NCBI RefSeq assembly: GCF_037478005.1
Contig: NZ_CP144164.1
Location: 4,092,001-4,156,000, forward strand
Direction: 5' to 3'
Source: Alteromonas sp. M12
GTDB lineage: Bacteria; Pseudomonadota; Gammaproteobacteria; Enterobacterales; Alteromonadaceae
Length of the DNA stretch: 64,000 nucleotides
A program made the translations under genes and the position numbers. Below, piece by piece: positions 1 through 64,000 of the stretch (its first letter is position 1; every line of letters begins with the position of its first letter). The notes below the pieces were generated by a model, which worked only from the letters and a program-made list of their open reading frames with translations, ran no database searches and was not told the DNA's origin.

Positions 1-1
1 A

Positions 2-250
2 CTGTTTTATATCGCAGGTCCACAGCACGGAATCGAAATTTTACGCGAATTTTTTCAACAAAATGTACACCTAAAATTAGACAAAGCTAACGCTGAATAT
101 TGGGCCTACACATTTTTTAATATGCTAAAAGGTGATTTTTACTTATCCAGCTTGTTGGGTTTACCCTTTACTAAGTCAGAAGCTAAGCAAACTGAATTAG
201 TGACGCGAACGGTTACCCATATCATTCAGATGATCTCAGCTGAAAACTAA
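2..250 (+). CDS. TetR/AcrR-family regulator, C-terminal part (5' end outside window)
   Basis: An open frame enters from the left edge and ends at TAA 248-250, giving 82 residues. The segment is helical, with a WAYTFFNMLKGDFYL stretch followed by a charged helix. This resembles the C-terminal ligand-binding and dimerisation domain of TetR/AcrR repressors. The DNA-binding helix-turn-helix would lie upstream of the window and cannot be checked. The gene converges on the RidA-like gene and their stop codons overlap by 4 bp. The family assignment is inferred from the general look of the C-terminal domain only. Confidence 0.6.
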   Translation: MFYIAGPQHGIEILREFFQQNVHLKLDKANAEYWAYTFFNMLKGDFYLSSLLGLPFTKSEAKQTELVTRTVTHIIQMISAEN

Positions 251-684
251 TTATTCGCATAAGCCCAGCACTCTAACTCTAACATCGATCCCATGGCTAA
301 CCCATCAGCTCCAAAAGCGCTGCGGGATGGCAATTTTTTAGGATTAAAATAAGTCACATAAACTTTGTTGAAGTCACTCCATTTTTCGATATCTTCAATC
401 ATTACTGTGCATTTAAACACATCATCCATAGTCAAACCGATCCCCTTCAATGTGGCATCAATGTTTTTCATTACTTGGTGAGATTGGTCAGTGATATTGT
501 CAGCCAGTTTACCATTTTCGTCATTCGCAATTTGACCGGACAAATATACGATATTATCAACTTGGGTAGCTTGAGAAAAAGGCATATTTTCATTTGCTGA
601 AGGGTAATACTTAACCTCAGCAAAACTATTAAAAAGAGTGCACGATAGTAAACTTAATATCCCGATTTTAGTCACTTTAAACAT
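247..684 (-). CDS. RidA/YjgF-family protein with signal peptide
   Basis: This 145-residue protein begins with a hydrophobic export signal ending near residue 22 (NSFA), followed by one Rid domain. Family proteins are trimeric enamine/imine deaminases. The arginine that binds the substrate carboxylate (R121, in LPSRSAFG) and a downstream glutamate 15 residues later (E136) are both present, the spacing seen in archetypal RidA, so catalysis is plausible. Export is unusual, because classical RidA protects cytoplasmic PLP enzymes; a periplasmic form probably acts on a different substrate. The gene is monocistronic and convergent with the TetR remnant. Confidence 0.85.
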   Translation of the reverse strand: MFKVTKIGILSLLSCTLFNSFAEVKYYPSANENMPFSQATQVDNIVYLSGQIANDENGKLADNITDQSHQVMKNIDATLKGIGLTMDDVFKCTVMIEDIEKWSDFNKVYVTYFNPKKLPSRSAFGADGLAMGSMLELECWAYANN

Positions 685-1090
685 ATCTAAGTTTTCCTTT
701 TCACGATTTTTTAGTTGTATTGTTGAGGATTATTAAGCAATCCGAAACTTTGACATGCTAAGCTGTGATAGATACAAACAGCCTGATATTTGCATATATC
801 CGTTTGCCTAAGAGCTGCTTTTTTGTTGGTTTTAACGAAGCTCACCATCGAGTCTCCCACAACCCAAAAATCGGTTCAAGAAAGATGAATCTAAATACGC
901 TAGATTACGTATTTAATTAGATTAACTGGCTAAGCTGCCTTTCCGTCTGATTGCCTTGGGTGGGCGTTTTGCTGAATGTAAAAGTAAGTTATTTTCAGGG
1001 TTAATCAGTATTTGAGACTAAAATAGTTTGGTGGCACTGTGCTATGCCACACTTAACTAAGTTAACATTTAGGTTAAAAGTGGTACTTTA
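685..1090. other. Intergenic region between divergent genes
   Basis: These 406 bp separate the divergent RidA-like and metalloprotease genes and must carry both promoters. The stretch just before the protease start has repeated TTAAC-type words (around 1055-1080). No ORF, RNA gene or confident operator was recognised. Confidence 0.4.
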
Positions 1091-3742
1091 ATGACAATTA
1101 ATATCCGTATCTACATTGCGTTCTTTTTCGCCAGTATTTGTTTGCTGCCTTTGGCACAAGCTCAAGAATTCCCATTGTGGCAACAGTCAAAGACTACAAC
1201 TAAAATTGATGCCCGATACAGGCAAACCGTCGCAACTGGAAACGAGCTGACGATCAATCCTATTGAATTCACTTCGCTGATAAACAATCAAACATCTGAA
1301 TTTGAACTCTCGGTCCCCACTCCCGAGGGTGATTACCTTATCTTCAAATTACAGCAAGTTCGAGTAATGGCCGAACCTCTGGCAGAGAAATTCCCATTGG
1401 TCCGCTCGTTTACTGGCTACAACGTCAATAATCCACAAGATAAGGGCCGATTTGATCTTTCTCCGGACGGATTATCGGCAATGTTTAAAATCGATACACA
1501 ATGGGCAATTCTGACGTTTGATAAACTAGGTAACACTCTAGATTATGTTAGTTACTGGGTGAAAGATGAAATCAACCCTGAACAGCAAAAGTCGCAACTG
1601 GCTCAGCAACAAGATTACTTAACCCTACCAGCAACCATCAAAACTGTGTCAAAAAAAGCGACATCTTTAGACCCAGATGCTGCTCGGGCGAATGGAAACG
1701 CTATCACAACTTATCGAATAGCGATTAGTACCAGCGGAGAATATACCACGGCAAATGGAGGCGAAGCTGGCACCATTGCCGAGTTAACAAAACTCATCAA
1801 TCGGATTAATCAAATTCTATTAACTGACTTGGCAATCCAATTTGAGCTTGTGGCGAACAATGACAGAATTATCTATACCGATAGCAGTACCGACCCCTTC
1901 GTAAATGATGCAAGTGATGATTTAGAAGCCAATCAAATCGTTATCGATGATTTGATTGGCCCAGACAACTACGATATTGGTCATGTATTGAATACCGACT
2001 CAGGTGGCTTGGCAACTATCCAAAGTATTTGTATTGAGGACTTTAAAGCCCGAGGACAAACTGGTAGCAACAGACCCTTTGGCGAGAGCTTTTATACTCA
2101 ATTAGTCATTCATGAATTTGGCCACCAGTTAGGTGCAGAACATACGTTTAACGCATCCAACGCCGCGGGCTGCAGTGAAGACCAACGCTCCAGAAATGCT
2201 GCCGTCGAACCTGGCAGCGGTTCGACTATAATGTCATATGCAGGTCTATGCTCTAGCCAAAATATACAAAACGATTCTGACGATTATTTTCACAGTTTTT
2301 CGGTGGAACAAATTCAATCACTGTTAAGTCGTAGAAATTGTGGTTCGACAGAAACCAATGGCAATGCGATTCCGATTATCAGTAGCTCTGAAATCAATCA
2401 CAGCATACCAGCAAATACCCCTTTCGTTCTGACCGCTCAAGCCACCGACAGCGATAATGATTTGTTGACATATAGTTGGGATCAAGTGAATCCAGGCGGT
2501 TTTAACGGTGCCACTGAATCAGTGCAAGAAATGTCTGAAGACAATGGATTTAACCCGTTATTTCGTTCCTACCCACCTTCTGACGCATCGACTCGCTATT
2601 TTCCACAAATTAGTCAAGTGCTGAATGACTCAATTGGCTTTGGCGAAGCCTACCCCACCACCGAGCGCGCACTCACATTTGAGCTTTTAGTTCGAGATGG
2701 AAATGGCGGCGTGATTACGCAATTTGCGAATATCAATGTAGAGCCTACTGATACTCCTTTTTCGGTGACAACACCTATTGCCGACGCCCGTTGGATTGGC
2801 GGGCAAAGCCACCTAGTTGATTGGCAGGTTGCCGGCACAAATAGCGCTCCAATTTCATGTTCCGCAGTGGATATATTGCTTGATGCTGATGGCGATAACG
2901 TTTTCGAGTCGACTTTATTGGCCAATACAGCAAACGATGGTCAACAAAATGTCACCTCTCCTAGCACCAGTACAAGCAGCGCCCGCATAAAAGTAAGGTG
3001 TTCTGATAATGTGTTTTACGCGGTGAATCCTGGCAGTTTTGAAATAGTGCCCGGCAGTGATCCTGTCGCTCCTTTGATTACAGGACAAATCGAGCGAACC
3101 GAATTAGAAGATACAAGTTTTGTGATTAGCTTTGCTGACTTGTTAGTTGATGATCCGGATTCAAGCTATCCATCCAACTTCAGTTTGGATGTGTCACCAG
3201 GGGCAAACTACGTAGCAAACGAAACTAGCGTCTCACCAAACCCTGACTTTTCAGGAAGTTTAATCGTCAATATTTCGGTTAATGATGGTGTTAGTGATAG
3301 CAATGTTTTCCCATTTACGGTGCAAATAGAAGCCGTCAATGACGCCCCTGTAGCAGTGAATGACAGTATCACAATTGACCAAGATTCAGGGACGATTAAC
3401 ATTGATGTATTAAGTAACGACACAGATGCGGATCAAGATTCGTTAATTATTTCTGAAGTCACTTATGTAGGCTCAGGACGGGTCAGTATCAATAATGGGC
3501 AAGTCAGTTATACTCCTGCCAATGGTTATTTTGGTAGCGACAGTATTATTTATCGAATTGAAGATCCTAGCTTTGCCACTGATTCTGCAACCATTAGTAT
3601 TACCGTTAACCAAGAAGTGCTTACACCCACGCCACTGCCAACACCGGATGATAGCTCTGGCGGTGGTAGTTTCGGTTGGTTGCTAATGTTACTAGCGGCT
3701 GCAAGGTTGAGAGGGCGCCGCTGTGCGTGTTGTGCCAAATGA
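1091..3742 (+). CDS. Secreted reprolysin-like zinc metalloprotease with GlyGly-CTERM tail
   Basis: The 883-residue protein starts with a signal peptide (cleavage near AQA, residue 24) and has a propeptide-like region. It then has a metzincin catalytic domain with the zinc motif HEFGHQLGAEH (H341, E342, H345, H351) and a Met-turn (SIMSYAG) about 40 residues later. From about residue 425 come cadherin/Ig-like repeats, including a typical bacterial tandem domain (NDAPVAVND, about 755-840). The last 25 residues are a Gly/Ser-rich SSGGGSFGW, a hydrophobic helix and an Arg-rich end. That is the GlyGly-CTERM signal cleaved by rhombosortase for surface display through type II secretion. It probably digests extracellular protein. 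It overlaps the downstream lipoprotein gene. Confidence 0.88.
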   Translation: MTINIRIYIAFFFASICLLPLAQAQEFPLWQQSKTTTKIDARYRQTVATGNELTINPIEFTSLINNQTSEFELSVPTPEGDYLIFKLQQVRVMAEPLAEKFPLVRSFTGYNVNNPQDKGRFDLSPDGLSAMFKIDTQWAILTFDKLGNTLDYVSYWVKDEINPEQQKSQLAQQQDYLTLPATIKTVSKKATSLDPDAARANGNAITTYRIAISTSGEYTTANGGEAGTIAELTKLINRINQILLTDLAIQFELVANNDRIIYTDSSTDPFVNDASDDLEANQIVIDDLIGPDNYDIGHVLNTDSGGLATIQSICIEDFKARGQTGSNRPFGESFYTQLVIHEFGHQLGAEHTFNASNAAGCSEDQRSRNAAVEPGSGSTIMSYAGLCSSQNIQNDSDDYFHSFSVEQIQSLLSRRNCGSTETNGNAIPIISSSEINHSIPANTPFVLTAQATDSDNDLLTYSWDQVNPGGFNGATESVQEMSEDNGFNPLFRSYPPSDASTRYFPQISQVLNDSIGFGEAYPTTERALTFELLVRDGNGGVITQFANINVEPTDTPFSVTTPIADARWIGGQSHLVDWQVAGTNSAPISCSAVDILLDADGDNVFESTLLANTANDGQQNVTSPSTSTSSARIKVRCSDNVFYAVNPGSFEIVPGSDPVAPLITGQIERTELEDTSFVISFADLLVDDPDSSYPSNFSLDVSPGANYVANETSVSPNPDFSGSLIVNISVNDGVSDSNVFPFTVQIEAVNDAPVAVNDSITIDQDSGTINIDVLSNDTDADQDSLIISEVTYVGSGRVSINNGQVSYTPANGYFGSDSIIYRIEDPSFATDSATISITVNQEVLTPTPLPTPDDSSGGGSFGWLLMLLAAARLRGRRCACCAK

Positions 3743-4164
3743 GTAATCTAAAAATGAGCGCTGCGGCATTGCTAATGATTAGCACATCTGGCTGCATAAC
3801 TGAAAAGGTCAGTAGTGTGACAAAGTCGCCAATTATCGAATCTGACACCCAAACGGAGTCACTCGCTAGGTTAACTTCAACACAACAAGCAGTAATTGAT
3901 GCCGACGCAGCAGTTGCTCAGCAAAACTTCAAATTATTGGCCTTTACTAACAAAGTTATTAGCTTCCCAGGGGTAGATATGAACCTCTATCCTCTGGAGG
4001 TTTTGCAACAACAGTGTGGAATTAAGTACCTCTCTGGTAGCGGTGACACTTTAGCAATAGGTGAAAGTACCGAAACTAGGAAAGCCCTTAAAAACTATGC
4101 CACAACCTACAATTTGATTGTCTTGAAAGGCTGCCAATCATTTCATAAAAATAATCAGAAATAA
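3739..4164 (+). CDS. Putative small lipoprotein translationally coupled to the protease
   Basis: The start chosen is the ATG at 3739, whose ATGA overlaps the protease stop (TGA 3740-3742), the classic arrangement for translational coupling. The 141-residue product begins MSNLKMSAAALLMISTSGC. The Cys after TSG is a plausible lipobox, although the -3 residue is Thr rather than Leu. The mature part has two further cysteines (in QQQCGIKY and KGCQSF) that may form a disulfide. No family was recognised. Coupling suggests a helper for export or anchoring of the protease, which is inference only. A longer frame starting at 3676 inside the protease gene is less likely. Confidence 0.65.
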   Translation: MSNLKMSAAALLMISTSGCITEKVSSVTKSPIIESDTQTESLARLTSTQQAVIDADAAVAQQNFKLLAFTNKVISFPGVDMNLYPLEVLQQQCGIKYLSGSGDTLAIGESTETRKALKNYATTYNLIVLKGCQSFHKNNQK

Positions 4165-4267
4165 GATTATCCGACAGCAATTTTTTGATAGACTCTCGAG
4201 CCAGCAACAGGATAAGCGCTATTCTCAGCCTAATCATTTTTCCTGTCATTAAACATAAGGGTATGCG

Positions 4268-5275
4268 ATGAATTTTGAAGGTCAGCACATTCTTTCAGTC
4301 AATCAATTCGACCGTGATTCTATTCAGGCGATATTCGATGTAGCTGATAAGATGACACCCTACGCGCTTCGCCAAAAACGCACAAAAGTGTTGGACGGAG
4401 CTATTTTGGGAAACTTATTTTTTGAAGCGAGCACGCGAACCCGTGTTAGCTTTGGTACGGCATTCAATCTACTCGGTGGTGAGGTGCGTGAAACCACCGG
4501 TATGAGCAGTTCGGCGCTAGCCAAAGGCGAATCGTTGTTCGACACAGCCAGAGTATTAAGCGGATATTCCGATATTATTACCATGCGTCACCCGCAATCA
4601 GGTTCAGTATCTGAATTTGCTGAAGGCAGCCGCGTGCCGGTGATTAATGGCGGTGATGGCGCGAATGAACATCCCACTCAAGCACTGTTAGATTTATATA
4701 CTATTAGCAAAGAACAGCAATATCATGGTGGGCAAATTGACGGTATTCATATCGCTATGATTGGTGATTTAAAATATGGTCGAACTGTGCATTCGTTATC
4801 TAAGCTATTGAGTTTATTTAATAACGTACGTTTCACACTTATTTCACCTAAAGAGTTGGCGATGCCTGAGTCAATATTGGATGTGATTCGCAGCGCGGGC
4901 CACAAGGTTAAAATAACCGATCAACTTGAAGGTAGTGTGGATGCCGACATTTGTTATCAAACTCGCATTCAAGAAGAGCGTTTTGAAACACAAGCAGAAG
5001 CAAATAAATATCGCGGAAAATTTCGTTTAAACCAAACCATTTATACTAAACACTTCCAATCTAAAACAGTCATAATGCACCCACTCCCAAGAGACTCACG
5101 AGCCGACGCGAATGAGTTGGACAATGACCTTAATTTACACCCCAATTTGGCCATTTTCAGACAAGCAGATAACGGCGTATTAGTTAGAATGGCGCTTTTT
5201 GCACTGACCCTTGGGGTAGAAAAGTTAGTTTCAAAATACGATCGTGACGTTCATTGGTATAGTTCAAAGAGATAA
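4268..5275 (+). CDS. pyrB: Aspartate carbamoyltransferase catalytic subunit
   Basis: PyrB condenses carbamoyl phosphate with aspartate, the first committed step of pyrimidine synthesis in the cytoplasm. The 335-residue protein has the carbamoyl-phosphate loop S55-T-R-T-R59, the neighbouring-subunit loop SALAKGES (K86), [12 protein letters not shown] and the C-terminal HPLPR motif. It is longer than the 311-residue E. coli chain, with a C-terminal extension. No pyrI regulatory-chain gene follows, so the enzyme may not be controlled by PyrI. An ATAAGGG ribosome site precedes the ATG. It is 8 bp upstream of hemL, so the two are probably co-transcribed. Confidence 0.93.
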
Positions 5276-5283
5276 TAAATTAC

Positions 5284-6570
5284 ATGCAAAAATCACAACA
5301 ATTATTCGAGCAAGCACAAAAACATATCCCTGGTGGCGTCAATTCCCCAGTCAGAGCATTTAAAGCCGTTGGTGGCACTCCACCATTCATCGTTAAAGCC
5401 GATGGTCCTTATATTTACGATGCTGATGGCAAGCAATATATCGATTATGTGCAATCTTGGGGTCCAATGGTGCTAGGTCACAACAACCCTAAAATTCGTC
5501 AAGCAGTTATTAATGCAGCTGAAAATGGCCTTAGTTTTGGAGCGCCCACAGAATCTGAAGTGACCATGGCTGAATTGGTTAATAAACTAGTTCCGTCAAT
5601 GGAAATGCTACGAATGGTCAACTCAGGCACAGAAGCAACCATGAGTGCTATTCGTTTAGCCCGAGGCGTAACTGGCAAAAATAAAATTCTTAAATTTGAA
5701 GGTTGTTATCACGGACACGCAGACTCGCTGTTAGTGAAAGCCGGCTCTGGTGCACTGACAATGGGTGTTCCAAGCTCTCCAGGTGTACCTGCGGATGTGG
5801 CAAAACATACCTTGACCATGGAATTTAACAATATTGATAGTGTGAAACAGGCGTTTGCTGAATTTGGTGATGATATTGCTTGTATTATTGTTGAACCAGT
5901 TGCGGGCAATATGAACTGTATCCCGCCCGTTGATGGATTTTTACAGGGTCTGAGAGACATTTGTGACCAATATCAAAGTGTTTTGATTTTTGATGAAGTT
6001 ATGACCGGTTTCAGAGTCAGCCGTGGTGGTGCACAAGAGCTATATTCTATTGTTCCTGACTTGACCTGTTTAGGCAAGGTTATCGGTGGTGGCATGCCTG
6101 TAGGGGCATTTGGTGGTAAAGCTGAAATTATGCAACAAATCGCACCGACAGGCCCAGTCTATCAGGCAGGTACTTTATCCGGCAATCCTATTGCCATGGC
6201 AGCCGGGTTAGCATCACTAACACAAATTCAAGAGGCTGGTCTATACGACCGACTGAGCCTAGCAACCAAAACCTTAGCGGAAGGCATAAAATCTATAGCT
6301 TTAGAGCATGGGGTTCCGATGACCGTTAATTATGCTGGCAGCATGTTTGGTATTTTCTTTACCGACATAGATAAGGTAACCAATTATAAACAAGCAATTA
6401 ATTGTGATACTGAGATGTTCAATCGCTTTTTTCATGGCATGCTATCAAGAGGGGTTTATTTGGCTCCGGCATCTTATGAGGCAGGTTTCGTTTCGGCAAT
6501 GCATGATATGGATATCGTAGAAAAAACCTTACAAATTACCAAAGAAGTATTCGCTGAGTTAACAGCCTAA
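5284..6570 (+). CDS. hemL: Glutamate-1-semialdehyde 2,1-aminomutase
   Basis: HemL is a PLP enzyme that converts glutamate-1-semialdehyde to 5-aminolevulinate in the C5 route to haem and other tetrapyrroles. The 428 residues fit the usual length. Visible hallmarks are [11 protein letters not shown] near the N-terminus, [15 protein letters not shown] (about 113-127), the cofactor aspartate in [11 protein letters not shown] (D237) and the Schiff-base lysine K265 in [13 protein letters not shown]. It follows pyrB after only 8 bp, joining haem and pyrimidine synthesis in one transcript. Confidence 0.96.
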
Positions 6571-6637
6571 TAGGTTTAAAAGTGATGCTGTGTTAGGTTG
6601 ATTACGTTATTCATAAAAATAAGAAAAAGACGCAAAA

Positions 6638-7738
6638 ATGTTGGAACAAATTTTACAACCTGTGCCGCTAGTTTTACTGGTTATTATTGTCATCATGGCA
6701 GTGGCATTGTTGCGTCTAAATCGAATCTTAAAACAACGAAACCTCGTTAACCTTTCGAATCAAACCGACGCGCAAATGGAAACGCAGGTGCAAAGTACCT
6801 TGCGCGCCAATGAAGCGGATCAGCGGTTTTTATCAAAAGCTGATGAAGCACTTCGCCTAACTCAAACCTTTCAAAAGTTTGTACCTCGACAATTTGTTGA
6901 ACATTTTGCTAAACATGGTTCGGATACCTTAGAGCTTGGTCGAGCAGATGAAGATGAAGTAGCCATTTTGTTTTCCGATATTCGCGGTTTTACCGGTCTA
7001 TCAGAAAAGATGACCCCACAAGAATTGATGAAATTTCTTAATTCCTATTTCTTGCGGATGAATGATCCTATTCATCAAAATGGTGGCTTTATTGATAAAT
7101 TTATTGGCGATGCGATCATGGCATTATTTGACCATCCCAATGGTAGTAATCAAGATAAAGCAATAGATGCGCTTAATGCAGCTTTAGATTTGCGTTATGC
7201 GTTAAACGTGTATAACCAGCACCGAAGCAACAGTGGTTATCCACCTATCAACATAGGTGTAGGTATTCATTTCGGGCCCGTGATTATTGGCACAGTCGGC
7301 TCAGACGATCGAATGGATACGACTGTGATTGGTGACAGTGTGAATATCGCCTACCGTTTGGAATCACTGGCACCGAAATTGGGTGCCGATATCATAGTCA
7401 GCTCACAGTTACTTGCAACTGCAGATGCCAAAGCGAAGTTTACCTACAGGCTGCTTGATTGGGTTCGAGTCAAGGGACGTAAAAATCCTGTAGAAGTGTA
7501 TGAAATACTCAATCACCTTCCTGAACAAAGTGTGACATTAAAATTGAAAACCGCGCCTTGGATCGAAAAAGGGGTTAATTATCGCAAGTCTCAACAATGG
7601 AACAAAGCATTAAGTTGTTTCGAAAAAGCACGTTTGTTAAATCCGAATGACCACTTGGTCGCCCATCACATAGAACAGTGTCACGCCCTAAAAAACACCC
7701 TAGTCCCCGCAAATTGGGACGGTGCAGCAGAACTCTAA
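6638..7738 (+). CDS. Membrane-anchored class III adenylate/guanylate cyclase
   Basis: The 366-residue protein has one N-terminal membrane helix (about residues 8-26), a coiled linker, and a class III nucleotide cyclase domain (about 105-290). Both metal-binding aspartates are visible: D114 in LFSDIRGFTG and D158 in FIGDAIMALF. K154 in FIDKF matches the purine-recognition lysine of adenylate cyclases, which favours cAMP as the product. The C-terminal 50 residues contain a TPR-like unit (QWNKALSCFEKARLLNPND). It lies 67 bp after hemL on the same strand. The product nucleotide is inferred, not proven. Confidence 0.88.
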   Translation: MLEQILQPVPLVLLVIIVIMAVALLRLNRILKQRNLVNLSNQTDAQMETQVQSTLRANEADQRFLSKADEALRLTQTFQKFVPRQFVEHFAKHGSDTLELGRADEDEVAILFSDIRGFTGLSEKMTPQELMKFLNSYFLRMNDPIHQNGGFIDKFIGDAIMALFDHPNGSNQDKAIDALNAALDLRYALNVYNQHRSNSGYPPINIGVGIHFGPVIIGTVGSDDRMDTTVIGDSVNIAYRLESLAPKLGADIIVSSQLLATADAKAKFTYRLLDWVRVKGRKNPVEVYEILNHLPEQSVTLKLKTAPWIEKGVNYRKSQQWNKALSCFEKARLLNPNDHLVAHHIEQCHALKNTLVPANWDGAAEL

Positions 7739-7755
7739 CGCCGACAAATTTCCCC

Positions 7756-8095
7756 GTAGCATGGCCTTTAGGCCATGGAAAAATCCAAACAGCTACGAGG
7801 CCGTAGCATGGCTAGGCCATGGAAAACCCAAACAACCACGGGGCTAAAGCTCCCGCCTACAATTCCAAACCTGTAGCATGGCCTTTAGGCCATGGAAAAA
7901 CCGAACAACCACGAGGCCATGGAAAACCCAAACAACCACGGGGCCATGGAAAACCCAAACAACCACGGGGCCATGGGAAACTCCAAGCATCCACGGGGCT
8001 AAAGCTCCCGCCTACAATTCCAAACCTGTAGCATGGCCTTTAGGCCATGGAAAACCCCAAACAACCGCGGGGCCGTAGCACCCGCCTACAGGTTT
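7756..8095. repeat. Palindromic repeat array A (REP/BIME-like)
   Basis: The array contains units starting GTAGC at 7756, 7803, 7873 and 8028. Most carry the palindrome CATGGCCTTTAGGCCATG (7803 has a shortened version) followed by an A-rich, CCAAACAACCACGG-type tail. At 7917, 7944 and 7971 a 27-bp truncated unit beginning CCATGG is repeated in tandem. A second palindrome type (GGGGCTAAAGCTCCCGCC) is interleaved at about 7840 and 7995. A block of about 63 bp at 7836 recurs 155 bp later at 7991, so part of the array has been duplicated. The array fills the space between the cyclase and the next operon. Confidence 0.85.
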
Positions 8096-8139
8096 GGCTT
8101 TTGCACAAAAAATCCCCACCAAATCAATGTATGGCGTTC

Positions 8140-8152
8140 AATGATTCTCATT
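8140..8152. promoter_or_regulatory. Putative Fur box
   Basis: AATGATTCTCATT at 8140-8152 is a near-palindrome of the kind recognised by the ferric uptake regulator Fur. It overlaps the candidate -35 element of the promoter for the 8203-11062 operon, the position expected for repression by iron-loaded Fur. This is a match by eye to the general Fur consensus; no scoring was possible. Confidence 0.55.
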
Positions 8153-8173
8153 CATCAGTAGGTTTGCTATATT
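8145..8173 (+). promoter_or_regulatory. Candidate sigma-70 promoter of the 8203-11062 operon
   Basis: A -35-like TTCTCA (8145-8150) and a -10 TATATT (8168-8173) are separated by 17 bp. They lie 30 bp before the GTG start of the first gene, which has a strong AAGGAG ribosome site at 8189-8194. The -35 overlaps the putative Fur box. Confidence 0.45.
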
Positions 8174-8202
8174 GCGCTCAGTAGTAGCAAGGAGAGCCAG
8201 TC

Positions 8203-9492
8203 GTGGTTTCGAATTCCCCCCAACAAGATCCATCCGATAATCAAATTTGTTTCACCGCCATTTCTCCAATAGATGTGCCTTTCTCTTTAATTAGGGGATT
8301 TAACCGCAAATCTAACAATTTCAAAAAACTCATGACGTCTTTGAGTCAAAGAAAAGATATCGAGAGTGTAACTTGGCTCAATGATGGCCCCGAGTATGTA
8401 AACCTTGATAGTGATGTATCTTCAATGTCATTTTTCCTGTGGAAAACACAATGGGAAAATGTCGAGGTCAAGTTTCATATATTTCCAAATGAATTGGCGG
8501 TAGTGGAATGCCAACTGATCTTGCCTATTCAAGCTGATATTAAACAAATGGAATCACAAGTTCAGCAACAAGCCGAATTCGCTATACAACAATCATTGCC
8601 AGCCCTTGAGGCAGTTATTAAAGATATATATAACAGTATTAACAATCCACTGCTTATTAAACCTAGGTCTCGCTCGACCCGTCTATATTGGACCGCTCGT
8701 TCACTGAATATCCATAGATCACAACTAGAAAACACGGATATACGTCAATTAATACATCAGTGGCTAGCTGAAACGGAATGTCCACAAGACGCAGAAAAAA
8801 TTTGCAATCTAATCAACTTCGACAGTGTCACAAGCGCTAATAGTTTTGACCAAGTAAAAACTGAATCCATGACTTGGTTAAACTACGTGATTGTTGATAA
8901 GCGAGCGAAAAGTGATCCACGCATAGACACCATGATACTTGCTCAATACTGCTACACAGCGCAAGAAAAATGTAACCTGCGCTTACATGAAGCTATCGCC
9001 CATGCATATATTGATGGCAATTTATTGGGTGCACAGAATCAACTTGAAGACAGTCGAATTCAATCAAAACTTCACCAAGTTTCGATAAATGAACACAAAA
9101 AATACTTAACTCGACAAAAACGGAAATACTTAGACGAAATTTTTGAATCTTGGGAATTCGATTTGTTGATAAAGAACGGCGATGATATGAAAGAGATTTG
9201 CTCAAACAAAATTGAAGAAGCAAATTCCAAACAAAGCAAACTTAATAGTATAAAAACCGATAGGATTTTATTCGCCATCAGTCTGTTCACCATTTTCGAA
9301 TTATTAATATTTTTGTCTCAGCACAGTAGAGAGGTGATGTCCCGTCCGGCTCTAGATTACAACGACGAAAGCTCTTCTTGGATACTCACATTAATAGCTA
9401 GTTTAGATGCAGATACCATGTTTGGAATAGGAATTGGTTTGATGATTGCCCTTGCCTTTATTTATATGTCTGTTGCCAAAAGGAAACTGTAA
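8203..9492 (+). CDS. Unrecognised membrane protein, first gene of the REP-flanked operon
   Basis: No family was recognised for this 429-residue protein. It starts at GTG 8203 behind AAGGAG at 8189-8194. It has no signal peptide and a largely soluble, Gln/Glu-rich N-terminal body. A charged, probably coiled-coil stretch (about 275-350, rich in K/E/Q) leads to two C-terminal membrane helices (about 359-375 and 405-425) separated by a short acidic loop. The topology suggests a cytoplasmic domain hanging from the inner membrane. The next gene starts 2 bp after its stop, so it is co-transcribed and probably works with the periplasmic and membrane proteins downstream. Confidence 0.75.
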   Translation: MVSNSPQQDPSDNQICFTAISPIDVPFSLIRGFNRKSNNFKKLMTSLSQRKDIESVTWLNDGPEYVNLDSDVSSMSFFLWKTQWENVEVKFHIFPNELAVVECQLILPIQADIKQMESQVQQQAEFAIQQSLPALEAVIKDIYNSINNPLLIKPRSRSTRLYWTARSLNIHRSQLENTDIRQLIHQWLAETECPQDAEKICNLINFDSVTSANSFDQVKTESMTWLNYVIVDKRAKSDPRIDTMILAQYCYTAQEKCNLRLHEAIAHAYIDGNLLGAQNQLEDSRIQSKLHQVSINEHKKYLTRQKRKYLDEIFESWEFDLLIKNGDDMKEICSNKIEEANSKQSKLNSIKTDRILFAISLFTIFELLIFLSQHSREVMSRPALDYNDESSSWILTLIASLDADTMFGIGIGLMIALAFIYMSVAKRKL

Positions 9493-9494
9493 TC

Positions 9495-10508
9495 ATGGGC
9501 AAAAAACTCCTTATTTTAGTCGCATTGGTTTTATGCTCAACGATGCAAACACAACGGTTATACGCACAAGACGTATCAATAGAAGTTTTGACAGATGTAT
9601 GGGCTCCATACATTAATCCAGAAAGTGAACCTATGGGTCGAGCTGCAAAAGTGTTAGATACAATTGCCGCTTACGCACAAGCCAATGTTAAGTGGCGTTA
9701 CGTGCCCTATAGAGACGCCGCATTGTTATTGGAAAAACAAAAAGCACAACTTGGTTATCCGTATTTTTATACACAGCAACGGGCAGAAAAACACTACTAC
9801 TCAAAACCTATATTCTACCTCACGAGTCGACTCTATTTTAATCGTCACTTTGTGTCTTCTGAGTTAGCAAATAACAACTATGAATCCCTCAAAATAGCCA
9901 AAGTGGCTGGTTATAGTTATGGCGAAAAAATAGATAGTATTGTCACAGATGGCAAACAGTATGAAACCGAAGAAGATGCACTCATCGCTTTATTAAACAA
10001 TGAAGTACAAATATTACCGATGACCGAAGGCGTAATGAACAACTTACTGGATACCCGATTTTCAGAGCAAAAACAGTTGATTATTCCAGTTGATGAAGTG
10101 AAAGATGAATCTAGTCTACATATTATTGCTAGTAAAACAGCCGAAGGCAAGGCATTAATTGAAAAGTTTGATCAAGCCATTACGATGCGACTCAATGGCG
10201 AAGATGCACAGTTGCAACCAACTCAAAACCTTAAGCAACAAGTCGATTTAGCGACATTAGTAACATCAGAAGGGTTTCCGGCAATACTTGGAGAATTTAC
10301 CAATCAAAACGGTAATATTGATTATTACACCATTCCAATAGGAACCAAAGTTATCGTTCTTCAATGGAGTTCAAAAATTCTAAAACCATCACATTCAGAC
10401 CGCATTTATAAGAACATGATGGAAACCAGTAAGGTTGTGATTTTAAATGGCCCCCATGTAGGCAAAGAATTGCGAGTTAAAAACATGCATATTCAGTTAG
10501 AGCCATGA
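9495..10508 (+). CDS. Periplasmic solute-binding-like protein (SBP_bac_3 type) with C-terminal extension
   Basis: The 337-residue protein has a signal peptide ending RLYAQ (about residue 25). A family-3 solute-binding fold follows (about 28-235), with the entry segment VLTDVWAPYINPESEPMGRAAKVLDTI and the second-lobe segment KIAKVAGYSYGEKI. About 95 extra residues (240-337) form a separate beta-rich tail unlike standard binding proteins. No ABC permease or ATPase is adjacent. It starts 2 bp after the upstream gene, and its stop overlaps the next start as ATGA. A sensory or accessory role rather than transport is likely but inferred. Confidence 0.75.
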   Translation: MGKKLLILVALVLCSTMQTQRLYAQDVSIEVLTDVWAPYINPESEPMGRAAKVLDTIAAYAQANVKWRYVPYRDAALLLEKQKAQLGYPYFYTQQRAEKHYYSKPIFYLTSRLYFNRHFVSSELANNNYESLKIAKVAGYSYGEKIDSIVTDGKQYETEEDALIALLNNEVQILPMTEGVMNNLLDTRFSEQKQLIIPVDEVKDESSLHIIASKTAEGKALIEKFDQAITMRLNGEDAQLQPTQNLKQQVDLATLVTSEGFPAILGEFTNQNGNIDYYTIPIGTKVIVLQWSSKILKPSHSDRIYKNMMETSKVVILNGPHVGKELRVKNMHIQLEP

Positions 10509-11062
10509 TTACAATAGGCTTAGGATGGATAGGTACGGTTTTATATTTACTTAACCATGCATACTTATCCTTAGTAACAAACTGGTCGCCAAGAGTCTAT
10601 TACGCGGGTAATTTGGTCGCGGCCACTAGCCTGATAATAAACTCACTATTGGTTTCATCATGGCAAGCTGTCGTAATAAATGGATTTTGGGCTGTCATTA
10701 GCTTGTTATTACTGCTGAATATCACCCTAAAGAACACACCAATCACATTTCGAATGATGGCGGTTGCCGTAGCCTTTATGTGGATAGCTGCCCTGTTAGC
10801 TTTATTTTATCAACTTGATTTGTCGATTCGTATCTTAGGTTGGACATCGGCATTAGTTTTTGGCGCCGCTTATTTGCTATTTTGCGCGCAGAAAATGACG
10901 CAAAAAACCTATTTGTATTTAAATGTTTATGCGGCCTTAGCACTAACACCGCAATTGTGGATAGATAAAAACTACCCTGTACTCACCTTAGAAGTCATTT
11001 GGGCATTGATTTCTATTCATGGTGCATTGCGTCAGCCCGACAATGCCCATTTAATCGACTAG
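10505..11062 (+). CDS. Unrecognised multi-pass inner-membrane protein
   Basis: The 185-residue protein is almost entirely hydrophobic, with about six predicted membrane helices starting at residue 1 and only short polar loops. The start ATG 10505 overlaps the stop of the binding-protein gene (10506-10508), indicating translational coupling. No conserved catalytic motif was seen. It closes the three-gene operon and could be the membrane partner of the binding-like protein. Confidence 0.72.
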   Translation: MITIGLGWIGTVLYLLNHAYLSLVTNWSPRVYYAGNLVAATSLIINSLLVSSWQAVVINGFWAVISLLLLLNITLKNTPITFRMMAVAVAFMWIAALLALFYQLDLSIRILGWTSALVFGAAYLLFCAQKMTQKTYLYLNVYAALALTPQLWIDKNYPVLTLEVIWALISIHGALRQPDNAHLID

Positions 11063-11081
11063 TAAATATTGTCACGAGGCC

Positions 11082-11335
11082 GTAGCATGGCCTTCAGGCC
11101 ATGGAAAAACCAAACAGCCAAGAGACCGTAGCATGGCCTTTAGGCCATGGAAAACTCCAATCATCCACGAGGTCGTAGCAAGGCCTTTAGGCCATGGAAA
11201 AACCCAAACAACCGCGGGACCGTAGCATGGCCTTTAGGCCATGGAAAAACCCAAACAGCCAAGAGGCCGTAGCATGGCCTTTAGGCCATGGAAAACTGCA
11301 AACATCCAAGAGGCTAAAGCACCCGCCCTCAATCC
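11082..11335. repeat. Palindromic repeat array B, five tandem units of 46-47 bp
   Basis: Units begin GTAGCA at 11082, 11128, 11175, 11222 and 11269. Each contains a form of the CATGGCCTTTAGGCCATG hairpin and a tail like AAAAACCCAAACAACCGCGG. The last unit ends in a half-element of the second palindrome type (GCTAAAGCACCCGCC, about 11312-11326). The sequence is clearly the same family as array A on the other side of the operon. Regular spacing and imperfect identity point to local amplification of a REP-type element. Confidence 0.87.
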
Positions 11336-11419
11336 CTTAAACTCTACGACCTATGTCTTATTGTTTGCATTAGGGGTTAATGACATTCTAATCAAAATAC
11401 AATGGCAAAGGTTGTTATA

Positions 11420-11767
11420 ATGAACACAGCAAACCGTTTAAAACTGATTGGATTAGCCGCTTATTTACTCGCAATGTTTGCGCTGCAACAAGTGGTCATC
11501 ATTCCATTAATTGCTTTACTTTCCATTGTGGCGATATACAAAAGTAAGTCTGAAATTATCAAGTCCCATGCTAAATATATCATCTCAGTATTTGTCGTTG
11601 TGATTTCAGTAGTATTAGTCACGGCTAATGTGTTTAGCGGTGAGCAACAGGTGTTTGCTGCTATGGTTGCTATTGGCATAGCCTTTATCATGTTGGCTTA
11701 TGGCGCATTACGAATAGGATTTTCTAAAAAGCCATTCGCGAATCGATTAACCACCAATTTGGAATAA
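11420..11767 (+). CDS. Small membrane protein, unknown function
   Basis: The start at 11420 is preferred because AAAGG (11406-11410) lies 9 bp upstream; the earlier in-frame ATG at 11402 has no ribosome site. The resulting 115-residue protein has about four membrane helices with a short basic tail (GFSKKPFANR). No family was recognised. It stands alone, between repeat array B and the convergent peroxidase gene. Confidence 0.6.
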   Translation: MNTANRLKLIGLAAYLLAMFALQQVVIIPLIALLSIVAIYKSKSEIIKSHAKYIISVFVVVISVVLVTANVFSGEQQVFAAMVAIGIAFIMLAYGALRIGFSKKPFANRLTTNLE

Positions 11768-11846
11768 CGTTAAAAATATAATTGCTTTAAAAAGACCAAT
11801 GGAGGTGTCGGCTATCGGCACGACACCTGACACCTTGCGGTCTGTT

Positions 11847-12770
11847 TTACTTGTCTTTATTAGCTTTAATAAAGTTAAGTGAAGGGGCAAAAAACGCAGC
11901 ACCGGTTTCTGCTACAGTAAAATCCAATAACCTATCATATACGCCGTTTTCATCGCCAAACACCATACTGCTTAACATCTGCGTAAATGGTTTAGGACTG
12001 TTAGCCAATGATACAAAAAATAGTCCTTTCACCGTCATATCACCGTAAGGCATGCTTTGCCGCAATATCTCAAGGCTATTTCCGTCAGCATCCTTAATTC
12101 CCGAGCGTTTGACATGTGAAAATGCGGGTTTATCTTCGCGAGCATATTCGACGTTGTCCTCTTTGGTGCGACCAATTATATCTTCTTGGTTTTTAACCGG
12201 TAGTCTTTGCCAACGATCCATATGGGTTCGGTAACGTTGAATATGAATATAACTACCGCCAGCAAAATCGGGATCTTTATCGCCAACTACGGCTACAGTT
12301 CGTTTGTGCATGCCCTTGGGGTTTTCTGTGCCATCTACAAAACCAATCAAGTCCCGCCCATCTAAATAGCGGAATCCTTTAACTTCCTCGAATAACTCCA
12401 CATGTCCTTTGAGCAACTCACACACCTCACTACCTATGGCAAAACAAACGTCCGCTCGGTCAGCACGGATTTGAATAAATAAATCACATGGTGTTGCTGG
12501 CGCATTGCGATCATCACACTCCATATCTGGAAAAGGCGCGAGTTCCATTGGAATTAGGCCCGGATATAAGTCAGTCCAATAACTAGTGCCAACCGCTATG
12601 ATACCCGACACCATGGCCTCATAATGCTCCTCATCATAGTGTTCAAATACATTGAGGATATGAGCCAGTTTTGCGCGTATCACTTGCGCATCATCATCGA
12701 TAACATTAAACATCAAATATTGCGCATGTAAATTGGGTTCTGCGCAAATGCCTTTTTGGGGTTGTGTCAT
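11847..12770 (-). CDS. Dyp-type haem peroxidase (YfeX-like)
   Basis: The 307 residues contain the signature GXXDG motif (GFVDG, 143-147, catalytic D146) and the likely proximal haem ligand H219 in FSHVKRSG. These are hallmarks of dye-decolourising peroxidases that use hydrogen peroxide to oxidise bulky substrates. There is no Tat or Sec signal, so it is a cytoplasmic, YfeX-type member. Possible roles are porphyrinogen oxidation or haem handling. Its gene is monocistronic, 46 bp before the end of ggt. Confidence 0.9.
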   Translation of the reverse strand: MTQPQKGICAEPNLHAQYLMFNVIDDDAQVIRAKLAHILNVFEHYDEEHYEAMVSGIIAVGTSYWTDLYPGLIPMELAPFPDMECDDRNAPATPCDLFIQIRADRADVCFAIGSEVCELLKGHVELFEEVKGFRYLDGRDLIGFVDGTENPKGMHKRTVAVVGDKDPDFAGGSYIHIQRYRTHMDRWQRLPVKNQEDIIGRTKEDNVEYAREDKPAFSHVKRSGIKDADGNSLEILRQSMPYGDMTVKGLFFVSLANSPKPFTQMLSSMVFGDENGVYDRLLDFTVAETGAAFFAPSLNFIKANKDK

Positions 12771-12816
12771 ATTTTTCTTGTTCTTTTTTATTAATAGAAG
12801 AGCATTGTAAGTTCAG

Positions 12817-14505
12817 TTAATAGCCGGCAGCTTGGCCATCTTTCCGGCTTTCAGAGGCGCCAAAGTATACACCAGTTTTGCTGTCTCTAAGAATAGCTTG
12901 ATAACCACCAAAGCTGCCAGATACATCTCGTAATATATGTCCCTTTTGCACTAATTCTCGTCGAGTCTTGGCTGAAAAACCGCTTTCGAGGCTCACATAG
13001 CCCCCATCTTCCATCAAAGTACCTGTCGGTTGGCTTGAACCACTGTGCAGTATTCTTGGTGCATCTCCAGCTTCTTGCAGGTTCATTCCAAAATCAATTA
13101 AATTGACTATTATCTGGGCATGCATTTGTGGTTGTGTACCACCACCCATTACTCCAAAACTCAACCAAGGTTTGCCATTTTTTGTCACAAAAGCAGGAAT
13201 GATAGTGTGGAATGGTCGTTTCGCTGGTTCATAAACGTTAAAATGTCCTTCTTGCAGAGAAAACAGTTCACCGCGATCTTGCAAGATAAATCCCAAGCCT
13301 GTGGGTGTCATACCTGAGCCCATCCCGCGATAATTGGATTGGATAAGCGATACCATATTACCGTCTTTATCTGCGGTGGTTAGGTAGATAGTATCGCCTT
13401 CATTGAGGCCGGCATCATAACGATTGGCTGCCTTTTGTTGATTCAGTAGCTTCACCCGTTGTTGGGCATATTGTTTGGATATCAGCCAATCAGTTGGAAT
13501 CTGATTAAATGCCGGATCGGCGTAATATTTTGCGCGATCTTCAAACGCCAGTTTTTTAGCTTCTACAAATGTATGAATGTATTCAGCCGAACCAAAGCCC
13601 ATTCCTTCGATATCAAACTGTTCAAGCATATTTAAAATTTGCAAAGCCGCAATGCCTTGCGAATTTGGTGGCAATTCCCAAACATCATAGCCACGATAAT
13701 TACTCGAGACGGGTTCTACCCAAGTGGATGTGTGACTAGCTAAATCCTCATAACTAAGGAATCCACCTTGCGCTTTCATATAGGCGGCAATAGTTCGAGC
13801 GATATCACCTTTATAAAAAGCATCGCGACCACCTGTGGCTATTTTTTCCAATGTGGCGGCTAAATTCTGATTTACGAATATTTCACCTTTTTTAGGTGTT
13901 GAACCATTGGGCATATAAGTATCGGAAAATCCCTCATACTTACTTAAAATTGGCGCGCTACGTTGCATGTACCAAGCAATAAGTTCGCTTACTGGAAAGC
14001 CTTTTTTAGCATACTCTATGGTTGGAGATAAGATACTAGTCATCGGCAATGAACCAAATTTACCGTGTAGTTCAAACCATCCATCAACAGCGCCAGGAAC
14101 GGAAACCGGCAAAGGACCATGGGATGGAATCTTTTCCATACCTTGCTCTTTAAAGTATTCTAACGTTAACGATTTAGGCGAACGGCCTGAGGCATTTAAT
14201 CCATAAAGCTGCTGCGTTTTTGCATCCCAGACGATAGCAAACAAATCACCACCAATTCCATTGCCGGTTGGTTCTACTAAGCCCAGCATGGCGTTCGCAG
14301 CAATAGCGGCATCAATAGCGTTACCACCTTGCTTTAAGATGTCTAAGCCAACTTGCGTGGCTAATGGTTGGCTAGTGGCAACCATACCATTGGTCGCTAT
14401 AACCTCAGAACGTGAAGCGAAGGGTTCACCAGTGATACGATCATAGGCTGAACTGTATTGACTGAATACAATCAATGAACCAAAGATACACGCAAGAAAT
14501 CTCAT
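12817..14505 (-). CDS. ggt: Gamma-glutamyltransferase (glutathione hydrolase)
   Basis: The 562-residue precursor has a Sec signal peptide (about residues 1-20, ending SSA) and is periplasmic. It transfers or hydrolyses the gamma-glutamyl group of glutathione. The protein self-cleaves before a threonine nucleophile, here T372 at the start of TIYLTTADKDGN. The large-subunit motif GNAIDAAIAANAMLGLVEP and the small-subunit GMGSGMTPTGLGF are present. It probably helps recover cysteine and glutamate from glutathione. It is followed by the peroxidase gene on the same strand. Confidence 0.94.
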   Translation of the reverse strand: MRFLACIFGSLIVFSQYSSAYDRITGEPFASRSEVIATNGMVATSQPLATQVGLDILKQGGNAIDAAIAANAMLGLVEPTGNGIGGDLFAIVWDAKTQQLYGLNASGRSPKSLTLEYFKEQGMEKIPSHGPLPVSVPGAVDGWFELHGKFGSLPMTSILSPTIEYAKKGFPVSELIAWYMQRSAPILSKYEGFSDTYMPNGSTPKKGEIFVNQNLAATLEKIATGGRDAFYKGDIARTIAAYMKAQGGFLSYEDLASHTSTWVEPVSSNYRGYDVWELPPNSQGIAALQILNMLEQFDIEGMGFGSAEYIHTFVEAKKLAFEDRAKYYADPAFNQIPTDWLISKQYAQQRVKLLNQQKAANRYDAGLNEGDTIYLTTADKDGNMVSLIQSNYRGMGSGMTPTGLGFILQDRGELFSLQEGHFNVYEPAKRPFHTIIPAFVTKNGKPWLSFGVMGGGTQPQMHAQIIVNLIDFGMNLQEAGDAPRILHSGSSQPTGTLMEDGGYVSLESGFSAKTRRELVQKGHILRDVSGSFGGYQAILRDSKTGVYFGASESRKDGQAAGY

Positions 14506-14615
14506 TAAACCACCCTTTATACTATTTGATGATTTAAAGGATACGCTTTGCGACCATTGGTTTAAAGAAAATATAAACGCAAGTGGTGTAAAAGCACTTT
14601 TCTATGCTTTAAAGC

Positions 14616-15614
14616 CTATTCATTAACGTCCTCAAAATTGACTACTCCCTCAGTTTTAGCATCATCTATGCTGACTTCTTGAATTTGTACAAAGCCTACT
14701 TCGTCATCTAACTCTGGATCATCAGTAAGATCGCAACTGAGTGCCAGCGTGTAACTTCCATAGGGAACAAAACCAATATCAAAGGGGTAAGTAGTTTGTG
14801 AAGCATCAAAATAGACACTTGTACTGGCAAAAGGAAGAACCTGTTCTAAACCACCATTATCTGCCAATTTACTAGATTCTAAGTTCATGCCTTCATACAA
14901 ATACACAACCGCAGGAGAGCCATTGATATCAGCTAACGGCTCACATAATTGATTAATCAAAAGCGTTTCTGAAACTTGCCCCTTGATTTGCCCAGCTTGC
15001 TGATTATCTACCAACCTTATTCCAGTTGATTGTAAAAAATATTCATCTTGTCCCACGGGGTTGGTCAAGGCGTTTCGTAAATCGAATTCAACCGTAAAAT
15101 CTGCTGTGTTGTTTTCAGTTACAGTAAACCCGTCAAAGGTGATTTCATTGGATGCGATGGTTATCGGATTTTTTGTATGCTTTAGTTTATCTACCGTGTA
15201 TGAACCATCTGTCATACCAAGGCTTATTTGAGAGTATTGACCGGCTTGTATATTAATCTCTTCTACTAGCGGTATTGAGAGACTACCAGTGTACTCAAGA
15301 AGGTCAATTCCAACCGCATTAGGCACCACATTATTGGTATCATCCAAACATAAATCGTTGGCCGTAAGAGCAAACTCTGGATCACCAACTTTGAAAGTAA
15401 GATCTTCTTCCTCGCCTTTGAGGGTAATAGTCGAAAAACACAAAATTACATCTGCTAAACCGTCTGCTGGTGCATCACTCACGGCTAAGGAAAAAGACGG
15501 TAGAGTGGTTTTAACGGGAGCGGCAAAAATCGGCAAAGCATCATCATTAGAACCACAAGCGGATAGCATTGCAATGAAACAGAGTAAAGACACATGAAGG
15601 GGCTTTATAATCAT
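14616..15614 (-). CDS. DUF4382-type lipoprotein
   Basis: The start at 15614 is chosen because AGGAGA lies just upstream and it gives a proper lipoprotein signal (MIIKPLHVSLLCFIAMLSAC, lipobox LSAC). A longer frame from 15662 would bury the signal. The mature protein of about 310 residues begins with LAVSDAPADGLADVILCFSTITLKG, typical of the DUF4382 beta-sandwich, and includes an acidic C-terminal domain. Its function is unknown in the family; exported, membrane-tethered and possibly surface-exposed is all that can be said. Confidence 0.78.
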   Translation of the reverse strand: MIIKPLHVSLLCFIAMLSACGSNDDALPIFAAPVKTTLPSFSLAVSDAPADGLADVILCFSTITLKGEEEDLTFKVGDPEFALTANDLCLDDTNNVVPNAVGIDLLEYTGSLSIPLVEEINIQAGQYSQISLGMTDGSYTVDKLKHTKNPITIASNEITFDGFTVTENNTADFTVEFDLRNALTNPVGQDEYFLQSTGIRLVDNQQAGQIKGQVSETLLINQLCEPLADINGSPAVVYLYEGMNLESSKLADNGGLEQVLPFASTSVYFDASQTTYPFDIGFVPYGSYTLALSCDLTDDPELDDEVGFVQIQEVSIDDAKTEGVVNFEDVNE

Positions 15615-15798
15615 AATTTCTCCTGAAAAAGTCACGTCAGTTTTCAAAATGTCTATAGGCATCTGACAACTAACATTGATTTAGTTCAGAGCAGGAAGGA
15701 TACCAAGAGTGTTAAAAACTGTGTAAGTTCAAGATATTCAGATAGTTACAATTAACTTCGAAAGGATGATTCAGAATAATCAGAGCTGAGCATAAAAA

Positions 15799-15822
15799 AA
15801 ACCCCGCTGATTAGCGGGGTTT
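15799..15822. terminator. Bidirectional rho-independent terminator after amtB
   Basis: ACCCCGCT-GATT-AGCGGGGT (15801-15820) forms a perfect 8-bp stem, with A-run on the left and T-run on the right. Read on the minus strand, it ends the glnK-amtB transcript. Confidence 0.9.
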
Positions 15823-15916
15823 TGTCTGTTTTTAACAACAGTAGGACGATGTTGTTATTATTCTGATTATTCTTATTTTTTTATTCGCCCTCTGTGTTTT
15901 TCTTAAAGAGTAGGTA

Positions 15917-17161
15917 TTAAGAACGTCCACCAGTGAAGTCTGGGTATGCTTCCAAACCACATTCGCCAATATCTACACCTTCGAACTCTTCTTCTTCGCT
16001 TACACGAATACCGATGATAGCTTTAAGTATTAACCATACAACCAAGCTAGTTACGAATACCCATACAAAGATTGTGATAGCACCGATGATTTGACCAGAG
16101 AAAGAAGAACCATCATTTGTAATAGGTACTAGTAGAAGTCCTAAAAGACCTACCACACCGTGAACAGAGATAGCACCTACTGGATCATCAATTTTCATTT
16201 TATCTAGAGCAACAATGCTTCCAACTACCAATAGACCGCCGATAGCTCCGAACAAAGTAGCTTGCAGTGGAGTTGGAGTAGAAGGCTCTGCAGTAATAGC
16301 AACCAAACCAGCTAACGCGCCGTTTAAAGCCATAGTAAGGTCAGCTTTACCAAACAAGATACGCGCTAGAATAAGTGCAGCAACTAGGCCACCAGCAGCA
16401 GCAGCGTTAGTATTCATAAATACTACAGCAACAGCATTAGCACTTTCTACAGTCGCTGTCGCAAGAACAGAACCACCGTTGAAACCAAACCAACCCATCC
16501 ACAGGATAAATGTACCTAATGTTGCTAACGGTAAGTTAGCGCCAGGAATCGCATTAATTTTGCCATCGGCAGTATATTTACCTTTACGAGCACCTAGTAT
16601 CAACACACCAGCTAAAGCAGCTGCAGCACCGGCCATATGTACAATACCTGAACCAGCAAAGTCAGAGAAACCTAAGTCACCAAGTGTATACATACCGAAT
16701 ACAGAAGCGCCACCCCAAGTCCAAGAACCTTCCATTGGATAGATGAAACCAGTTAAGATTACGGCAAATGCAAGGAAAGACCACAATTTCATACGCTCAG
16801 CGACCGCGCCTGAAACGATAGACATTGCAGTTGCAACGAATACTACTTGGAAGAAGAAGTCTGCTGAAGGAGCATAGGTAGCAGGTTCTGCTTCACCCGT
16901 TGCGCCGTCACCTACGATTCCGCTAAGGAACAATGTGAAGTCGTCTCCACCGTACATAATTGAGTAGCCACATACCATATACATGATACAAGCGACTGCG
17001 TACAAAGTAATGTTTTTAGTTAATATTTCAGTGGTGTTTTTAGCACGCACTAAACCGGCTTCTAGCATTGTAAAGCCAGCTGCCATCCACATGACTAAGG
17101 CGCCACATATCAAAAAGTAAAAGGTATCTAGTGCATACCCAAGTTCGAATGTAATTTCCAT
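15917..17161 (-). CDS. amtB: Ammonium transporter
   Basis: The 414-residue Amt/MEP/Rh channel has about eleven membrane helices and moves ammonium across the inner membrane under nitrogen limitation. Recognisable segments are MWMAAGFTMLEAGLVRAKNT near the N-terminus, GFIYPMEGSWTWGG, and GSGIVHMAGAAAALAG, which carries the first pore histidine; ISVHGVVGLLG carries the second twin His. The N-terminus has no separate cleavable signal of the E. coli kind. It lies 21 bp after glnK in one operon; GlnK blocks the channel when nitrogen is plentiful. Confidence 0.95.
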   Translation of the reverse strand: MEITFELGYALDTFYFLICGALVMWMAAGFTMLEAGLVRAKNTTEILTKNITLYAVACIMYMVCGYSIMYGGDDFTLFLSGIVGDGATGEAEPATYAPSADFFFQVVFVATAMSIVSGAVAERMKLWSFLAFAVILTGFIYPMEGSWTWGGASVFGMYTLGDLGFSDFAGSGIVHMAGAAAALAGVLILGARKGKYTADGKINAIPGANLPLATLGTFILWMGWFGFNGGSVLATATVESANAVAVVFMNTNAAAAGGLVAALILARILFGKADLTMALNGALAGLVAITAEPSTPTPLQATLFGAIGGLLVVGSIVALDKMKIDDPVGAISVHGVVGLLGLLLVPITNDGSSFSGQIIGAITIFVWVFVTSLVVWLILKAIIGIRVSEEEEFEGVDIGECGLEAYPDFTGGRS

Positions 17162-17182
17162 GATTTTCTCCTGCCCTGCTAC

Positions 17183-17551
<369 letters not shown>

Positions 17552-17575
17552 TTATTGAAACGCTCCATTCTTAAA

Positions 17576-17590
17576 ACAAGTCTTATGCCA
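17576..17590 (-). promoter_or_regulatory. Sigma-54 promoter of glnK-amtB
   Basis: On the minus strand the sequence reads TGGCATAAGACTTGT, matching the -24/-12 consensus TGGCAC-N5-TTGC at most conserved positions. The start would be near 17564, about 43 bp before glnK. Confidence 0.75.
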
Positions 17591-17654
17591 CTAATGTTTA
17601 CACATAAAAATCAAAGACTTAGATTAAAAAAAGCAGATTAAACAGTCAACTTAC

Positions 17655-17698
17655 GCACCAATTGTGTGCAAATACCTATTTTTGCACGTTCTGGGTGC
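17655..17698. promoter_or_regulatory. Two NtrC-binding sites (enhancer)
   Basis: Two GCAC-N7-GTGC dyads, GCACCAATTGTGTGC (17655-17669) and GCACGTTCTGGGTGC (17684-17698), match the NtrC consensus. Their centres are 29 bp apart, about 98 and 127 bp upstream of the predicted sigma-54 start. This is the usual enhancer layout. Confidence 0.78.
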
Positions 17699-17805
17699 GC
17701 TGTCTGGATGTATTTCGAAAGTGTTGCTTTTAGGGAACTAAAGGAGGTACTGCAAGTCTATTGTCGAATCAAGTTCACAAATATTAATGCTGGATAGCGC
17801 TCACC

Positions 17806-18630
17806 TTGGATTTTGAACGTCAACAACACCTTCCAACCAAAACGAAAAACAATTCTCTACGAAAAGTGTTGTTTATTTCCGTGCTTGCTCATGGCCTGAT
17901 TGGTTGGTGGATTTTGTCTCAACAACGAATTATTATCCCAACAAAAATCGAGCAAGAGGTTTCTGCGATCAACGCCAAACTCGTATTTTTGCCAGCGCCA
18001 AAAGTTGTGGAAGAAGCTGCCGAAATCGAAACTGTTGAACCGTTATCTGAACCAGAAGCGCTGGCCAAACCTGATGATAATCAACAAAAACAACAAGCAG
18101 ACCAAGTTATTGAAGACGTAGAAGTAACTGAAATAGAAGTGTCAGAAACGTTACCACCAGCAGATACCATCGAACCTAATGAAGCGCCCGAAATTGTTGA
18201 ACAGGTAACACCGCAAATCCCCCCTATTGAAAATGATTCAAGACGGGAAGATTTGCCTTCGATTGATTTTCCAGACAAAACTAACACTGACACTCAGGTT
18301 GAGACCTCACGAAACTTAGCGCAAAAACATTTGTTAGATCACTCAGCCCAAGCCAATCAACGCATGGCTGAACAGGAGGCGCAGCGCTATCGTCAGCAAA
18401 GAGAGTCGCCTGATTTGAATTTACCTAAGTTTGATCCCTTTAAAACGGACGATGAAAAACTAAGAGAAAGTAACTCGGTACGAGTGGATTGCAGCTCAAC
18501 AGTAAATAAAACCATTGCCGTTTTATCCACCTTTACTGGTGGTAGTTTAGATTGCAGTAAACCGACCGATTTAGCGCCGTTCTTAGACAAACATGTGAAA
18601 AAACCAATGCCCCCCAAAGACAAACGTTAA
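17806..18630 (+). CDS. TonB/TolA-like single-pass envelope protein
   Basis: The 274-residue frame starts at TTG 17806, the only plausible start after an in-frame stop at 17785; no good ribosome site is seen. One membrane anchor (about residues 20-38, LFISVLAHGLIGWWIL) is followed by a long, Glu/Pro-rich extended region (about 60-165), then a charged region and a short C-terminal domain with two cysteines (VDCSSTV and SLDCSKP) that may pair. The N-terminal half resembles TonB or TolA, but a TonB C-terminal fold is not evident. It may span the periplasm; the partner is unknown. Convergent with mrcB. Confidence 0.62.
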   Translation: MDFERQQHLPTKTKNNSLRKVLFISVLAHGLIGWWILSQQRIIIPTKIEQEVSAINAKLVFLPAPKVVEEAAEIETVEPLSEPEALAKPDDNQQKQQADQVIEDVEVTEIEVSETLPPADTIEPNEAPEIVEQVTPQIPPIENDSRREDLPSIDFPDKTNTDTQVETSRNLAQKHLLDHSAQANQRMAEQEAQRYRQQRESPDLNLPKFDPFKTDDEKLRESNSVRVDCSSTVNKTIAVLSTFTGGSLDCSKPTDLAPFLDKHVKKPMPPKDKR

Positions 18631-18664
18631 TGTCAGTTTTGAATATTAATAATTAACTTTTTGG

Positions 18665-20965
18665 TTAATTACCAAAAAGCCTTTCCCAAAAGCTCTTGCG
18701 CTCTTGGATCTTCGGATTTTTGGTATCACATTTATCGGCTCGTTTCGGCAGCACTTCTAATATGGCTGGCAAACTCATGCTTGTTTGACATCCCGCTTGC
18801 GTCGCTCTACCGGTTTGCGGATTAAAATGTGCGATCCCTAAACCTTTAGGGAAGCGACGAACGAGTGACTTAGGTTCTTGCAATAACTGGAAATCCATAA
18901 ATAATCGCAATGCACCACTGGCACCAGTTAACCCGGTACTTTTGTTATCATCAGTGCCAATCCAACTGGTTACTAATATATTTTTGTCGTAACCACTGAA
19001 CCAACTATCTCGATAATCATCAGTTGTACCGGTCTTGCCGGCCATATTAATCGTTGGAAAACGCCGTCTAATTTGTTTCGCGGTGCCCTCTAAGGTGACT
19101 TTATGCAGCGCGTAATTCATCAAATAAGCTACTTTTTCATCGATGATTCTAGTGGCCTGAGAAGAAAATGAATACATTAATTGGTCATCTGCAGACATGA
19201 TTGCGTTAACTGTATGAAGAGGGATTTGCACGCCATTATTTGCAATCGTCTGATATACCTGATTGACTTGAATAGGCGATAAATCTAGGGCACCTAAGGT
19301 CAATGCAGGATATTGGGTAATAGGTTCAGTTACCCCTAAACGCTTGAGTGTTTGAGTAATATTTTCTAAGCCTAGTTCCATACCTAAGCTTACAGTGGGA
19401 ACATTCAGTGATTGTGTTAATGCTGTATACAATGGCACTTGACCACGAAACTTTTTATCTGCATTTTGCGGCTCCCAAGTTTCCCCACCTTCACTGGGTA
19501 ATTTGATTGGATCATCGAACAGAGGTGTGGCCAGATTATATTCTTCTGGATGTTCTAAAGCAGTGATATAAATTGCTGGTTTGATTAAAGAGCCTATGGA
19601 GCGTTTCGCATCCAATGCTCGATTAAAACCACTAAAACCGGTGTTGCGATCTCCTACCATAGCGCGAATTTCACCACTATCAATGTCAGTGACTACCATA
19701 GCGGCTTGTAAATTCTCTAATTTACGTTGCTTCTCAATACTGGTTAATCCACCAGACAGGGCGGTCTCGGCTTTGCGCTGAGCGTTTGAGTCAAGGGACG
19801 TAAAGAGTTTCACACCAGAATCACGAATATCTGGATTATCTAGAATAGTACGTAATTCTCGCCCTACTCTATCCATGAAGGCTGGATGTTTCCCCCTAAC
19901 CAGAGTTGCGCCAGTGGCGACTTGAATTGGCTTATCCAACAACTGTTCAAAGGTTGTTTTGTTAATCTTTCCAGCTTCAAACAGCAGCCTCAACACCAGA
20001 TTACGTCGCTCAATGACACGCTCAGGATGACGCCTTGGATTGTAATAAGACGGCCCTTTGATCATACCAACTAGGGTGGTCATTTCTTCTAGATTTAGTT
20101 CGTTTAACGGCCGATCGAAATAGAAGTAACTGGCCAAACCAAATCCATGCACCCCAGTATTCCCGTTTTGTCCTAAAAACACCTCATTTAAATAAGCTTC
20201 CATTATTTGATCTTTGCTATAACGGGCATCGATCAATATTGACATAAACGCTTCTTTGATTTTACGGGTTATCGACTTTTCATTGGTTAAATACATGTTC
20301 TTAACCAATTGCTGGGTCAAGGTACTGCCACCTTGCACCGCGCGTCCCGCTGAGATATTAGCAATCAAAGCCCGTAAAATTGAAAGCGGAGCTATTCCAT
20401 GATGCTGATAAAAATCCTTGTCTTCTACCAGAACTAAAGCTTCAACTAGTTCTTTAGGCACCTGACCCAAAGACACCAACATACGATCTTCTTTCCCCTC
20501 ACTGATCAATCGTGTAACTAACCATGGCTCTAAACGGAAACTATCAATTTGTTTGCCACTATTGAGGTTAACAATGCTAGACACACGCCCCGATTTAACG
20601 GTCAGAGATAAAGCTGTCTCGGCTTGAAAGCCATCAGGAAAATGGAACGCTCGACGATAAACTTCGAAATGATTATTGTTGTACTGATATTCACCAGTGC
20701 GACTCGCTTTAGCAACCCGTCGATACCCCAATAGCGTCAGCTCTTCTATAATTTCTTTACTGGTGATTTCTTCTTTTAAGCTTAGCACCAAAGGACGAGC
20801 ATAAATTTGCGCGGGAACTTGCCATTTATTACCAGAAAACTGATGGGCAATAATAGCATCTAAATAAACCATGTAGGCACACATAGCAACGACGCAAACC
20901 AGAAACAACTTCCAGAAATACTTGCGGAACCAAGGTAAGGGATTCAATTTTTGGGCTAATGACAT
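18665..20965 (-). CDS. mrcB: Penicillin-binding protein 1B
   Basis: This bifunctional class A PBP polymerises and cross-links peptidoglycan at the outer face of the inner membrane. The 766 residues comprise a short cytoplasmic part, one membrane helix (about 19-40), a UB2H-like region (about 60-150), and a glycosyltransferase domain with catalytic E181 in EDKDFYQHHGI and GGSTLTQQLVKN. The transpeptidase domain has SxxK (S459-LIK462), SLN in TQSLNVPT, and KTGTTDDYRDSW. The adjacent hrpB matches the E. coli arrangement. Confidence 0.95.
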   Translation of the reverse strand: MSLAQKLNPLPWFRKYFWKLFLVCVVAMCAYMVYLDAIIAHQFSGNKWQVPAQIYARPLVLSLKEEITSKEIIEELTLLGYRRVAKASRTGEYQYNNNHFEVYRRAFHFPDGFQAETALSLTVKSGRVSSIVNLNSGKQIDSFRLEPWLVTRLISEGKEDRMLVSLGQVPKELVEALVLVEDKDFYQHHGIAPLSILRALIANISAGRAVQGGSTLTQQLVKNMYLTNEKSITRKIKEAFMSILIDARYSKDQIMEAYLNEVFLGQNGNTGVHGFGLASYFYFDRPLNELNLEEMTTLVGMIKGPSYYNPRRHPERVIERRNLVLRLLFEAGKINKTTFEQLLDKPIQVATGATLVRGKHPAFMDRVGRELRTILDNPDIRDSGVKLFTSLDSNAQRKAETALSGGLTSIEKQRKLENLQAAMVVTDIDSGEIRAMVGDRNTGFSGFNRALDAKRSIGSLIKPAIYITALEHPEEYNLATPLFDDPIKLPSEGGETWEPQNADKKFRGQVPLYTALTQSLNVPTVSLGMELGLENITQTLKRLGVTEPITQYPALTLGALDLSPIQVNQVYQTIANNGVQIPLHTVNAIMSADDQLMYSFSSQATRIIDEKVAYLMNYALHKVTLEGTAKQIRRRFPTINMAGKTGTTDDYRDSWFSGYDKNILVTSWIGTDDNKSTGLTGASGALRLFMDFQLLQEPKSLVRRFPKGLGIAHFNPQTGRATQAGCQTSMSLPAILEVLPKRADKCDTKNPKIQERKSFWERLFGN

Positions 20966-21083
20966 GGCTGAATAAGGGGATCTTTGTTGGGGTTATTTTC
21001 AAGAAGCCAGTATATCAGTGCAACGTGGTTGGCTCAAACAACTAACGCTGGAATACTATACTGCGACATATTAGGCTTGAGCA

Positions 21084-23576
21084 CTACATATATTTCTTAA
21101 CGCGCGTTGTTGCTTGTGCTGTCGCTGGATTGTCGGGCCAAAAATGTTTGGGGTATCGGCCTTTCATTTCTTTTTGAATTTGGCTGTAGCTACCTTGCCA
21201 AAACCCTGCAAGATCTTGGGTTTTCTGCAATGCTCTACCGGCTGGTGATAGCAGTGTTAGGGTTATTGGTACTTTGCCATTGGCAACACAGGGTGAACCA
21301 TCGTAACCATACATATGCTGCATTTTCACTTGCATTTCAACTTGTTCATCGGCTGAATATACTAGTTTACAGTCTTGCCCTGTTGCGTCTTTCATTTTAA
21401 GTGGATAGTGATGATCTAGTTGTTGTTGCTGCTCCCAAGTTAATCGATTTTTTAAGATAGTTAACCAATCTAACTGCTGTAGCTTATTGCCTGTAACTAT
21501 GCCATCGAGAAAAGGTTCCAACCATTCTTCGAGCTCAGCCAACAAGCTAGTCTCTGAGAAATCAGGCCAATGCTCACCTTCCACTTTACGAGCCAAACTT
21601 ACTCGATAAATAAACGTCCAAACCTTCTCTTTCCAAGGTAAAAATGAAAGTCCTTGTTGTTTGATTTGCGCCATCAATATTTGCACGCATTGCAGCCCAT
21701 CTGAGGCTTCGATTTGTTTTTCCCATAGCGTAATAGCGCCGAATGTTTGTTTTTCTCGCGCGACAACTTTTGCCAATGTATGGGACCAACTATATTCACT
21801 TTGTCGTTTAAAATGATGTTTAAATCGCTCAAAAACCAAGTGTTCGTCTATTGGTTCGGCCATTTGTATGAGTGCATCAGCCTGGTCACTGATGGTTAAT
21901 TTGGTCACGATAATCCATTTACTCAACGCACTAGTGCCTTGATCTTTTGAGTTGAAGTATTTAGCTCCTGTTCCATTTACTAGCTGATAAGTTCCATTGT
22001 CTCGCAAGCGACCTATCTGATCAGGATATGCCACACTTAACAGTTCACTGAGATTCCCCTTTTCAAGGCTTACCGAACGGCTATCACAAGAACATCCAAG
22101 CCGTTTTGCCCAACGTTTTGCTTGCGTCCAAATAGGATGCGAGGGCTGCGTGAGTAGAAAACGTAAATGCTGACGTAGCTGGGTTTCTCTTCGCAGTTCA
22201 CTAATGGGACGAAATTCAAGCATTGCCACCAATAAGCACGCTAGCGCTTTTTGCAAGGGCTGCCCTTTTTGACTGTCTACTAACATCCCAGCCAATCTTG
22301 GATGGCAACCAAAGCCGTTCAACGCTCTGCCATGGGGGGTTAATTTAGCGGAGGAATCTATCGCACCTAATAACGATAACACCCATTTTGCATAGTCGAG
22401 TTGAGAACGACTAGGGGTGTCCAACAAAGGTAATTCAGATAATTCACTGCCCCAGACTTTTGCATCTAAATACAAGCCACTAATATCTGTTTCTAAAATT
22501 TGCGCGGGGCGCTGTGCAATTAAACGTTGTTGAGTATCCTTAGACCACAATCGGTAACAATCTCCAGCAGTTAAACGCCCCGCCCGACCTGCCCGCTGAG
22601 TAGCTGAGGCTTTAGAAATTTGTTTGCTGCTTAACTGCTCGATGCGCCGCTGCCAATTAAAACTTGCAACATTCTCTAAACCAGAGTCAATTACCACTTT
22701 AATACCGTCGATGGTTAAGCTAGTTTCAGCAATATTGGTTGCCAGCACAATTTTGCGCATGCCTTGTTTAGCCGGTCGTATTGCTAAACGCTGCTTTTGT
22801 TTATCCAGTTGTCCAAACAAAGTATAAGTTTCAATATCTTGTTCAAAGTATTGCTCACACAATTGTTGCGTTGCCAATATTTGTCGTGCACCGGGCAGAA
22901 AGACAAGAATATCGCCATCGTGGCTATTCACTGCTTCTTTGATAATCTTAAAAACATGTTGCTCTAAAAGAGTACTTTTATCTCGTGGTCGGTAATGGCT
23001 AGTGACCGGAAAACTGCGGCCATGACTTTCCAATTGTTTGGCATCAGGCAATAAATTAGCCACCGCTGCTGCATCCAAAGTCGCCGACATTACCAATAAC
23101 CGTAAGTCATCACGGAGCGCTTGCTTTACTTCCAAACATAACGCTAAGGCAAAATCAGAATGGATATTCCGCTCATGGAATTCATCAAATATAATCAGTC
23201 CAACATTGGCTAACTCTGGATCGTTTTGCAACATACGGGTAAGCAACCCTTCAGTAACAATCTCCAATCTAGTGTGAGCACTTACTTTAGTTTCACCTCG
23301 CATACGATAACCGATGGTGTGCCCAACGGTTTCATTTAGCTGCTCTGACAAATAGTTGGCGATCGACGTCACTGCTATTTGTCGCGGTTGCAGCATAATG
23401 ATTTTCTGATCAGCAAATTTAGGATGTTGTAGCAGTTTCAAAGGCAAATATGTGGATTTACCCGCTCCAGGTGGAGCCACTAAAATCACATCTTGATCTT
23501 CAATGTATTTTTCTAATGCTGGCCAGCAAGTTTCTACAGGTAACACGCAGTCAAACCAAAAATCCTCTATAATCAC
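21084..23576 (-). CDS. hrpB: ATP-dependent DExH-box helicase HrpB
   Basis: The 830-residue protein has the superfamily 2 motifs in order: Walker A APPGAGKS (K40), DEFHERNIHSD (motif II), SATLD (motif III), NIAETSLTIDGI and the motif VI region QRAGRAGR. The HrpB C-terminal domain follows, and the length fits the family. Its exact cellular role is not well established, though a role in RNA metabolism is assumed. It is divergent from thpR with 26 bp between starts, and lies upstream of mrcB on the same strand. Confidence 0.94.
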   Translation of the reverse strand: MIIEDFWFDCVLPVETCWPALEKYIEDQDVILVAPPGAGKSTYLPLKLLQHPKFADQKIIMLQPRQIAVTSIANYLSEQLNETVGHTIGYRMRGETKVSAHTRLEIVTEGLLTRMLQNDPELANVGLIIFDEFHERNIHSDFALALCLEVKQALRDDLRLLVMSATLDAAAVANLLPDAKQLESHGRSFPVTSHYRPRDKSTLLEQHVFKIIKEAVNSHDGDILVFLPGARQILATQQLCEQYFEQDIETYTLFGQLDKQKQRLAIRPAKQGMRKIVLATNIAETSLTIDGIKVVIDSGLENVASFNWQRRIEQLSSKQISKASATQRAGRAGRLTAGDCYRLWSKDTQQRLIAQRPAQILETDISGLYLDAKVWGSELSELPLLDTPSRSQLDYAKWVLSLLGAIDSSAKLTPHGRALNGFGCHPRLAGMLVDSQKGQPLQKALACLLVAMLEFRPISELRRETQLRQHLRFLLTQPSHPIWTQAKRWAKRLGCSCDSRSVSLEKGNLSELLSVAYPDQIGRLRDNGTYQLVNGTGAKYFNSKDQGTSALSKWIIVTKLTISDQADALIQMAEPIDEHLVFERFKHHFKRQSEYSWSHTLAKVVAREKQTFGAITLWEKQIEASDGLQCVQILMAQIKQQGLSFLPWKEKVWTFIYRVSLARKVEGEHWPDFSETSLLAELEEWLEPFLDGIVTGNKLQQLDWLTILKNRLTWEQQQQLDHHYPLKMKDATGQDCKLVYSADEQVEMQVKMQHMYGYDGSPCVANGKVPITLTLLSPAGRALQKTQDLAGFWQGSYSQIQKEMKGRYPKHFWPDNPATAQATTRVKKYM

Positions 23577-23602
23577 CCCATTCTATCGTTGCTGGAGTTT
23601 CA

Positions 23603-24133
23603 ATGCGCTACTTTTTAGGATTTGATTTAGATGCCAAATCAAAAATTGCATTAGATGATTGGCGCAACAAAGCCTTACCGAGATTTGAGCGCTGCGTGCC
23701 TGCTAAAAATTTTCACATCACTAGTGTGTTTCTAGGACAAGTTAGAGAACAACAATTAGACCACCTTTGTTGTGCCATACAAGAAAGCCAATTTCAAAAT
23801 TTTAGCCTGCAAATTGATACCTTAGGTTATTGGTCAAAACCGAAAATATTATGGCTCGGTAGTACCCAAATTCCAGAGCACATGTTGCAAACGACAAAAC
23901 GGTTGACCGAATATGCACAACAAGCAGGACTGAACTTGCCCATTAGAGAGTATATTCCTCATATCACCCTAGTTAGAAACGCTAAAAACAATCCTCCGGC
24001 GCCACTATATGAACCAGATTTCGAGTTAAAGATAGATCAATTGCATTTATTTGAATCTGTTAGTGGCAAAAACGGGGTGCAATACCCTATTCGACAGACT
24101 TGGCCTTTGCATCGTCCCATTCGCCCAAGATAA
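23603..24133 (+). CDS. thpR: RNA 2',3'-cyclic phosphodiesterase
   Basis: The 176-residue 2H phosphoesterase has both catalytic HxTx motifs: H38-IT in NFHITSVFLG and H120-IT in IPHITLVRN, symmetric in the two lobes. The family opens 2',3'-cyclic phosphates on RNA and was first described as a 2'-5' RNA ligase (LigT). It is divergent from hrpB, the gene order also seen in enterobacteria. Confidence 0.92.
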   Translation: MRYFLGFDLDAKSKIALDDWRNKALPRFERCVPAKNFHITSVFLGQVREQQLDHLCCAIQESQFQNFSLQIDTLGYWSKPKILWLGSTQIPEHMLQTTKRLTEYAQQAGLNLPIREYIPHITLVRNAKNNPPAPLYEPDFELKIDQLHLFESVSGKNGVQYPIRQTWPLHRPIRPR

Positions 24134-24232
24134 ACTTTTATGTAATTCCAATAAGTGCTTTACCTCAGGCCTATTCCGGCAGCACAATAAGGGGATTAGT
24201 AGTAAGTCCGATTTAACAAGAGTAATTTATTC

Positions 24233-25087
24233 ATGCAACAAACCTTCAGGCTGGTAATCGATTGTCCCGATCAAGTAGGATTAGTCGCTGCTGTGAGTCA
24301 GTTTTTAGCTGATCATCAAGCCACTATTGTAGAAGCAAGCCACCATACAGACGCCAAATTAGGGCGCTTTTTTATGCGTCATGAAATAAAGACTGACACG
24401 CTGAAATTGACTTTAGAGAGTTTCAAACAGGCCTTTGAACCCATCGCTAAACAATTTTCAATGAAGTGGAAAGTATCCGATTCCTTGCAAAAACAAAAAG
24501 TGGCTTTGCTTGCCAGCCATGAATCTCATTGCCTCATTGATATTCTGCATCGCTGGCACAGTGGTGAGCTTGATTGTGAAATACCTTGCATCATTGCGAA
24601 TCACCCGCAAATGAAACAATTTGCAGATTGGTATCGAGTACCTTTCCATTGGGTAGATTTCAAAAATCAAGACAAAGCAGTGGCCTTTGCCCAAGTTGAA
24701 GCTTTACTAGAAGAGTATCAAGCAGATCTCACAGTACTTGCGCGATTTATGCAAATTGTGCCTGACAACTTATGTCAAAAATTAGCAGGCAAAGCTATCA
24801 ATATCCACCATAGCTTTTTGCCGTCCTTTGCCGGAGCTAAACCTTATCAACAAGCCTATGACCGCGGTGTTAAACTGATTGGCGCGACTTGTCATTATGT
24901 GACAAAAGACTTAGATGAAGGGCCAATTATTGAGCAAGAAGTGATACGCATCAGTCACAGTGACTCGGCTGAAGATATGGTTCGTAAAGGCAAGAATTGT
25001 GAAAAAGCCGCGTTAGCCAATGGCGTTCGTTACCACTTGCAAGATCGCGTGATTATTCACAAAAATAAAACCGTTGTATTTGCATAA
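24233..25087 (+). CDS. purU: Formyltetrahydrofolate deformylase
   Basis: PurU hydrolyses 10-formyl-THF to formate and THF, balancing one-carbon pools and feeding formate to purine synthesis. The 284 residues contain an N-terminal ACT domain (about 5-80, RLVIDCPDQVGLVAAVSQFL) and a formyltransferase-like domain with NIHHSFLPSFAGAKPYQQA and the GATCHYVTKDLDEGPII motif carrying the catalytic His/Asp. Usual length; ACT domains normally respond to methionine and glycine. Confidence 0.94.
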   Translation: MQQTFRLVIDCPDQVGLVAAVSQFLADHQATIVEASHHTDAKLGRFFMRHEIKTDTLKLTLESFKQAFEPIAKQFSMKWKVSDSLQKQKVALLASHESHCLIDILHRWHSGELDCEIPCIIANHPQMKQFADWYRVPFHWVDFKNQDKAVAFAQVEALLEEYQADLTVLARFMQIVPDNLCQKLAGKAINIHHSFLPSFAGAKPYQQAYDRGVKLIGATCHYVTKDLDEGPIIEQEVIRISHSDSAEDMVRKGKNCEKAALANGVRYHLQDRVIIHKNKTVVFA

Positions 25088-25099
25088 ATTAAGGGCTTA

Positions 25100-25705
25100 A
25101 TGATGTCTATTTATTTGGTCCGCCACGGTGAGACAGACGGCAACCGAAATAGGATTGTACAGACGCCAGAGACTCCGTTATCCGCTCATGGTCAGCAACA
25201 AGCAAAAGATTTGGCCGATGCTTATCAACACCACGCTATTTCTAGAATATTGTGTAGCGATCATACTCGCACCCAGCAGACAGCAAAGCCGGTTCAGCAA
25301 CTATTGGGCTGCGAATTAGTTTTATCGGAACTGTTACAGGAACGTAATTTGGGAGCGCTCAGAGGAACCCCTTGGAAGCAAATTGACTTTGATTTTTTAG
25401 CCGCCGATTATCAACCCGAAAATGGCGAAAGTCAGCACCAATTTGGTCAACGTGTTGAGCTAGCGTGGCAACACATTATTGAGCAGGCGAACGCGGTAGA
25501 AGACAGCTTGATGGTCATGACTCATGGCTTGGTCTTACGATATATTTTAGAACACATTTTAAAAATTGATCGGCTGAGTTTAGAGCGCGCTGGATTTGAA
25601 AATACCTGTGTAACCCAGATAGCTAAAAACGATTTCAGTAAAATTCAGTTACTTTGTGACATTAAACATTTACGTCAAACAGTCGTAAAGGGGGCTGCGG
25701 TTTAG
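25100..25705 (+). CDS. Histidine phosphatase family protein (phosphoglycerate mutase-like)
   Basis: The 201-residue protein opens with YLVRHGETDGNRN, the RHG signature of the histidine phosphatase superfamily (phospho-acceptor H9). A second catalytic His lies in MVMTHGLVLRYIL. An adjacent ATG at 25103 is an equally good start. It is 12 bp after purU and so probably co-transcribed. Possible substrates include small phosphomonoesters, as for CobC- or GpmB-like enzymes; the substrate cannot be read from sequence. Confidence 0.85.
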   Translation: MMSIYLVRHGETDGNRNRIVQTPETPLSAHGQQQAKDLADAYQHHAISRILCSDHTRTQQTAKPVQQLLGCELVLSELLQERNLGALRGTPWKQIDFDFLAADYQPENGESQHQFGQRVELAWQHIIEQANAVEDSLMVMTHGLVLRYILEHILKIDRLSLERAGFENTCVTQIAKNDFSKIQLLCDIKHLRQTVVKGAAV

Positions 25706-25721
25706 CACTGCGAACTTAGCG

Positions 25722-26291
25722 TTAGAAAAATGCGGCGTAATTAACATTTAGCTTATTATCGATTAATCCGTTGTCAAACAAAGTGCCAAATTCATCGTTA
25801 GCATCCCAATGGTGACTACTCAATGCGATATCCACCTGATGGTCATCTCGGATGCCTTTGAAACGACTGCTAATCTTATAAATTTTACTTTTCGGTAAGG
25901 CGAGCTCTAATCCCTGAGAAGTACTAAATTCAGGCGCAGATTGCAGGATGACACCCGCACTTAGACTAATTTTACGATTGACACTATAGCGTGGTAAAAA
26001 AGAGTAACGCTTAAGACTGATTTTTTGGCTATTGATGCCCCACTGCAGCTTACCGTTCGCATAGCTCATACCGCCTTCAAATGACAAACGTTGGTTAACC
26101 GGTTGACTAAATGTTAATTCATATTCCCGATGACGACAGCCATCAAATTTAATACGAGATTTATTAAATTCAATTTTGGTGGTCTCTGGTACTAGGTTGT
26201 TTAGCCAATTCACCCCTTTAGCAATAAAAAACTCATCTGCTTGGCAACTACTGCCAACTAAGGTCATAAACAAACACAAATACTTGAACAT
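25722..26291 (-). CDS. Exported beta-rich hypothetical protein
   Basis: The 189-residue protein has a signal peptide (cleavage near SCQA, residue 18) and a series of short alternating polar/hydrophobic strands ending in NYAAFF with a terminal Phe. That pattern suggests a small outer-membrane beta-barrel or beta-sandwich. No family was recognised. It converges with the phosphatase gene, with 16 bp between stops. Confidence 0.6.
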   Translation of the reverse strand: MFKYLCLFMTLVGSSCQADEFFIAKGVNWLNNLVPETTKIEFNKSRIKFDGCRHREYELTFSQPVNQRLSFEGGMSYANGKLQWGINSQKISLKRYSFLPRYSVNRKISLSAGVILQSAPEFSTSQGLELALPKSKIYKISSRFKGIRDDHQVDIALSSHHWDANDEFGTLFDNGLIDNKLNVNYAAFF

Positions 26292-26655
26292 GATGGCTAA
26301 CTCAAAGGGTTTATTTAACTTGATTAAATAGTACTCAAAAAACAGCAGCTGTAACGTACATCAACCGACATTAGGTATTCGAAACAATACGTGAACAACA
26401 GACGATTCAAACACGCAACAATACTTTTCAATCACTTAGTTAAAAAGACCAAACTCAGCACTTCGGCTTAAAACTAGAAAAAGATATGTGAAACATACTT
26501 TGTAAGGGTTTGTAGACGATATGTAAAAGTAGATTTGGCCTTAGCGCTTGTAGTTTTGACACTAAAGATTAGTATTATCCACAATGCTCATTTCAGAGCA
26601 TACAATGAATAATAATAATGACGGAACTATCTCTCAAATAATTGGTAAAAATTAA
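26292..26655. other. Intergenic region with divergent promoters
   Basis: These 364 bp separate the beta-rich protein from the M3 peptidase. A small perfect hairpin (ATGCTC-N6-GAGCAT, 26584-26601) lies 54 bp before the peptidase start and could be an operator or a 5'-UTR structure. A TTGACA hexamer is present near 26555, but no -10 at proper spacing was convincing. Confidence 0.35.
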
Positions 26656-28824
26656 ATGAAAAAATTTGCTCTGACACTAACAAGTGCAATGCTAATTGCA
26701 ACATTAGGTGGGTGCTCTCAAAGCACAACCCCCACTAAAACAGAAGATAAAACATCCATGACTGAACAAGTCGCACAAGAAACAAATCCATTACTTGCTG
26801 AATATTCAGGCCCTTATGGCGGTGTTCCAGCTTTTGATAAAATGGACTTAGCCCTACTAGTTCCAGCGTTAGAAAAAGGAATGGAAATCAATTTAGCCGA
26901 AGTAGACGCGATTATTAACAATCCTGAAGCGCCTACATTCGAAAATACTATTGTTCCGTTAGAAAAGTCTGGTGCAGAGTTAGGTCGCGTATTCACCTAC
27001 TGGGGTATTTGGAGTTCCAATAAGAATAGCCCTGAGTTCCGTGAGATTCAAAAGGAAATGGTTCCTAAGATCTCCGCGTTTAGTTCAAAGATAAACCAAA
27101 ATGAAAAGCTTTTTGCACGGGTAAAAGCAGTGTATGAAGGCGAAGAATATAAACAGCTAAATTCTGAACAGCAACGTGTGACTTGGTTGACATACAACGG
27201 TTTTGCACGCAATGGCGCGACCTTGGAAGGGGAAGCGAAAAAGCGTTATGCAGAAATAAACCAAGAAGTAGCAAGTTTACAAACCAAATTTGCAAATAAT
27301 GTGTTGGCTGATGAAGAAAACTATGTGCTCTACATCGACGCTGATCAACTTTCTGGTTTACCTGAGTCCTTTGTGACTGGTGCAGCATCAGCCGCAGCCC
27401 AGCGAGGCCATGAAGGTAAATATGCGATTACTAACACCCGTTCATCAATGGACCCGTTCTTAACCTACTCTGAAGAACGTGAACTACGTAAAAAAGTTTG
27501 GGAAACATATTACAGCCGCGGCAACAACGGTGACGAATATGACAACAATGAATTGATCAAACAAATTTTAAAATTGCGTCATGAGCGTGTTCAACTGTTA
27601 GGTTACGAAAACTATTCACAGTGGAGACTAGAAGATCGCATGGCGAAAAATCCTGAAAACGCCATGGACTTGATGCAGAAAGTTTGGCCTGCGGCTATTG
27701 CTCGTGTGGATGAAGAAGTAAAAGACATGCAAGCCGTTGCGGATGCAGAGAATGCGAATATCACCATAGAGCCATGGGATTATCGTTTTTATGCTGAAAA
27801 AGTACGTAAACAAAAATACGACCTAGACTCAGACCAAGTAAAACAATATTTGCAGTTAGACAAACTTCGCGAAGCTATGTTTTATGTTGCAGGTCGTCTC
27901 TTCAACTTCAAATTTACACCTATCGAAGAAGGCAAAGTACCTGTTTTTCACCCAGATGTTAAAGTATGGGAAGTGACAGATCTTACGTCTGGTGAACATA
28001 TAGGTTTATGGTATTTAGACCCATTTGCTCGCACTGGTAAACGTTCTGGCGCTTGGGCAACGACTTACCGCAGTTACACCACTTTTGATGGTAAGAAAAC
28101 GGTACTTTCTTCGAATAACTCAAACTTCGTGAAAGGTCCTGAAGGCGAGCCAACATTGATTTCTTGGGATGATGCGGAAACTTACTTCCATGAATTTGGC
28201 CATGCATTGCACTTCTTATCGGCCAAGGTAGCCTACCCAACGTCACATTCAGGTGTGCGTGATTACACTGAATTCCAATCTCAATTGTTAGAGCGTTGGT
28301 TAATCACTGATGAAGTAATTAATAATTATCTAGTGCATTACAAAACCGGTGAACCTATCCCACAAGAGTTAGTAGCTAAAATCAAAAAAGCATCTACTTT
28401 CAATGAAGGTTTCAAAACCACTGAGTACATGGCATCTGCAATAATGGACTTGTTGTATCACACAACAGATCCTGCTGCGATTGATCCTCAGAAGTTTGAA
28501 CAAGAACAACTTGTGAAATTAGGCATGCCGGAAGAAATGGTAATGCGTCACCGTAGTACTCAATTTGGGCACATCTTTAGTAGTGAAGGTTATGCGTCTA
28601 GTTATTACGGGTACATGTGGGCTGAAGTTTTAACCTCAGATGCTGCTGAAGCCTTTGCTGAAGCACCTGGTGGATTCTACGACAAAGAACTAAGTGAAAA
28701 GCTAGTTAAGCATTTATTCGCCATTCGAAACGCAATGGACCCTGCTGAAGCTTATCGTTTGTTTAGAGGTAGAGATGCAAATGTAGAAGCCCTGATGCGC
28801 GATCGCGGATTCCCAGTGAAATAA
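26656..28824 (+). CDS. M3-family zinc metallopeptidase (peptidyl-dipeptidase Dcp type), lipoprotein
   Basis: The 722-residue protein has a lipoprotein signal ending LGGC (Cys about 20), so it is tethered in the periplasm. The catalytic zinc site HEFGHALH (H512, E513, H516) and the downstream thimet-type region EGFKTTEYMASAIMDLLYH mark family M3, close to peptidyl-dipeptidase Dcp. It removes dipeptides from short peptides. It is monocistronic with its own terminator. E. coli Dcp is not a lipoprotein; the lipid-anchored form fits marine bacteria that degrade extracellular peptides. Confidence 0.9.
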   Translation: MKKFALTLTSAMLIATLGGCSQSTTPTKTEDKTSMTEQVAQETNPLLAEYSGPYGGVPAFDKMDLALLVPALEKGMEINLAEVDAIINNPEAPTFENTIVPLEKSGAELGRVFTYWGIWSSNKNSPEFREIQKEMVPKISAFSSKINQNEKLFARVKAVYEGEEYKQLNSEQQRVTWLTYNGFARNGATLEGEAKKRYAEINQEVASLQTKFANNVLADEENYVLYIDADQLSGLPESFVTGAASAAAQRGHEGKYAITNTRSSMDPFLTYSEERELRKKVWETYYSRGNNGDEYDNNELIKQILKLRHERVQLLGYENYSQWRLEDRMAKNPENAMDLMQKVWPAAIARVDEEVKDMQAVADAENANITIEPWDYRFYAEKVRKQKYDLDSDQVKQYLQLDKLREAMFYVAGRLFNFKFTPIEEGKVPVFHPDVKVWEVTDLTSGEHIGLWYLDPFARTGKRSGAWATTYRSYTTFDGKKTVLSSNNSNFVKGPEGEPTLISWDDAETYFHEFGHALHFLSAKVAYPTSHSGVRDYTEFQSQLLERWLITDEVINNYLVHYKTGEPIPQELVAKIKKASTFNEGFKTTEYMASAIMDLLYHTTDPAAIDPQKFEQEQLVKLGMPEEMVMRHRSTQFGHIFSSEGYASSYYGYMWAEVLTSDAAEAFAEAPGGFYDKELSEKLVKHLFAIRNAMDPAEAYRLFRGRDANVEALMRDRGFPVK

Positions 28825-28851
28825 GCCTGATTCAATACAGGTTTTAATCTT

Positions 28852-28883
28852 AAAAATAGCACTTTTAAAGTGCTATTTTTTTG
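28852..28883 (+). terminator. Rho-independent terminator of the M3 peptidase
   Basis: An inverted repeat AATAGCACTTT / AAAGTGCTATT (28855-28877) is followed by seven T residues. It is 30 bp after the peptidase stop. Confidence 0.88.
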
Positions 28884-28909
28884 TCTTCACATCAGCGCAG
28901 GAAATCGAC

Positions 28910-29089
28910 TCAAGAGCGGTTAGACATATGTTTTTTAGACGTCTTTAAAATACCAATCCACAGAGCCACCTCCAACAAAAAGCCTAATGCAATAAATGCG
29001 ATTGCGCCAATGACACTGCCAACGTAATAGCAGACAAAGGCGAGGCAAAATAACGCTGATATTAATAAATACTTAGTTGTTTTCGACAT
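28910..29089 (-). CDS. Small two-helix membrane protein
   Basis: A short frame of 59 residues starts at 29089 (MSKTTKYLLISALFCLAF) and ends at TGA 28910-28912. It has two hydrophobic helices (about 7-28 and 30-47) joined by a Gly-containing turn and a basic tail (KTSKKHMSNRS). It follows the 100-residue exported protein gene by 18 bp on the same strand. The ribosome site is weak. Assignment rests on reading-frame length, membrane pattern and operon position. Confidence 0.55.
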   Translation of the reverse strand: MSKTTKYLLISALFCLAFVCYYVGSVIGAIAFIALGFLLEVALWIGILKTSKKHMSNRS

Positions 29090-29107
29090 ATCAATCTCAT
29101 AGGTTTG

Positions 29108-29410
29108 TTAAGGGCATTTAAATGAAACTTCATTCTCAGCACAAGGAAAGCAACTGCGAACTTCTTTGCCTGTATAGGCATTGCAAACCTTACCGGTTTC
29201 AACATCTACCAAATAAGACTCATTCTCAGTTTGATAGTAGTAATGAACAAAAAGGTCTCCTTGATCTTCAAACTCATGTTGGGAATTGGGCTCACCTTTG
29301 GCGACCAATAAATCTTCCTGACTTGCCAATTGAAGTCCATCGTTTGCTATCCCACTTTTGAAGATAAAAATTGATCCACAGACTAAGAATATGAATACGG
29401 ACTTCTTCAT
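29108..29410 (-). CDS. Small exported cysteine-containing protein
   Basis: The 100-residue product has a signal peptide (about 1-22, ending SGIA). Its C-terminal part has four cysteines (VCNAYTGKEVRSCFPCAENEVSFKCP), suggesting a disulfide-stabilised or metal-binding domain. No family was recognised. It lies 7 bp after the DUF6868-like gene and before the 59-residue membrane protein, so the three form a small operon. Confidence 0.62.
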   Translation of the reverse strand: MKKSVFIFLVCGSIFIFKSGIANDGLQLASQEDLLVAKGEPNSQHEFEDQGDLFVHYYYQTENESYLVDVETGKVCNAYTGKEVRSCFPCAENEVSFKCP

Positions 29411-29417
29411 TTAGCGC

Positions 29418-29663
29418 TTAACTCCCCATTATTTTTAAAGCAATATACGGAGAAACAATAAAAACCAATGTCATGACTTTATAAAGACTCAGAAAGTTAA
29501 TATACAAAGGTGGCAATGTGCTTTTTTCAACTTTGAATACCTTACTATGAATTGAAGCTATTGCATCAGGCATAAGTGTTACAATTAATGTAGCAAGTAA
29601 TAAATAGGCGAGATTAATTATTGACGCCCAACCAAATAGCTCAGTTATTTGTATAATAGTCAT
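29418..29663 (-). CDS. DUF6868-like small membrane protein
   Basis: The 81-residue protein has two membrane helices (about 14-34 and 62-80). The pattern FGWASIINLAYLLLATL ... YKVMTLVFIVSPYIALKIM resembles a small uncharacterised family (DUF6868, recalled, not searched). Function unknown. It is the first gene of a three-gene minus-strand set. Confidence 0.65.
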   Translation of the reverse strand: MTIIQITELFGWASIINLAYLLLATLIVTLMPDAIASIHSKVFKVEKSTLPPLYINFLSLYKVMTLVFIVSPYIALKIMGS

Positions 29664-29991
29664 AGTGGATTACCCTTAGTACCAATACTTTAATCAGTCT
29701 TAGTCTAACTAGTATAAGAGTATAGCGGTCCAAACTCATTTTTTTATTGCAACTCAAAAGATATCAAACTGAATTCACAGCCTTGCTAGCTCCCAAGTGA
29801 TATTAATTTTACAAGCAATATAAAACAAACTTAGGTGATGCAAAGTCATCACAGCTAAATCAACTTCGGTCAAAACAGACTCGGAATTCAATCACTTTCA
29901 TAAATATCTAATTTTTTTTAAACCAACAACTGATTTCAAAAATGATTAGGGTATATTTGTCCCATATTGAATACACTCACAGGATTATGCT
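29664..29991. other. Intergenic region, nothing recognised
   Basis: These 328 AT-rich bp separate divergent genes and should contain both promoters. No hairpin terminator, RNA gene or repeat was seen. Confidence 0.35.
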
Positions 29992-30570
29992 TTGAAACGT
30001 CATATTGGTTTTGCACTAAATATTCTTGCAATAGGTTTGTTTTTCCCTGGAATATTATTACCTATGTTTTCGTTAGATATGGAGATGGCTGCATCATTAG
30101 GGGGATCGACTCTGAGCTCCAGTATTGTCGATAAAGAGCTATCGATAATGGCAACCATCGATGAGTTATGGCACGACCAAAGAATATTAGTCGCGGCACT
30201 AATTTTACTGTTTTCAGTGGGGATACCACTGATAAAAACGAGCATGGTTTGTGTTGCATATTTCCAACCTGGTACAAGGCTAGAACGGGCTTTTTTAAGT
30301 GTGGTTTCAAGCATTGGGAAATGGTCGATGGCTGATGTGTTTGTCGTAGCGGTTTTCCTCGCTATTTTATCCACCAATCACGCAGAAACAACTGACTCTC
30401 ATAATTTTGCGGTATTCGGATTTAAAATGTCGTTAGATATCAGCACACAAACACTATCTAATGCAGGCCAAGGATTCTACTATTTTGCTGGTTATTGTTT
30501 ACTATCTTTATTAGGAACGCACTTCGCAATGCGGGGGGCGCAGTCCTCTAAACCAAAAGCGCTTATGTAA
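29992..30570 (+). CDS. PqiA-like single-unit membrane protein
   Basis: The 192-residue protein starts at TTG 29992 behind AGGA; a nearby ATG at 29987 runs into a stop. Four membrane helices and the motif GIPLIKTSMV together with GKWSMADVFVVAVFLA match the PqiA family, which in E. coli works with the lipid-transport MCE protein PqiB. Here only one of the two PqiA units exists, zinc-ribbon cysteines are lacking, and no pqiB/pqiC neighbours are present. Its role is therefore uncertain. Confidence 0.82.
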   Translation: MKRHIGFALNILAIGLFFPGILLPMFSLDMEMAASLGGSTLSSSIVDKELSIMATIDELWHDQRILVAALILLFSVGIPLIKTSMVCVAYFQPGTRLERAFLSVVSSIGKWSMADVFVVAVFLAILSTNHAETTDSHNFAVFGFKMSLDISTQTLSNAGQGFYYFAGYCLLSLLGTHFAMRGAQSSKPKALM

Positions 30571-30745
30571 AAACTATTCACGTTTATTTTTATACACAAT
30601 CAAAAGTTGTTTAAAAATACAGCAATTAATCTGAAAAAATGTTAAACATATTAGGACAGGTTAAGACAATCGCCATTGTAAACAGTGGCAAACAGTCGCA
30701 GTAAATAACCGGTAAATTTCACCCTAACTAAAGAAAGGAGTCATT

Positions 30746-31219
30746 ATGGCTATTGGAATTATGGAATTTATTGGCGGTATTTTTAAGCCAGCTGCAGATT
30801 TGATTGATAATGTGCACACTTCAGATGAAGAACGCTTAGTACTTAAAAAACAACTCGATGAAATTAGGGCTGGTGTACAACTTAAGATGATTGAGTTGGA
30901 GCACAAAGTTTTAGAGTATGAAACTAAAGTACTTCAAGCTCAGCAAGCCGTCATTGTCGCCGAAGCTCAAGGCAAAAGTTGGATACAGAGAAATTGGCGG
31001 CCGGTCTTAATGATGGTGATTATTTTTATTGTAGCGAATAACTACATTCTGTTTCCTTACCTCAATCTGTTTACCGACAAAGTGGCAATGTTAGAACTGC
31101 CAGAGGAACTGTTTACGCTGTTAACCGTAGGTGTAGGCGGTTATGTTGTCGGTAGAAGTGGCGAAAAAATAGCCCAATCTATGCGCAAACAACCAAGTGT
31201 AGAGAATGAAGGAAAATAA
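30746..31219 (+). CDS. 3TM holin-like membrane protein
   Basis: The 157 residues begin with a short amphipathic N-terminus (IMEFIGGIFKPAADLIDN), a long charged helix, then the signature GKSWIQRNWRPVLMMVIIF and two further hydrophobic stretches ending in VGVGGYVVGRSGEKIA. This is the architecture of the 3TM-type holins found in phages and gene transfer agents. AAAGGAG precedes the ATG. No endolysin, spanin or phage structural gene lies nearby. It may be a domesticated pore-former or have an unrelated function. Confidence 0.75.
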   Translation: MAIGIMEFIGGIFKPAADLIDNVHTSDEERLVLKKQLDEIRAGVQLKMIELEHKVLEYETKVLQAQQAVIVAEAQGKSWIQRNWRPVLMMVIIFIVANNYILFPYLNLFTDKVAMLELPEELFTLLTVGVGGYVVGRSGEKIAQSMRKQPSVENEGK

Positions 31220-31283
31220 ACCAGAACAAATATTCCCATAGTGACCATGAAGTCACTATGGGGAAAACATTACCATCTGCATG

Positions 31284-32219
31284 TTAAGTTTTCGATATTA
31301 CCACCGAGTCCATCTGAGGCTGAAGTTTAAACTTCACCGTTTGTAATGCTAGGCACAGCGAAATCAGCCCCATACCAAACCAACCAATCAACTTAAAATC
31401 TTCTCCCACAATGATAACCGCTAAAAAAGTAGCAACCAAGGGCTCGATTAGCGTTATTAACGTGGCGCGACTAGCATCAACAAGTTTCAAGCCAAATCCA
31501 AACAATAAATACCCTAGAAACATCGGAAAAAAGGCCATGTACAAAGCAACCGAGGTATTTGTAACGGTAGAAAATAAATTAGCACCGGTAAACCATAAAG
31601 ACGGTAGTAACAACAATGCAGCCAAGCCAAATAACCCTGCCATCGAAGATTGTGAATCAATACCTTTTTCAATCAAATGTTTAGCTGCCCAAGAATAGCC
31701 AGCATAGGTTAGCCCTGCCAATAAACCCAAAATAATCCCCACATATTGTAAGGTTTGGTGAGTTGATGTGACTAAACCGTCAGTTTTGCCAATCACTAAC
31801 AGGACAATTCCAATAACGCCGATAACAAAACTCACAATCCACTGAACAGAAATATTCTTTTTACTAATAACCCGTTCATACAATGCAGCAAAAAAAGGTG
31901 CACTAGCAATAGAAATGACAGTACCAATAGCAACACCAGAAAATCGCATCGAGGTATAAAAGGCTAACGGGTAGATCGCGACACACGCGCCTCCGAACAA
32001 CACGAAATGGGGATACGCGAGCATTAATCTAAAATCAGCGCGTAACTTGGAACGGGCAGAAAACACCAAAAGCACGCCGCCGATACCCATCGAAAAAGCC
32101 CCTATCGCCAATGAGCTAATATCTGGCGCATAGCTTGCTGCTACCCCAGTGGTACCCCAAAGAAAGCTAGCAATAACTATTGCAAAAATACTTTTAAAAA
32201 CGTGGAATTGCTGAGACAT
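31284..32219 (-). CDS. EamA/DMT-superfamily transporter
   Basis: The 311-residue protein has ten membrane helices in two EamA repeats, with the entry motif FLWGTTGVAASYAPDISSLA and the second-repeat region IEPLVATFLAVIIVGE near the end. Members export or import amino acids and metabolites. It lies directly downstream of an AraC-type regulator on the same strand, which is the likely local controller. The substrate cannot be predicted. Confidence 0.88.
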   Translation of the reverse strand: MSQQFHVFKSIFAIVIASFLWGTTGVAASYAPDISSLAIGAFSMGIGGVLLVFSARSKLRADFRLMLAYPHFVLFGGACVAIYPLAFYTSMRFSGVAIGTVISIASAPFFAALYERVISKKNISVQWIVSFVIGVIGIVLLVIGKTDGLVTSTHQTLQYVGIILGLLAGLTYAGYSWAAKHLIEKGIDSQSSMAGLFGLAALLLLPSLWFTGANLFSTVTNTSVALYMAFFPMFLGYLLFGFGLKLVDASRATLITLIEPLVATFLAVIIVGEDFKLIGWFGMGLISLCLALQTVKFKLQPQMDSVVISKT

Positions 32220-32322
32220 AACAAAATGTGAGAATGTGTATTTAATGGTAGTAAAACTATACGCCTTTAAAATTCAAAAAATTTGACAAATAAGACACTT
32301 TCTTTGACGAAGCAGACTAAAT

Positions 32323-33030
32323 TTAATGTTTAAATTTTGTTGGAGGAAGACCAAAATAGCTTGAAAACTTTCGGCTAAAGCTCGAAAGATCACTAAATCC
32401 GACCCTTTCTCCAACTAGCTGCAAAGGATAATCCGTATGGCGCAGCAATGCCTGAGCTTTTTCCATCCTTAAGGTGGTGACATATTTCATTACAGTAGTA
32501 CCAGTCTGCTGCTTAAACAATTTTTTAAGTTGTGTTTCACTCAAACATGCAATTTTAGCCAAGTGTTTAATTTGTAGTTTGTTGGCAATATTCTGTTCTA
32601 TGTAGGCAATAGTAGCGCCAATTCGTCTATCCACTTTTGGTAGTAAAGCTTGTTCACTCAATATAAGAAAGAAAGTTTCGTACATCGCTTGCTCAAGAGA
32701 CGGGTTTAGCTGGTATTCAAGTTGATTCTCGATAAATCCTAAATAACTGATAAGACTTGAATTAATTGTAAAAACAACCTGTTCAGACAGTTCCAGGTTT
32801 TTTGGCAGAACTTGCATATCAGCGACTACAAACCTAGCTTCAGTATTTGCCGTAAAAAGATGAGATTCATTGGCTTTCACAACGACACACTCACCCGGCG
32901 CTACCTTGCCGTTAAAGTTACCTACTTTAATATTGATAACGCCCCTCAGAGGCAAAACCAACTGATTGAATGTGTGGCTATGATTAGTGGGCTTAGTACT
33001 GTACGACCGTATAGACAGATGGTTTGGCAT
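32323..33030 (-). CDS. AraC-family transcriptional regulator
   Basis: The 235-residue protein has an N-terminal cupin-like sensing domain (HTFNQLVLPLRGVINIKVG, about 18-80) and a C-terminal double helix-turn-helix (about 135-235) with QTGTTVMKYVTTLRMEKAQALLR and GFSDLSSFSRKFSSYFGLPP. It lies 103 bp upstream of the DMT transporter, its likely target. The effector is unknown. Confidence 0.9.
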   Translation of the reverse strand: MPNHLSIRSYSTKPTNHSHTFNQLVLPLRGVINIKVGNFNGKVAPGECVVVKANESHLFTANTEARFVVADMQVLPKNLELSEQVVFTINSSLISYLGFIENQLEYQLNPSLEQAMYETFFLILSEQALLPKVDRRIGATIAYIEQNIANKLQIKHLAKIACLSETQLKKLFKQQTGTTVMKYVTTLRMEKAQALLRHTDYPLQLVGERVGFSDLSSFSRKFSSYFGLPPTKFKH

Positions 33031-33279
33031 AGAACCCTTATCAATTTCAGTTTACTTCAAGCTCTAGCCATTGAACTATTGTAATCTACTAGGCCAGAAT
33101 GACAGTGTTGAAAGCAATATTACGCAAATTCATTAGCCTCTGCCATCCTAAAACAGTCGCAATTCAGCTAGCAAAGTGGAATGTTAGCCTATTTGACGTT
33201 TACGACATAATACGCGGTTAATTCACCTCCCCTTCCTGTTAATAGCAGTTGCTATAATTCCGATAAATTTGTCGCTAAA

Positions 33280-34101
33280 TCAATTTAAATTTAGTGCACT
33301 CAGTTTAAGCTTGTATTTACGACTTACTTTGAGCTCAACGCCAGAGACTAATCTGGCCATATATTCGCCATTTGAATTAGGGGTTAGATGTGTAATCTGG
33401 TTCAGATTTATAATGCTTGACCGATTGATCCTTGGAAAACACCTTTTATCCAATTCGGCTTCAAATTGACGAAGTGTTTTACGCACTATATGGGTCTCAT
33501 CAAGGGTATGGATACACATATAATCACCAGCGGCTTCAATCCACAAAATGTTTTCTAGCTTGATCCGTAACCATTGAGTGCCGCTTTTAATTGAAATAGT
33601 TTGTTGCAAATCCGTTAGTGTAGCTTGCTTCGAATGTTCTAGGCATTGCATAAAACCATCCAACGACTTACCGGTTTTACTACACAACAATTGATTAAGT
33701 TTAGTTTGCGCAAGCAACGCTTGATTCTCTAACAATGCATTTCCTAGCCTATCTAAACAAGCCTTGAGACGGCAATTGGAGATGGGTTTTAATAAATAAT
33801 CAAACACCTTGTATTCAAACGCTTGCATCGCAAACTCGCTAGATGCTGCGACAAAAACAATTTTAGGTAATGGTACTATTGCTCCATTGAGCTTATCTAG
33901 CAGTTCAATACCATTTGCGCCAAGCATTTCGATATCAACAAACACGACATCAGGCTGGTACTCAAGAATATAGCTATAGCCACACTTTTGATTATCACAA
34001 TGGGCTAATATGTTAATGTTTTCGAATGCCGTTAAACGAGGCGTCAAGCATCTATCTATCACGGCTTTATCTTCGACAACTATTGCCGAAATGGTATCCA
34101 T
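33280..34101 (-). CDS. LytTR-family response regulator
   Basis: The start at 34101 is preferred over 34149 because GGGGAAA precedes it and the receiver domain begins right away (MDTISAIVVEDKAV). The 273-residue product has a receiver domain with phospho-acceptor D56 in VVFVDIEM, a linker, and a LytTR DNA-binding domain (about 170-273, LENILWIEAAGDYMCIHT and FPRINRSSIINLNQI). No histidine kinase is adjacent. Regulators of this type often control surface or secreted products. Confidence 0.9.
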   Translation of the reverse strand: MDTISAIVVEDKAVIDRCLTPRLTAFENINILAHCDNQKCGYSYILEYQPDVVFVDIEMLGANGIELLDKLNGAIVPLPKIVFVAASSEFAMQAFEYKVFDYLLKPISNCRLKACLDRLGNALLENQALLAQTKLNQLLCSKTGKSLDGFMQCLEHSKQATLTDLQQTISIKSGTQWLRIKLENILWIEAAGDYMCIHTLDETHIVRKTLRQFEAELDKRCFPRINRSSIINLNQITHLTPNSNGEYMARLVSGVELKVSRKYKLKLSALNLN

Positions 34102-34323
34102 CAAATTTCCCCATAAAATTTGCATGTGGATACTATTGTGATGCCTCACTGGTGACCTGCAAATTCAAGATGTAACAAGGTGTTGATGGGATTTAGCAAA
34201 TAAAAAGGATAGAGCAGTGCTGAGCCTCGCGTAAACCGCTAACGCCAACTTATAAGTTGAAAAATAATTTTGGATTCAGGATATACGAAAAGCTGCCACC
34301 CAAGTGCGCAGCAGCAGATAATA

Positions 34324-35145
34324 TTAGTCAGCTAATTTACGTTTAATCCGAGCCATCAAACCCAATAATCCGATAGCAAAAAAGCCAAGCGTTGCAGGCT
34401 CCGGAACTTGTGATACGGTGATGCGTGCCACTTCAAAACCAGATGCTGTAAAATCGGCAGCAGCTTGGTCTAGGGTATAACCACTGGCAGTAGTTCCACC
34501 GATGATAGCTAATCCTCCGGGTAAGACTTCAAGCCCGTTGTGAAAGGTGATCACCCCATTTTCGTTTTGACGTGCTTCGGCCTCAGCTCCTTGCAAGAAA
34601 GGCGCACCAAATCCTCGGTTTAATTCAGTACCAGAATCGTAGACTGATGAACCTAGCACTAAGATGTCCAATCCTACAAAGTTACCATCGTCATTGAATA
34701 GTGAATATGACATTGGGTTGTCATTGCCAATGAACGCATCGTTTGTGGGAATAAGCATGGATAAAAAGCTGAAATAACCACTGCTCATCGCTTCTATTTC
34801 TAACAATCCGCTAGTTGCCGTTTCACCCGGCTCAAACACGGGTGCCGCACCAGTGGGAGCGGCTAACACACTTTGAACTCCCATTGGGTTACTCATTGCA
34901 AAATCCGCTTCAATCCCCGCAGTCATGCCATTTTCCGCTAAACTTTGTAATGACGAAGACGCCACAGAGCCTGCGTCAAAAGCATCGTACATACCGTCAT
35001 GAAAGCCTAACCAGACTGGCGTCATAGCTAAACCTCCATCGTCAAATAAACTGCTAACCTGCACCTGAATAGTTGTAGCATTGGCTGAGAGGCTTAGGCA
35101 TGCCCCCAAAGCAGTAGTGATAATTCCTTTGTTTAATGTTTTCAT
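34324..35145 (-). CDS. Spondin_N-type protein with PEP-CTERM sorting signal
   Basis: The start at 35145 gives a proper signal peptide (MKTLNKGIITTALGACLSLS, cleavage near ANA). The mature protein resembles the spondin_N domain (TPVWLGFHDGMYDAFDAGS). The C-terminus VPEPATLGFFAIGLLGLMA plus a basic end is a PEP-CTERM signal, recognised by an exosortase. The protein should be released to the cell surface or matrix. The LytTR regulator is downstream on the same strand. Confidence 0.85.
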   Translation of the reverse strand: MKTLNKGIITTALGACLSLSANATTIQVQVSSLFDDGGLAMTPVWLGFHDGMYDAFDAGSVASSSLQSLAENGMTAGIEADFAMSNPMGVQSVLAAPTGAAPVFEPGETATSGLLEIEAMSSGYFSFLSMLIPTNDAFIGNDNPMSYSLFNDDGNFVGLDILVLGSSVYDSGTELNRGFGAPFLQGAEAEARQNENGVITFHNGLEVLPGGLAIIGGTTASGYTLDQAAADFTASGFEVARITVSQVPEPATLGFFAIGLLGLMARIKRKLAD

Positions 35146-35412
35146 AATTATGGTCTTCCAATATTCTAAGTAAACACGCTTTTGAAACAATATTTAAAGC
35201 GTTCCCGTGGCTTACATCCCTTTCGTTTGTCTTATTAATGTTAGAGATAGAAACATTGGCATTAATAAATTCACTACTAATCGCCAAGCAATGAGGGATA
35301 ACTACTAGCAATTGTCAGATTACGAATGATTTATCACAAAAGTATCACGGGCGAATCACGAAAGATTAAAGAAATACTGAACCGCTGGAGCTTATTGACA
35401 GACCTATAAAGT

Positions 35413-35949
35413 ATGAAAAGAAATAGTGAAACAGTTTTAACTGAGTGGTTAGTCATAAACGCTCAAATGGGCGATGAAAAAGCACTCGAACAGTTGCTTC
35501 GAGTCTGGTATCCCAAATTAATTGGTTATGCGTCAAGACTTCTGGAAGACGAACACTTAGCAAATGATGCAATCCAAAACGCGTTGCTTGATATGTGCAG
35601 GAATATTAAAAAAATTGAAGATCCTGCGGCTTTTCCTAAATGGATTTTTAAAATACTACAAAACAAGTGCGCTGATTCCATCAAACATTTACAAAAAGAG
35701 CGTCACAAAGCCCGTGCACTTGAAGCAAGTCAATACCTTGAAATCGAGAAAGTTGAGTTGCTAGACAACACACCAGAAGTTGATCTTTCTAATCTAGATA
35801 ACAACGCATACCAGTTAGTGTACTTACACTATTTTGAAGAGTTTACGCTAACCGAGATTAGCCATATTGTCGGACTCCCGGTAGGTACATTGAAATCGAG
35901 GCTGCATGGGATTCGACAAAAACTTAAACTAAGCAATAAAGGACATTAA
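35413..35949 (+). CDS. Sigma-70 family ECF RNA polymerase sigma factor
   Basis: The 178-residue protein shows sigma region 2 (YASRLLEDEHLANDAIQNAL, about 45-65) and region 4 (LTEISHIVGLPVGTLKSRLHGIR, about 148-170). It lacks regions 1 and 3, as ECF factors do. It is followed 1 bp later by a small membrane protein gene, the usual place for an anti-sigma factor. It is divergent from the PEP-CTERM gene and may control it. Confidence 0.92.
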   Translation: MKRNSETVLTEWLVINAQMGDEKALEQLLRVWYPKLIGYASRLLEDEHLANDAIQNALLDMCRNIKKIEDPAAFPKWIFKILQNKCADSIKHLQKERHKARALEASQYLEIEKVELLDNTPEVDLSNLDNNAYQLVYLHYFEEFTLTEISHIVGLPVGTLKSRLHGIRQKLKLSNKGH

Positions 35950-35950
35950 A

Positions 35951-36343
35951 ATGAGTGATATTAATCAAAAAATTTTAGCGGCCATGCAACAACAAAGCAA
36001 TGCTGAAAAGGTATCTGAACAAGAAGCAAATACATTGCAACTTATTGGTCGAAGCTTTAAAGGGACATTCAAATTTACGGCCATCGCGATTATTTCCCTG
36101 CAAGTTATATTCATAGGATTGGCGATTTATTTCGGGTTCAATCTATTCAATGAACAAAATATTGGAATTAAATTACACTGGCTGCTTGGAACACTTGTGG
36201 CTTTTATCATCTTCGCAGCTATGCGCTTATGGTTGTTCATGGAATTAAATCGATTGTCTGTACTCAGAGAAGTTAAACGAGTTGAGCTACAGCTAGCTTT
36301 GTTAACCAACCAATTGATTAATAATAATAAATTTGACGGTTGA
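35951..36343 (+). CDS. Small membrane protein paired with the ECF sigma factor
   Basis: The 130-residue protein has a soluble N-terminal helix region and two membrane helices (about 43-63 and 77-97), then a basic helical tail. It starts 1 bp after the sigma gene with AAAGGA as ribosome site. It resembles DUF6768-type partners, recalled and not searched. Operon position suggests an anti-sigma or modulating role, but no zinc-binding anti-sigma HxxxCxxC motif is present. Confidence 0.65.
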   Translation: MSDINQKILAAMQQQSNAEKVSEQEANTLQLIGRSFKGTFKFTAIAIISLQVIFIGLAIYFGFNLFNEQNIGIKLHWLLGTLVAFIIFAAMRLWLFMELNRLSVLREVKRVELQLALLTNQLINNNKFDG

Positions 36344-36480
36344 ACTTTTTCTGACATTAAACGTTTATATATTGAGAGATTGATATAGTGAAGCGATAAA
36401 CTCAATCGATAAAACTAATTATACAAAATTTTCTAAACGACTATACTGATTAGCAGATTCTTAGATAACAAGGAGAAATT

Positions 36481-36948
36481 ATGAAAATTGACATTGGTAT
36501 TAATGAAACAGATCGTAATCAAATCGCTGAAGGTTTGAAAAAGTTACTGGCAGATAGCTATACCTTGTATCTCCAAACCCATAATTTTCACTGGAATGTG
36601 ACGGGTCCTCAATTCAGAGAGTTACATTTGATGTTTGAAGAACATTATACTGAGTTAGCGGTTGCTGTTGATGATATAGCAGAACGGATCCGGACTTTGG
36701 GTATGGTTGCACCAGGGACCTATAAAGAGTTTGCAAAACTGAGCGCAATTAAAGAAGTCGATGGCGTCCCCGCGTCAGAAGAAATGGTTAAAATTCTGTT
36801 GCAGGGTCATGAGCAAGTGGTTAAAACTTGTAGAGAGGCCCTTAAAGTAGCTCAAGATGCAGATGACGAATCTTCTGCAGCATTGGTATCAGATAGAATG
36901 CGTGTACATGAAAAGACCGCGTGGATGCTTAGAGCAACTCTAAGATAG
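36481..36948 (+). CDS. dps: Dps ferritin-like DNA-protecting protein
   Basis: The 155 residues form one four-helix bundle that assembles into a dodecamer, stores iron and protects DNA from peroxide. The ferroxidase ligands are in [16 protein letters not shown] and [29 protein letters not shown] precedes the ATG. The 137-bp upstream gap contains a TATACT candidate -10 near 36439. Monocistronic. Confidence 0.94.
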
Positions 36949-37170
36949 TAGTTCGCAACCTACTTGATTGTAAACTTGTAGGCTAACTGTGCATCATTAT
37001 CATACTTACCGTCTTGTCGACTTAATATTTATTTTGAAGTGGACAAAGACGGTATTTTGTTTCTGACGTGTGCAAAATGTTGGGATTCTGACTGCCTAGT
37101 AGGCCAGACAATCTGGTTAACTCAGGCCGCATTTTGAATCAGTTATTCCATCAAGCAAGTAACAGTCAAA

Positions 37171-39084
37171 TTAGCCCGTAGGTTCTACTTTGTGTTTAAA
37201 CTGCATCTCATCTGTGTATGTTTGCACCTGATTCTTACCTTTGGCTTTGGCTTCATAAAGTGCTGCGTCAGCTAAGCTGGCGAGCTCAAGAAAGTCATTG
37301 CACTGCTCTAAGTTTGCCGCCAAACCAAGACTAAAAGTAACCTCGCCCACTTTTAAACCCGCTTGTGAGATGTGCTCTTGAATATTCTGGAAAAGACGTT
37401 TGGCTAATTGATTGCCTTCTTTTTCACTGCTATTTGGTAAAACGAATAGAAACTCTTCACCACCAATTCGCCCTACATAGTCGGAAGCCCGTAATGCCTC
37501 TTTGCAAATTGAAGCAACGAACTTCAGCACTTTATCTCCTTCAGCGTGTCCGTAATTGTCATTTACTAATTTGAAATTATCCACGTCGAGCATCAGTACA
37601 CATAAGTTCTGTTTGTAACGTTTACTAATAGCAAAGGCCTGCTCCCCGGATTCCAAGATACTCCTGCGATTGCGTAATCCAGTCAGATTATCCAATATGG
37701 CTAGGCGTTTATTTTTGCGATAAAGCTGGTATATTATCGCAAGAAATAACATCACAATAACGGTAAAAACCACTAAACCAAGGACTATCCATTGCTGTCT
37801 TTTTTGCAATTGCGTTTGCTGTTCTAACTGGGTTTGTAACAATTCATTCTTTTCGTCTAAAAACTGATTTTCCAGTTGTTGTTGTGCCAAATTAAATTCA
37901 CTGTTTAATCTTGCGGTTTGACTTGTAATATCTAATCGAGCTTTGGCCAAAAGAGCACGTTCCGACTTATACATATAATCGTAGGCTTTCTGAAATTCGC
38001 CTTTTTCGTTTAGTATTCTTGCATATTGATTAAATGCATCCCATTGGCCTGCTAAATCATCGGTTTCGGCAGCCATTAACGCAGCTTTTTCAGCGTAACT
38101 TAAAGCTCGGTCAAGAAAGCCATTAGCGTTTAAAATTGAACTGTAATGCACGTAAGAGTTAGCGATAGTGACTGGGTTGTTCAATTCTTCCCGTAAAGTC
38201 ACAGATTCGCCAATCCACCTCAAGGCTTCGGTATCATTACCATCTTTACTGTGAAAATACGATTTAAGTAGGTAGGCATACGCCAAAGAAGAAATATCTT
38301 CCATTTTGACAAATACCTGAATTGCATTATCCAATAAAAAGAATGCCTGTTTTCGGTCGCCTACAATATTGATCATTTGCCCTTCACTCATTAATGAGAT
38401 GGCCCTAAATATGGTGTCATGTTCGGCAAACATTTGTTTAGATAATCGATAAAAAACTTCAGCTTGTTCGTAATTTTTCAGCTCGTAATTTACATCGCCA
38501 CTGTAGTACAGAGATAGCCCAGAAAGTATCGACCAATTATTAGCGTTGGCAATATGGTTCACCTCAGACAGTGATTCAGTAGCCTTAGTGTAACGTTGCA
38601 AATACCCGTCATTGATACCGCTGTACATGGTCAATACGGCAGTAAGATAAATCAACTCAGGTTGTTGTTTATTTGCGATGTTTAAAATATCCAGAATGTC
38701 TTTCGCTTGGTTAAAAGAGGTATCTGCAGCAACATATTGACTTAATGAAAAGTAACTATACCCCCTAAATATCTGCCACTTGAGTGAATTCACACCATTG
38801 GATTGGCCTACACCCAGCTCAGCCAACTCATCTAACACTTCGGTTAGTAACTCAACCCGATCAAATTGCAATAACAACGATGCCAAAGAGAAATTGTTTT
38901 TCACCTGCTCTTCAACGGTTGCAGAATCAGCAATACGATTTACTAAAGTGGCGTGTATTTGTGAAAAAGGAGTTTGATTATCTGCATGTTGAAAGAAAAA
39001 CGCAGTTTCAGCTCTGACTAAAAAACTACAGAACATAAGCATTATTGCCAGTAGAGGTGGAATATTAATTGAGCGCAACGTCAT
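37171..39084 (-). CDS. TPR-domain membrane diguanylate cyclase
   Basis: The 637-residue protein has a signal anchor, a periplasmic TPR array (about 30-400), a coiled-coil linker, one membrane helix (about 440-462) and a C-terminal GGDEF domain (about 470-625). The active site reads GGEEF in RIGGEEFLFVLP and LDNLTGLRNRRS is present, so it probably makes c-di-GMP. Periplasmic input via TPRs is inferred. Confidence 0.92.
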   Translation of the reverse strand: MTLRSINIPPLLAIMLMFCSFLVRAETAFFFQHADNQTPFSQIHATLVNRIADSATVEEQVKNNFSLASLLLQFDRVELLTEVLDELAELGVGQSNGVNSLKWQIFRGYSYFSLSQYVAADTSFNQAKDILDILNIANKQQPELIYLTAVLTMYSGINDGYLQRYTKATESLSEVNHIANANNWSILSGLSLYYSGDVNYELKNYEQAEVFYRLSKQMFAEHDTIFRAISLMSEGQMINIVGDRKQAFFLLDNAIQVFVKMEDISSLAYAYLLKSYFHSKDGNDTEALRWIGESVTLREELNNPVTIANSYVHYSSILNANGFLDRALSYAEKAALMAAETDDLAGQWDAFNQYARILNEKGEFQKAYDYMYKSERALLAKARLDITSQTARLNSEFNLAQQQLENQFLDEKNELLQTQLEQQTQLQKRQQWIVLGLVVFTVIVMLFLAIIYQLYRKNKRLAILDNLTGLRNRRSILESGEQAFAISKRYKQNLCVLMLDVDNFKLVNDNYGHAEGDKVLKFVASICKEALRASDYVGRIGGEEFLFVLPNSSEKEGNQLAKRLFQNIQEHISQAGLKVGEVTFSLGLAANLEQCNDFLELASLADAALYEAKAKGKNQVQTYTDEMQFKHKVEPTG

Positions 39085-39410
39085 AAATGGTAACTGCCCA
39101 CTATATGCTTAAAAAAAACAGATACTTAAATAGTTGTTTATTCGAGCAAAATAAGCAACACATAAATACTAATTTAGGTTAAGAAAGTACAATCAAAGTG
39201 GCTTTTGAGAACATTATTGCCCTTATGAAAAGCGTGTAGATATCCTAAAGCTTGGATGTGTGAATGCTAAACTTGTTTGTTACTGTAAAGGCATTAATTC
39301 GAGATAATCATAGAAAAACCGATAATTATAGGCAAGGCGTTATTGCGGCAGTGTCGGCTAAATCGTCTTAATACTGATTGCGCTTAGGCGCACCAGAGTG
39401 AGTATCTGGT
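39085..39410. other. Intergenic region between two minus-strand genes
   Basis: Holds the promoter side of the GGDEF gene and the 3' side of the pilin gene. A small hairpin (CCAGA-N7-TCTGG, about 39391-39407) and TGCGC-N4-GCGCA (about 39380-39394) lie just after the pilin stop, with no T-run, so a terminator is uncertain. Confidence 0.35.
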
Positions 39411-39947
39411 CTACATATTAACTTTTTGAATTTCACCTGCTGAGCCGGCATATGTCTGACCCAATAAAGTTATACCAGCTACATCATTAATAAAATATGC
39501 AAAGTGCGGAAGATCACCAGACGCAAAGGTACTGTCGTTGTATTTTTTCCCATAAATACACAGATTGCTTAATCCAATCGCACTCCACCCAGTGACTTGA
39601 GGGCTGCTGTTACTAATTGCGTTCATGGTTGCTGCATCTTCCATCAAACTATCCCACAAACTAATACACAGAGCCGTTCCGACACCGGTGCCAGTAGGCC
39701 ATTCGGAGGTGCTATCAATTTCAACAGTTGAGCCGTGCACAACTATCGGACTCGTTTTCCTTACCAAGTAAGTATTGCGGACCAAATCAACAGAAGACTT
39801 AAACGCCGCCGTCTCACCTTTCATAACGGCAAGATTCGCGTCGTCAGACAAGTTGATATAACGTGGCAAAGCGGTAACCGCTAAAATCCCTAATATCACA
39901 ATGACAATGATGAGTTCTATGAGTGTAAAACCACGTTGTTTTAACAA
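39411..39947 (-). CDS. Type IV pilin-like (MSHA-type) prepilin
   Basis: The 178-residue protein begins MLKQRG-FTLIELIIVIVILG, the class III prepilin signal cut after Gly by PilD-type peptidase and N-methylated at Phe. The assembly Glu is at +5. Two cysteines (TALCISLW and SNLCIYGK) may form the C-terminal disulfide loop. It resembles MSHA pilins but lies outside any mshA cluster in this window, so it may be an orphan. Confidence 0.85.
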   Translation of the reverse strand: MLKQRGFTLIELIIVIVILGILAVTALPRYINLSDDANLAVMKGETAAFKSSVDLVRNTYLVRKTSPIVVHGSTVEIDSTSEWPTGTGVGTALCISLWDSLMEDAATMNAISNSSPQVTGWSAIGLSNLCIYGKKYNDSTFASGDLPHFAYFINDVAGITLLGQTYAGSAGEIQKVNM

Positions 39948-40165
39948 AGTTCTTTTCCTTGCTCTTTTCCTTTCTTTTTTCCATTTTTGAAAGGCAGATT
40001 CAGTAGAGTAATTTATTGAAAGTAGGCTGAAACGATAAAATAAATAAAGATTAAAAACAAGTAATTAGAATATTTTTTAAGCATAAAAAGAAGTGCAAAC
40101 TACAGCAATTAGGAATTTCAAACAAAATAAAAAAGCCATTGCAATTTATGTGTAACAAATTAAAA
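39948..40165. other. AT-rich spacer before the riboswitch
   Basis: About 218 bp separating the divergent pilin and exporter genes. Very AT-rich; promoter for the riboswitch transcript is expected near its end. Nothing else recognised. Confidence 0.35.
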
Positions 40166-40345
40166 TTCAATTATCGCTTCGGGGGAGTAGCCTGCTCAAT
40201 TCATTGAGTAAATCTGTCAACATAATTGTGCGAAAACGGCATATGGTAGATTTGTATCCACTAGGATATCGGCAAGACCTGAGGTGCAATGCGATTCGAA
40301 CAGCGGGCGAATGGCTTTGTACCTTTTTTTACCCCGCAGAGAATC
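40166..40345 (+). ncRNA. yybP-ykoY manganese riboswitch
   Basis: The leader contains the conserved aptamer blocks in order: GGGGGAGTAGCCTGC (about 40181-40195), GTCAACATA (40215-40223) and GGCAAGACC (about 40270-40278). They lie immediately upstream of a UPF0016 exporter. The family senses Mn2+. A T-run after a possible hairpin (40289-40329, ending TACCTTTTTTT) could be the expression platform. The gene order riboswitch-exporter is common in proteobacteria. Confidence 0.82.
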
Positions 40346-40349
40346 ATTT

Positions 40350-40904
40350 ATGGAAGCTTTTTTCACTTCAACTTTAACCGTTTCCCTTGCCGAAATAGGC
40401 GATAAAACCCAGCTACTTGCATTACTCCTAACAATTAAATTTCGAAATAAAAGCGCGCTCGTAGCTGGAATAATTATAGCCACTTTGATCAATCACGGTA
40501 TATCCGCCTGGTTTGGCTTATACATCGGCAACTTTTTGTCTTCTGACATCGCAAATTGGATTATTGGGGCTAGTTTTATCGCCGTCGGTCTGTGGCTGTT
40601 AATCCCCGATAAAGACGAAGAAACAACAAATCAGTTTGATAAATATGGGGCATTTATCGCGACCTTTATTTTGTTTTTTATTGCCGAAATTGGTGATAAA
40701 ACACAAGTAGCAACCGTGTTGTTAGGTGCGCAGTATCAATCTATATGGCTGGTTACTGCAGGGACAACCTTAGGAATGTTAATTGCCAATGTGCCGGTTA
40801 TATTTTTAGGTAAGAAACTAATGCAAAGACTGCCTGTGAAGGCTGTCCACATAGCAGCTGCAATATTATTCTGTCTTATTGGAGTATCAAGTTTTATTTG
40901 GTAG
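40350..40904 (+). CDS. mneA: UPF0016/GDT1-family manganese exporter
   Basis: Starting at 40350, just after the riboswitch, gives a 184-residue protein; a frame from 40284 would run through the RNA. It has six membrane helices in two repeats, each carrying the family motif E-x-GDKTQ (EIGDKTQLLALLL, EIGDKTQVATVLL). The motif lines the ion path. Relatives include yeast Gdt1 and Vibrio MneA, which exports manganese. The riboswitch supports Mn2+ as substrate. Confidence 0.88.
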   Translation: MEAFFTSTLTVSLAEIGDKTQLLALLLTIKFRNKSALVAGIIIATLINHGISAWFGLYIGNFLSSDIANWIIGASFIAVGLWLLIPDKDEETTNQFDKYGAFIATFILFFIAEIGDKTQVATVLLGAQYQSIWLVTAGTTLGMLIANVPVIFLGKKLMQRLPVKAVHIAAAILFCLIGVSSFIW

Positions 40905-40951
40905 AAAATCAATGGCGTAGTCTAGTCTAACAAAGTAATTGCCCATAGATG

Positions 40952-41800
40952 CTAACAGCTTGTTTTAGATGCTAATTCAGTAGCTCCACCGTGAAAGCGA
41001 ATCGAATCACTCAACTGACCGGAATTTTGAAAAATACGCCATTGCTGATTCAAGTTGGAAATAATATCGCTTCGTTGTTTATTTATCACGAAGGCTAACG
41101 GAGCTTCATGAATAGAATTAGGTGATTGATAAAAAGTAGTATCACAAAATTGCTTCTGGTTGAGTACAGCGTTGGCATTGTACTCATTCATAACAGCATA
41201 ATCACAACGGCCTTTCACTAGCATATTGGCGATAGCTATTTGTGAACTTGAATCTACCCTTATAAGTTTTTTATCCTTGAATAACTGAGTTAAGGATGGA
41301 TATATATATCCCCTGCGTGCACAAATTAATGATTTAGGTAAGGTAGACAATGAGAATGGCTGACTAAATTGATTCACAGAATACAAAAAAGTTTTGTGAA
41401 GTATCAAATCATCGCTATATAGGACTTCGTCAGGATTATCTAACCACACTGGACTTGATAGAAAAAGATCAGCTTTTCCATTTAAAACCAAGTATTCGTT
41501 TCTGGCTCTACTAGAATCTAAAAACTGTACATCAAATCTGTTTTCTTCTGTAAAACTGTTGAAAAAGTCTACAATGATTCCTTGGTATCGGCGATTTTCA
41601 TCATCAAAATATAAATACGGTGGTGAACCTGGATCATTTATCGCAAATAGAATTTTGCTTGCGCCATTTTTTTGAACTGAATTTGGGCTGGCGTTAAGCG
41701 TCCCCCAAAAGATTAAACTGCCAACAAGCAATATTTTACTGAAACACTTTAGCACTTCTAAAACCTCGAACGACAAAAACGCTAACTTTAATTTAATCAC
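40952..41800 (-). CDS. Orphan periplasmic solute-binding protein (SBP_bac_3 type)
   Basis: The 282-residue protein has an N-terminal hydrophobic signal region (about 1-38) and a family-3 bilobed fold: ILFAINDPGSPPYLYFDDENRRYQGIIVDFF and then GKADLFLSSPVWL. No permease or ATPase is adjacent. Proteins of this kind in Alteromonadales often lack cognate transporters and may be sensors. The ligand cannot be predicted. Confidence 0.75.
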   Translation of the reverse strand: MIKLKLAFLSFEVLEVLKCFSKILLVGSLIFWGTLNASPNSVQKNGASKILFAINDPGSPPYLYFDDENRRYQGIIVDFFNSFTEENRFDVQFLDSSRARNEYLVLNGKADLFLSSPVWLDNPDEVLYSDDLILHKTFLYSVNQFSQPFSLSTLPKSLICARRGYIYPSLTQLFKDKKLIRVDSSSQIAIANMLVKGRCDYAVMNEYNANAVLNQKQFCDTTFYQSPNSIHEAPLAFVINKQRSDIISNLNQQWRIFQNSGQLSDSIRFHGGATELASKTSC

Positions 41801-42041
41801 AGAATTTAGTAGGACTATATAGATTAGAAGCTCTGAAGCAAACTTTTATCGAACTTCCTATCTCGCCCAAAATGGAAGCCATGGATATAGATAGTACCCA
41901 TAATATTCGTGTTTCGATTTTATCCCTTACACAATCTACAGCAAAACCAAGATTAAATATTTGTTGCGAGCAGACAACTCCTGAAGATAGTGATAATAGT
42001 GTACGAACATTGTAAAACTATGCGATGTTCAGAATGAAATT

Positions 42042-42809
42042 TTAGTATGGTTTATCCTCTTTTTCAGAAAAAATTTGTTCGGGTACAGATACCCCATATT
42101 TCTGAAAATACCGATTAACTTGACCTGTCTTTCGGTACTTAAGCATAACTCGGGCTATATCATCATAAAAGCGGATTGCTTTAGAATTTCTAGGAATACT
42201 AATGTAATAATAATTTAAAAAAGAATCTTCAAAGGACACCTTTTCGAAACGGCCTTCAAATAAATCGATATTGTGTGACGGTGAAGTTACTACAACATCA
42301 ATTCTTGCCATCTCTAACATGCCGATTAATTGCTCAGTCCTGCCGACCAATATCAGCTTATCTTGGTTAAGTTTAGAAAATTCGGCTGAGTAAAAAACAC
42401 CACGAATCGCGCCCAATTTGACGTGTTGTAAATCTTCGTAGGAGGTTATATCACCTTTAAATTCATTGGATTTAAAAAAAGACAGAGTTCTTTTTCTAAT
42501 CCCGTAATTAATCGGCTTTAAAACAGCCAGACGCTGCTCGGTCATAGAATGTCGAACTAACAAATCAACATTACCGCGTTTGGCCTCTTTCATTGATCGT
42601 ATCCACGGTGCATAAATCCAATCTATATCGTGACCTAACTCGTTGAGAACGTCTTCAACTAGCTCAGGAATAACACCTATACACTTTTTACCATCAAAAT
42701 ATAATTCCGGCGGAAAATCCCGGCAGTGGGATACAAAGGTGTCTGCCATGACGCGCAAAGGCGATGTGGCGACAATAAGCATCACAATTATTCGAACAGC
42801 TTTAATCAT
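42042..42809 (-). CDS. Orphan periplasmic solute-binding protein (SBP_bac_3 type)
   Basis: The 255-residue protein has a signal peptide (cleavage near VMA, about residue 22) and family-3 features: FPPELYFDGKKCIGVIPELVEDVLNEL, IDWIYAPWIRSMKEAKRGNVDLL and the lobe 2 entry LGAIRGVFYSAEF. It is unrelated in detail to the neighbour at 40952 and again lacks transporter genes. It sits downstream of the S10 operon where the spc operon is normally found. Confidence 0.78.
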   Translation of the reverse strand: MIKAVRIIVMLIVATSPLRVMADTFVSHCRDFPPELYFDGKKCIGVIPELVEDVLNELGHDIDWIYAPWIRSMKEAKRGNVDLLVRHSMTEQRLAVLKPINYGIRKRTLSFFKSNEFKGDITSYEDLQHVKLGAIRGVFYSAEFSKLNQDKLILVGRTEQLIGMLEMARIDVVVTSPSHNIDLFEGRFEKVSFEDSFLNYYYISIPRNSKAIRFYDDIARVMLKYRKTGQVNRYFQKYGVSVPEQIFSEKEDKPY

Positions 42810-42923
42810 ATAATTATTTTAAATTTAAGACCTCCACAGTATAGCCATAGTCTTGTCCAAGTTTACACTTATTTTAATGATAGGCAGTTTGATGATCATT
42901 TTTTAATATAAGCCGAAAACAAA

Positions 42924-42946
42924 AAAGCCGCTCAATGAGCGGCTTT
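42924..42946 (-). terminator. Rho-independent terminator of the S10 operon
   Basis: A near-perfect inverted repeat AAAGCCGCTCA / TGAGCGGCTTT lies 22 bp after the rpsQ stop, and its T-run is read on the minus strand (A-run at 42921). Confidence 0.9.
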
Positions 42947-42968
42947 CTAATTTTACGTAAAGCTCTAC

Positions 42969-43229
42969 TTAAATAGCAGTAGCTTTAGTCACTACGTCAA
43001 CCAAAGTCCAGTTTTTAGACTTTGACAAAGGACGACATTCAGTAATAGTTACTACGTCACCTTCGTTACACTGGTTAGTTTCGTCATGGGCGTGAAGTTT
43101 AGTCGAACGCTTTTGGAACTTCCCATAAATAGGGTGTTTTACGAAACGTTCAACAACAACAGTAATGGTTTTATCCATCTTGTTGCTTACCACACGACCG
43201 CGAACTGTACGAATTTGTTGTTCAGTCAT
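42969..43229 (-). CDS. rpsQ: 30S ribosomal protein S17
   Basis: The 86-residue protein binds 16S rRNA early in 30S assembly. The motif [20 protein letters not shown] is typical. Its start codon overlaps the rpmC stop by one base (TAATG). It is the last gene of the operon, followed by a terminator. Confidence 0.97.
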
Positions 43230-43417
43230 TAGCTATCAGCCTTTTCAGTCAGAATGGTTTTAACACGCGCAATGTTACGACGCACTTTACGTAGCTGGTC
43301 AGTCTTTTCCAACTGTCCAGTGCTGTGCTGCATACGTAGGTTAAACTGTTCGCGAAGAAGGTTTAACAACTCTGCGTTCAATTCTTCTACGTTTTTGGCT
43401 TTCAGTTCAGCTTTCAT
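43229..43417 (-). CDS. rpmC: 50S ribosomal protein L29
   Basis: The 62-residue, all-helical protein lies near the peptide-exit tunnel and helps form the docking site for trigger factor and [25 protein letters not shown] is the family signature region. It overlaps rplP and rpsQ by one base each, so all three are translationally coupled. Confidence 0.96.
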
Positions 43418-43830
43418 TACATCACCGTCCGAGTTACAAAGGTTGTTTTAAATGGCAATTTAGCCGCTGCCAATTCAAACGCTTCGCGAGCCAATGATTC
43501 TGGAACACCTTCCATCTCATATAACACACGGCCCGGTTGAATTTGGCATACCCAGTACTCAACGTTACCTTTACCTTTACCTTGACGCACTTCTAGAGGC
43601 TTCTCAGTAATTGGCTTGTCAGGGAAAACTCGTATCCAAATTTTACCTTGACGTTTAACGTGACGAGTCATAGCACGACGGGCTGCTTCAATTTGACGAG
43701 CAGTCATACGACCACGGCCAATTGATTTCAATCCGTAAGTACCAAAGCTAACTTTGCCGCCCGCAACTGCCATGCCGCGGTTGCGACCTTTATGCATTTT
43801 GCGGAATTTCATACGTTTAGGTTGTAACAT
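43417..43830 (-). CDS. rplP: 50S ribosomal protein L16
   Basis: The 137-residue protein contacts A-site tRNA in the large subunit. The N-terminal [19 protein letters not shown] and [15 protein letters not shown] are characteristic. Five bp after rpsC. Confidence 0.97.
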
Positions 43831-43835
43831 AATTA

Positions 43836-44537
43836 TTAGCCCTCACGCTTAGCAGAACGGCCTTTCTTCTTAGGTGCTTGAGCAGGTTGCTCTTGCGTAA
43901 GAGGCAATCCGCCTAGTACTTCACCTTTGAAGATCCAAACTTTTACGCCAATGATGCCGTAAGTAGTCAAAGCTTCTGAAGTTGCATAGTCGATATCAGC
44001 ACGGAAAGTGTGTAGTGGTACACGACCTTCACGATACCATTCTGAACGTGCAATTTCTGCTCCGCCCAAACGACCGCTTACTTCAACCTTGATACCTTTA
44101 GCGCCAAGACGCATTGCATTCTGTACAGCACGCTTCATAGCACGACGGAACATTACGCGACGTTCTAATTGGCTAGAAATACTGTCAGCAACAAGCTGGC
44201 CATCTAGTTCAGGTTTACGCACTTCAGCAATATTGATCTGAGCTGGCACACCGGCTAGCTTAGATACAAATTTGCGAAGCTTCTCTACATCTTCGCCTTT
44301 CTTACCGATTACAACACCAGGGCGAGCTGTGTGAATAGTCACACGTATGCTTTTTGCTGGGCGCTCGATAACGATTTTTGAAAGAGACGCGTTTTTCAAT
44401 TCTTTAGTCAGGTATTTACGTACCTGGTGATCATTAAACAGGTTGTCTGCATATTCCGCTGTGTTAGCGTACCAAGTAGACGTCCATGGTTTGCTGATAC
44501 CCAGGCGTATACCTGTAGGATGTACCTTCTGTCCCAT
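43836..44537 (-). CDS. rpsC: 30S ribosomal protein S3
   Basis: The 233 residues contain the KH domain with [12 protein letters not shown] and the C-terminal [21 protein letters not shown]3 forms part of the mRNA entry channel. A basic tail ([11 protein letters not shown]) ends the protein. Confidence 0.97.
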
Positions 44538-44547
44538 TTCTAATCTC

Positions 44548-44877
44548 CTAGTCCGCTACTACAACAGTGATATGACTGCTGCGTTTAAAGATACGATCAG
44601 CTCGGCCTTTGGCTCTTGGCTTGATACGCTTCATAGTTGGGCCTTCATCAACGAAGATTTTTGCGACAGTCAACTCATCGATGTCTGCGCCTTCATTGTG
44701 TTCAGCGTTCGCAATCGCAGACTCTAGTACTTTTTTGACTAGAGCAGCACTTTTCTTCGGACTATAAGTCAGAACTTCAAGCGCCTTTTCAACGTGTAAA
44801 CCGCGAATTTGATCTGCAACCAAGCGTGCTTTTTGAGCCGAAGAACGGGCAAAACGATGTTTAGCTAAAGCTTCCAT
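44548..44877 (-). CDS. rplV: 50S ribosomal protein L22
   Basis: The 109-residue protein has the family core [21 protein letters not shown] and the extended hairpin region [16 protein letters not shown], which lines the exit tunnel and influences macrolide sensitivity. Confidence 0.97.
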
Positions 44878-44888
44878 AATTTTTCCTC

Positions 44889-45164
44889 TTATCTCTTCGC
44901 TTTCTTATCCGCGACATGGCCGCGGTAAGTACGCGTTGGAGCAAATTCGCCCAACTTATGGCCAACCATTTCGTCAGAGACGAAAACAGGTACGTGCTGG
45001 CGACCGTTATGGACCGCAATGGTCAACCCAATCATATCTGGGATGATCATGGAGCGACGAGACCAAGTCTTAATTGGTTTCTTTTCGCCCTTTTCCACTG
45101 CAGCCTCTACCTTCTTCAGCAAGTGCAGGTCAATAAATGGACCTTTCTTGAGAGAACGTGGCAT
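44889..45164 (-). CDS. rpsS: 30S ribosomal protein S19
   Basis: The 91-residue protein begins [19 protein letters not shown] and contains [20 protein letters not shown]; it sits in the head of the small subunit. Confidence 0.97.
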
Positions 45165-45179
45165 GGTGAATCCTCGCTG

Positions 45180-46004
45180 TTACTTGTTACGACGACGTAC
45201 GATAAGTTTATCGGTACGCTTGTTACTACGGGTTTTCTTACCCTTAGTTGGTACACCCCAAGGTGAAACTGGATGACGGCCACCAGAGGTACGACCTTCA
45301 CCACCACCATGTGGGTGATCTACTGGGTTCATGGCTACACCACGAACTGTTGGACGCACACCGCGCCAACGTGTTGCACCAGCTTTACCCAGTGAACGTA
45401 GCATGTGTTCAGCGTTACCAACTTCACCAATAGTGGCGCGGCAATCGGCTAGAACTCTGCGTACTTCACCAGAACGTAGACGAAGTGTTACATAACCTTC
45501 GGCACGCGCTAATATTTGTGCATATTGTCCTGCAGAACGAGCAATTTGAGCACCTTTACCAGGCTTCATCTCAATAGCGTGTACAGTTGTACCTACTGGG
45601 ATGTTACGCATTGGCATGGCGTTACCCGCTTTGATTGGAGCATCAGCGCCAGACTGTATAGGTTGTCCAGCTTGAGCACCTTTCGGAGCAAGAATATAAC
45701 GACGCTCACCATCAGCATAAAGCACAAGTGCAATATTAGCTGAACGGTTAGGATCGTATTCCAAACGTTCAATTTTGGCTGGAATGCCATCTTTGTTACG
45801 TTTGAAGTCAATTAAACGATAATGCTGTTTGTGACCACCACCAATGTGACGCACAGTAATGCGACCATTGTTGTTACGACCACCAGACTTGCTGTTTTTC
45901 TCAAGCAATGGTGCGTAAGGTGCGCCTTTATGTAGATCAGGATTTGTAACCTGAACTACGTGACGACGACCAGCAGAAGTCGGCTTAGCTTTTAATAATG
46001 GCAT
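45180..46004 (-). CDS. rplB: 50S ribosomal protein L2
   Basis: The 274-residue protein is needed for subunit association and peptidyl-transferase function. [19 protein letters not shown] and the C-terminal [16 protein letters not shown] with its conserved histidine are present. Confidence 0.97.
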
Positions 46005-46018
46005 ATCAAATCCCCTTC

Positions 46019-46321
46019 TTAAGCTTCGCCACCGACGAAGTCGATGTCTTGACCTTCTTTAAGCACAACGTATGCTTTTTTCCAGTCGTTACGCTTACCA
46101 AAAGACTGACCGTGACGCTTGGTTTTACCCTTCACGTTTAAGGTACGAACGCTGCTAACTTCAACTTCAAACAGTTTTTCAACTGCCGCTTTGATTTCAG
46201 CTTTGTTTGCGTCTTTTACGACTTTGAAAACAACAGCGTTGTTGCCTTCAGCAGCCATGGTTGATTTTTCAGAAACATGCGGTGCTAAAAGCACCTTAAG
46301 TAAACGCTCTTCAGAGATCAT
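46019..46321 (-). CDS. rplW: 50S ribosomal protein L23
   Basis: The 100-residue protein sits at the tunnel exit and is the main dock for trigger factor. The N-terminal [19 protein letters not shown] is typical. It overlaps the end of rplD by 4 bp (ATGA). Confidence 0.97.
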
Positions 46322-46926
46322 GCTAACGACTCCTCTAGCTGTTTAACTGCATCGGCAGTGATTAACACTTTTTCGAATGCAATTAAGCTTACTGGGTCAA
46401 TGCCTTGAACATCACGAACGTCAACTTTATACAAGTTACGAGCAGCCAAGAACAAGTTCTCTTCTACTTCTGACGTTACGATTAACACGTCGTTAAGCTC
46501 AAGTTCGTCAAGCTTAGCAATCAATGCTTTTGTTTTAGGTGCATCAACACCAAATTTTTCTACCACAATCAAGCGATCTTGACGTACCAATTCAGAAAGG
46601 ATGCTACGAATAGCTCCACGGTACATCTTTTTATTTACTTTTTGACTGTGATCTTGAGGTTTGGCTGCAAACGCACGGCCACCACCAACCCAAATTGGGC
46701 TGCGGATTGTACCAGCACGGGCACGACCTGTACCTTTTTGACGCCAAGGCTTCTTGCCACCGCCTCTAACTTCAGAGCGTGTTTTTTGTGCTTTAGAACC
46801 CTGACGGGCACCTGCACCGTAAGCCACTACTACTTGGTGTACTAGCGCTTCGTTAAAATCACGTCCAAAGGTTGCTTCGGAGACTTCAAGAGCGCTATTC
46901 GCGTCTTTCAATACTAATTCCATCAC
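46318..46926 (-). CDS. rplD: 50S ribosomal protein L4
   Basis: The 202-residue protein builds the exit tunnel and in gammaproteobacteria also represses its own operon by acting on the S10 leader. The extended loop [19 protein letters not shown] is present. The leader upstream of rpsJ shows its probable target. Confidence 0.97.
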
Positions 46927-46940
46927 TTAACTCCCAGACG

Positions 46941-47579
46941 TTACGCTTTAACTGCAGGCTTGACGATAACGTCACTGCCTGGAGCACCAGGTACTGCACC
47001 TTTGATTAGAAGAAGGTTGTTCTCTGCGTCAACACGTACTAATTCCAAAGATTGAGTAGTCACAGCTTTATTGCCTAATTGGCCAGCCATTTTCTTCCCT
47101 TTGAAAACTTTACCTGGAGATTGGTTTTGGCCAATCGAACCAGGAGCACGGTGAGACAAAGAGTTACCATGTGTCATACGTTGGTGACTAAAGTTCCAAC
47201 GTTTGATAGCACCGGCAAAACCTTTACCTTTAGAAGTTCCTGCAACATCAACTTTTGTAGCTTCAGTAAAGATTTCAACAGTAATTTCACTGCCTACTTC
47301 AATACCTTCGCCTTCGTTGCTGTCTAAACGAAACTCCCATAAACCACGGCCCGCTTCCACGCCAGCTTTAGCAAAATGACCTGCTGAAGCTTTATTAACG
47401 CGGTTTGCTTTTTTATCACCAGCGGTTACTTGTAGCGCGCGATACCCATCTGTTTCTTCAGTACGTAACTGAGTCACACGGTTTGGGGTCGCTTCTATAA
47501 CAGTCACAGGAATTGAAACACCATCTTCAGTGAAGATACGCGTCATTCCTACTTTACGACCGATAAGACCAATCGCCAT
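46941..47579 (-). CDS. rplC: 50S ribosomal protein L3
   Basis: The 212-residue protein is an early assembly component near the peptidyl-transferase centre. [17 protein letters not shown] and the loop [20 protein letters not shown] (with the Gln methylated in E. coli L3) are visible. Confidence 0.97.
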
Positions 47580-47597
47580 TGTTAAAACCCTCTCTTG

Positions 47598-48097
<500 letters not shown>

Positions 48098-48103
48098 GCG
48101 CGA

Positions 48104-48131
48104 ATTATACATGTGTGAAGATTTATTGCAA
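48104..48131 (-). promoter_or_regulatory. Promoter of the S10 operon
   Basis: A perfect -10 TATAAT (48104-48109) and -35 TTGCAA (48126-48131), both on the minus strand, have a 16-bp spacer. Transcription would start near 48097, giving the leader above. Confidence 0.75.
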
Positions 48132-48368
48132 CGCCTATTACTAATAAAAGTCGAGTTTAGAAGGTTTTTTTATAAGTACAACAATTAAGAGAAATAATAG
48201 CGATAAAAAACTGTACCAAGGGACAGGTGTATTTTAGTTACCATTTCACTAACCTTTTGATATTGCATTGATGTAGGAAAGTATTAACAACCACATTAGC
48301 GCAATAAAGAGTTCGTAGGTGATGTTTAGCCATACGACGAATTTTAATTAATCAAAAGGAATTCGCAA
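48132..48368. other. Divergent intergenic region before the peptide genes
   Basis: About 237 AT-rich bp between the S10 promoter and the first double-glycine peptide. A TTGATA at about 48257 is a possible -35 for the peptide operon, but no well-spaced -10 was convincing. Confidence 0.35.
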
Positions 48369-48536
48369 ATGCGAGAATTGAATGTAATGCAATTAGAAGA
48401 AGTGAATGGTGGTGTAGCCCCTTTAGTTGTGGCTTTTGGCGCCGGCATGTCAGCGGTAGGCTATATTAACAGCCTACCGGGGCTCATGGCATTTGGCAGA
48501 GGGCTTGGTTTCGGTTGGTATGATGCTACTCATTAA
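48369..48536 (+). CDS. Double-glycine-leader peptide 1 (putative bacteriocin precursor)
   Basis: A 55-residue frame starts at ATG 48369 behind AAAAGGA and ends at TAA 48534-48536. The leader MRELNVMQLEEVNGG has the Leu/Met, Glu-Val and Gly-Gly spacing of class II bacteriocin leaders cut by C39 peptidase-transporters. The 40-residue mature part begins VAPLVVAFGAG, is Gly-rich and hydrophobic, and has GxxxG motifs (G43-G47, G45-G49) that pair helices in two-peptide bacteriocins. It lies 15 bp before peptide 2. No known peptide was recognised by name. Confidence 0.82.
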   Translation: MRELNVMQLEEVNGGVAPLVVAFGAGMSAVGYINSLPGLMAFGRGLGFGWYDATH

Positions 48537-48551
48537 TTAAAAGGAGCTTTT

Positions 48552-48707
48552 ATGATCGAATTAAATAAAATTGAATTGGTAGAAGTTTCAGGAGGAATGC
48601 CCGACAACGAAGTCACAGGTTACGCTATCGGCTACGGTGTTGGGTATGTGTTCGGAGGAAAAGCTGGTTACCAACTTGGGATCTCCATATATAACTTATT
48701 CCACTGA
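48552..48707 (+). CDS. Double-glycine-leader peptide 2 (putative bacteriocin precursor)
   Basis: A 51-residue frame starts at ATG 48552 (AAGGAG at 48541-48546) and ends at TGA 48705-48707. Its leader MIELNKIELVEVSGG matches peptide 1 almost residue for residue in type. The 36-residue mature part has a chain of overlapping GxxxG motifs (G23, G27, G31, G35, G39) in GYAIGYGVGYVFGGKAG, then an aromatic tail ending NLFH. The pair strongly suggests a two-component class IIb-like antimicrobial. Confidence 0.83.
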   Translation: MIELNKIELVEVSGGMPDNEVTGYAIGYGVGYVFGGKAGYQLGISIYNLFH

Positions 48708-48723
48708 TTTAGCTCAATGATAG

Positions 48724-48752
48724 AAGGGGATATGCCTCCCCTTTTATTTTTT
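48724..48752 (+). terminator. Intra-operon terminator between peptides and small membrane genes
   Basis: AAGGGGA (48724-48730) pairs with TCCCCTT (48737-48743), followed by TTATTTTTT. It lies 16 bp after peptide 2. It may let most transcripts stop after the peptides, giving less of the downstream proteins. Confidence 0.8.
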
Positions 48753-48780
48753 ATAAAACAAAAATTTTTAAGGAAGTGTT

Positions 48781-48993
48781 ATGGACCGTAAATTTATAAT
48801 ATTCGCCAATGCTATTTTATTTTTTATGATAGCTACTAATCTCTGGAGTGCGACTTATAGTTGGATTGTGAATGATATTGATATGTCAACTAATCCCAAT
48901 TTACAAACCGCTTTGCTCTATATCATCTGCGGTTTTTTGTTCAATGAGTACACAACAGAAAAATCCTCAAAAACAGATAGCAATGAAGGCTAA
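48781..48993 (+). CDS. Small two-helix membrane protein 1 (putative immunity protein)
   Basis: The 70-residue protein has two membrane helices (about 5-28 and 42-54) and an acidic/polar tail (TEKSSKTDSNEG). AAGGA (48770-48774) precedes ATG 48781. It shares length, order and the GFLFN motif with the next protein, so the two are paralogues. Small helical membrane proteins beside bacteriocin genes are commonly immunity proteins; that role is inferred. Confidence 0.7.
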   Translation: MDRKFIIFANAILFFMIATNLWSATYSWIVNDIDMSTNPNLQTALLYIICGFLFNEYTTEKSSKTDSNEG

Positions 48994-48997
48994 TAAT

Positions 48998-49210
48998 ATG
49001 CCACCTAAATTAATCACCTTTATAAATTGGATATTTTATATAGCGATTGGATTCGCCTTCATACAGGCAATCGGTGACTGGTATGGACAAGGAACTGATA
49101 TACTCGCAAATCCTATTATGCATGGCGCAATGCTGTTAAGCATTATGGGCTTTTTATTCAACCAAAATGTGAAACCAAGCGAGTCCGATGAGAAGCAATC
49201 TAAATCTTAG
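48998..49210 (+). CDS. Small two-helix membrane protein 2 (putative immunity protein, paralogue)
   Basis: The start at 48998 is preferred: AAGG (48986-48989) sits 8 bp upstream, and the protein then has 70 residues, the same as its neighbour, beginning 4 bp after that gene's stop. Longer in-frame starts (48983, 48872) overlap the neighbour and lack such support. Both proteins share NP before the second helix, the block GFLFN, and a Ser/Lys/Glu-rich tail. The pair may protect against the two peptides. Confidence 0.7.
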   Translation: MPPKLITFINWIFYIAIGFAFIQAIGDWYGQGTDILANPIMHGAMLLSIMGFLFNQNVKPSESDEKQSKS

Positions 49211-49272
49211 GTTTTGTTAATGATTACACTCAGTTATAGTTAGGGAATAAGTAATGACACTGACCGTAGTAG

Positions 49273-51495
49273 ATGGCAACAGAACTTGTTATTGAAGAGA
49301 CTCTTCAAAAAATAGACAGATTGTTAGAAGCACATCCTTCATTGATGGATGCTTATCAGCAATTGGAACCGATTATTCTGAATTTGTTTGAAGCTCAGCG
49401 TATGAGTATTTTTCAACGCAGGCGTCAACATCAAGACTTGGTTGCCCGTTTTAAAACGGGTAAAGAGACACTTCAAATTAAAGTTCCTATCAGTCCCCAG
49501 TCCATAGCTGGGTATGTTGCACTGAGTCAAAAACCATTATTGATTAGTGATCCTTATAATGCGCAAGAGCTCGCGGAAATACATCCTCGCCTAAAGTTTG
49601 CCGACAAATTTGATAAAAACAGTTCCTTTAAAACTGAAAATATCATTTGTGTGCCGATTTTGAACGCCGGCGTGTTGATGGGCGTAATGCAGATTATTAA
49701 TAAAAAAGTAGGTTCCTTTGGTGATGCCGACCTGCGCTTAGCGAATTCGTTGTCAGAAATATTAGGCAATAAATTTCGTTATGAGTTAGGTGGCACCAGT
49801 AATCCGTTTGATTATCTTGTTCATCGCAAATTGATGTCTGAAAAAGATCTCAAACAATTTACTGAATCCAGTAAAGATATCCGCCAGTTAATCCAACGCA
49901 TGGTATCAGAAGCCCGTATCCCTGAAGATGAATTGGGTAATGCATTATCAGTTCACTATCAAGTTCCTTATATTAGTTATCTTCCTGAGAAATATCACGT
50001 ATTACAAAGTGGCAATAAATTAAACCTGTCTTATTTAAAACGAAACTACGTTGTGGTGTTAGCAGACGCCTCTGAAAACCCGATAGTTTTAATGGCAGAA
50101 CCTAACAATGCTGCACTTTTGATGGAAATTGAAAGCGCATTAGGGATAGACAGTTATGAAATCTCCGTAGGCTTGCCCAATCAAGTTTTACAATATTTAG
50201 GGGCAGGCGGTGGTGGTGGTACGCCAGGCGAGATGGATGAAATACTGGACGAAATTGGTACCAGTAGTGAAGAATTAGATGATACCAGTGAGGAGATGTC
50301 GGATGATGCTCCTGCAGTGGTACGTTTGGTTAGTCGTGTTCTGCACGACGCAAAACGACTAAATGCGTCAGATATTCATGTGGATCCAGAAAAGAACGGT
50401 CCAACTCGGGTACGAATGCGTATCGACGGTGTTTGTCGAGATATTACACAAGTTCCAGCGTCTCACCATAGTGCGGTTATTGCCCGTATAAAAATCATGT
50501 CAAACTTGAACATCGCAGAAAAGCGTGTCCCTCAAGATGGCAAGTTGGCATTTAAAATGTCTGGCCAATTGGTTGAAGTTCGGGTCGCGACAATACCCAC
50601 AGTAGCCGGCGAAGGCGTGGTCATGAGGATATTGGCCTCGGGTGGCGCCTTGCCCATTGAAAAAATGAACATCTCACCAAAAAATATGAGCATGTTGCGG
50701 GTAATGATCAAAAAGCCCCATGGAATATTGCTAGTTGTAGGTCCAACTGGTTCAGGTAAAACTACCACTTTGCATGCAATATTGGGATATTTAAACACAC
50801 CAGATAAGAAAATTTGGACTGCCGAAGATCCGGTGGAAATAACCCAACCTGGTTTACAACAAGTTCAGGTCAGTCCCAAAATAGGTTTTACCTTTGCTAA
50901 TGCATTGCGGGCTTTCTTGCGGGCCGATCCGGATATCATCCTGATTGGTGAAATGCGGGATAAAGAAACCGCTCATGCCGGTATTGAAGCATCCTTAACC
51001 GGTCACTTGGTGCTTTCGACTCTGCACACAAATTCAGCGCCAGAAACAATAACCCGATTATTAGATTTAGGATTAGATCCGGTTAACTTTTCTGATGCCT
51101 GTGTTGGTATTATGGCGCAACGTTTGATTCGTACATTATGCTCTAACTGCAAAGAAGAATATGAAGCTTCCGAAACAGACATGGCATTTATCCGCCGTCA
51201 ATACGGTGAAGAATATCTTCAAGAACTGGATCTTCAAGAGCCATTGAGGTTGCACCGAGGAAAAGGTTGTGATGATTGCGGTGACACTGGTTATAAAGGA
51301 AGAACCGGTGTACATGAACTTCTCACCATGACTCCAGATCTTCGCTCGCTTGTCTACAAAGAAGCATCGGTAACAGAAATGAAAGCCCAGGCAATGCGAG
51401 ACGGTATGCGTACTCTTACCCAAGACGGTATTTTGAAAGTCTTAAAGGGTGACACTGATATCGCGCAAATTCAGATCATCAGTGGGGCTGATTAA
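49273..51495 (+). CDS. GAF-domain GspE/PilB-type secretion ATPase
   Basis: The 740-residue protein has an N-terminal GAF-like domain (about 20-165, with ENIICVPILNAGVLMGVMQIINKK), a T2SSE N-terminal region (about 195-300), an acidic linker and an AAA-type ATPase (about 345-735). Walker A is G490-PTGSGKT, and the Walker B block DPDIILIGEMRD, the His box STLHTN and a four-cysteine zinc site (CSNCKEEY, CDDCGDTGYKGRTG) are present. Such ATPases power type II secretion or type IV pili. The GAF fusion suggests ligand gating. No pilus or secretion genes are adjacent. The ribosome site before ATG 49273 is weak. Confidence 0.9.
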   Translation: MATELVIEETLQKIDRLLEAHPSLMDAYQQLEPIILNLFEAQRMSIFQRRRQHQDLVARFKTGKETLQIKVPISPQSIAGYVALSQKPLLISDPYNAQELAEIHPRLKFADKFDKNSSFKTENIICVPILNAGVLMGVMQIINKKVGSFGDADLRLANSLSEILGNKFRYELGGTSNPFDYLVHRKLMSEKDLKQFTESSKDIRQLIQRMVSEARIPEDELGNALSVHYQVPYISYLPEKYHVLQSGNKLNLSYLKRNYVVVLADASENPIVLMAEPNNAALLMEIESALGIDSYEISVGLPNQVLQYLGAGGGGGTPGEMDEILDEIGTSSEELDDTSEEMSDDAPAVVRLVSRVLHDAKRLNASDIHVDPEKNGPTRVRMRIDGVCRDITQVPASHHSAVIARIKIMSNLNIAEKRVPQDGKLAFKMSGQLVEVRVATIPTVAGEGVVMRILASGGALPIEKMNISPKNMSMLRVMIKKPHGILLVVGPTGSGKTTTLHAILGYLNTPDKKIWTAEDPVEITQPGLQQVQVSPKIGFTFANALRAFLRADPDIILIGEMRDKETAHAGIEASLTGHLVLSTLHTNSAPETITRLLDLGLDPVNFSDACVGIMAQRLIRTLCSNCKEEYEASETDMAFIRRQYGEEYLQELDLQEPLRLHRGKGCDDCGDTGYKGRTGVHELLTMTPDLRSLVYKEASVTEMKAQAMRDGMRTLTQDGILKVLKGDTDIAQIQIISGAD

Positions 51496-51518
51496 TCCAA
51501 AGGCACTTCAGTTTATGC

Positions 51519-51556
51519 ACTAGTGCCACAGCCTGTTAATAAACTGTGGCACTAGT
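51519..51556. terminator. Long perfect stem-loop between convergent genes
   Basis: ACTAGTGCCACAG (51519-51531) pairs exactly with CTGTGGCACTAGT (51544-51556) around a 12-nt loop. It separates the ATPase from a convergent gene, 23 bp after its stop. No T-run is adjacent, so a bidirectional terminator is likely but not certain. Confidence 0.6.
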
Positions 51557-51563
51557 CTCTAAA

Positions 51564-52979
51564 CTATTGTTCAGATTCAGATGATTGATTTGCAGTGGGC
51601 AAATTATTCAATAACTGTTTATTGAATGCATGAAAATCATTGATTGCCGACACCAAATCATTTGTACCTAAATCCTGCACTTCATTAATAATGCTATTAA
51701 TCAAAGTTTCGTACTGATCACCATCGGCTAACTTTTGCTGTGATTGCTCAAACACATTCAACATTTTTTGTAAGTAATCACTTACTCTCTCCACCGGCTT
51801 TGATGACTGTTCTTGACTACCTTGCTCATCGCTGTAGTGTGAGACTGACTCGTAAGTTTTAACTACTTCCACTTGCTCTTGTCGAGTTAACTGCAAAGCG
51901 AAGCCGGTTAGCTCCTGTTCATCAAAACCAATTTCTAAGGCCTGTTCGAAGGCCCGTTCGATATCACCATCAAAAAACGTCGTAGCCAAATCATTAGCAT
52001 CAGAAACTAACTGGCCAATGGACTGCAACTCACTTTCGTCTAACTCTCCAGATACAGAAAAGCTGTAATTATTCTGTGCAATAAACACCGACTGCTGCAC
52101 TTCTGTTTGTTTAGTGGCGGCTTGAGACGTTTCAGATTGAGTATTAGATTGAGCTGATACTTCTTCAGCTTCGTTGTTGGCAGTTTCTACTGTTTCATTT
52201 CCAGCACTGTCAATACCAGCCCGTGGCAATACATCATTGTGCTCAATGTTTGGTTCTTGCTTAATCTGTTTTTCTTGTTGCAATAAAACCTGTCGATTTA
52301 ATTCGAATTGTTTTAAATCTTCGAAACGAATAACCACTTCATCACCGTCTCGAGTGCGGATCTGTAATTCGCCATTTTGTTGGCTGGAGGCAGAAAGACT
52401 CTCTGTTATTAACGAAGTATCTGATTGCAATTCCCTATCTTCTGGATCACTCTGACTACCGAAGAGTTTATCTTGTAAACGCTGAATTCCCTGTTCAATC
52501 AAATCGGCACTTCGGCCTATTCCGTCGGAAATTTCTTCGTTCATAAAACCAGATAAATCTTTTTCAGCCAGCTTAATACCTTTAGAAACACCGGAACGTG
52601 CTTGTTCGAATAAACTAACTAATGTTTCTTCATCTGCCCCATTACGAGCAGCGCCAGATATCACTCCACCAACAAATTGGAGCACATTCTTGGCCACTTC
52701 CTCGAAGTCAAACAGACTCTTGTTAGTTTCTTCTGGGTTTTTAAGATTGGCCCGCTTCTCATCAATTTGTAATGTTTGATTGAGCGAGCTATTGTAAATT
52801 CTTAACCCGACTGTGGTTTGCGAGCTGAGTTTGCTAACCGTAGATTCTGCAGGCGCACTTATACCCGCTTCGGCTTGTCTTAAACCCGCTTCGCGCAATT
52901 GATTTTTCACAGCGTCATTGGGATTAACCTGAGTTTTATCTCCCATAAACGCTTTAATTTCACCGAAATTCATGTGCAA
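51564..52979 (-). CDS. DUF5610-like acidic protein
   Basis: The 471-residue protein has no signal peptide. An N-terminal region (about 40-180, LRIYNSSLNQTLQI, VLQFVGGVISGAARNGAD, GIGRSADLIEQGI) resembles DUF5610, recalled and not searched. The middle (about 200-300) is Gln/Glu-rich and low-complexity; the C-terminal half is helical and acidic. Function unknown; the domain occurs in marine gammaproteobacteria. It stands alone, convergent with the GspE-type ATPase. Confidence 0.68.
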   Translation of the reverse strand: MHMNFGEIKAFMGDKTQVNPNDAVKNQLREAGLRQAEAGISAPAESTVSKLSSQTTVGLRIYNSSLNQTLQIDEKRANLKNPEETNKSLFDFEEVAKNVLQFVGGVISGAARNGADEETLVSLFEQARSGVSKGIKLAEKDLSGFMNEEISDGIGRSADLIEQGIQRLQDKLFGSQSDPEDRELQSDTSLITESLSASSQQNGELQIRTRDGDEVVIRFEDLKQFELNRQVLLQQEKQIKQEPNIEHNDVLPRAGIDSAGNETVETANNEAEEVSAQSNTQSETSQAATKQTEVQQSVFIAQNNYSFSVSGELDESELQSIGQLVSDANDLATTFFDGDIERAFEQALEIGFDEQELTGFALQLTRQEQVEVVKTYESVSHYSDEQGSQEQSSKPVERVSDYLQKMLNVFEQSQQKLADGDQYETLINSIINEVQDLGTNDLVSAINDFHAFNKQLLNNLPTANQSSESEQ

Positions 52980-53189
52980 TACCTCACTATCCTCATGTAA
53001 TAGTATCGGCTATAAATTCACTTTATTGAGAAATTAAATTAAATAACTCCGCTAATATGGGAAATAATCAGTCAAATTAGTGCTTTACCCTATGTACGAT
53101 AAAACAAAAACCAAATTGCATTTGCAAGCGCGCAGGAAATCTTTAAAATTCGCGAATCTTCTTTCAATGCCAACCTTATCGAGTTTTTG

Positions 53190-54290
53190 ATGCGTCCAAC
53201 AGAAATAGATCCCCAATTTTACCAAGCTCAACTCGATGAAAAAGTGACAGCTTTAAGCGCTCAGTTTAGCCAATTTAAAATGCCCAAATTAGAAGTGTTC
53301 GCTTCGCAAACTCTGAATTACCGAATGCGTGCGGAGTTTCGTGTTTGGCATGAAGGTGATGAGCTGTTTCACATCATGTTCGACCAACAAAGCAAAGAGA
53401 AATACCGCGTCGATCAATTTCCTCCCGCGAGTAAACTGATCAATCAAGTAATGGCCGATTTGGTGGTGCTATTAAAAGACAATGAAATAGCGCGACGCAA
53501 ACTATTTCAAATCGACTATTTAAGTACTTTAAGTGGTGAAATTGTCGTTTCCCTGCTTTACCACAAGCCATTAGATGAAAGCTGGCATGCACAGATAAGT
53601 AAAATTTTAAAACAGCTAAGACAGCACTATCCAATAGATATAGTGGGTCGAGCCCGTAAACAAAAAGTCATAGTGGATAAAGATTTTGTCATCGAGCGTT
53701 TACCTATAGGACAAAGAACCTATGAATTTAAGCAAGTTGAAAATAGCTTTACTCAACCAAATGCGTTGGTTAATCAAAAAATGCTTGAATGGGCACTTGA
53801 TGTTACCGCAAATAGCGAAGGTGATTTACTCGAATTATACTGCGGCTTAGGCAACTTTAGCATTCCCTTGGCGCAAAACTTCAAACGGGTTTTAGCCACC
53901 GAAATTTCAAAAACCTCAGTTGCTGCAGCACAATATAATATCAGCGCCAATCAGGCTGACAATGTGACAATTCTTCGTATGTCTAGCGAAGAGTTTGTAC
54001 AAGCCCAAGCGGGGATAAGAAAATTCAATCGACTAGAAGGGGTGGATTTAGCCCAATACGATTGCCGCACAGTGTTAGTCGATCCGCCAAGAGCAGGTTT
54101 AGATGATGAAACAGTTTCAATGATCAGTAAATATAACAATATCGTGTATATTTCATGTAACCCAGAAACCTTGCAAAATAATTTGGACCTATTAAGCAAA
54201 ACTCATGAAGTCCATCGTTTTGCTCTATTTGACCAGTTCCCCTATACCCACCACGTTGAAGCCGGTGTGTATTTAGTGCGAAAAAACTAA
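53190..54290 (+). CDS. trmA: tRNA (uracil-5-)-methyltransferase
   Basis: TrmA makes 5-methyluridine at position 54 of the T-loop using SAM. The start at ATG 53190 gives 366 residues, the usual length. Signature parts are [19 protein letters not shown] (SAM site), the nucleophile loop [13 protein letters not shown] and the catalytic-cysteine motif [13 protein letters not shown]. It is convergent with fabR, echoing the linkage seen in enterobacteria. Confidence 0.95.
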
Positions 54291-54296
54291 CAAGAT

Positions 54297-54914
54297 TTAA
54301 ATAGGTTCATTGCTTTTAGCGAACTCTAACGAGCCATTTGTAATGAACCTTAACTGAATTTTTAATCGAATCGCCAATTGTTCTCTTTGAATAGGATCTA
54401 AATCCAGCGCCTCAGCACCAGTACTAAACACCAGTTTAACCATTGCTTCAGCTTGTAAATTCGCGAGTTTTCTATTTAAACCAGTTGTTGCCACAGTATA
54501 GTCGGTCAGTTCTTCGGTAAAGTGCTGAATCTCTCTGAACACGGCAGCTCTGAAGGCGTTTGAGGTCCCAGTGTGTTCTCTTAATAACAATCTAAAAATA
54601 TTGCTGTTAGCCGAGATAAATTCCATAAACGTATCTATGGAAGTACTAATAACTCCGCCTCCTGACGCTATTCTTACTCTAGCTTGACGCATTAATTGAC
54701 GCAAAGTTAACCCAGCTTCATCCACTAGCGTTAACCCTAACTCATCGATATCTTTGAAGTGACGATAAAAGGACGTAGGCGCGATACCAGCGGCTCTTGC
54801 CACTTCCCTGAGACTCATACTTGAAAAACTATGTTGTTCATCTAACAGACCAAAAGCTGCATCTATGATTGCACGACGGGTTTTTAACTTTTGTTGCTGT
54901 CGAGTTTGAATCAC
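54297..54914 (-). CDS. fabR: HTH-type unsaturated fatty acid biosynthesis repressor
   Basis: The 205-residue TetR-family protein has an N-terminal helix-turn-helix ([30 protein letters not shown], about 30-60) and an acyl-sensing C-terminal domain. FabR responds to the unsaturated/saturated acyl ratio and represses unsaturated fatty acid genes. Divergent placement from a desaturase and the operator at 55029 support the call. Confidence 0.88.
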
Positions 54915-54999
54915 TTACTACCCTCAGATGTTTTACACTAATAATAAAGTTATCAGCTTGAATTACACCTCAGGTTAACAGTCTTTTCAATTTATTTAC

Positions 55000-55028
55000 T
55001 TGATAAAATACCTAGCTCAGGATAAATT
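55000..55028 (+). promoter_or_regulatory. Promoter of the desaturase gene
   Basis: A -35 TTGATA (55000-55005) and -10 TAAATT (55023-55028) with 17 bp spacing lie about 33 bp before the desaturase ATG, with transcription expected near 55035. Confidence 0.6.
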
Positions 55029-55046
55029 AGCGTACAGTTGTAAGCT
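55029..55046. promoter_or_regulatory. Probable FabR operator
   Basis: AGCGTACAGTTGTAAGCT is a near-perfect dyad that closely matches the FabR recognition pattern AGCGTACA-N2-TGTNCGCT, with the left half exact. It covers the predicted transcription start of the desaturase, so binding would block it. Confidence 0.72.
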
Positions 55047-55060
55047 CAAAAGTATATTAA

Positions 55061-56176
55061 ATGAATAAACCTCCTCTGCTACTGACCAACATATTGGTCT
55101 TTCTTATTACCGGTGTAATCGCTGTTATTGGCGTACCATTAGAAGCCTATTTCAATGGTTTCGACATGTTTGAAGTGATTACATGTGTTTTCTTGATTTA
55201 CTTTTCAGGCATGTCAATAACGGCCGGCTACCATAGATTATGGTCCCATAAAGCTTATGAAACCAATTCTGTTGTTCGATTCATATTAGCGGTTGGCGGT
55301 GCTATGGCACTGCAAAATAGTATTTTACACTGGAGTTCGGATCATAGAGTTCACCACAAATTTGTGGATCAAAATGGCAAAGACCCCTATTCCGCTAAAC
55401 GTGGATTTCTATTTTCTCACATAGGCTGGATGCTCAGAGATTATGAGTCACACCGCTTTGATGATTATAAAAACTGTAGAGATTTGCAAAAAGACGCTAT
55501 TGTCATGTGGCAACATAAATACTATTTACCCATAGTGTTAGCGACCAACTTTGGAATTCCAATCGCATTAGGATTTTTAAATGGCGACGTATTAGGCATG
55601 CTGCTGCTAGCTGGCGTTTTTAGATTAGTTGTTGTTCACCACGTGACTTTCTTTATCAACTCCCTTGCGCACATTTGGGGTAAACAGCCTTACACAGATA
55701 AAAACACTGCTCGAGACAATGGTATCTTAGCCTTTTTCACCTTTGGTGAGGGCTATCACAATTATCATCATATTTTTGAGTACGATTACCGAAACGGCAT
55801 CCATTGGTGGCAATTTGATCCAACTAAGTGGTTGATTCGTGGACTTTGTGCGCTAAAACTGGCGAAAAACCTTCGTCGTTGCCCTGAAGAAAGAATTGAA
55901 AAAGCCCGTTTTGAAATGATGATGAAACGTACGCAGAAGAAAATCTCTAATCTACCAGACGCTGAAGAAATTATGGTTAAACTACAACACGAGTACGATG
56001 TGCTAGTTGCCAAAATGAGTGATTATTATGCGACTAAGAAAAAGTTGTTGGAATTTAATCAAGCGCGGATCAAAAAAAGTTACGACAATTTTGAATTGGC
56101 AAACAAATACAAAGAACTAAAATTAAGTATGTTGCAGCAGAAGCAAAAGTTCTACGAACTTTATCAAATGGCTTAG
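55061..56176 (+). CDS. Acyl-CoA/phospholipid delta-9-type fatty acid desaturase with coiled-coil tail
   Basis: The 371-residue membrane di-iron enzyme has about four membrane helices and three histidine boxes: HRLWSH, HRVHHKF and HNYHH. It inserts a double bond into saturated acyl chains, adjusting membrane fluidity, which suits cold marine life. Residues after about 280 form an unusual charged coiled coil (MMMKRTQKKISNLPDAEEIM and onward to the end). Control by FabR is supported by the operator at 55029. Confidence 0.92.
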   Translation: MNKPPLLLTNILVFLITGVIAVIGVPLEAYFNGFDMFEVITCVFLIYFSGMSITAGYHRLWSHKAYETNSVVRFILAVGGAMALQNSILHWSSDHRVHHKFVDQNGKDPYSAKRGFLFSHIGWMLRDYESHRFDDYKNCRDLQKDAIVMWQHKYYLPIVLATNFGIPIALGFLNGDVLGMLLLAGVFRLVVVHHVTFFINSLAHIWGKQPYTDKNTARDNGILAFFTFGEGYHNYHHIFEYDYRNGIHWWQFDPTKWLIRGLCALKLAKNLRRCPEERIEKARFEMMMKRTQKKISNLPDAEEIMVKLQHEYDVLVAKMSDYYATKKKLLEFNQARIKKSYDNFELANKYKELKLSMLQQKQKFYELYQMA

Positions 56177-56257
56177 CGTTGGCTTTAATAAACCCTAAAC
56201 TGAACAAAGTTTTTTGCTAGTGATGTTTATGGCACGACCTGCGGTTTAGGTAGATTT

Positions 56258-56453
56258 CATGGGCTAATGCCCTTGCTACATTTAAATTTGATGTTGTTCT
56301 CGACTCCATGGGCTAATGCCCTTGCTACATTTAAATTTGATGTTGTTCTCGGCTCCATGGGCTAAAGCCCATGCTACAATTAGACTTGATGTTGGGTTTG
56401 ATTCTATGGGCTAAAGCCCATGCTACAATTTAAATTTGATGTTGGGTTTGATT
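56258..56453. repeat. Palindromic repeat array C, four tandem 49-bp units
   Basis: Four units begin (C/T)ATGGGCTAA at 56258, 56307, 56356 and 56405, an exact 49-bp period. Read on the minus strand each carries a hairpin like CATGGGCTTTAGCCCATG with a conserved GTAGC flank. The tail TTTGATGTTG is shared. Units 1-2 have a TGCCCTTG variant that weakens the stem, units 3-4 keep it (AGCCCATG). Confidence 0.87.
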
Positions 56454-56458
56454 GCTAT

Positions 56459-56484
56459 ATGTAGGCGGGTGCTTTAGCCCCGCG
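56459..56484. repeat. Second-family palindrome at the end of array C
   Basis: GTAGGCGGGTGCTTTAGCCC (56461-56480), continuing CGC, forms a GC-rich hairpin with a TTTA loop and is the same element type as at 61936 and inside array A. Confidence 0.8.
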
Positions 56485-56510
56485 AATGTCGAAAGCTAAA
56501 ATACGAAACA

Positions 56511-56540
56511 AAAAAAACCTGACGATTGTCAGGTTTTTTT
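56511..56540. terminator. Rho-independent terminator of the 103-residue protein gene
   Basis: A-run, ACCTGAC-GATT-GTCAGGT stem and T-run form a symmetrical bidirectional terminator 15 bp after the stop of the minus-strand gene. Confidence 0.9.
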
Positions 56541-56554
56541 AAAAGCTTAATAAC

Positions 56555-56866
56555 TTAGCGTTGCACTGCTGCTGTTAGCGATTGGTCCGCTAACGCATCT
56601 CGGTGAGCGACAACTTCGATTAACGCGTCTTTTGGATAATATTTTATAGTGGCCATAATTGCATCACTTTGAATATTTGCTTTTTCAGCAATGTCCATTT
56701 GCACGTTTCGATAAGTCATATTTTGGCTAATCTTATTTGCCATGCATTGACTATTCACTTCAAACGATTGCTTGTCTACACAATCAAAGGTTTTTAACTG
56801 ATCGGCTTGAGCATGCGCAACCGTTCCTAAAGATAAGACGGCAAGAAGAGAAAATAATTTACGCAT
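56555..56866 (-). CDS. Small exported hypothetical protein
   Basis: The 103-residue product has a clean signal peptide (cleavage near AHA, residue 19) and two cysteines (FDCVDKQ, SQCMANK) that may form a disulfide. A hydrophobic, Ala-rich C-terminal half follows. No family was recognised. A strong terminator follows and an AGGAGTAA ribosome site precedes it, so it is probably an abundant single-gene transcript. Confidence 0.68.
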   Translation of the reverse strand: MRKLFSLLAVLSLGTVAHAQADQLKTFDCVDKQSFEVNSQCMANKISQNMTYRNVQMDIAEKANIQSDAIMATIKYYPKDALIEVVAHRDALADQSLTAAVQR

Positions 56867-56966
56867 TGTGTTACTCCTATTAATTCATCGGTTCTCCGAT
56901 GAAAAGAATATAACACAGACTATGTGTGGTACCAACAAATTCGGACCATAGTTTTATGACAGTATT

Positions 56967-57548
56967 ATGACAGAGTGTAATTTATTGAAAAAAAATGGCT
57001 TTGATTTAGCAAGAAACTGCCGAGAATGTGTGAATATTCTGCCGTTGCAACCTAACCCAATCATTCAAGGAAGTGCGAATAGCCAAATTTGTATAATTGG
57101 TCAAGCACCTGGTCTCGCCGCCCATAATTCTAGCTTAGCATGGAACGATGCTTCTGGAGATAGATTAAGGACATGGTTAGGTATGAATAAAGCAACTTTC
57201 TACGACGAAAATATCGTCGCTATTTTACCCATGGGGTTTTGTTATCCTGGAAAGTCATCTTCTGGAGATCTTCCCCCTATAAAGAAGTGTGCAGAGATTT
57301 GGCATCAAAGATTGCTATCTTCATTTACACCCAAAATAACCCTTTTGATTGGTCAATATGCACAAAATTACTACTTAAACGACAAGTTAGGTGTCACTAA
57401 CAGAGTCAGGAACTGGCAAGACTATTTGCCAGAATACATAGTGTTACCCCACCCTTCACCACGGAATAATATTTGGTTAAAAAAGAACACTTGGTTTGAA
57501 GAATCTGTTTTACCTGAAGTTAAAACAATCATTCAGGATAATACCTAG
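56967..57548 (+). CDS. Uracil-DNA glycosylase superfamily protein
   Basis: The 193-residue protein shows motif 1 ICIIGQAPGLAAHNSSLAW, a substrate-pocket region and motif 2 VLPHPSPRNN, as in the UDG superfamily (family 4/5-like). Cysteine residues CRECVN near the N-terminus may be part of a metal site. Base excision is plausible but the exact substrate is unclear, because the superfamily includes non-glycosylase members. Confidence 0.82.
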   Translation: MTECNLLKKNGFDLARNCRECVNILPLQPNPIIQGSANSQICIIGQAPGLAAHNSSLAWNDASGDRLRTWLGMNKATFYDENIVAILPMGFCYPGKSSSGDLPPIKKCAEIWHQRLLSSFTPKITLLIGQYAQNYYLNDKLGVTNRVRNWQDYLPEYIVLPHPSPRNNIWLKKNTWFEESVLPEVKTIIQDNT

Positions 57549-57599
57549 AGCGAATGAGCAATTTCCTTTTGGATAACTGAGCAAAAAGAGTTTGATATA

Positions 57600-59825
57600 T
57601 TATTGATAGCTATCTAAAAATTTGACAAGTTCATCAAATGCCATCGGCTTTGCATATAAATAACCTTGCGCTTCATCACAGCCTAACTTCAACATATAGC
57701 TAGCTTGCTCTCGTTTTTCTACACCTTCAGCAATTGTCTGTAAACCAAGACGATTACCCAAAGTTACAATAGTTTCGGCAATGAATGCAGATTTATTGGG
57801 CTTTATCTCGTTAATAAATGACCTGTCTACCTTCAAGCGATCTAATGGCAGTTGCTGCAAGTAACTCATTGATGAAAATCCAGTACCAAAATCATCAATG
57901 GCGATTTTCACTCCAAACTCTTTAAGTTCCTTGAGTGACTCTACAACAATTTGCGGTTCGTCCATCACAACACTTTCAGTAATTTCCAATTCCAATTGCG
58001 CCGGCACTATTGAATTGTCGTTTACTGACGTTTTAACCGTTTGAATGAAGTCTGGGTCTCTGAATTGCGGCATGGAAATGTTCACAGCCATGCGCAAATC
58101 GGTGTAACCTTTGTTTATAAGCTCTTTGAGATGACAGCATGACTCCTCTAAAACCCAAGCACCAATTTCAATAATCAGACCCGAATACTCTGCCAACGGA
58201 ACAAATACCGCAGGGGAAATAAAGCCCTCATTTTCAGTTGGCCAGCGCAACAACGCTTCCATACCAACAACACGTTCAGTGACTAAATCTACTTGCGGTT
58301 GATACCAAACTTCTAACTTGCGTGCAGAAAAATCAGTTCGTAGTTGGCGAATCAAACCTAATCGCCAAGTCGTCTTTTCTTCCATTTCCGGTTCGTAATA
58401 ACCAAAATTGGTGTTGAGGTCTTTTTTCGCTCGATTTAGGGCAATATTGGTTTGTTTTAATAAATTAATACCAGAGCATTCATAATCTACTAACTTACAA
58501 AAGCCCATGGTTATATTAATAGGTAAGGTGTGATCTCCAGCCTTGAACGGGAACGCAAACAAAGCGTTAACTCGTTCAGGATTCACCACTTCTTCAGAAC
58601 CAATCAAACCAAAAACATCAGCACCGATACGGCCCATTCTGACATTTGCCCCTAAACTGTCCTGAACTCGCTTAGATACAGCTTTTAGCAGGTTATTCCC
58701 TGCATCTTGTCCTAATCCATCATTTACATCGGAAAAATGCTTAATATCAAGCAACGCGACTACGTTGTAACCGGTACTTGTCATTACTGCAGTTTCATCA
58801 AGCATATTAATGAATTCATTACGATTGGGCAGTTTGGTCAACCAGTCTTTAAATGCTGCTGTGCGCAATTGGTGGAACAGATTTACATTTTCATAGCCGA
58901 TGGAAATACTGTGTAAAAACACCTCTAGCAGTTTTCGGTCTAGTGAATTGATCTGCTTTTTTGCATTGAGAAAAACCGCAGCATCGTAACCGGAACTGTT
59001 TAAATACAAGACAGAGTAATTGTCTTCATATAAGTGTTGTTTTTTGCTTAAACAGCGACTTACTGAATCAACGATTTTTTTATCGTGCAGGTTTTCCAAA
59101 CTTTCATTGATGTACTTGGCAAATTCTCCAGCGGCCCCTAACACATACACGCTGTTATCTTCTTTATCTAAAATAGCACCAGCCCGCGCGCAGACAACAC
59201 CGCCAGCATCTAGACCAATTAATGAGCTAATTTGGGTTACTATGCCTTCGCAGTACCCCTTCACTGAGTGCTCTTCTAATAGGTTAGCTGAGGAGTGAAT
59301 AATTTTTTCCAAGCCTTGGCGACTTTGATTTATGGTGAGTATTTGCTGATACGAACGAAGAGAGGCGATTATTGTAGTAACCAGTTTACTGCGAGTAAGT
59401 TCGGTTTTTGTTTTGTAATCATTAATATCGTATTCTTTAATGACACTTTCTTCTGGTGCATAACCAGGCTGACCTGTTCGCAGGATTATTCTGGGTTCCA
59501 TTAATTTAAGTTCTTCGCGCATTTTGCGCGCGACCACTAACCCAGCATCATCGGTTTCCATTACGACATCGAGAAGAATAATGGCTAGTTTACTGCCTAA
59601 CTTTTCAATGATAGTGAGTGCTTGCTCTCCTGAGTAAGCATGATGAAAATGTAGCTTTTTGTCATTGAGCTGTAAATCAGACAAAGCTAATCTGGTTACT
59701 GAATGAATTTCTTCGTCATCGTCAACTACTAACACATTCCAGCGACCGAAATTAGTCTCTTGTTCCTGTGATTCGTCTTCTTCCAAGAAAATCAATTCAT
59801 CATTTTCATAATCCGTTGGAGACAT
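57600..59825 (-). CDS. REC-DUF3369-GGDEF-EAL signalling protein
   Basis: The 741 residues contain a response-regulator receiver (about 28-150, phospho-acceptor in IILLDVVMETD), DUF3369 (about 165-310), a GGDEF domain (about 330-455) whose signature reads GADVF rather than GGDEF, and an EAL phosphodiesterase domain (about 475-735). EAL residues are intact: EALLRW, ELEITESVV, DDFGTGFSS and KVDRSFI. It is likely a c-di-GMP hydrolase with a non-catalytic GGDEF. It stands alone with no partner kinase. Confidence 0.9.
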   Translation of the reverse strand: MSPTDYENDELIFLEEDESQEQETNFGRWNVLVVDDDEEIHSVTRLALSDLQLNDKKLHFHHAYSGEQALTIIEKLGSKLAIILLDVVMETDDAGLVVARKMREELKLMEPRIILRTGQPGYAPEESVIKEYDINDYKTKTELTRSKLVTTIIASLRSYQQILTINQSRQGLEKIIHSSANLLEEHSVKGYCEGIVTQISSLIGLDAGGVVCARAGAILDKEDNSVYVLGAAGEFAKYINESLENLHDKKIVDSVSRCLSKKQHLYEDNYSVLYLNSSGYDAAVFLNAKKQINSLDRKLLEVFLHSISIGYENVNLFHQLRTAAFKDWLTKLPNRNEFINMLDETAVMTSTGYNVVALLDIKHFSDVNDGLGQDAGNNLLKAVSKRVQDSLGANVRMGRIGADVFGLIGSEEVVNPERVNALFAFPFKAGDHTLPINITMGFCKLVDYECSGINLLKQTNIALNRAKKDLNTNFGYYEPEMEEKTTWRLGLIRQLRTDFSARKLEVWYQPQVDLVTERVVGMEALLRWPTENEGFISPAVFVPLAEYSGLIIEIGAWVLEESCCHLKELINKGYTDLRMAVNISMPQFRDPDFIQTVKTSVNDNSIVPAQLELEITESVVMDEPQIVVESLKELKEFGVKIAIDDFGTGFSSMSYLQQLPLDRLKVDRSFINEIKPNKSAFIAETIVTLGNRLGLQTIAEGVEKREQASYMLKLGCDEAQGYLYAKPMAFDELVKFLDSYQ

Positions 59826-60038
59826 TCATCCTTCCACTATACGAACACCATAATTGGTGAATACTATTGTTTACAGCTTAAACATATCTCAATATGCAGC
59901 AAAGAGGAATAATAATTGTAGCAAAATTCAGCAAAACCGCTTGTTTTTGTCACAATTTCATAATGTCAGTCGAATTCGTCAATTGTTGTGGATTTCGGGT
60001 ATAATCATTCTCCTATTATCTAGGTCAATTTCACTTAT

Positions 60039-60938
60039 ATGAAAATAGATTCCAATATCCCACCTCCCAACCTCTTACAGGGGAAAGATTCCGTTGCCAA
60101 AAGCACTGCGCAAGGACAGGTGTCATCGACACAAAAAGCCAGCACCGAGCACGCTAAACAGGTGAAAACCAAAATGCTGCAATGGTTTAGTAGGGCGGGC
60201 ATTGCAATAGGGCAAAAGAGCGCTATTGAACAAGACCTGCATAAAAAGGTGAGTCGCCATCAGTTTGTAAAAGCACAACGAAAATTAAAAAATTTAGAAC
60301 GTATACTTACTTTAGCGACAGATTTCAGCCAAGAGCAAGCAGTTCAAGATGAACTGGATCCCGATTGGTTCTTCAGTTTTAGCGAAATGGCAGAAAATAT
60401 CAATTCACCAGCAATGCAAGAATTATGGGCTAAAATTTTCACAGTAGAGATAAGCGTTCCCGGCTCTTTTTCACTTAAAACCTTACATACTTTAAAAAAC
60501 TTAACCCATAGAGATGCCAAAATCCTCAAGTTAGCGGTAGGAATGGCAAGTAGACGAAAAGGTGAACACGGTTTAAAAATCATCTACGGTTATCATCGAA
60601 AACCTAATATTTTGTCAGTGTTTAGACTGATTAAAAACGAACAAATAAATTTAGCCGCATATGGTTTAGCCTACCCTGACCTATTATCGTTAATGGATCT
60701 AGGGTTAATTTATAATAGTGAAATAGAGACTAGTGAGCTTGAAATACAGAGTAGATTTCAATATCGCTGTGCCGGCGAAAGCTTTCATTTAGCCCCGAAA
60801 AAAAGAGGCTTAAGCCTACAATATTATAAATTTACCTCAATTGGCTCTGAACTAGCGCGCTTGATAAATAGCACTGCCAATAAACACTATATTGATGACC
60901 TGTTAGTATTACTTTCAGGTGAGTTTGAATTAAATTGA
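60039..60938 (+). CDS. TIGR03899-like conserved protein
   Basis: The 299-residue soluble protein has a basic, Lys-rich first half (WFSRAGIAIGQKSAIEQDLHKK, about 50-80) and a mixed second half (DAKILKLAVGMASRRKGEHGLK and LSLQYYKFTSIGSELARLI). It resembles a family (TIGR03899, recalled, not searched) conserved in Vibrio, Shewanella and relatives, with unknown function. No signal or membrane segment. Confidence 0.65.
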   Translation: MKIDSNIPPPNLLQGKDSVAKSTAQGQVSSTQKASTEHAKQVKTKMLQWFSRAGIAIGQKSAIEQDLHKKVSRHQFVKAQRKLKNLERILTLATDFSQEQAVQDELDPDWFFSFSEMAENINSPAMQELWAKIFTVEISVPGSFSLKTLHTLKNLTHRDAKILKLAVGMASRRKGEHGLKIIYGYHRKPNILSVFRLIKNEQINLAAYGLAYPDLLSLMDLGLIYNSEIETSELEIQSRFQYRCAGESFHLAPKKRGLSLQYYKFTSIGSELARLINSTANKHYIDDLLVLLSGEFELN

Positions 60939-61025
60939 AGTTCATTACTTTAAGTTTTTCAATTGACCCCAATCTAAATATTCTATGCGATCCTATACGC
61001 TTATCTAATTTTATCAGGAGCTAAA

Positions 61026-61886
61026 ATGAGTGACTCTTATACCCCACCTAAAATATGGACTTGGAATAAAGAAAGCGGTGGGAAATTTGCAAATATTAAC
61101 AGGCCAATATCAGGTGCAACTCACGACAAAGAGTTAGCAGTGGGCAAACATCCCTTGCAACTTTATTCTTTAGCGACACCAAACGGCGTTAAAGTGACTG
61201 TATTGCTAGAAGAACTGTTAGAAAAAGGACACAAAGGAGCGGAATACGACGCATTTTTGGTCGATATTTTAGAAGGCGATCAATTTAGCAGTGGTTTTGT
61301 GGCGGCTAATCCAAACTCTAAAATTCCAGCCCTTGTTGATCACAGCACATCACCACCTACTCGCGTGTTTGAATCAGGTTCGATACTGTTGTATTTGGCT
61401 GAAAAGTTTAACGAATTCATACCTCAAGACCCCACTCAACGCACAGAATGTCTATCATGGTTATTCTGGCAAATGGCTAGTGCGCCTTTGTTAGGCGGCG
61501 GTTTTGGTCATTTTTACGCGTATGCACCTGAAAAACTTGAATACCCTATAGATCGCTACACCATGGAAATAAAACGTCAGCTTGATGTGCTCGACAAGCT
61601 ACTGGCTGACAAAGAGTACATGTGTGGTGATGAATATACGATTGCGGATATTGCAACTTGGCCTTGGTATGGCGCTTTAGTCAAAGGGTTAGCTTACGAT
61701 GCAGCTGAATTTATTGAAGCCCATACATACAAAAATGTTATTCGCTGGGCAGATCAGATTGCTGAGCGTCCAGCAGTACAGCGTGGTCGCATGGTAAATA
61801 AAACTTGGGGAGAACCAGAATCACAGTTGCATGAGCGTCACGATGCCAGTGATTTTGATACTAAAACTCAGGACAAAATTGGATAA
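61026..61886 (+). CDS. yghU: Glutathione-dependent disulfide-bond oxidoreductase
   Basis: The 286-residue glutathione S-transferase-fold protein resembles YghU, a Nu-class enzyme that reduces disulfides with two glutathiones. The extended N-terminus (MSDSYTPPKIWTWNKESGGKFANINRP) is typical, followed by the thioredoxin-like half (LATPNGVKVTVLLEELLEKG and NPNSKIPALVD) and the helical half. AGGAG precedes the ATG. It converges with cysH. Confidence 0.92.
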   Translation: MSDSYTPPKIWTWNKESGGKFANINRPISGATHDKELAVGKHPLQLYSLATPNGVKVTVLLEELLEKGHKGAEYDAFLVDILEGDQFSSGFVAANPNSKIPALVDHSTSPPTRVFESGSILLYLAEKFNEFIPQDPTQRTECLSWLFWQMASAPLLGGGFGHFYAYAPEKLEYPIDRYTMEIKRQLDVLDKLLADKEYMCGDEYTIADIATWPWYGALVKGLAYDAAEFIEAHTYKNVIRWADQIAERPAVQRGRMVNKTWGEPESQLHERHDASDFDTKTQDKIG

Positions 61887-61909
61887 AGTTTCGGCTGCTT
61901 CTTAAATTA

Positions 61910-61957
61910 ATCATGGCTAAAGCCCATGCTACATTGTAGGCGGGGATTTATCCCCGC
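61910..61957. repeat. Pair of extragenic palindromes D
   Basis: The site holds one element of each type: CATGGCTAAAGCCCATGCTAC (first family, about 61912-61931, inverted) and GTAGGCGGGGATTTATCCCC (second family, 61937-61956). They sit in the convergent gap between yghU and cysH and may serve as terminator-like structures. Confidence 0.8.
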
Positions 61958-62721
61958 TAAATGCCGTCACCAAACTCATGCAACCCACATTCGCGCTTCA
62001 ATCCAAAGAAACGCGTATCTTGCTCACTCATACCAGCTTCCAAAGCTTTCGAAGTATGCCAGTCACCAATAGACACAAAACCTTTCTCCCAAAGTGGATG
62101 GTAAGGCAGATCATGTGCTTTTAAGTACTGATGCAGTGCTTTGTTTGACTGATCAATAATTGGATAAACTTTGGTTTGTCCGTTTAATCTTTGCAGCACA
62201 TTTAAGTTTTCACGAGAGTCTGACTGAGAACGTCTTAAACCAGCAAACCAAGTTCCAACCTTCAGCTCTTTCAAAGCCTGCTGCATAGGTAGAACCTTGT
62301 TCATCTTGTTGTATTTCTCAATACCTTCGATACCTTGTTCCCATAATAATCCGTGACGAGCTTCTTGCCATGCAGCGGACTCTGGAGCCCGATACACTTT
62401 CAAATTAAGCTTTAATCGCACTGTTAACTCATCAATGAATTTGTAGGTTTCAGGAAAAAGATAACCGGTATCAGTTAAGACAACAGGAATATCGGCATAT
62501 TCTTGAGATAATAAATGTAACATTACCGCTGATTGAGCACCAAAACTAGACGAAACGATGTGCTCACCTGGCAGATGCTTGAGCGCCCAAACCACCCGTT
62601 GTTGAGGTGTTTGTTTTTCAAGATCTGCATTAAGCTCAGCGAATTGCTCAGTGTCTAGACTGTTAATCCAATCTGCTGCATGAGCATTTTCGGCTGAATT
62701 TTGGAATACTGCGTTAGGCAT
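61957..62721 (-). CDS. cysH: Phosphoadenylyl-sulfate reductase
   Basis: CysH reduces PAPS to sulfite with thioredoxin in assimilatory sulfate reduction. The start at 62721 is chosen: AAGGA lies just before and it gives 254 residues, close to family length; an earlier start at 62745 runs further into cysI. Motifs are [25 protein letters not shown] and the C-terminal catalytic cysteine in [11 protein letters not shown]. It overlaps cysI by 8 bp. Confidence 0.95.
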
Positions 62722-64000
62722 AAAAATCCTTGGCTGAATTAACAACCGGAGCGATGACTTTAGCGCGAATCAAAAAGTCACCAAAACCTTCGTCTTGGTT
62801 ACCTTCTTTAGCCCAACGACCTATAAGTTCGTCGAGGTGAGCTAAAATCTCTTGCTCGCTAATATTTTCTTTGTACATTTTGGGGATACGCGTACCCTGA
62901 CGATCGCCACCGAGGTGGAAATTGTATTTACCAGGGCCTTTTCCAACCAAACCAACTTCTGCAAGCATGGCTCGACCACATCCATTAGGACAACCAGTGA
63001 CACGGAATATTATGCTGCGGTCAGCGACATTATGTTTTGCTAGCAAACCTTCGATTTCCGTTACCGCATCAGGCAGATAACGTTCAGCTTCCGCCATTGC
63101 CAAAGGACAAGTCGGCAATGAAACACAAGCCATGGAATCTAATCGTTGATTACTCACGTCATCTGAAATCAAGCCATGAGTTCTGGCTAAAGATTCAATT
63201 TCCTGTTTTTGCTCAGCAGGCACGCCAGCAATAACCAGATTTTGATTCGCGGTTAAACGAAAATCACCAGTGTGAATTTTAGCAATTTCAGCACAGCCTG
63301 TTTTTAAGGTTTTCCCTGGGTAATCTAGAATACGGCCGTTTTCAATGAAAACGGTTAAATGGTATTTGCCATCAACGCCTTCAACCCAACCGAAACGATC
63401 TCCACGAGAAGTAAACTCATACGGACGGCTTTGCGCAAACTCAATGCCCGCTCTAGCTTCAACTTCAGCTTTAAAGTTCTCAACCCCAACACGTTCAAGA
63501 GTGTATTTGGTTTTCGCGTTTTTACGGTTAACACGATTCCCCCAGTCCCGCTGAGTACCAACAACAGCAGCTGCGACATCCAAGGTTTTATCCAATGGGA
63601 TATAACCGAAGTCATCAGCCTTACGAGGATAAGTAGAGTGATCACCATGGGTCATGGCTAAGCCGCCGCCCACTAATACGTTAAAACCAACTAGTTTGCC
63701 GTTTTCAGCAATGGCCACAAAGTTAAGGTCATTTGCATGCACGTCAATATCGTTATGCGGTGGAATAACCACTGTCGTTTTAAATTTACGCGGTAAATAG
63801 TTATTTCCTAGAATGGGTTCATTTTCAGTCGTTTCGACCTTTTCTCCATCCAACCAAATTTCAGCATAAGCGCGCGTTTTAGGCAGCAAATGTTCACTAA
63901 TTTTCTTAGCCCATTCGTACGCCTCTTGATGTACTGCAGACTCCACTGGATTTGACGTGCACAGCACGTTCCGATTTACATCGCCAGCGGTGGCGATTGA
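62714..64000 (-). CDS. cysI: Sulfite reductase hemoprotein subunit, 3' part (5' end outside window)
   Basis: The frame stays open to the right edge, so about three quarters of CysI is present (429 residues of about 570). The reductase converts sulfite to sulfide with NADPH electrons from CysJ. The 4Fe-4S/siroheme cysteines are visible in [10 protein letters not shown] and [12 protein letters not shown]. The N-terminal edge reads [11 protein letters not shown], a conserved siroheme-side motif. Upstream cysJ is expected beyond the window. The stop overlaps the cysH start. Confidence 0.95.

Follow-up and report, generated by a model that had tools for sequence, protein, structure and literature searches.

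A putative class-IIb-like two-peptide bacteriocin cassette in Alteromonas sp. M12 and its candidate link to a distant exporter cluster

Two very small genes lie side by side in a 64,000-nucleotide stretch of the Alteromonas sp. M12 chromosome (the window), and each encodes a peptide whose leader ends in a double glycine. Do they specify the two halves of a bacteriocin, and which exporter, regulator and immunity proteins would then serve them? We favor, with moderate confidence, the reading that the locus is a class-IIb-like two-peptide bacteriocin cassette with its own immunity proteins, which shares both an exporter and an operator with a cluster located far away on the same chromosome.

The peptide genes and their relatives

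Peptide 1 is encoded by pepA (48369–48536, plus strand) and peptide 2 by pepB (48552–48707, plus strand), with a 15-bp spacer between them and an AAAGGA-type ribosome-binding site ahead of each. The 55-residue peptide 1 consists of a leader ending in EEVNGG (48369–48413) followed by a mature part of 40 residues, and the 51-residue peptide 2 of a leader ending in VEVSGG (48552–48596) followed by a mature part of 36 residues. Here the original prediction was exact: coordinates, leader ends and mature lengths are as it gave them. Judging by sequence conservation, both frames are real genes, as the changes between genomes fall mostly on the third codon position. At codon positions 1/2/3, peptide 1 differs by 4/2/25 nucleotides from its counterpart in genome G121 and by 6/4/22 from that in G183, and peptide 2 by 7/1/31 and 5/6/25, respectively.

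The mature part of peptide 2 carries glycines at positions 8, 12, 16, 20, 24 and 28, an i+4 run that had been noticed originally but counted as five glycines instead of six. Shuffling the mature peptide 200,000 times equalled this six-glycine register in 37 cases. The GxxxG motifs of peptide 1 had been thought striking as well, but its mature part contains two of them and 77,227 of 200,000 shuffles do as well, no more than its composition would lead one to expect. Class IIb bacteriocin peptides are mostly cationic. Neither mature peptide shows this character, as the net charges (K/R minus D/E) of peptides 1 and 2 are 0 and −1.

Neither peptide had originally been recognized by name, but peptide 1 is not unnamed. 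It passes TIGR03949, the curated NCBI model for class IIb bacteriocins of the lactobin A/cerein 7B family, with 27.8 bits against a cut-off of 21.5, and three of the four peptide 1 relatives found are already named ‘class IIb bacteriocin, lactobin A/cerein 7B family’ by NCBI, the fourth being nameless. The match covers residues 3–30, that is, the leader and the first 15 residues of the core. Peptide 2 shares the double-glycine leader of that family, but it has no match to TIGR03949 up to an E-value of 1 and none above cut-off to the family models; one of its relatives carries the NCBI name ‘bacteriocin.’ The same model also passes a flagellar protein encoded at C1:3131906–3132025 of the same genome (24.4 bits), which we take to be FliL-like and which is likely a false positive. 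Since TIGR03949 is short and lets this protein through, it is weak evidence when taken alone, and we rejected it as proof by itself; the weight is carried by conservation. A second TIGR03949 peptide in the genome was likewise rejected, the FliL-like protein being the sole other match over the cut-off.

Homologues of the two peptides show complementary likeness to lactococcin G, far below the cut-off of 37 bits in both cases: a peptide 1 homologue matches the beta family (NF038034; E 0.0026, 17.9 bits) and a peptide 2 homologue the alpha family (NF038035; E 0.00099, 19.2 bits). Another peptide 1 homologue, that of G099, weakly matches both models, the alpha one through its leader only (E 0.066). 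The peptides of the window match neither family, and they differ from lactococcin G in not being cationic. A search for a relative of solved structure gave nothing convincing, the sole bacteriocin listed being PlnK with an E-value of 0.58.

The locus is located on the single 5,012,782-base contig (C1) of the M12 genome (G000), with the pair at C1:4140369. On one side it is flanked by a minus-strand gene, presumably rpsJ, and on the other by a gspE/pilB-like gene (49273–51495) of the GAF-T2SSE type. The product of the latter is an ATPase with an N-terminal GAF domain followed by MshEN and T2SSE domains. No Rfam element was matched at gathering score between 47500 and 49400.

Nine genomes make up the genus set, and rpsJ was found in eight of them, the ninth (G196) being 59% complete. 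The pair is found beside rpsJ in five of these eight (G000, G164, G121, G183 and G058), and the same gspE/pilB-like gene follows it in all five. In G058, the peptides have strongly diverged and a single membrane protein stands in place of two. In G093 and G009, rpsJ and the gspE/pilB-like gene are present with no pair in between, and G144 has a different neighbor there; a whole-genome profile search for peptide 2 found nothing in these three.

Beyond the genus, 395 genomes of the family were searched with a profile of each peptide at E ≤ 1e-9. The original prediction had turned to relatives for orthologues with a conserved double-glycine leader, and pairs are indeed found both in the genus and in other genera of the family; the nearest protein matches of both peptides are from Aliiglaciecola (Alteromonadaceae), a genus for which a literature search found no paper mentioning a bacteriocin. 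Every peptide 2 match adjoins a peptide 1 match (13 of 13), with 11 of these pairs being profile inputs or differing from one in their first residues alone (as the peptides of G066 do from those of G099), and those of G669 and G636 being new. Both G636 frames (L152) hold a stop inside the profile-matched region, so this pair may be decayed. Conversely, 15 of the 17 peptide 1 matches have a peptide-2-like neighbor, a weak one in G019 and G641, and those of G577 and G570 have none. A weaker peptide 1 match on contig 14 of G033 (E 1.6e-9) likewise has no partner, nor a clear ATG start. Pairing is therefore not obligatory for peptide 1: in the loci seen, peptide 2 accompanies peptide 1, and peptide 1 sometimes stands alone. 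The order of the genes is 1-2 in genera g1, g33, g21 and g24, and 2-1 in G614, G658, G187 (g24) and one further locus of G033. On plasmids, neither the cassette nor peptide 2 was detected at the limits used.

Hydrophobic proteins downstream of the pair

The peptide genes are followed by two genes for 70-residue hydrophobic proteins, imm1 (48781–48993, plus strand) and imm2 (48998–49210, plus strand). They are paralogues with 33% identity, and imm2, whose product has two hydrophobic segments, has orthologues in G164, G183, G121 and G058. Both are probably membrane-bound immunity proteins. Between them and the peptide genes lies a predicted hairpin resembling an intrinsic terminator (48719–48748, plus strand); G121, G183 and G058 each have a predicted GC-rich hairpin in the corresponding position.

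A small hydrophobic protein or a CPBP protein follows every pair whose downstream region was read, hydropathy having been computed for 11 and then 7 more downstream proteins. The pairs of genus g21 are followed by a CPBP/Abi protein of 289–310 residues (PF02517, 62–70 bits, three of three scanned), a family proposed to confer self-immunity to the bacteriocin of a marine relative, Aliivibrio wodanis, according to the available part of that report (PMC4462113). A hydrophobic protein of 66–70 residues is found after the pair in G614, G658, G187 and on contig 21 of G033. Aligned with hhalign, a profile of the proteins from the first three matches those of the window with an E-value of 8.2e-5 and a probability of 60.8, which is suggestive of remote homology to the membrane proteins of the genus. 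In G075, G669, G019, G641 and on contig 16 of G033, the next small open reading frame is also hydrophobic (maximum 19-residue hydropathy of 1.7 to 2.5).

Could such proteins protect by imitating the peptides? For imm1 and imm2 we rejected this idea, as their similarity to the peptides is not significant. The third open reading frame of the G669 locus (L147 3075–3230, reverse strand) encodes a leaderless protein with a hydrophobic segment. A 22-residue match in its C-terminal half all but copies the same half of the neighboring peptide 1 (score equalled in 0 of 2,000 shuffles), and by this resemblance the protein could be a decoy immunity protein. No clear similarity between membrane protein and peptide was seen in G075, G033, G019 or G577.

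A distant exporter and a shared palindrome

The original prediction looked to the full genome for a C39-peptidase ABC exporter with an accessory protein, and both are present. The genome contains one full exporter of this kind, a protein of 719 residues with its C39 domain encoded at C1:676775–677158 and an HlyD gene alongside; the second C39 match is a 334-residue open reading frame lacking the ABC part. Compared with the motifs given in the accessible text of PMC4462113, the H motif of the peptidase matches and the C motif is off by one residue (IR for LR). A TolC-type protein is also encoded in the genome (362 bits). The exporter is separated from the pair by about 1.55 Mb if the contig is circular and by 3.46 Mb along the contig otherwise.

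The neighbors of the exporter are genes for a 73-residue GerE/LuxR-type HTH protein, a 61-residue precursor and an ATP-grasp enzyme that falls below the cut-offs for the MvdC/MvdD and GRASP_SAV_5884 maturases but resembles them (precursor and enzyme, L003 5507–6703; about 673.5–674.7 kb of C1). The end of the precursor holds the motif TTMAIGEEGG, which G164, G121, G183 and G093 share unaltered and G144 with one change; its TTxxxxEE core is, we presume, that of the plesiocin group. On these sequence features, the exporter locus looks like a graspetide-like cluster. All eight genus genomes that are at least 90% complete have the full exporter, whether the pair is present or not, and in all eight loci a GerE-type HTH gene (73–75 residues) directly follows it. 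Against our reading, the exporter has a substrate of its own and is kept in three genus genomes that lack the pair. Both leaders of the window have the spacing EL-x7-V-x-[GA]-G in common with the leader of the precursor, which is consistent with a single exporter. Though not adjacent to it, peptides 1 and 2 probably use this exporter.

Alignment of five genus genomes reveals a block upstream of peptide 1 (48203–48264, plus strand) that is kept while its surroundings diverge. Within it is a 20-bp palindrome, AACTGTACCAAGGGACAGGT (48209–48228), which we regard as a candidate operator and which G058 retains with two changes. A scan for CTGT-N8-ACAG located a perfect palindrome built in the same way in the exporter cluster, 89 bp before the precursor and, in G000, directly after the HTH gene. 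The 5-Mb genome contains the more specific form AACTGTAC-N4-G-N-ACAG just twice, once ahead of peptide 1 and once ahead of the exporter cluster's precursor.

Defined once both sites were already known, the pattern AACTGTACNNNNGNACAG is found at exactly these two places in each of G000, G164, G183 and G121. G058 has it before peptide 1 only, with none in the exporter cluster, and G144 and G196 have none. The single site in G093 precedes another double-glycine-leader peptide, and the single site in G009 precedes a YebG gene (PF07130). In total, the nine genus genomes contain 11 sites, 10 of which stand before a double-glycine-leader or precursor gene; a reversed control pattern gave 0 in the nine. 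The G093 peptide (L165 1659–1853) has 65 residues, a weak match to Microcin V below the cut-off (E 0.0054) and a small hydrophobic open reading frame after it.

A wider set of 161 loci, gathered for other purposes (675,650 bases, identical loci counted once), contains 12 distinct CTGTAC-N4-G-N-ACAG sites, where 20 mononucleotide shuffles average 0.3 matches. All except one, in L026, lie upstream of a double-glycine-leader, peptide-1-like or precursor gene, and these 11 include three loci in G033 and one in G106, both of genus g33. Because the set was assembled around such genes and includes several orthologues, these counts indicate an association and not an unbiased rate. Against this, at the related loci outside the genus, CTGT-N8-ACAG is present within 350 bp upstream in 2 of 13, both in G033, and is absent from all three in g21, all seven in g24 and from G075. 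The genus and g33 are the only places where the box was seen.

The presence of one box at both the pair and the exporter cluster suggests that the pair is probably part of a regulon with dispersed members and draws on that exporter, an arrangement that rests on the co-occurrence of a short DNA motif. What would read the box? The lux box of Vibrio fischeri resembles the palindrome in its CTGTAC-N4-G core and flanks, which fits the LuxR-type protein encoded next to the exporter. The spacing CTGT-N8-ACAG is, however, also that of LexA, and the only site in G009 lies before yebG, a gene known as SOS-induced, making a LexA box the rival. The bacteriocin would then be the same, with production following DNA damage as in the SOS-induced colicins and not the LuxR-type protein. 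We consider this unlikely, if a serious contender, because the sites before double-glycine-leader peptides keep CTGTAC-N4-G and its flanks as in the lux box, a LexA regulon would presumably show more than the two places of G000, and a GerE-type HTH gene follows the exporter in eight of eight clusters and directly precedes the box in G000.

A class-IIb-like reading and its alternatives

The class IIb two-peptide reading offered originally stands as the best account of the locus, carried by the pairs, the leaders, the glycine zipper of peptide 2, the membrane proteins and the exporter. Judged on these sequence features, the genes are real and probably encode a functional variant of the class IIb kind. 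Production would be set by the palindromic operator common to the pair and the exporter cluster, probably read by the 73-residue LuxR-type HTH protein. Once this regulator (or the SOS response) acts on the box, both peptides would be made with their double-glycine leaders, and the distant C39 exporter, together with HlyD and the TolC-type channel, would cut after NGG and SGG and export both. Outside the cell, we infer, the two glycine-rich helices pair through their glycine motifs and make the inner membrane of closely related bacteria permeable. The 70-residue membrane proteins would protect the producer, and the hairpin ahead of imm1 and imm2 would make them less abundant than the peptides.

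This arrangement might extend further. The core locus (C39 exporter, HlyD, the 73-residue HTH-only LuxR-type protein, graspetide precursor and ATP-grasp ligase) carries the box in four genus genomes. Tentatively, and with rather less confidence than in the cassette itself, we propose that in the genus and at least in g33, cassettes without an exporter are scattered on the chromosome, each marked by A[AC]CTGTAC-N4-G-N-ACAG, and that a single exporter and a single switch handle a modified RiPP as well as unmodified lactococcin-G-like pairs. The proposal is confined to the genus and g33 since 11 of the 13 related loci outside the genus do not have the box. Dispersed bacteriocin regulons exist in streptococci. 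If the proposal is true, this would be their Gram-negative counterpart, and such cassettes of marine Gammaproteobacteria would escape searches of exporter neighborhoods because they travel without an exporter and use a resident one with its regulator. The operator would then be a search handle for unannotated bacteriocins and a cheap finder of cassettes in the genera that have it. The two gene orders and the exchanged membrane-protein partners could also provide a natural set for studying peptide-immunity recognition in Gram-negatives.

A two-component bacteriocin outside Gram-positives was originally thought to be novel in itself, but one is already known from Caulobacter crescentus. According to the part of the 2017 report available (PMC5380434), Cdz is a Gram-negative two-protein glycine-zipper bacteriocin in which both CdzC and CdzD are required and killing needs contact; surface aggregates are another trait of this kind. 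As is proposed for the present locus, it relies on a type I system for secretion and on a small immunity protein in the membrane (CdzI). Cdz-like proteins were predicted widely, mostly as single proteins, with a filter that asks for 60–151 residues and for a type I system no farther than 10 kb away (PMC5380434, same portion). Both peptides have the G[G/A/S] leader end given there for Cdz-like proteins, but at 55 and 51 residues they are shorter than the filter allows, the sole full C39 exporter is about 1.5 Mb away instead of within about 10 kb, and the zipper here holds K, Q, F and Y, whereas those of CdzC and CdzD contain only small hydrophobic residues, as described in that text (PMC5380434).

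Class II microcins involve one peptide and not two, and the mature peptides here are shorter. They are otherwise alike in being Gram-negative and in having a double-glycine leader and a C39 ABC exporter with a membrane fusion protein, but here the exporter lies outside the cluster (PMC9746304). The plasmid locus of Aliivibrio wodanis, as far as the source text describes it, is similar in its marine gammaproteobacterial host, double-glycine leader, C39 exporter and HlyD, and its proposed Abi/CPBP immunity is as in the g21 pairs; it differs in having its own exporter and one described bacteriocin gene (PMC4462113).

Two other explanations concern what the peptides do. They may be independent one-peptide bacteriocins that happen to stand side by side, each with its own immunity protein. 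Two paralogous membrane proteins after two peptides would suit this, as would a lone peptide 1: in G577 and on contig 14 of G033 it has a small hydrophobic protein next to it, and in G570 it stands by itself. However, G058, G614, G658, G187 and contig 21 of G033 have two peptides and one such protein, peptide 2 was not matched at E ≤ 1e-9 without peptide 1, and the pair stays together despite its swapped gene order, so we judge independence improbable. Less probable still is that the peptides are secreted against or for the producer itself, in stationary-phase autolysis, a surface or biofilm function, or signaling. There are precedents, as far as the available portions of the sources go: the gonococcal Nap peptides, another Gram-negative set, have double-glycine leaders and act in self-lysis without killing competitors (PMC11798529), and double-glycine-leader proteins serve biofilm development in Synechococcus (PMC4997328). 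A LuxR-type regulator would also be plausible as a density switch. Yet the adjacent putative immunity proteins, the patchy presence in the genus and the strong divergence in G058 fit interstrain warfare, and no receptor kinase is found beside the cassette.

Contig 21 of G033 (L154) carries an independent pair in reversed order together with its small hydrophobic protein, directly before rpsJ, so that the chromosomal neighbor is the same as in the window and the orientation is the other one. Further double-glycine-leader peptide genes adjoin translation genes in G100 (L021) and G093 (L028), which from their open reading frame sequences we take to be secE/nusG/rplK and rpmI/rplT, respectively.
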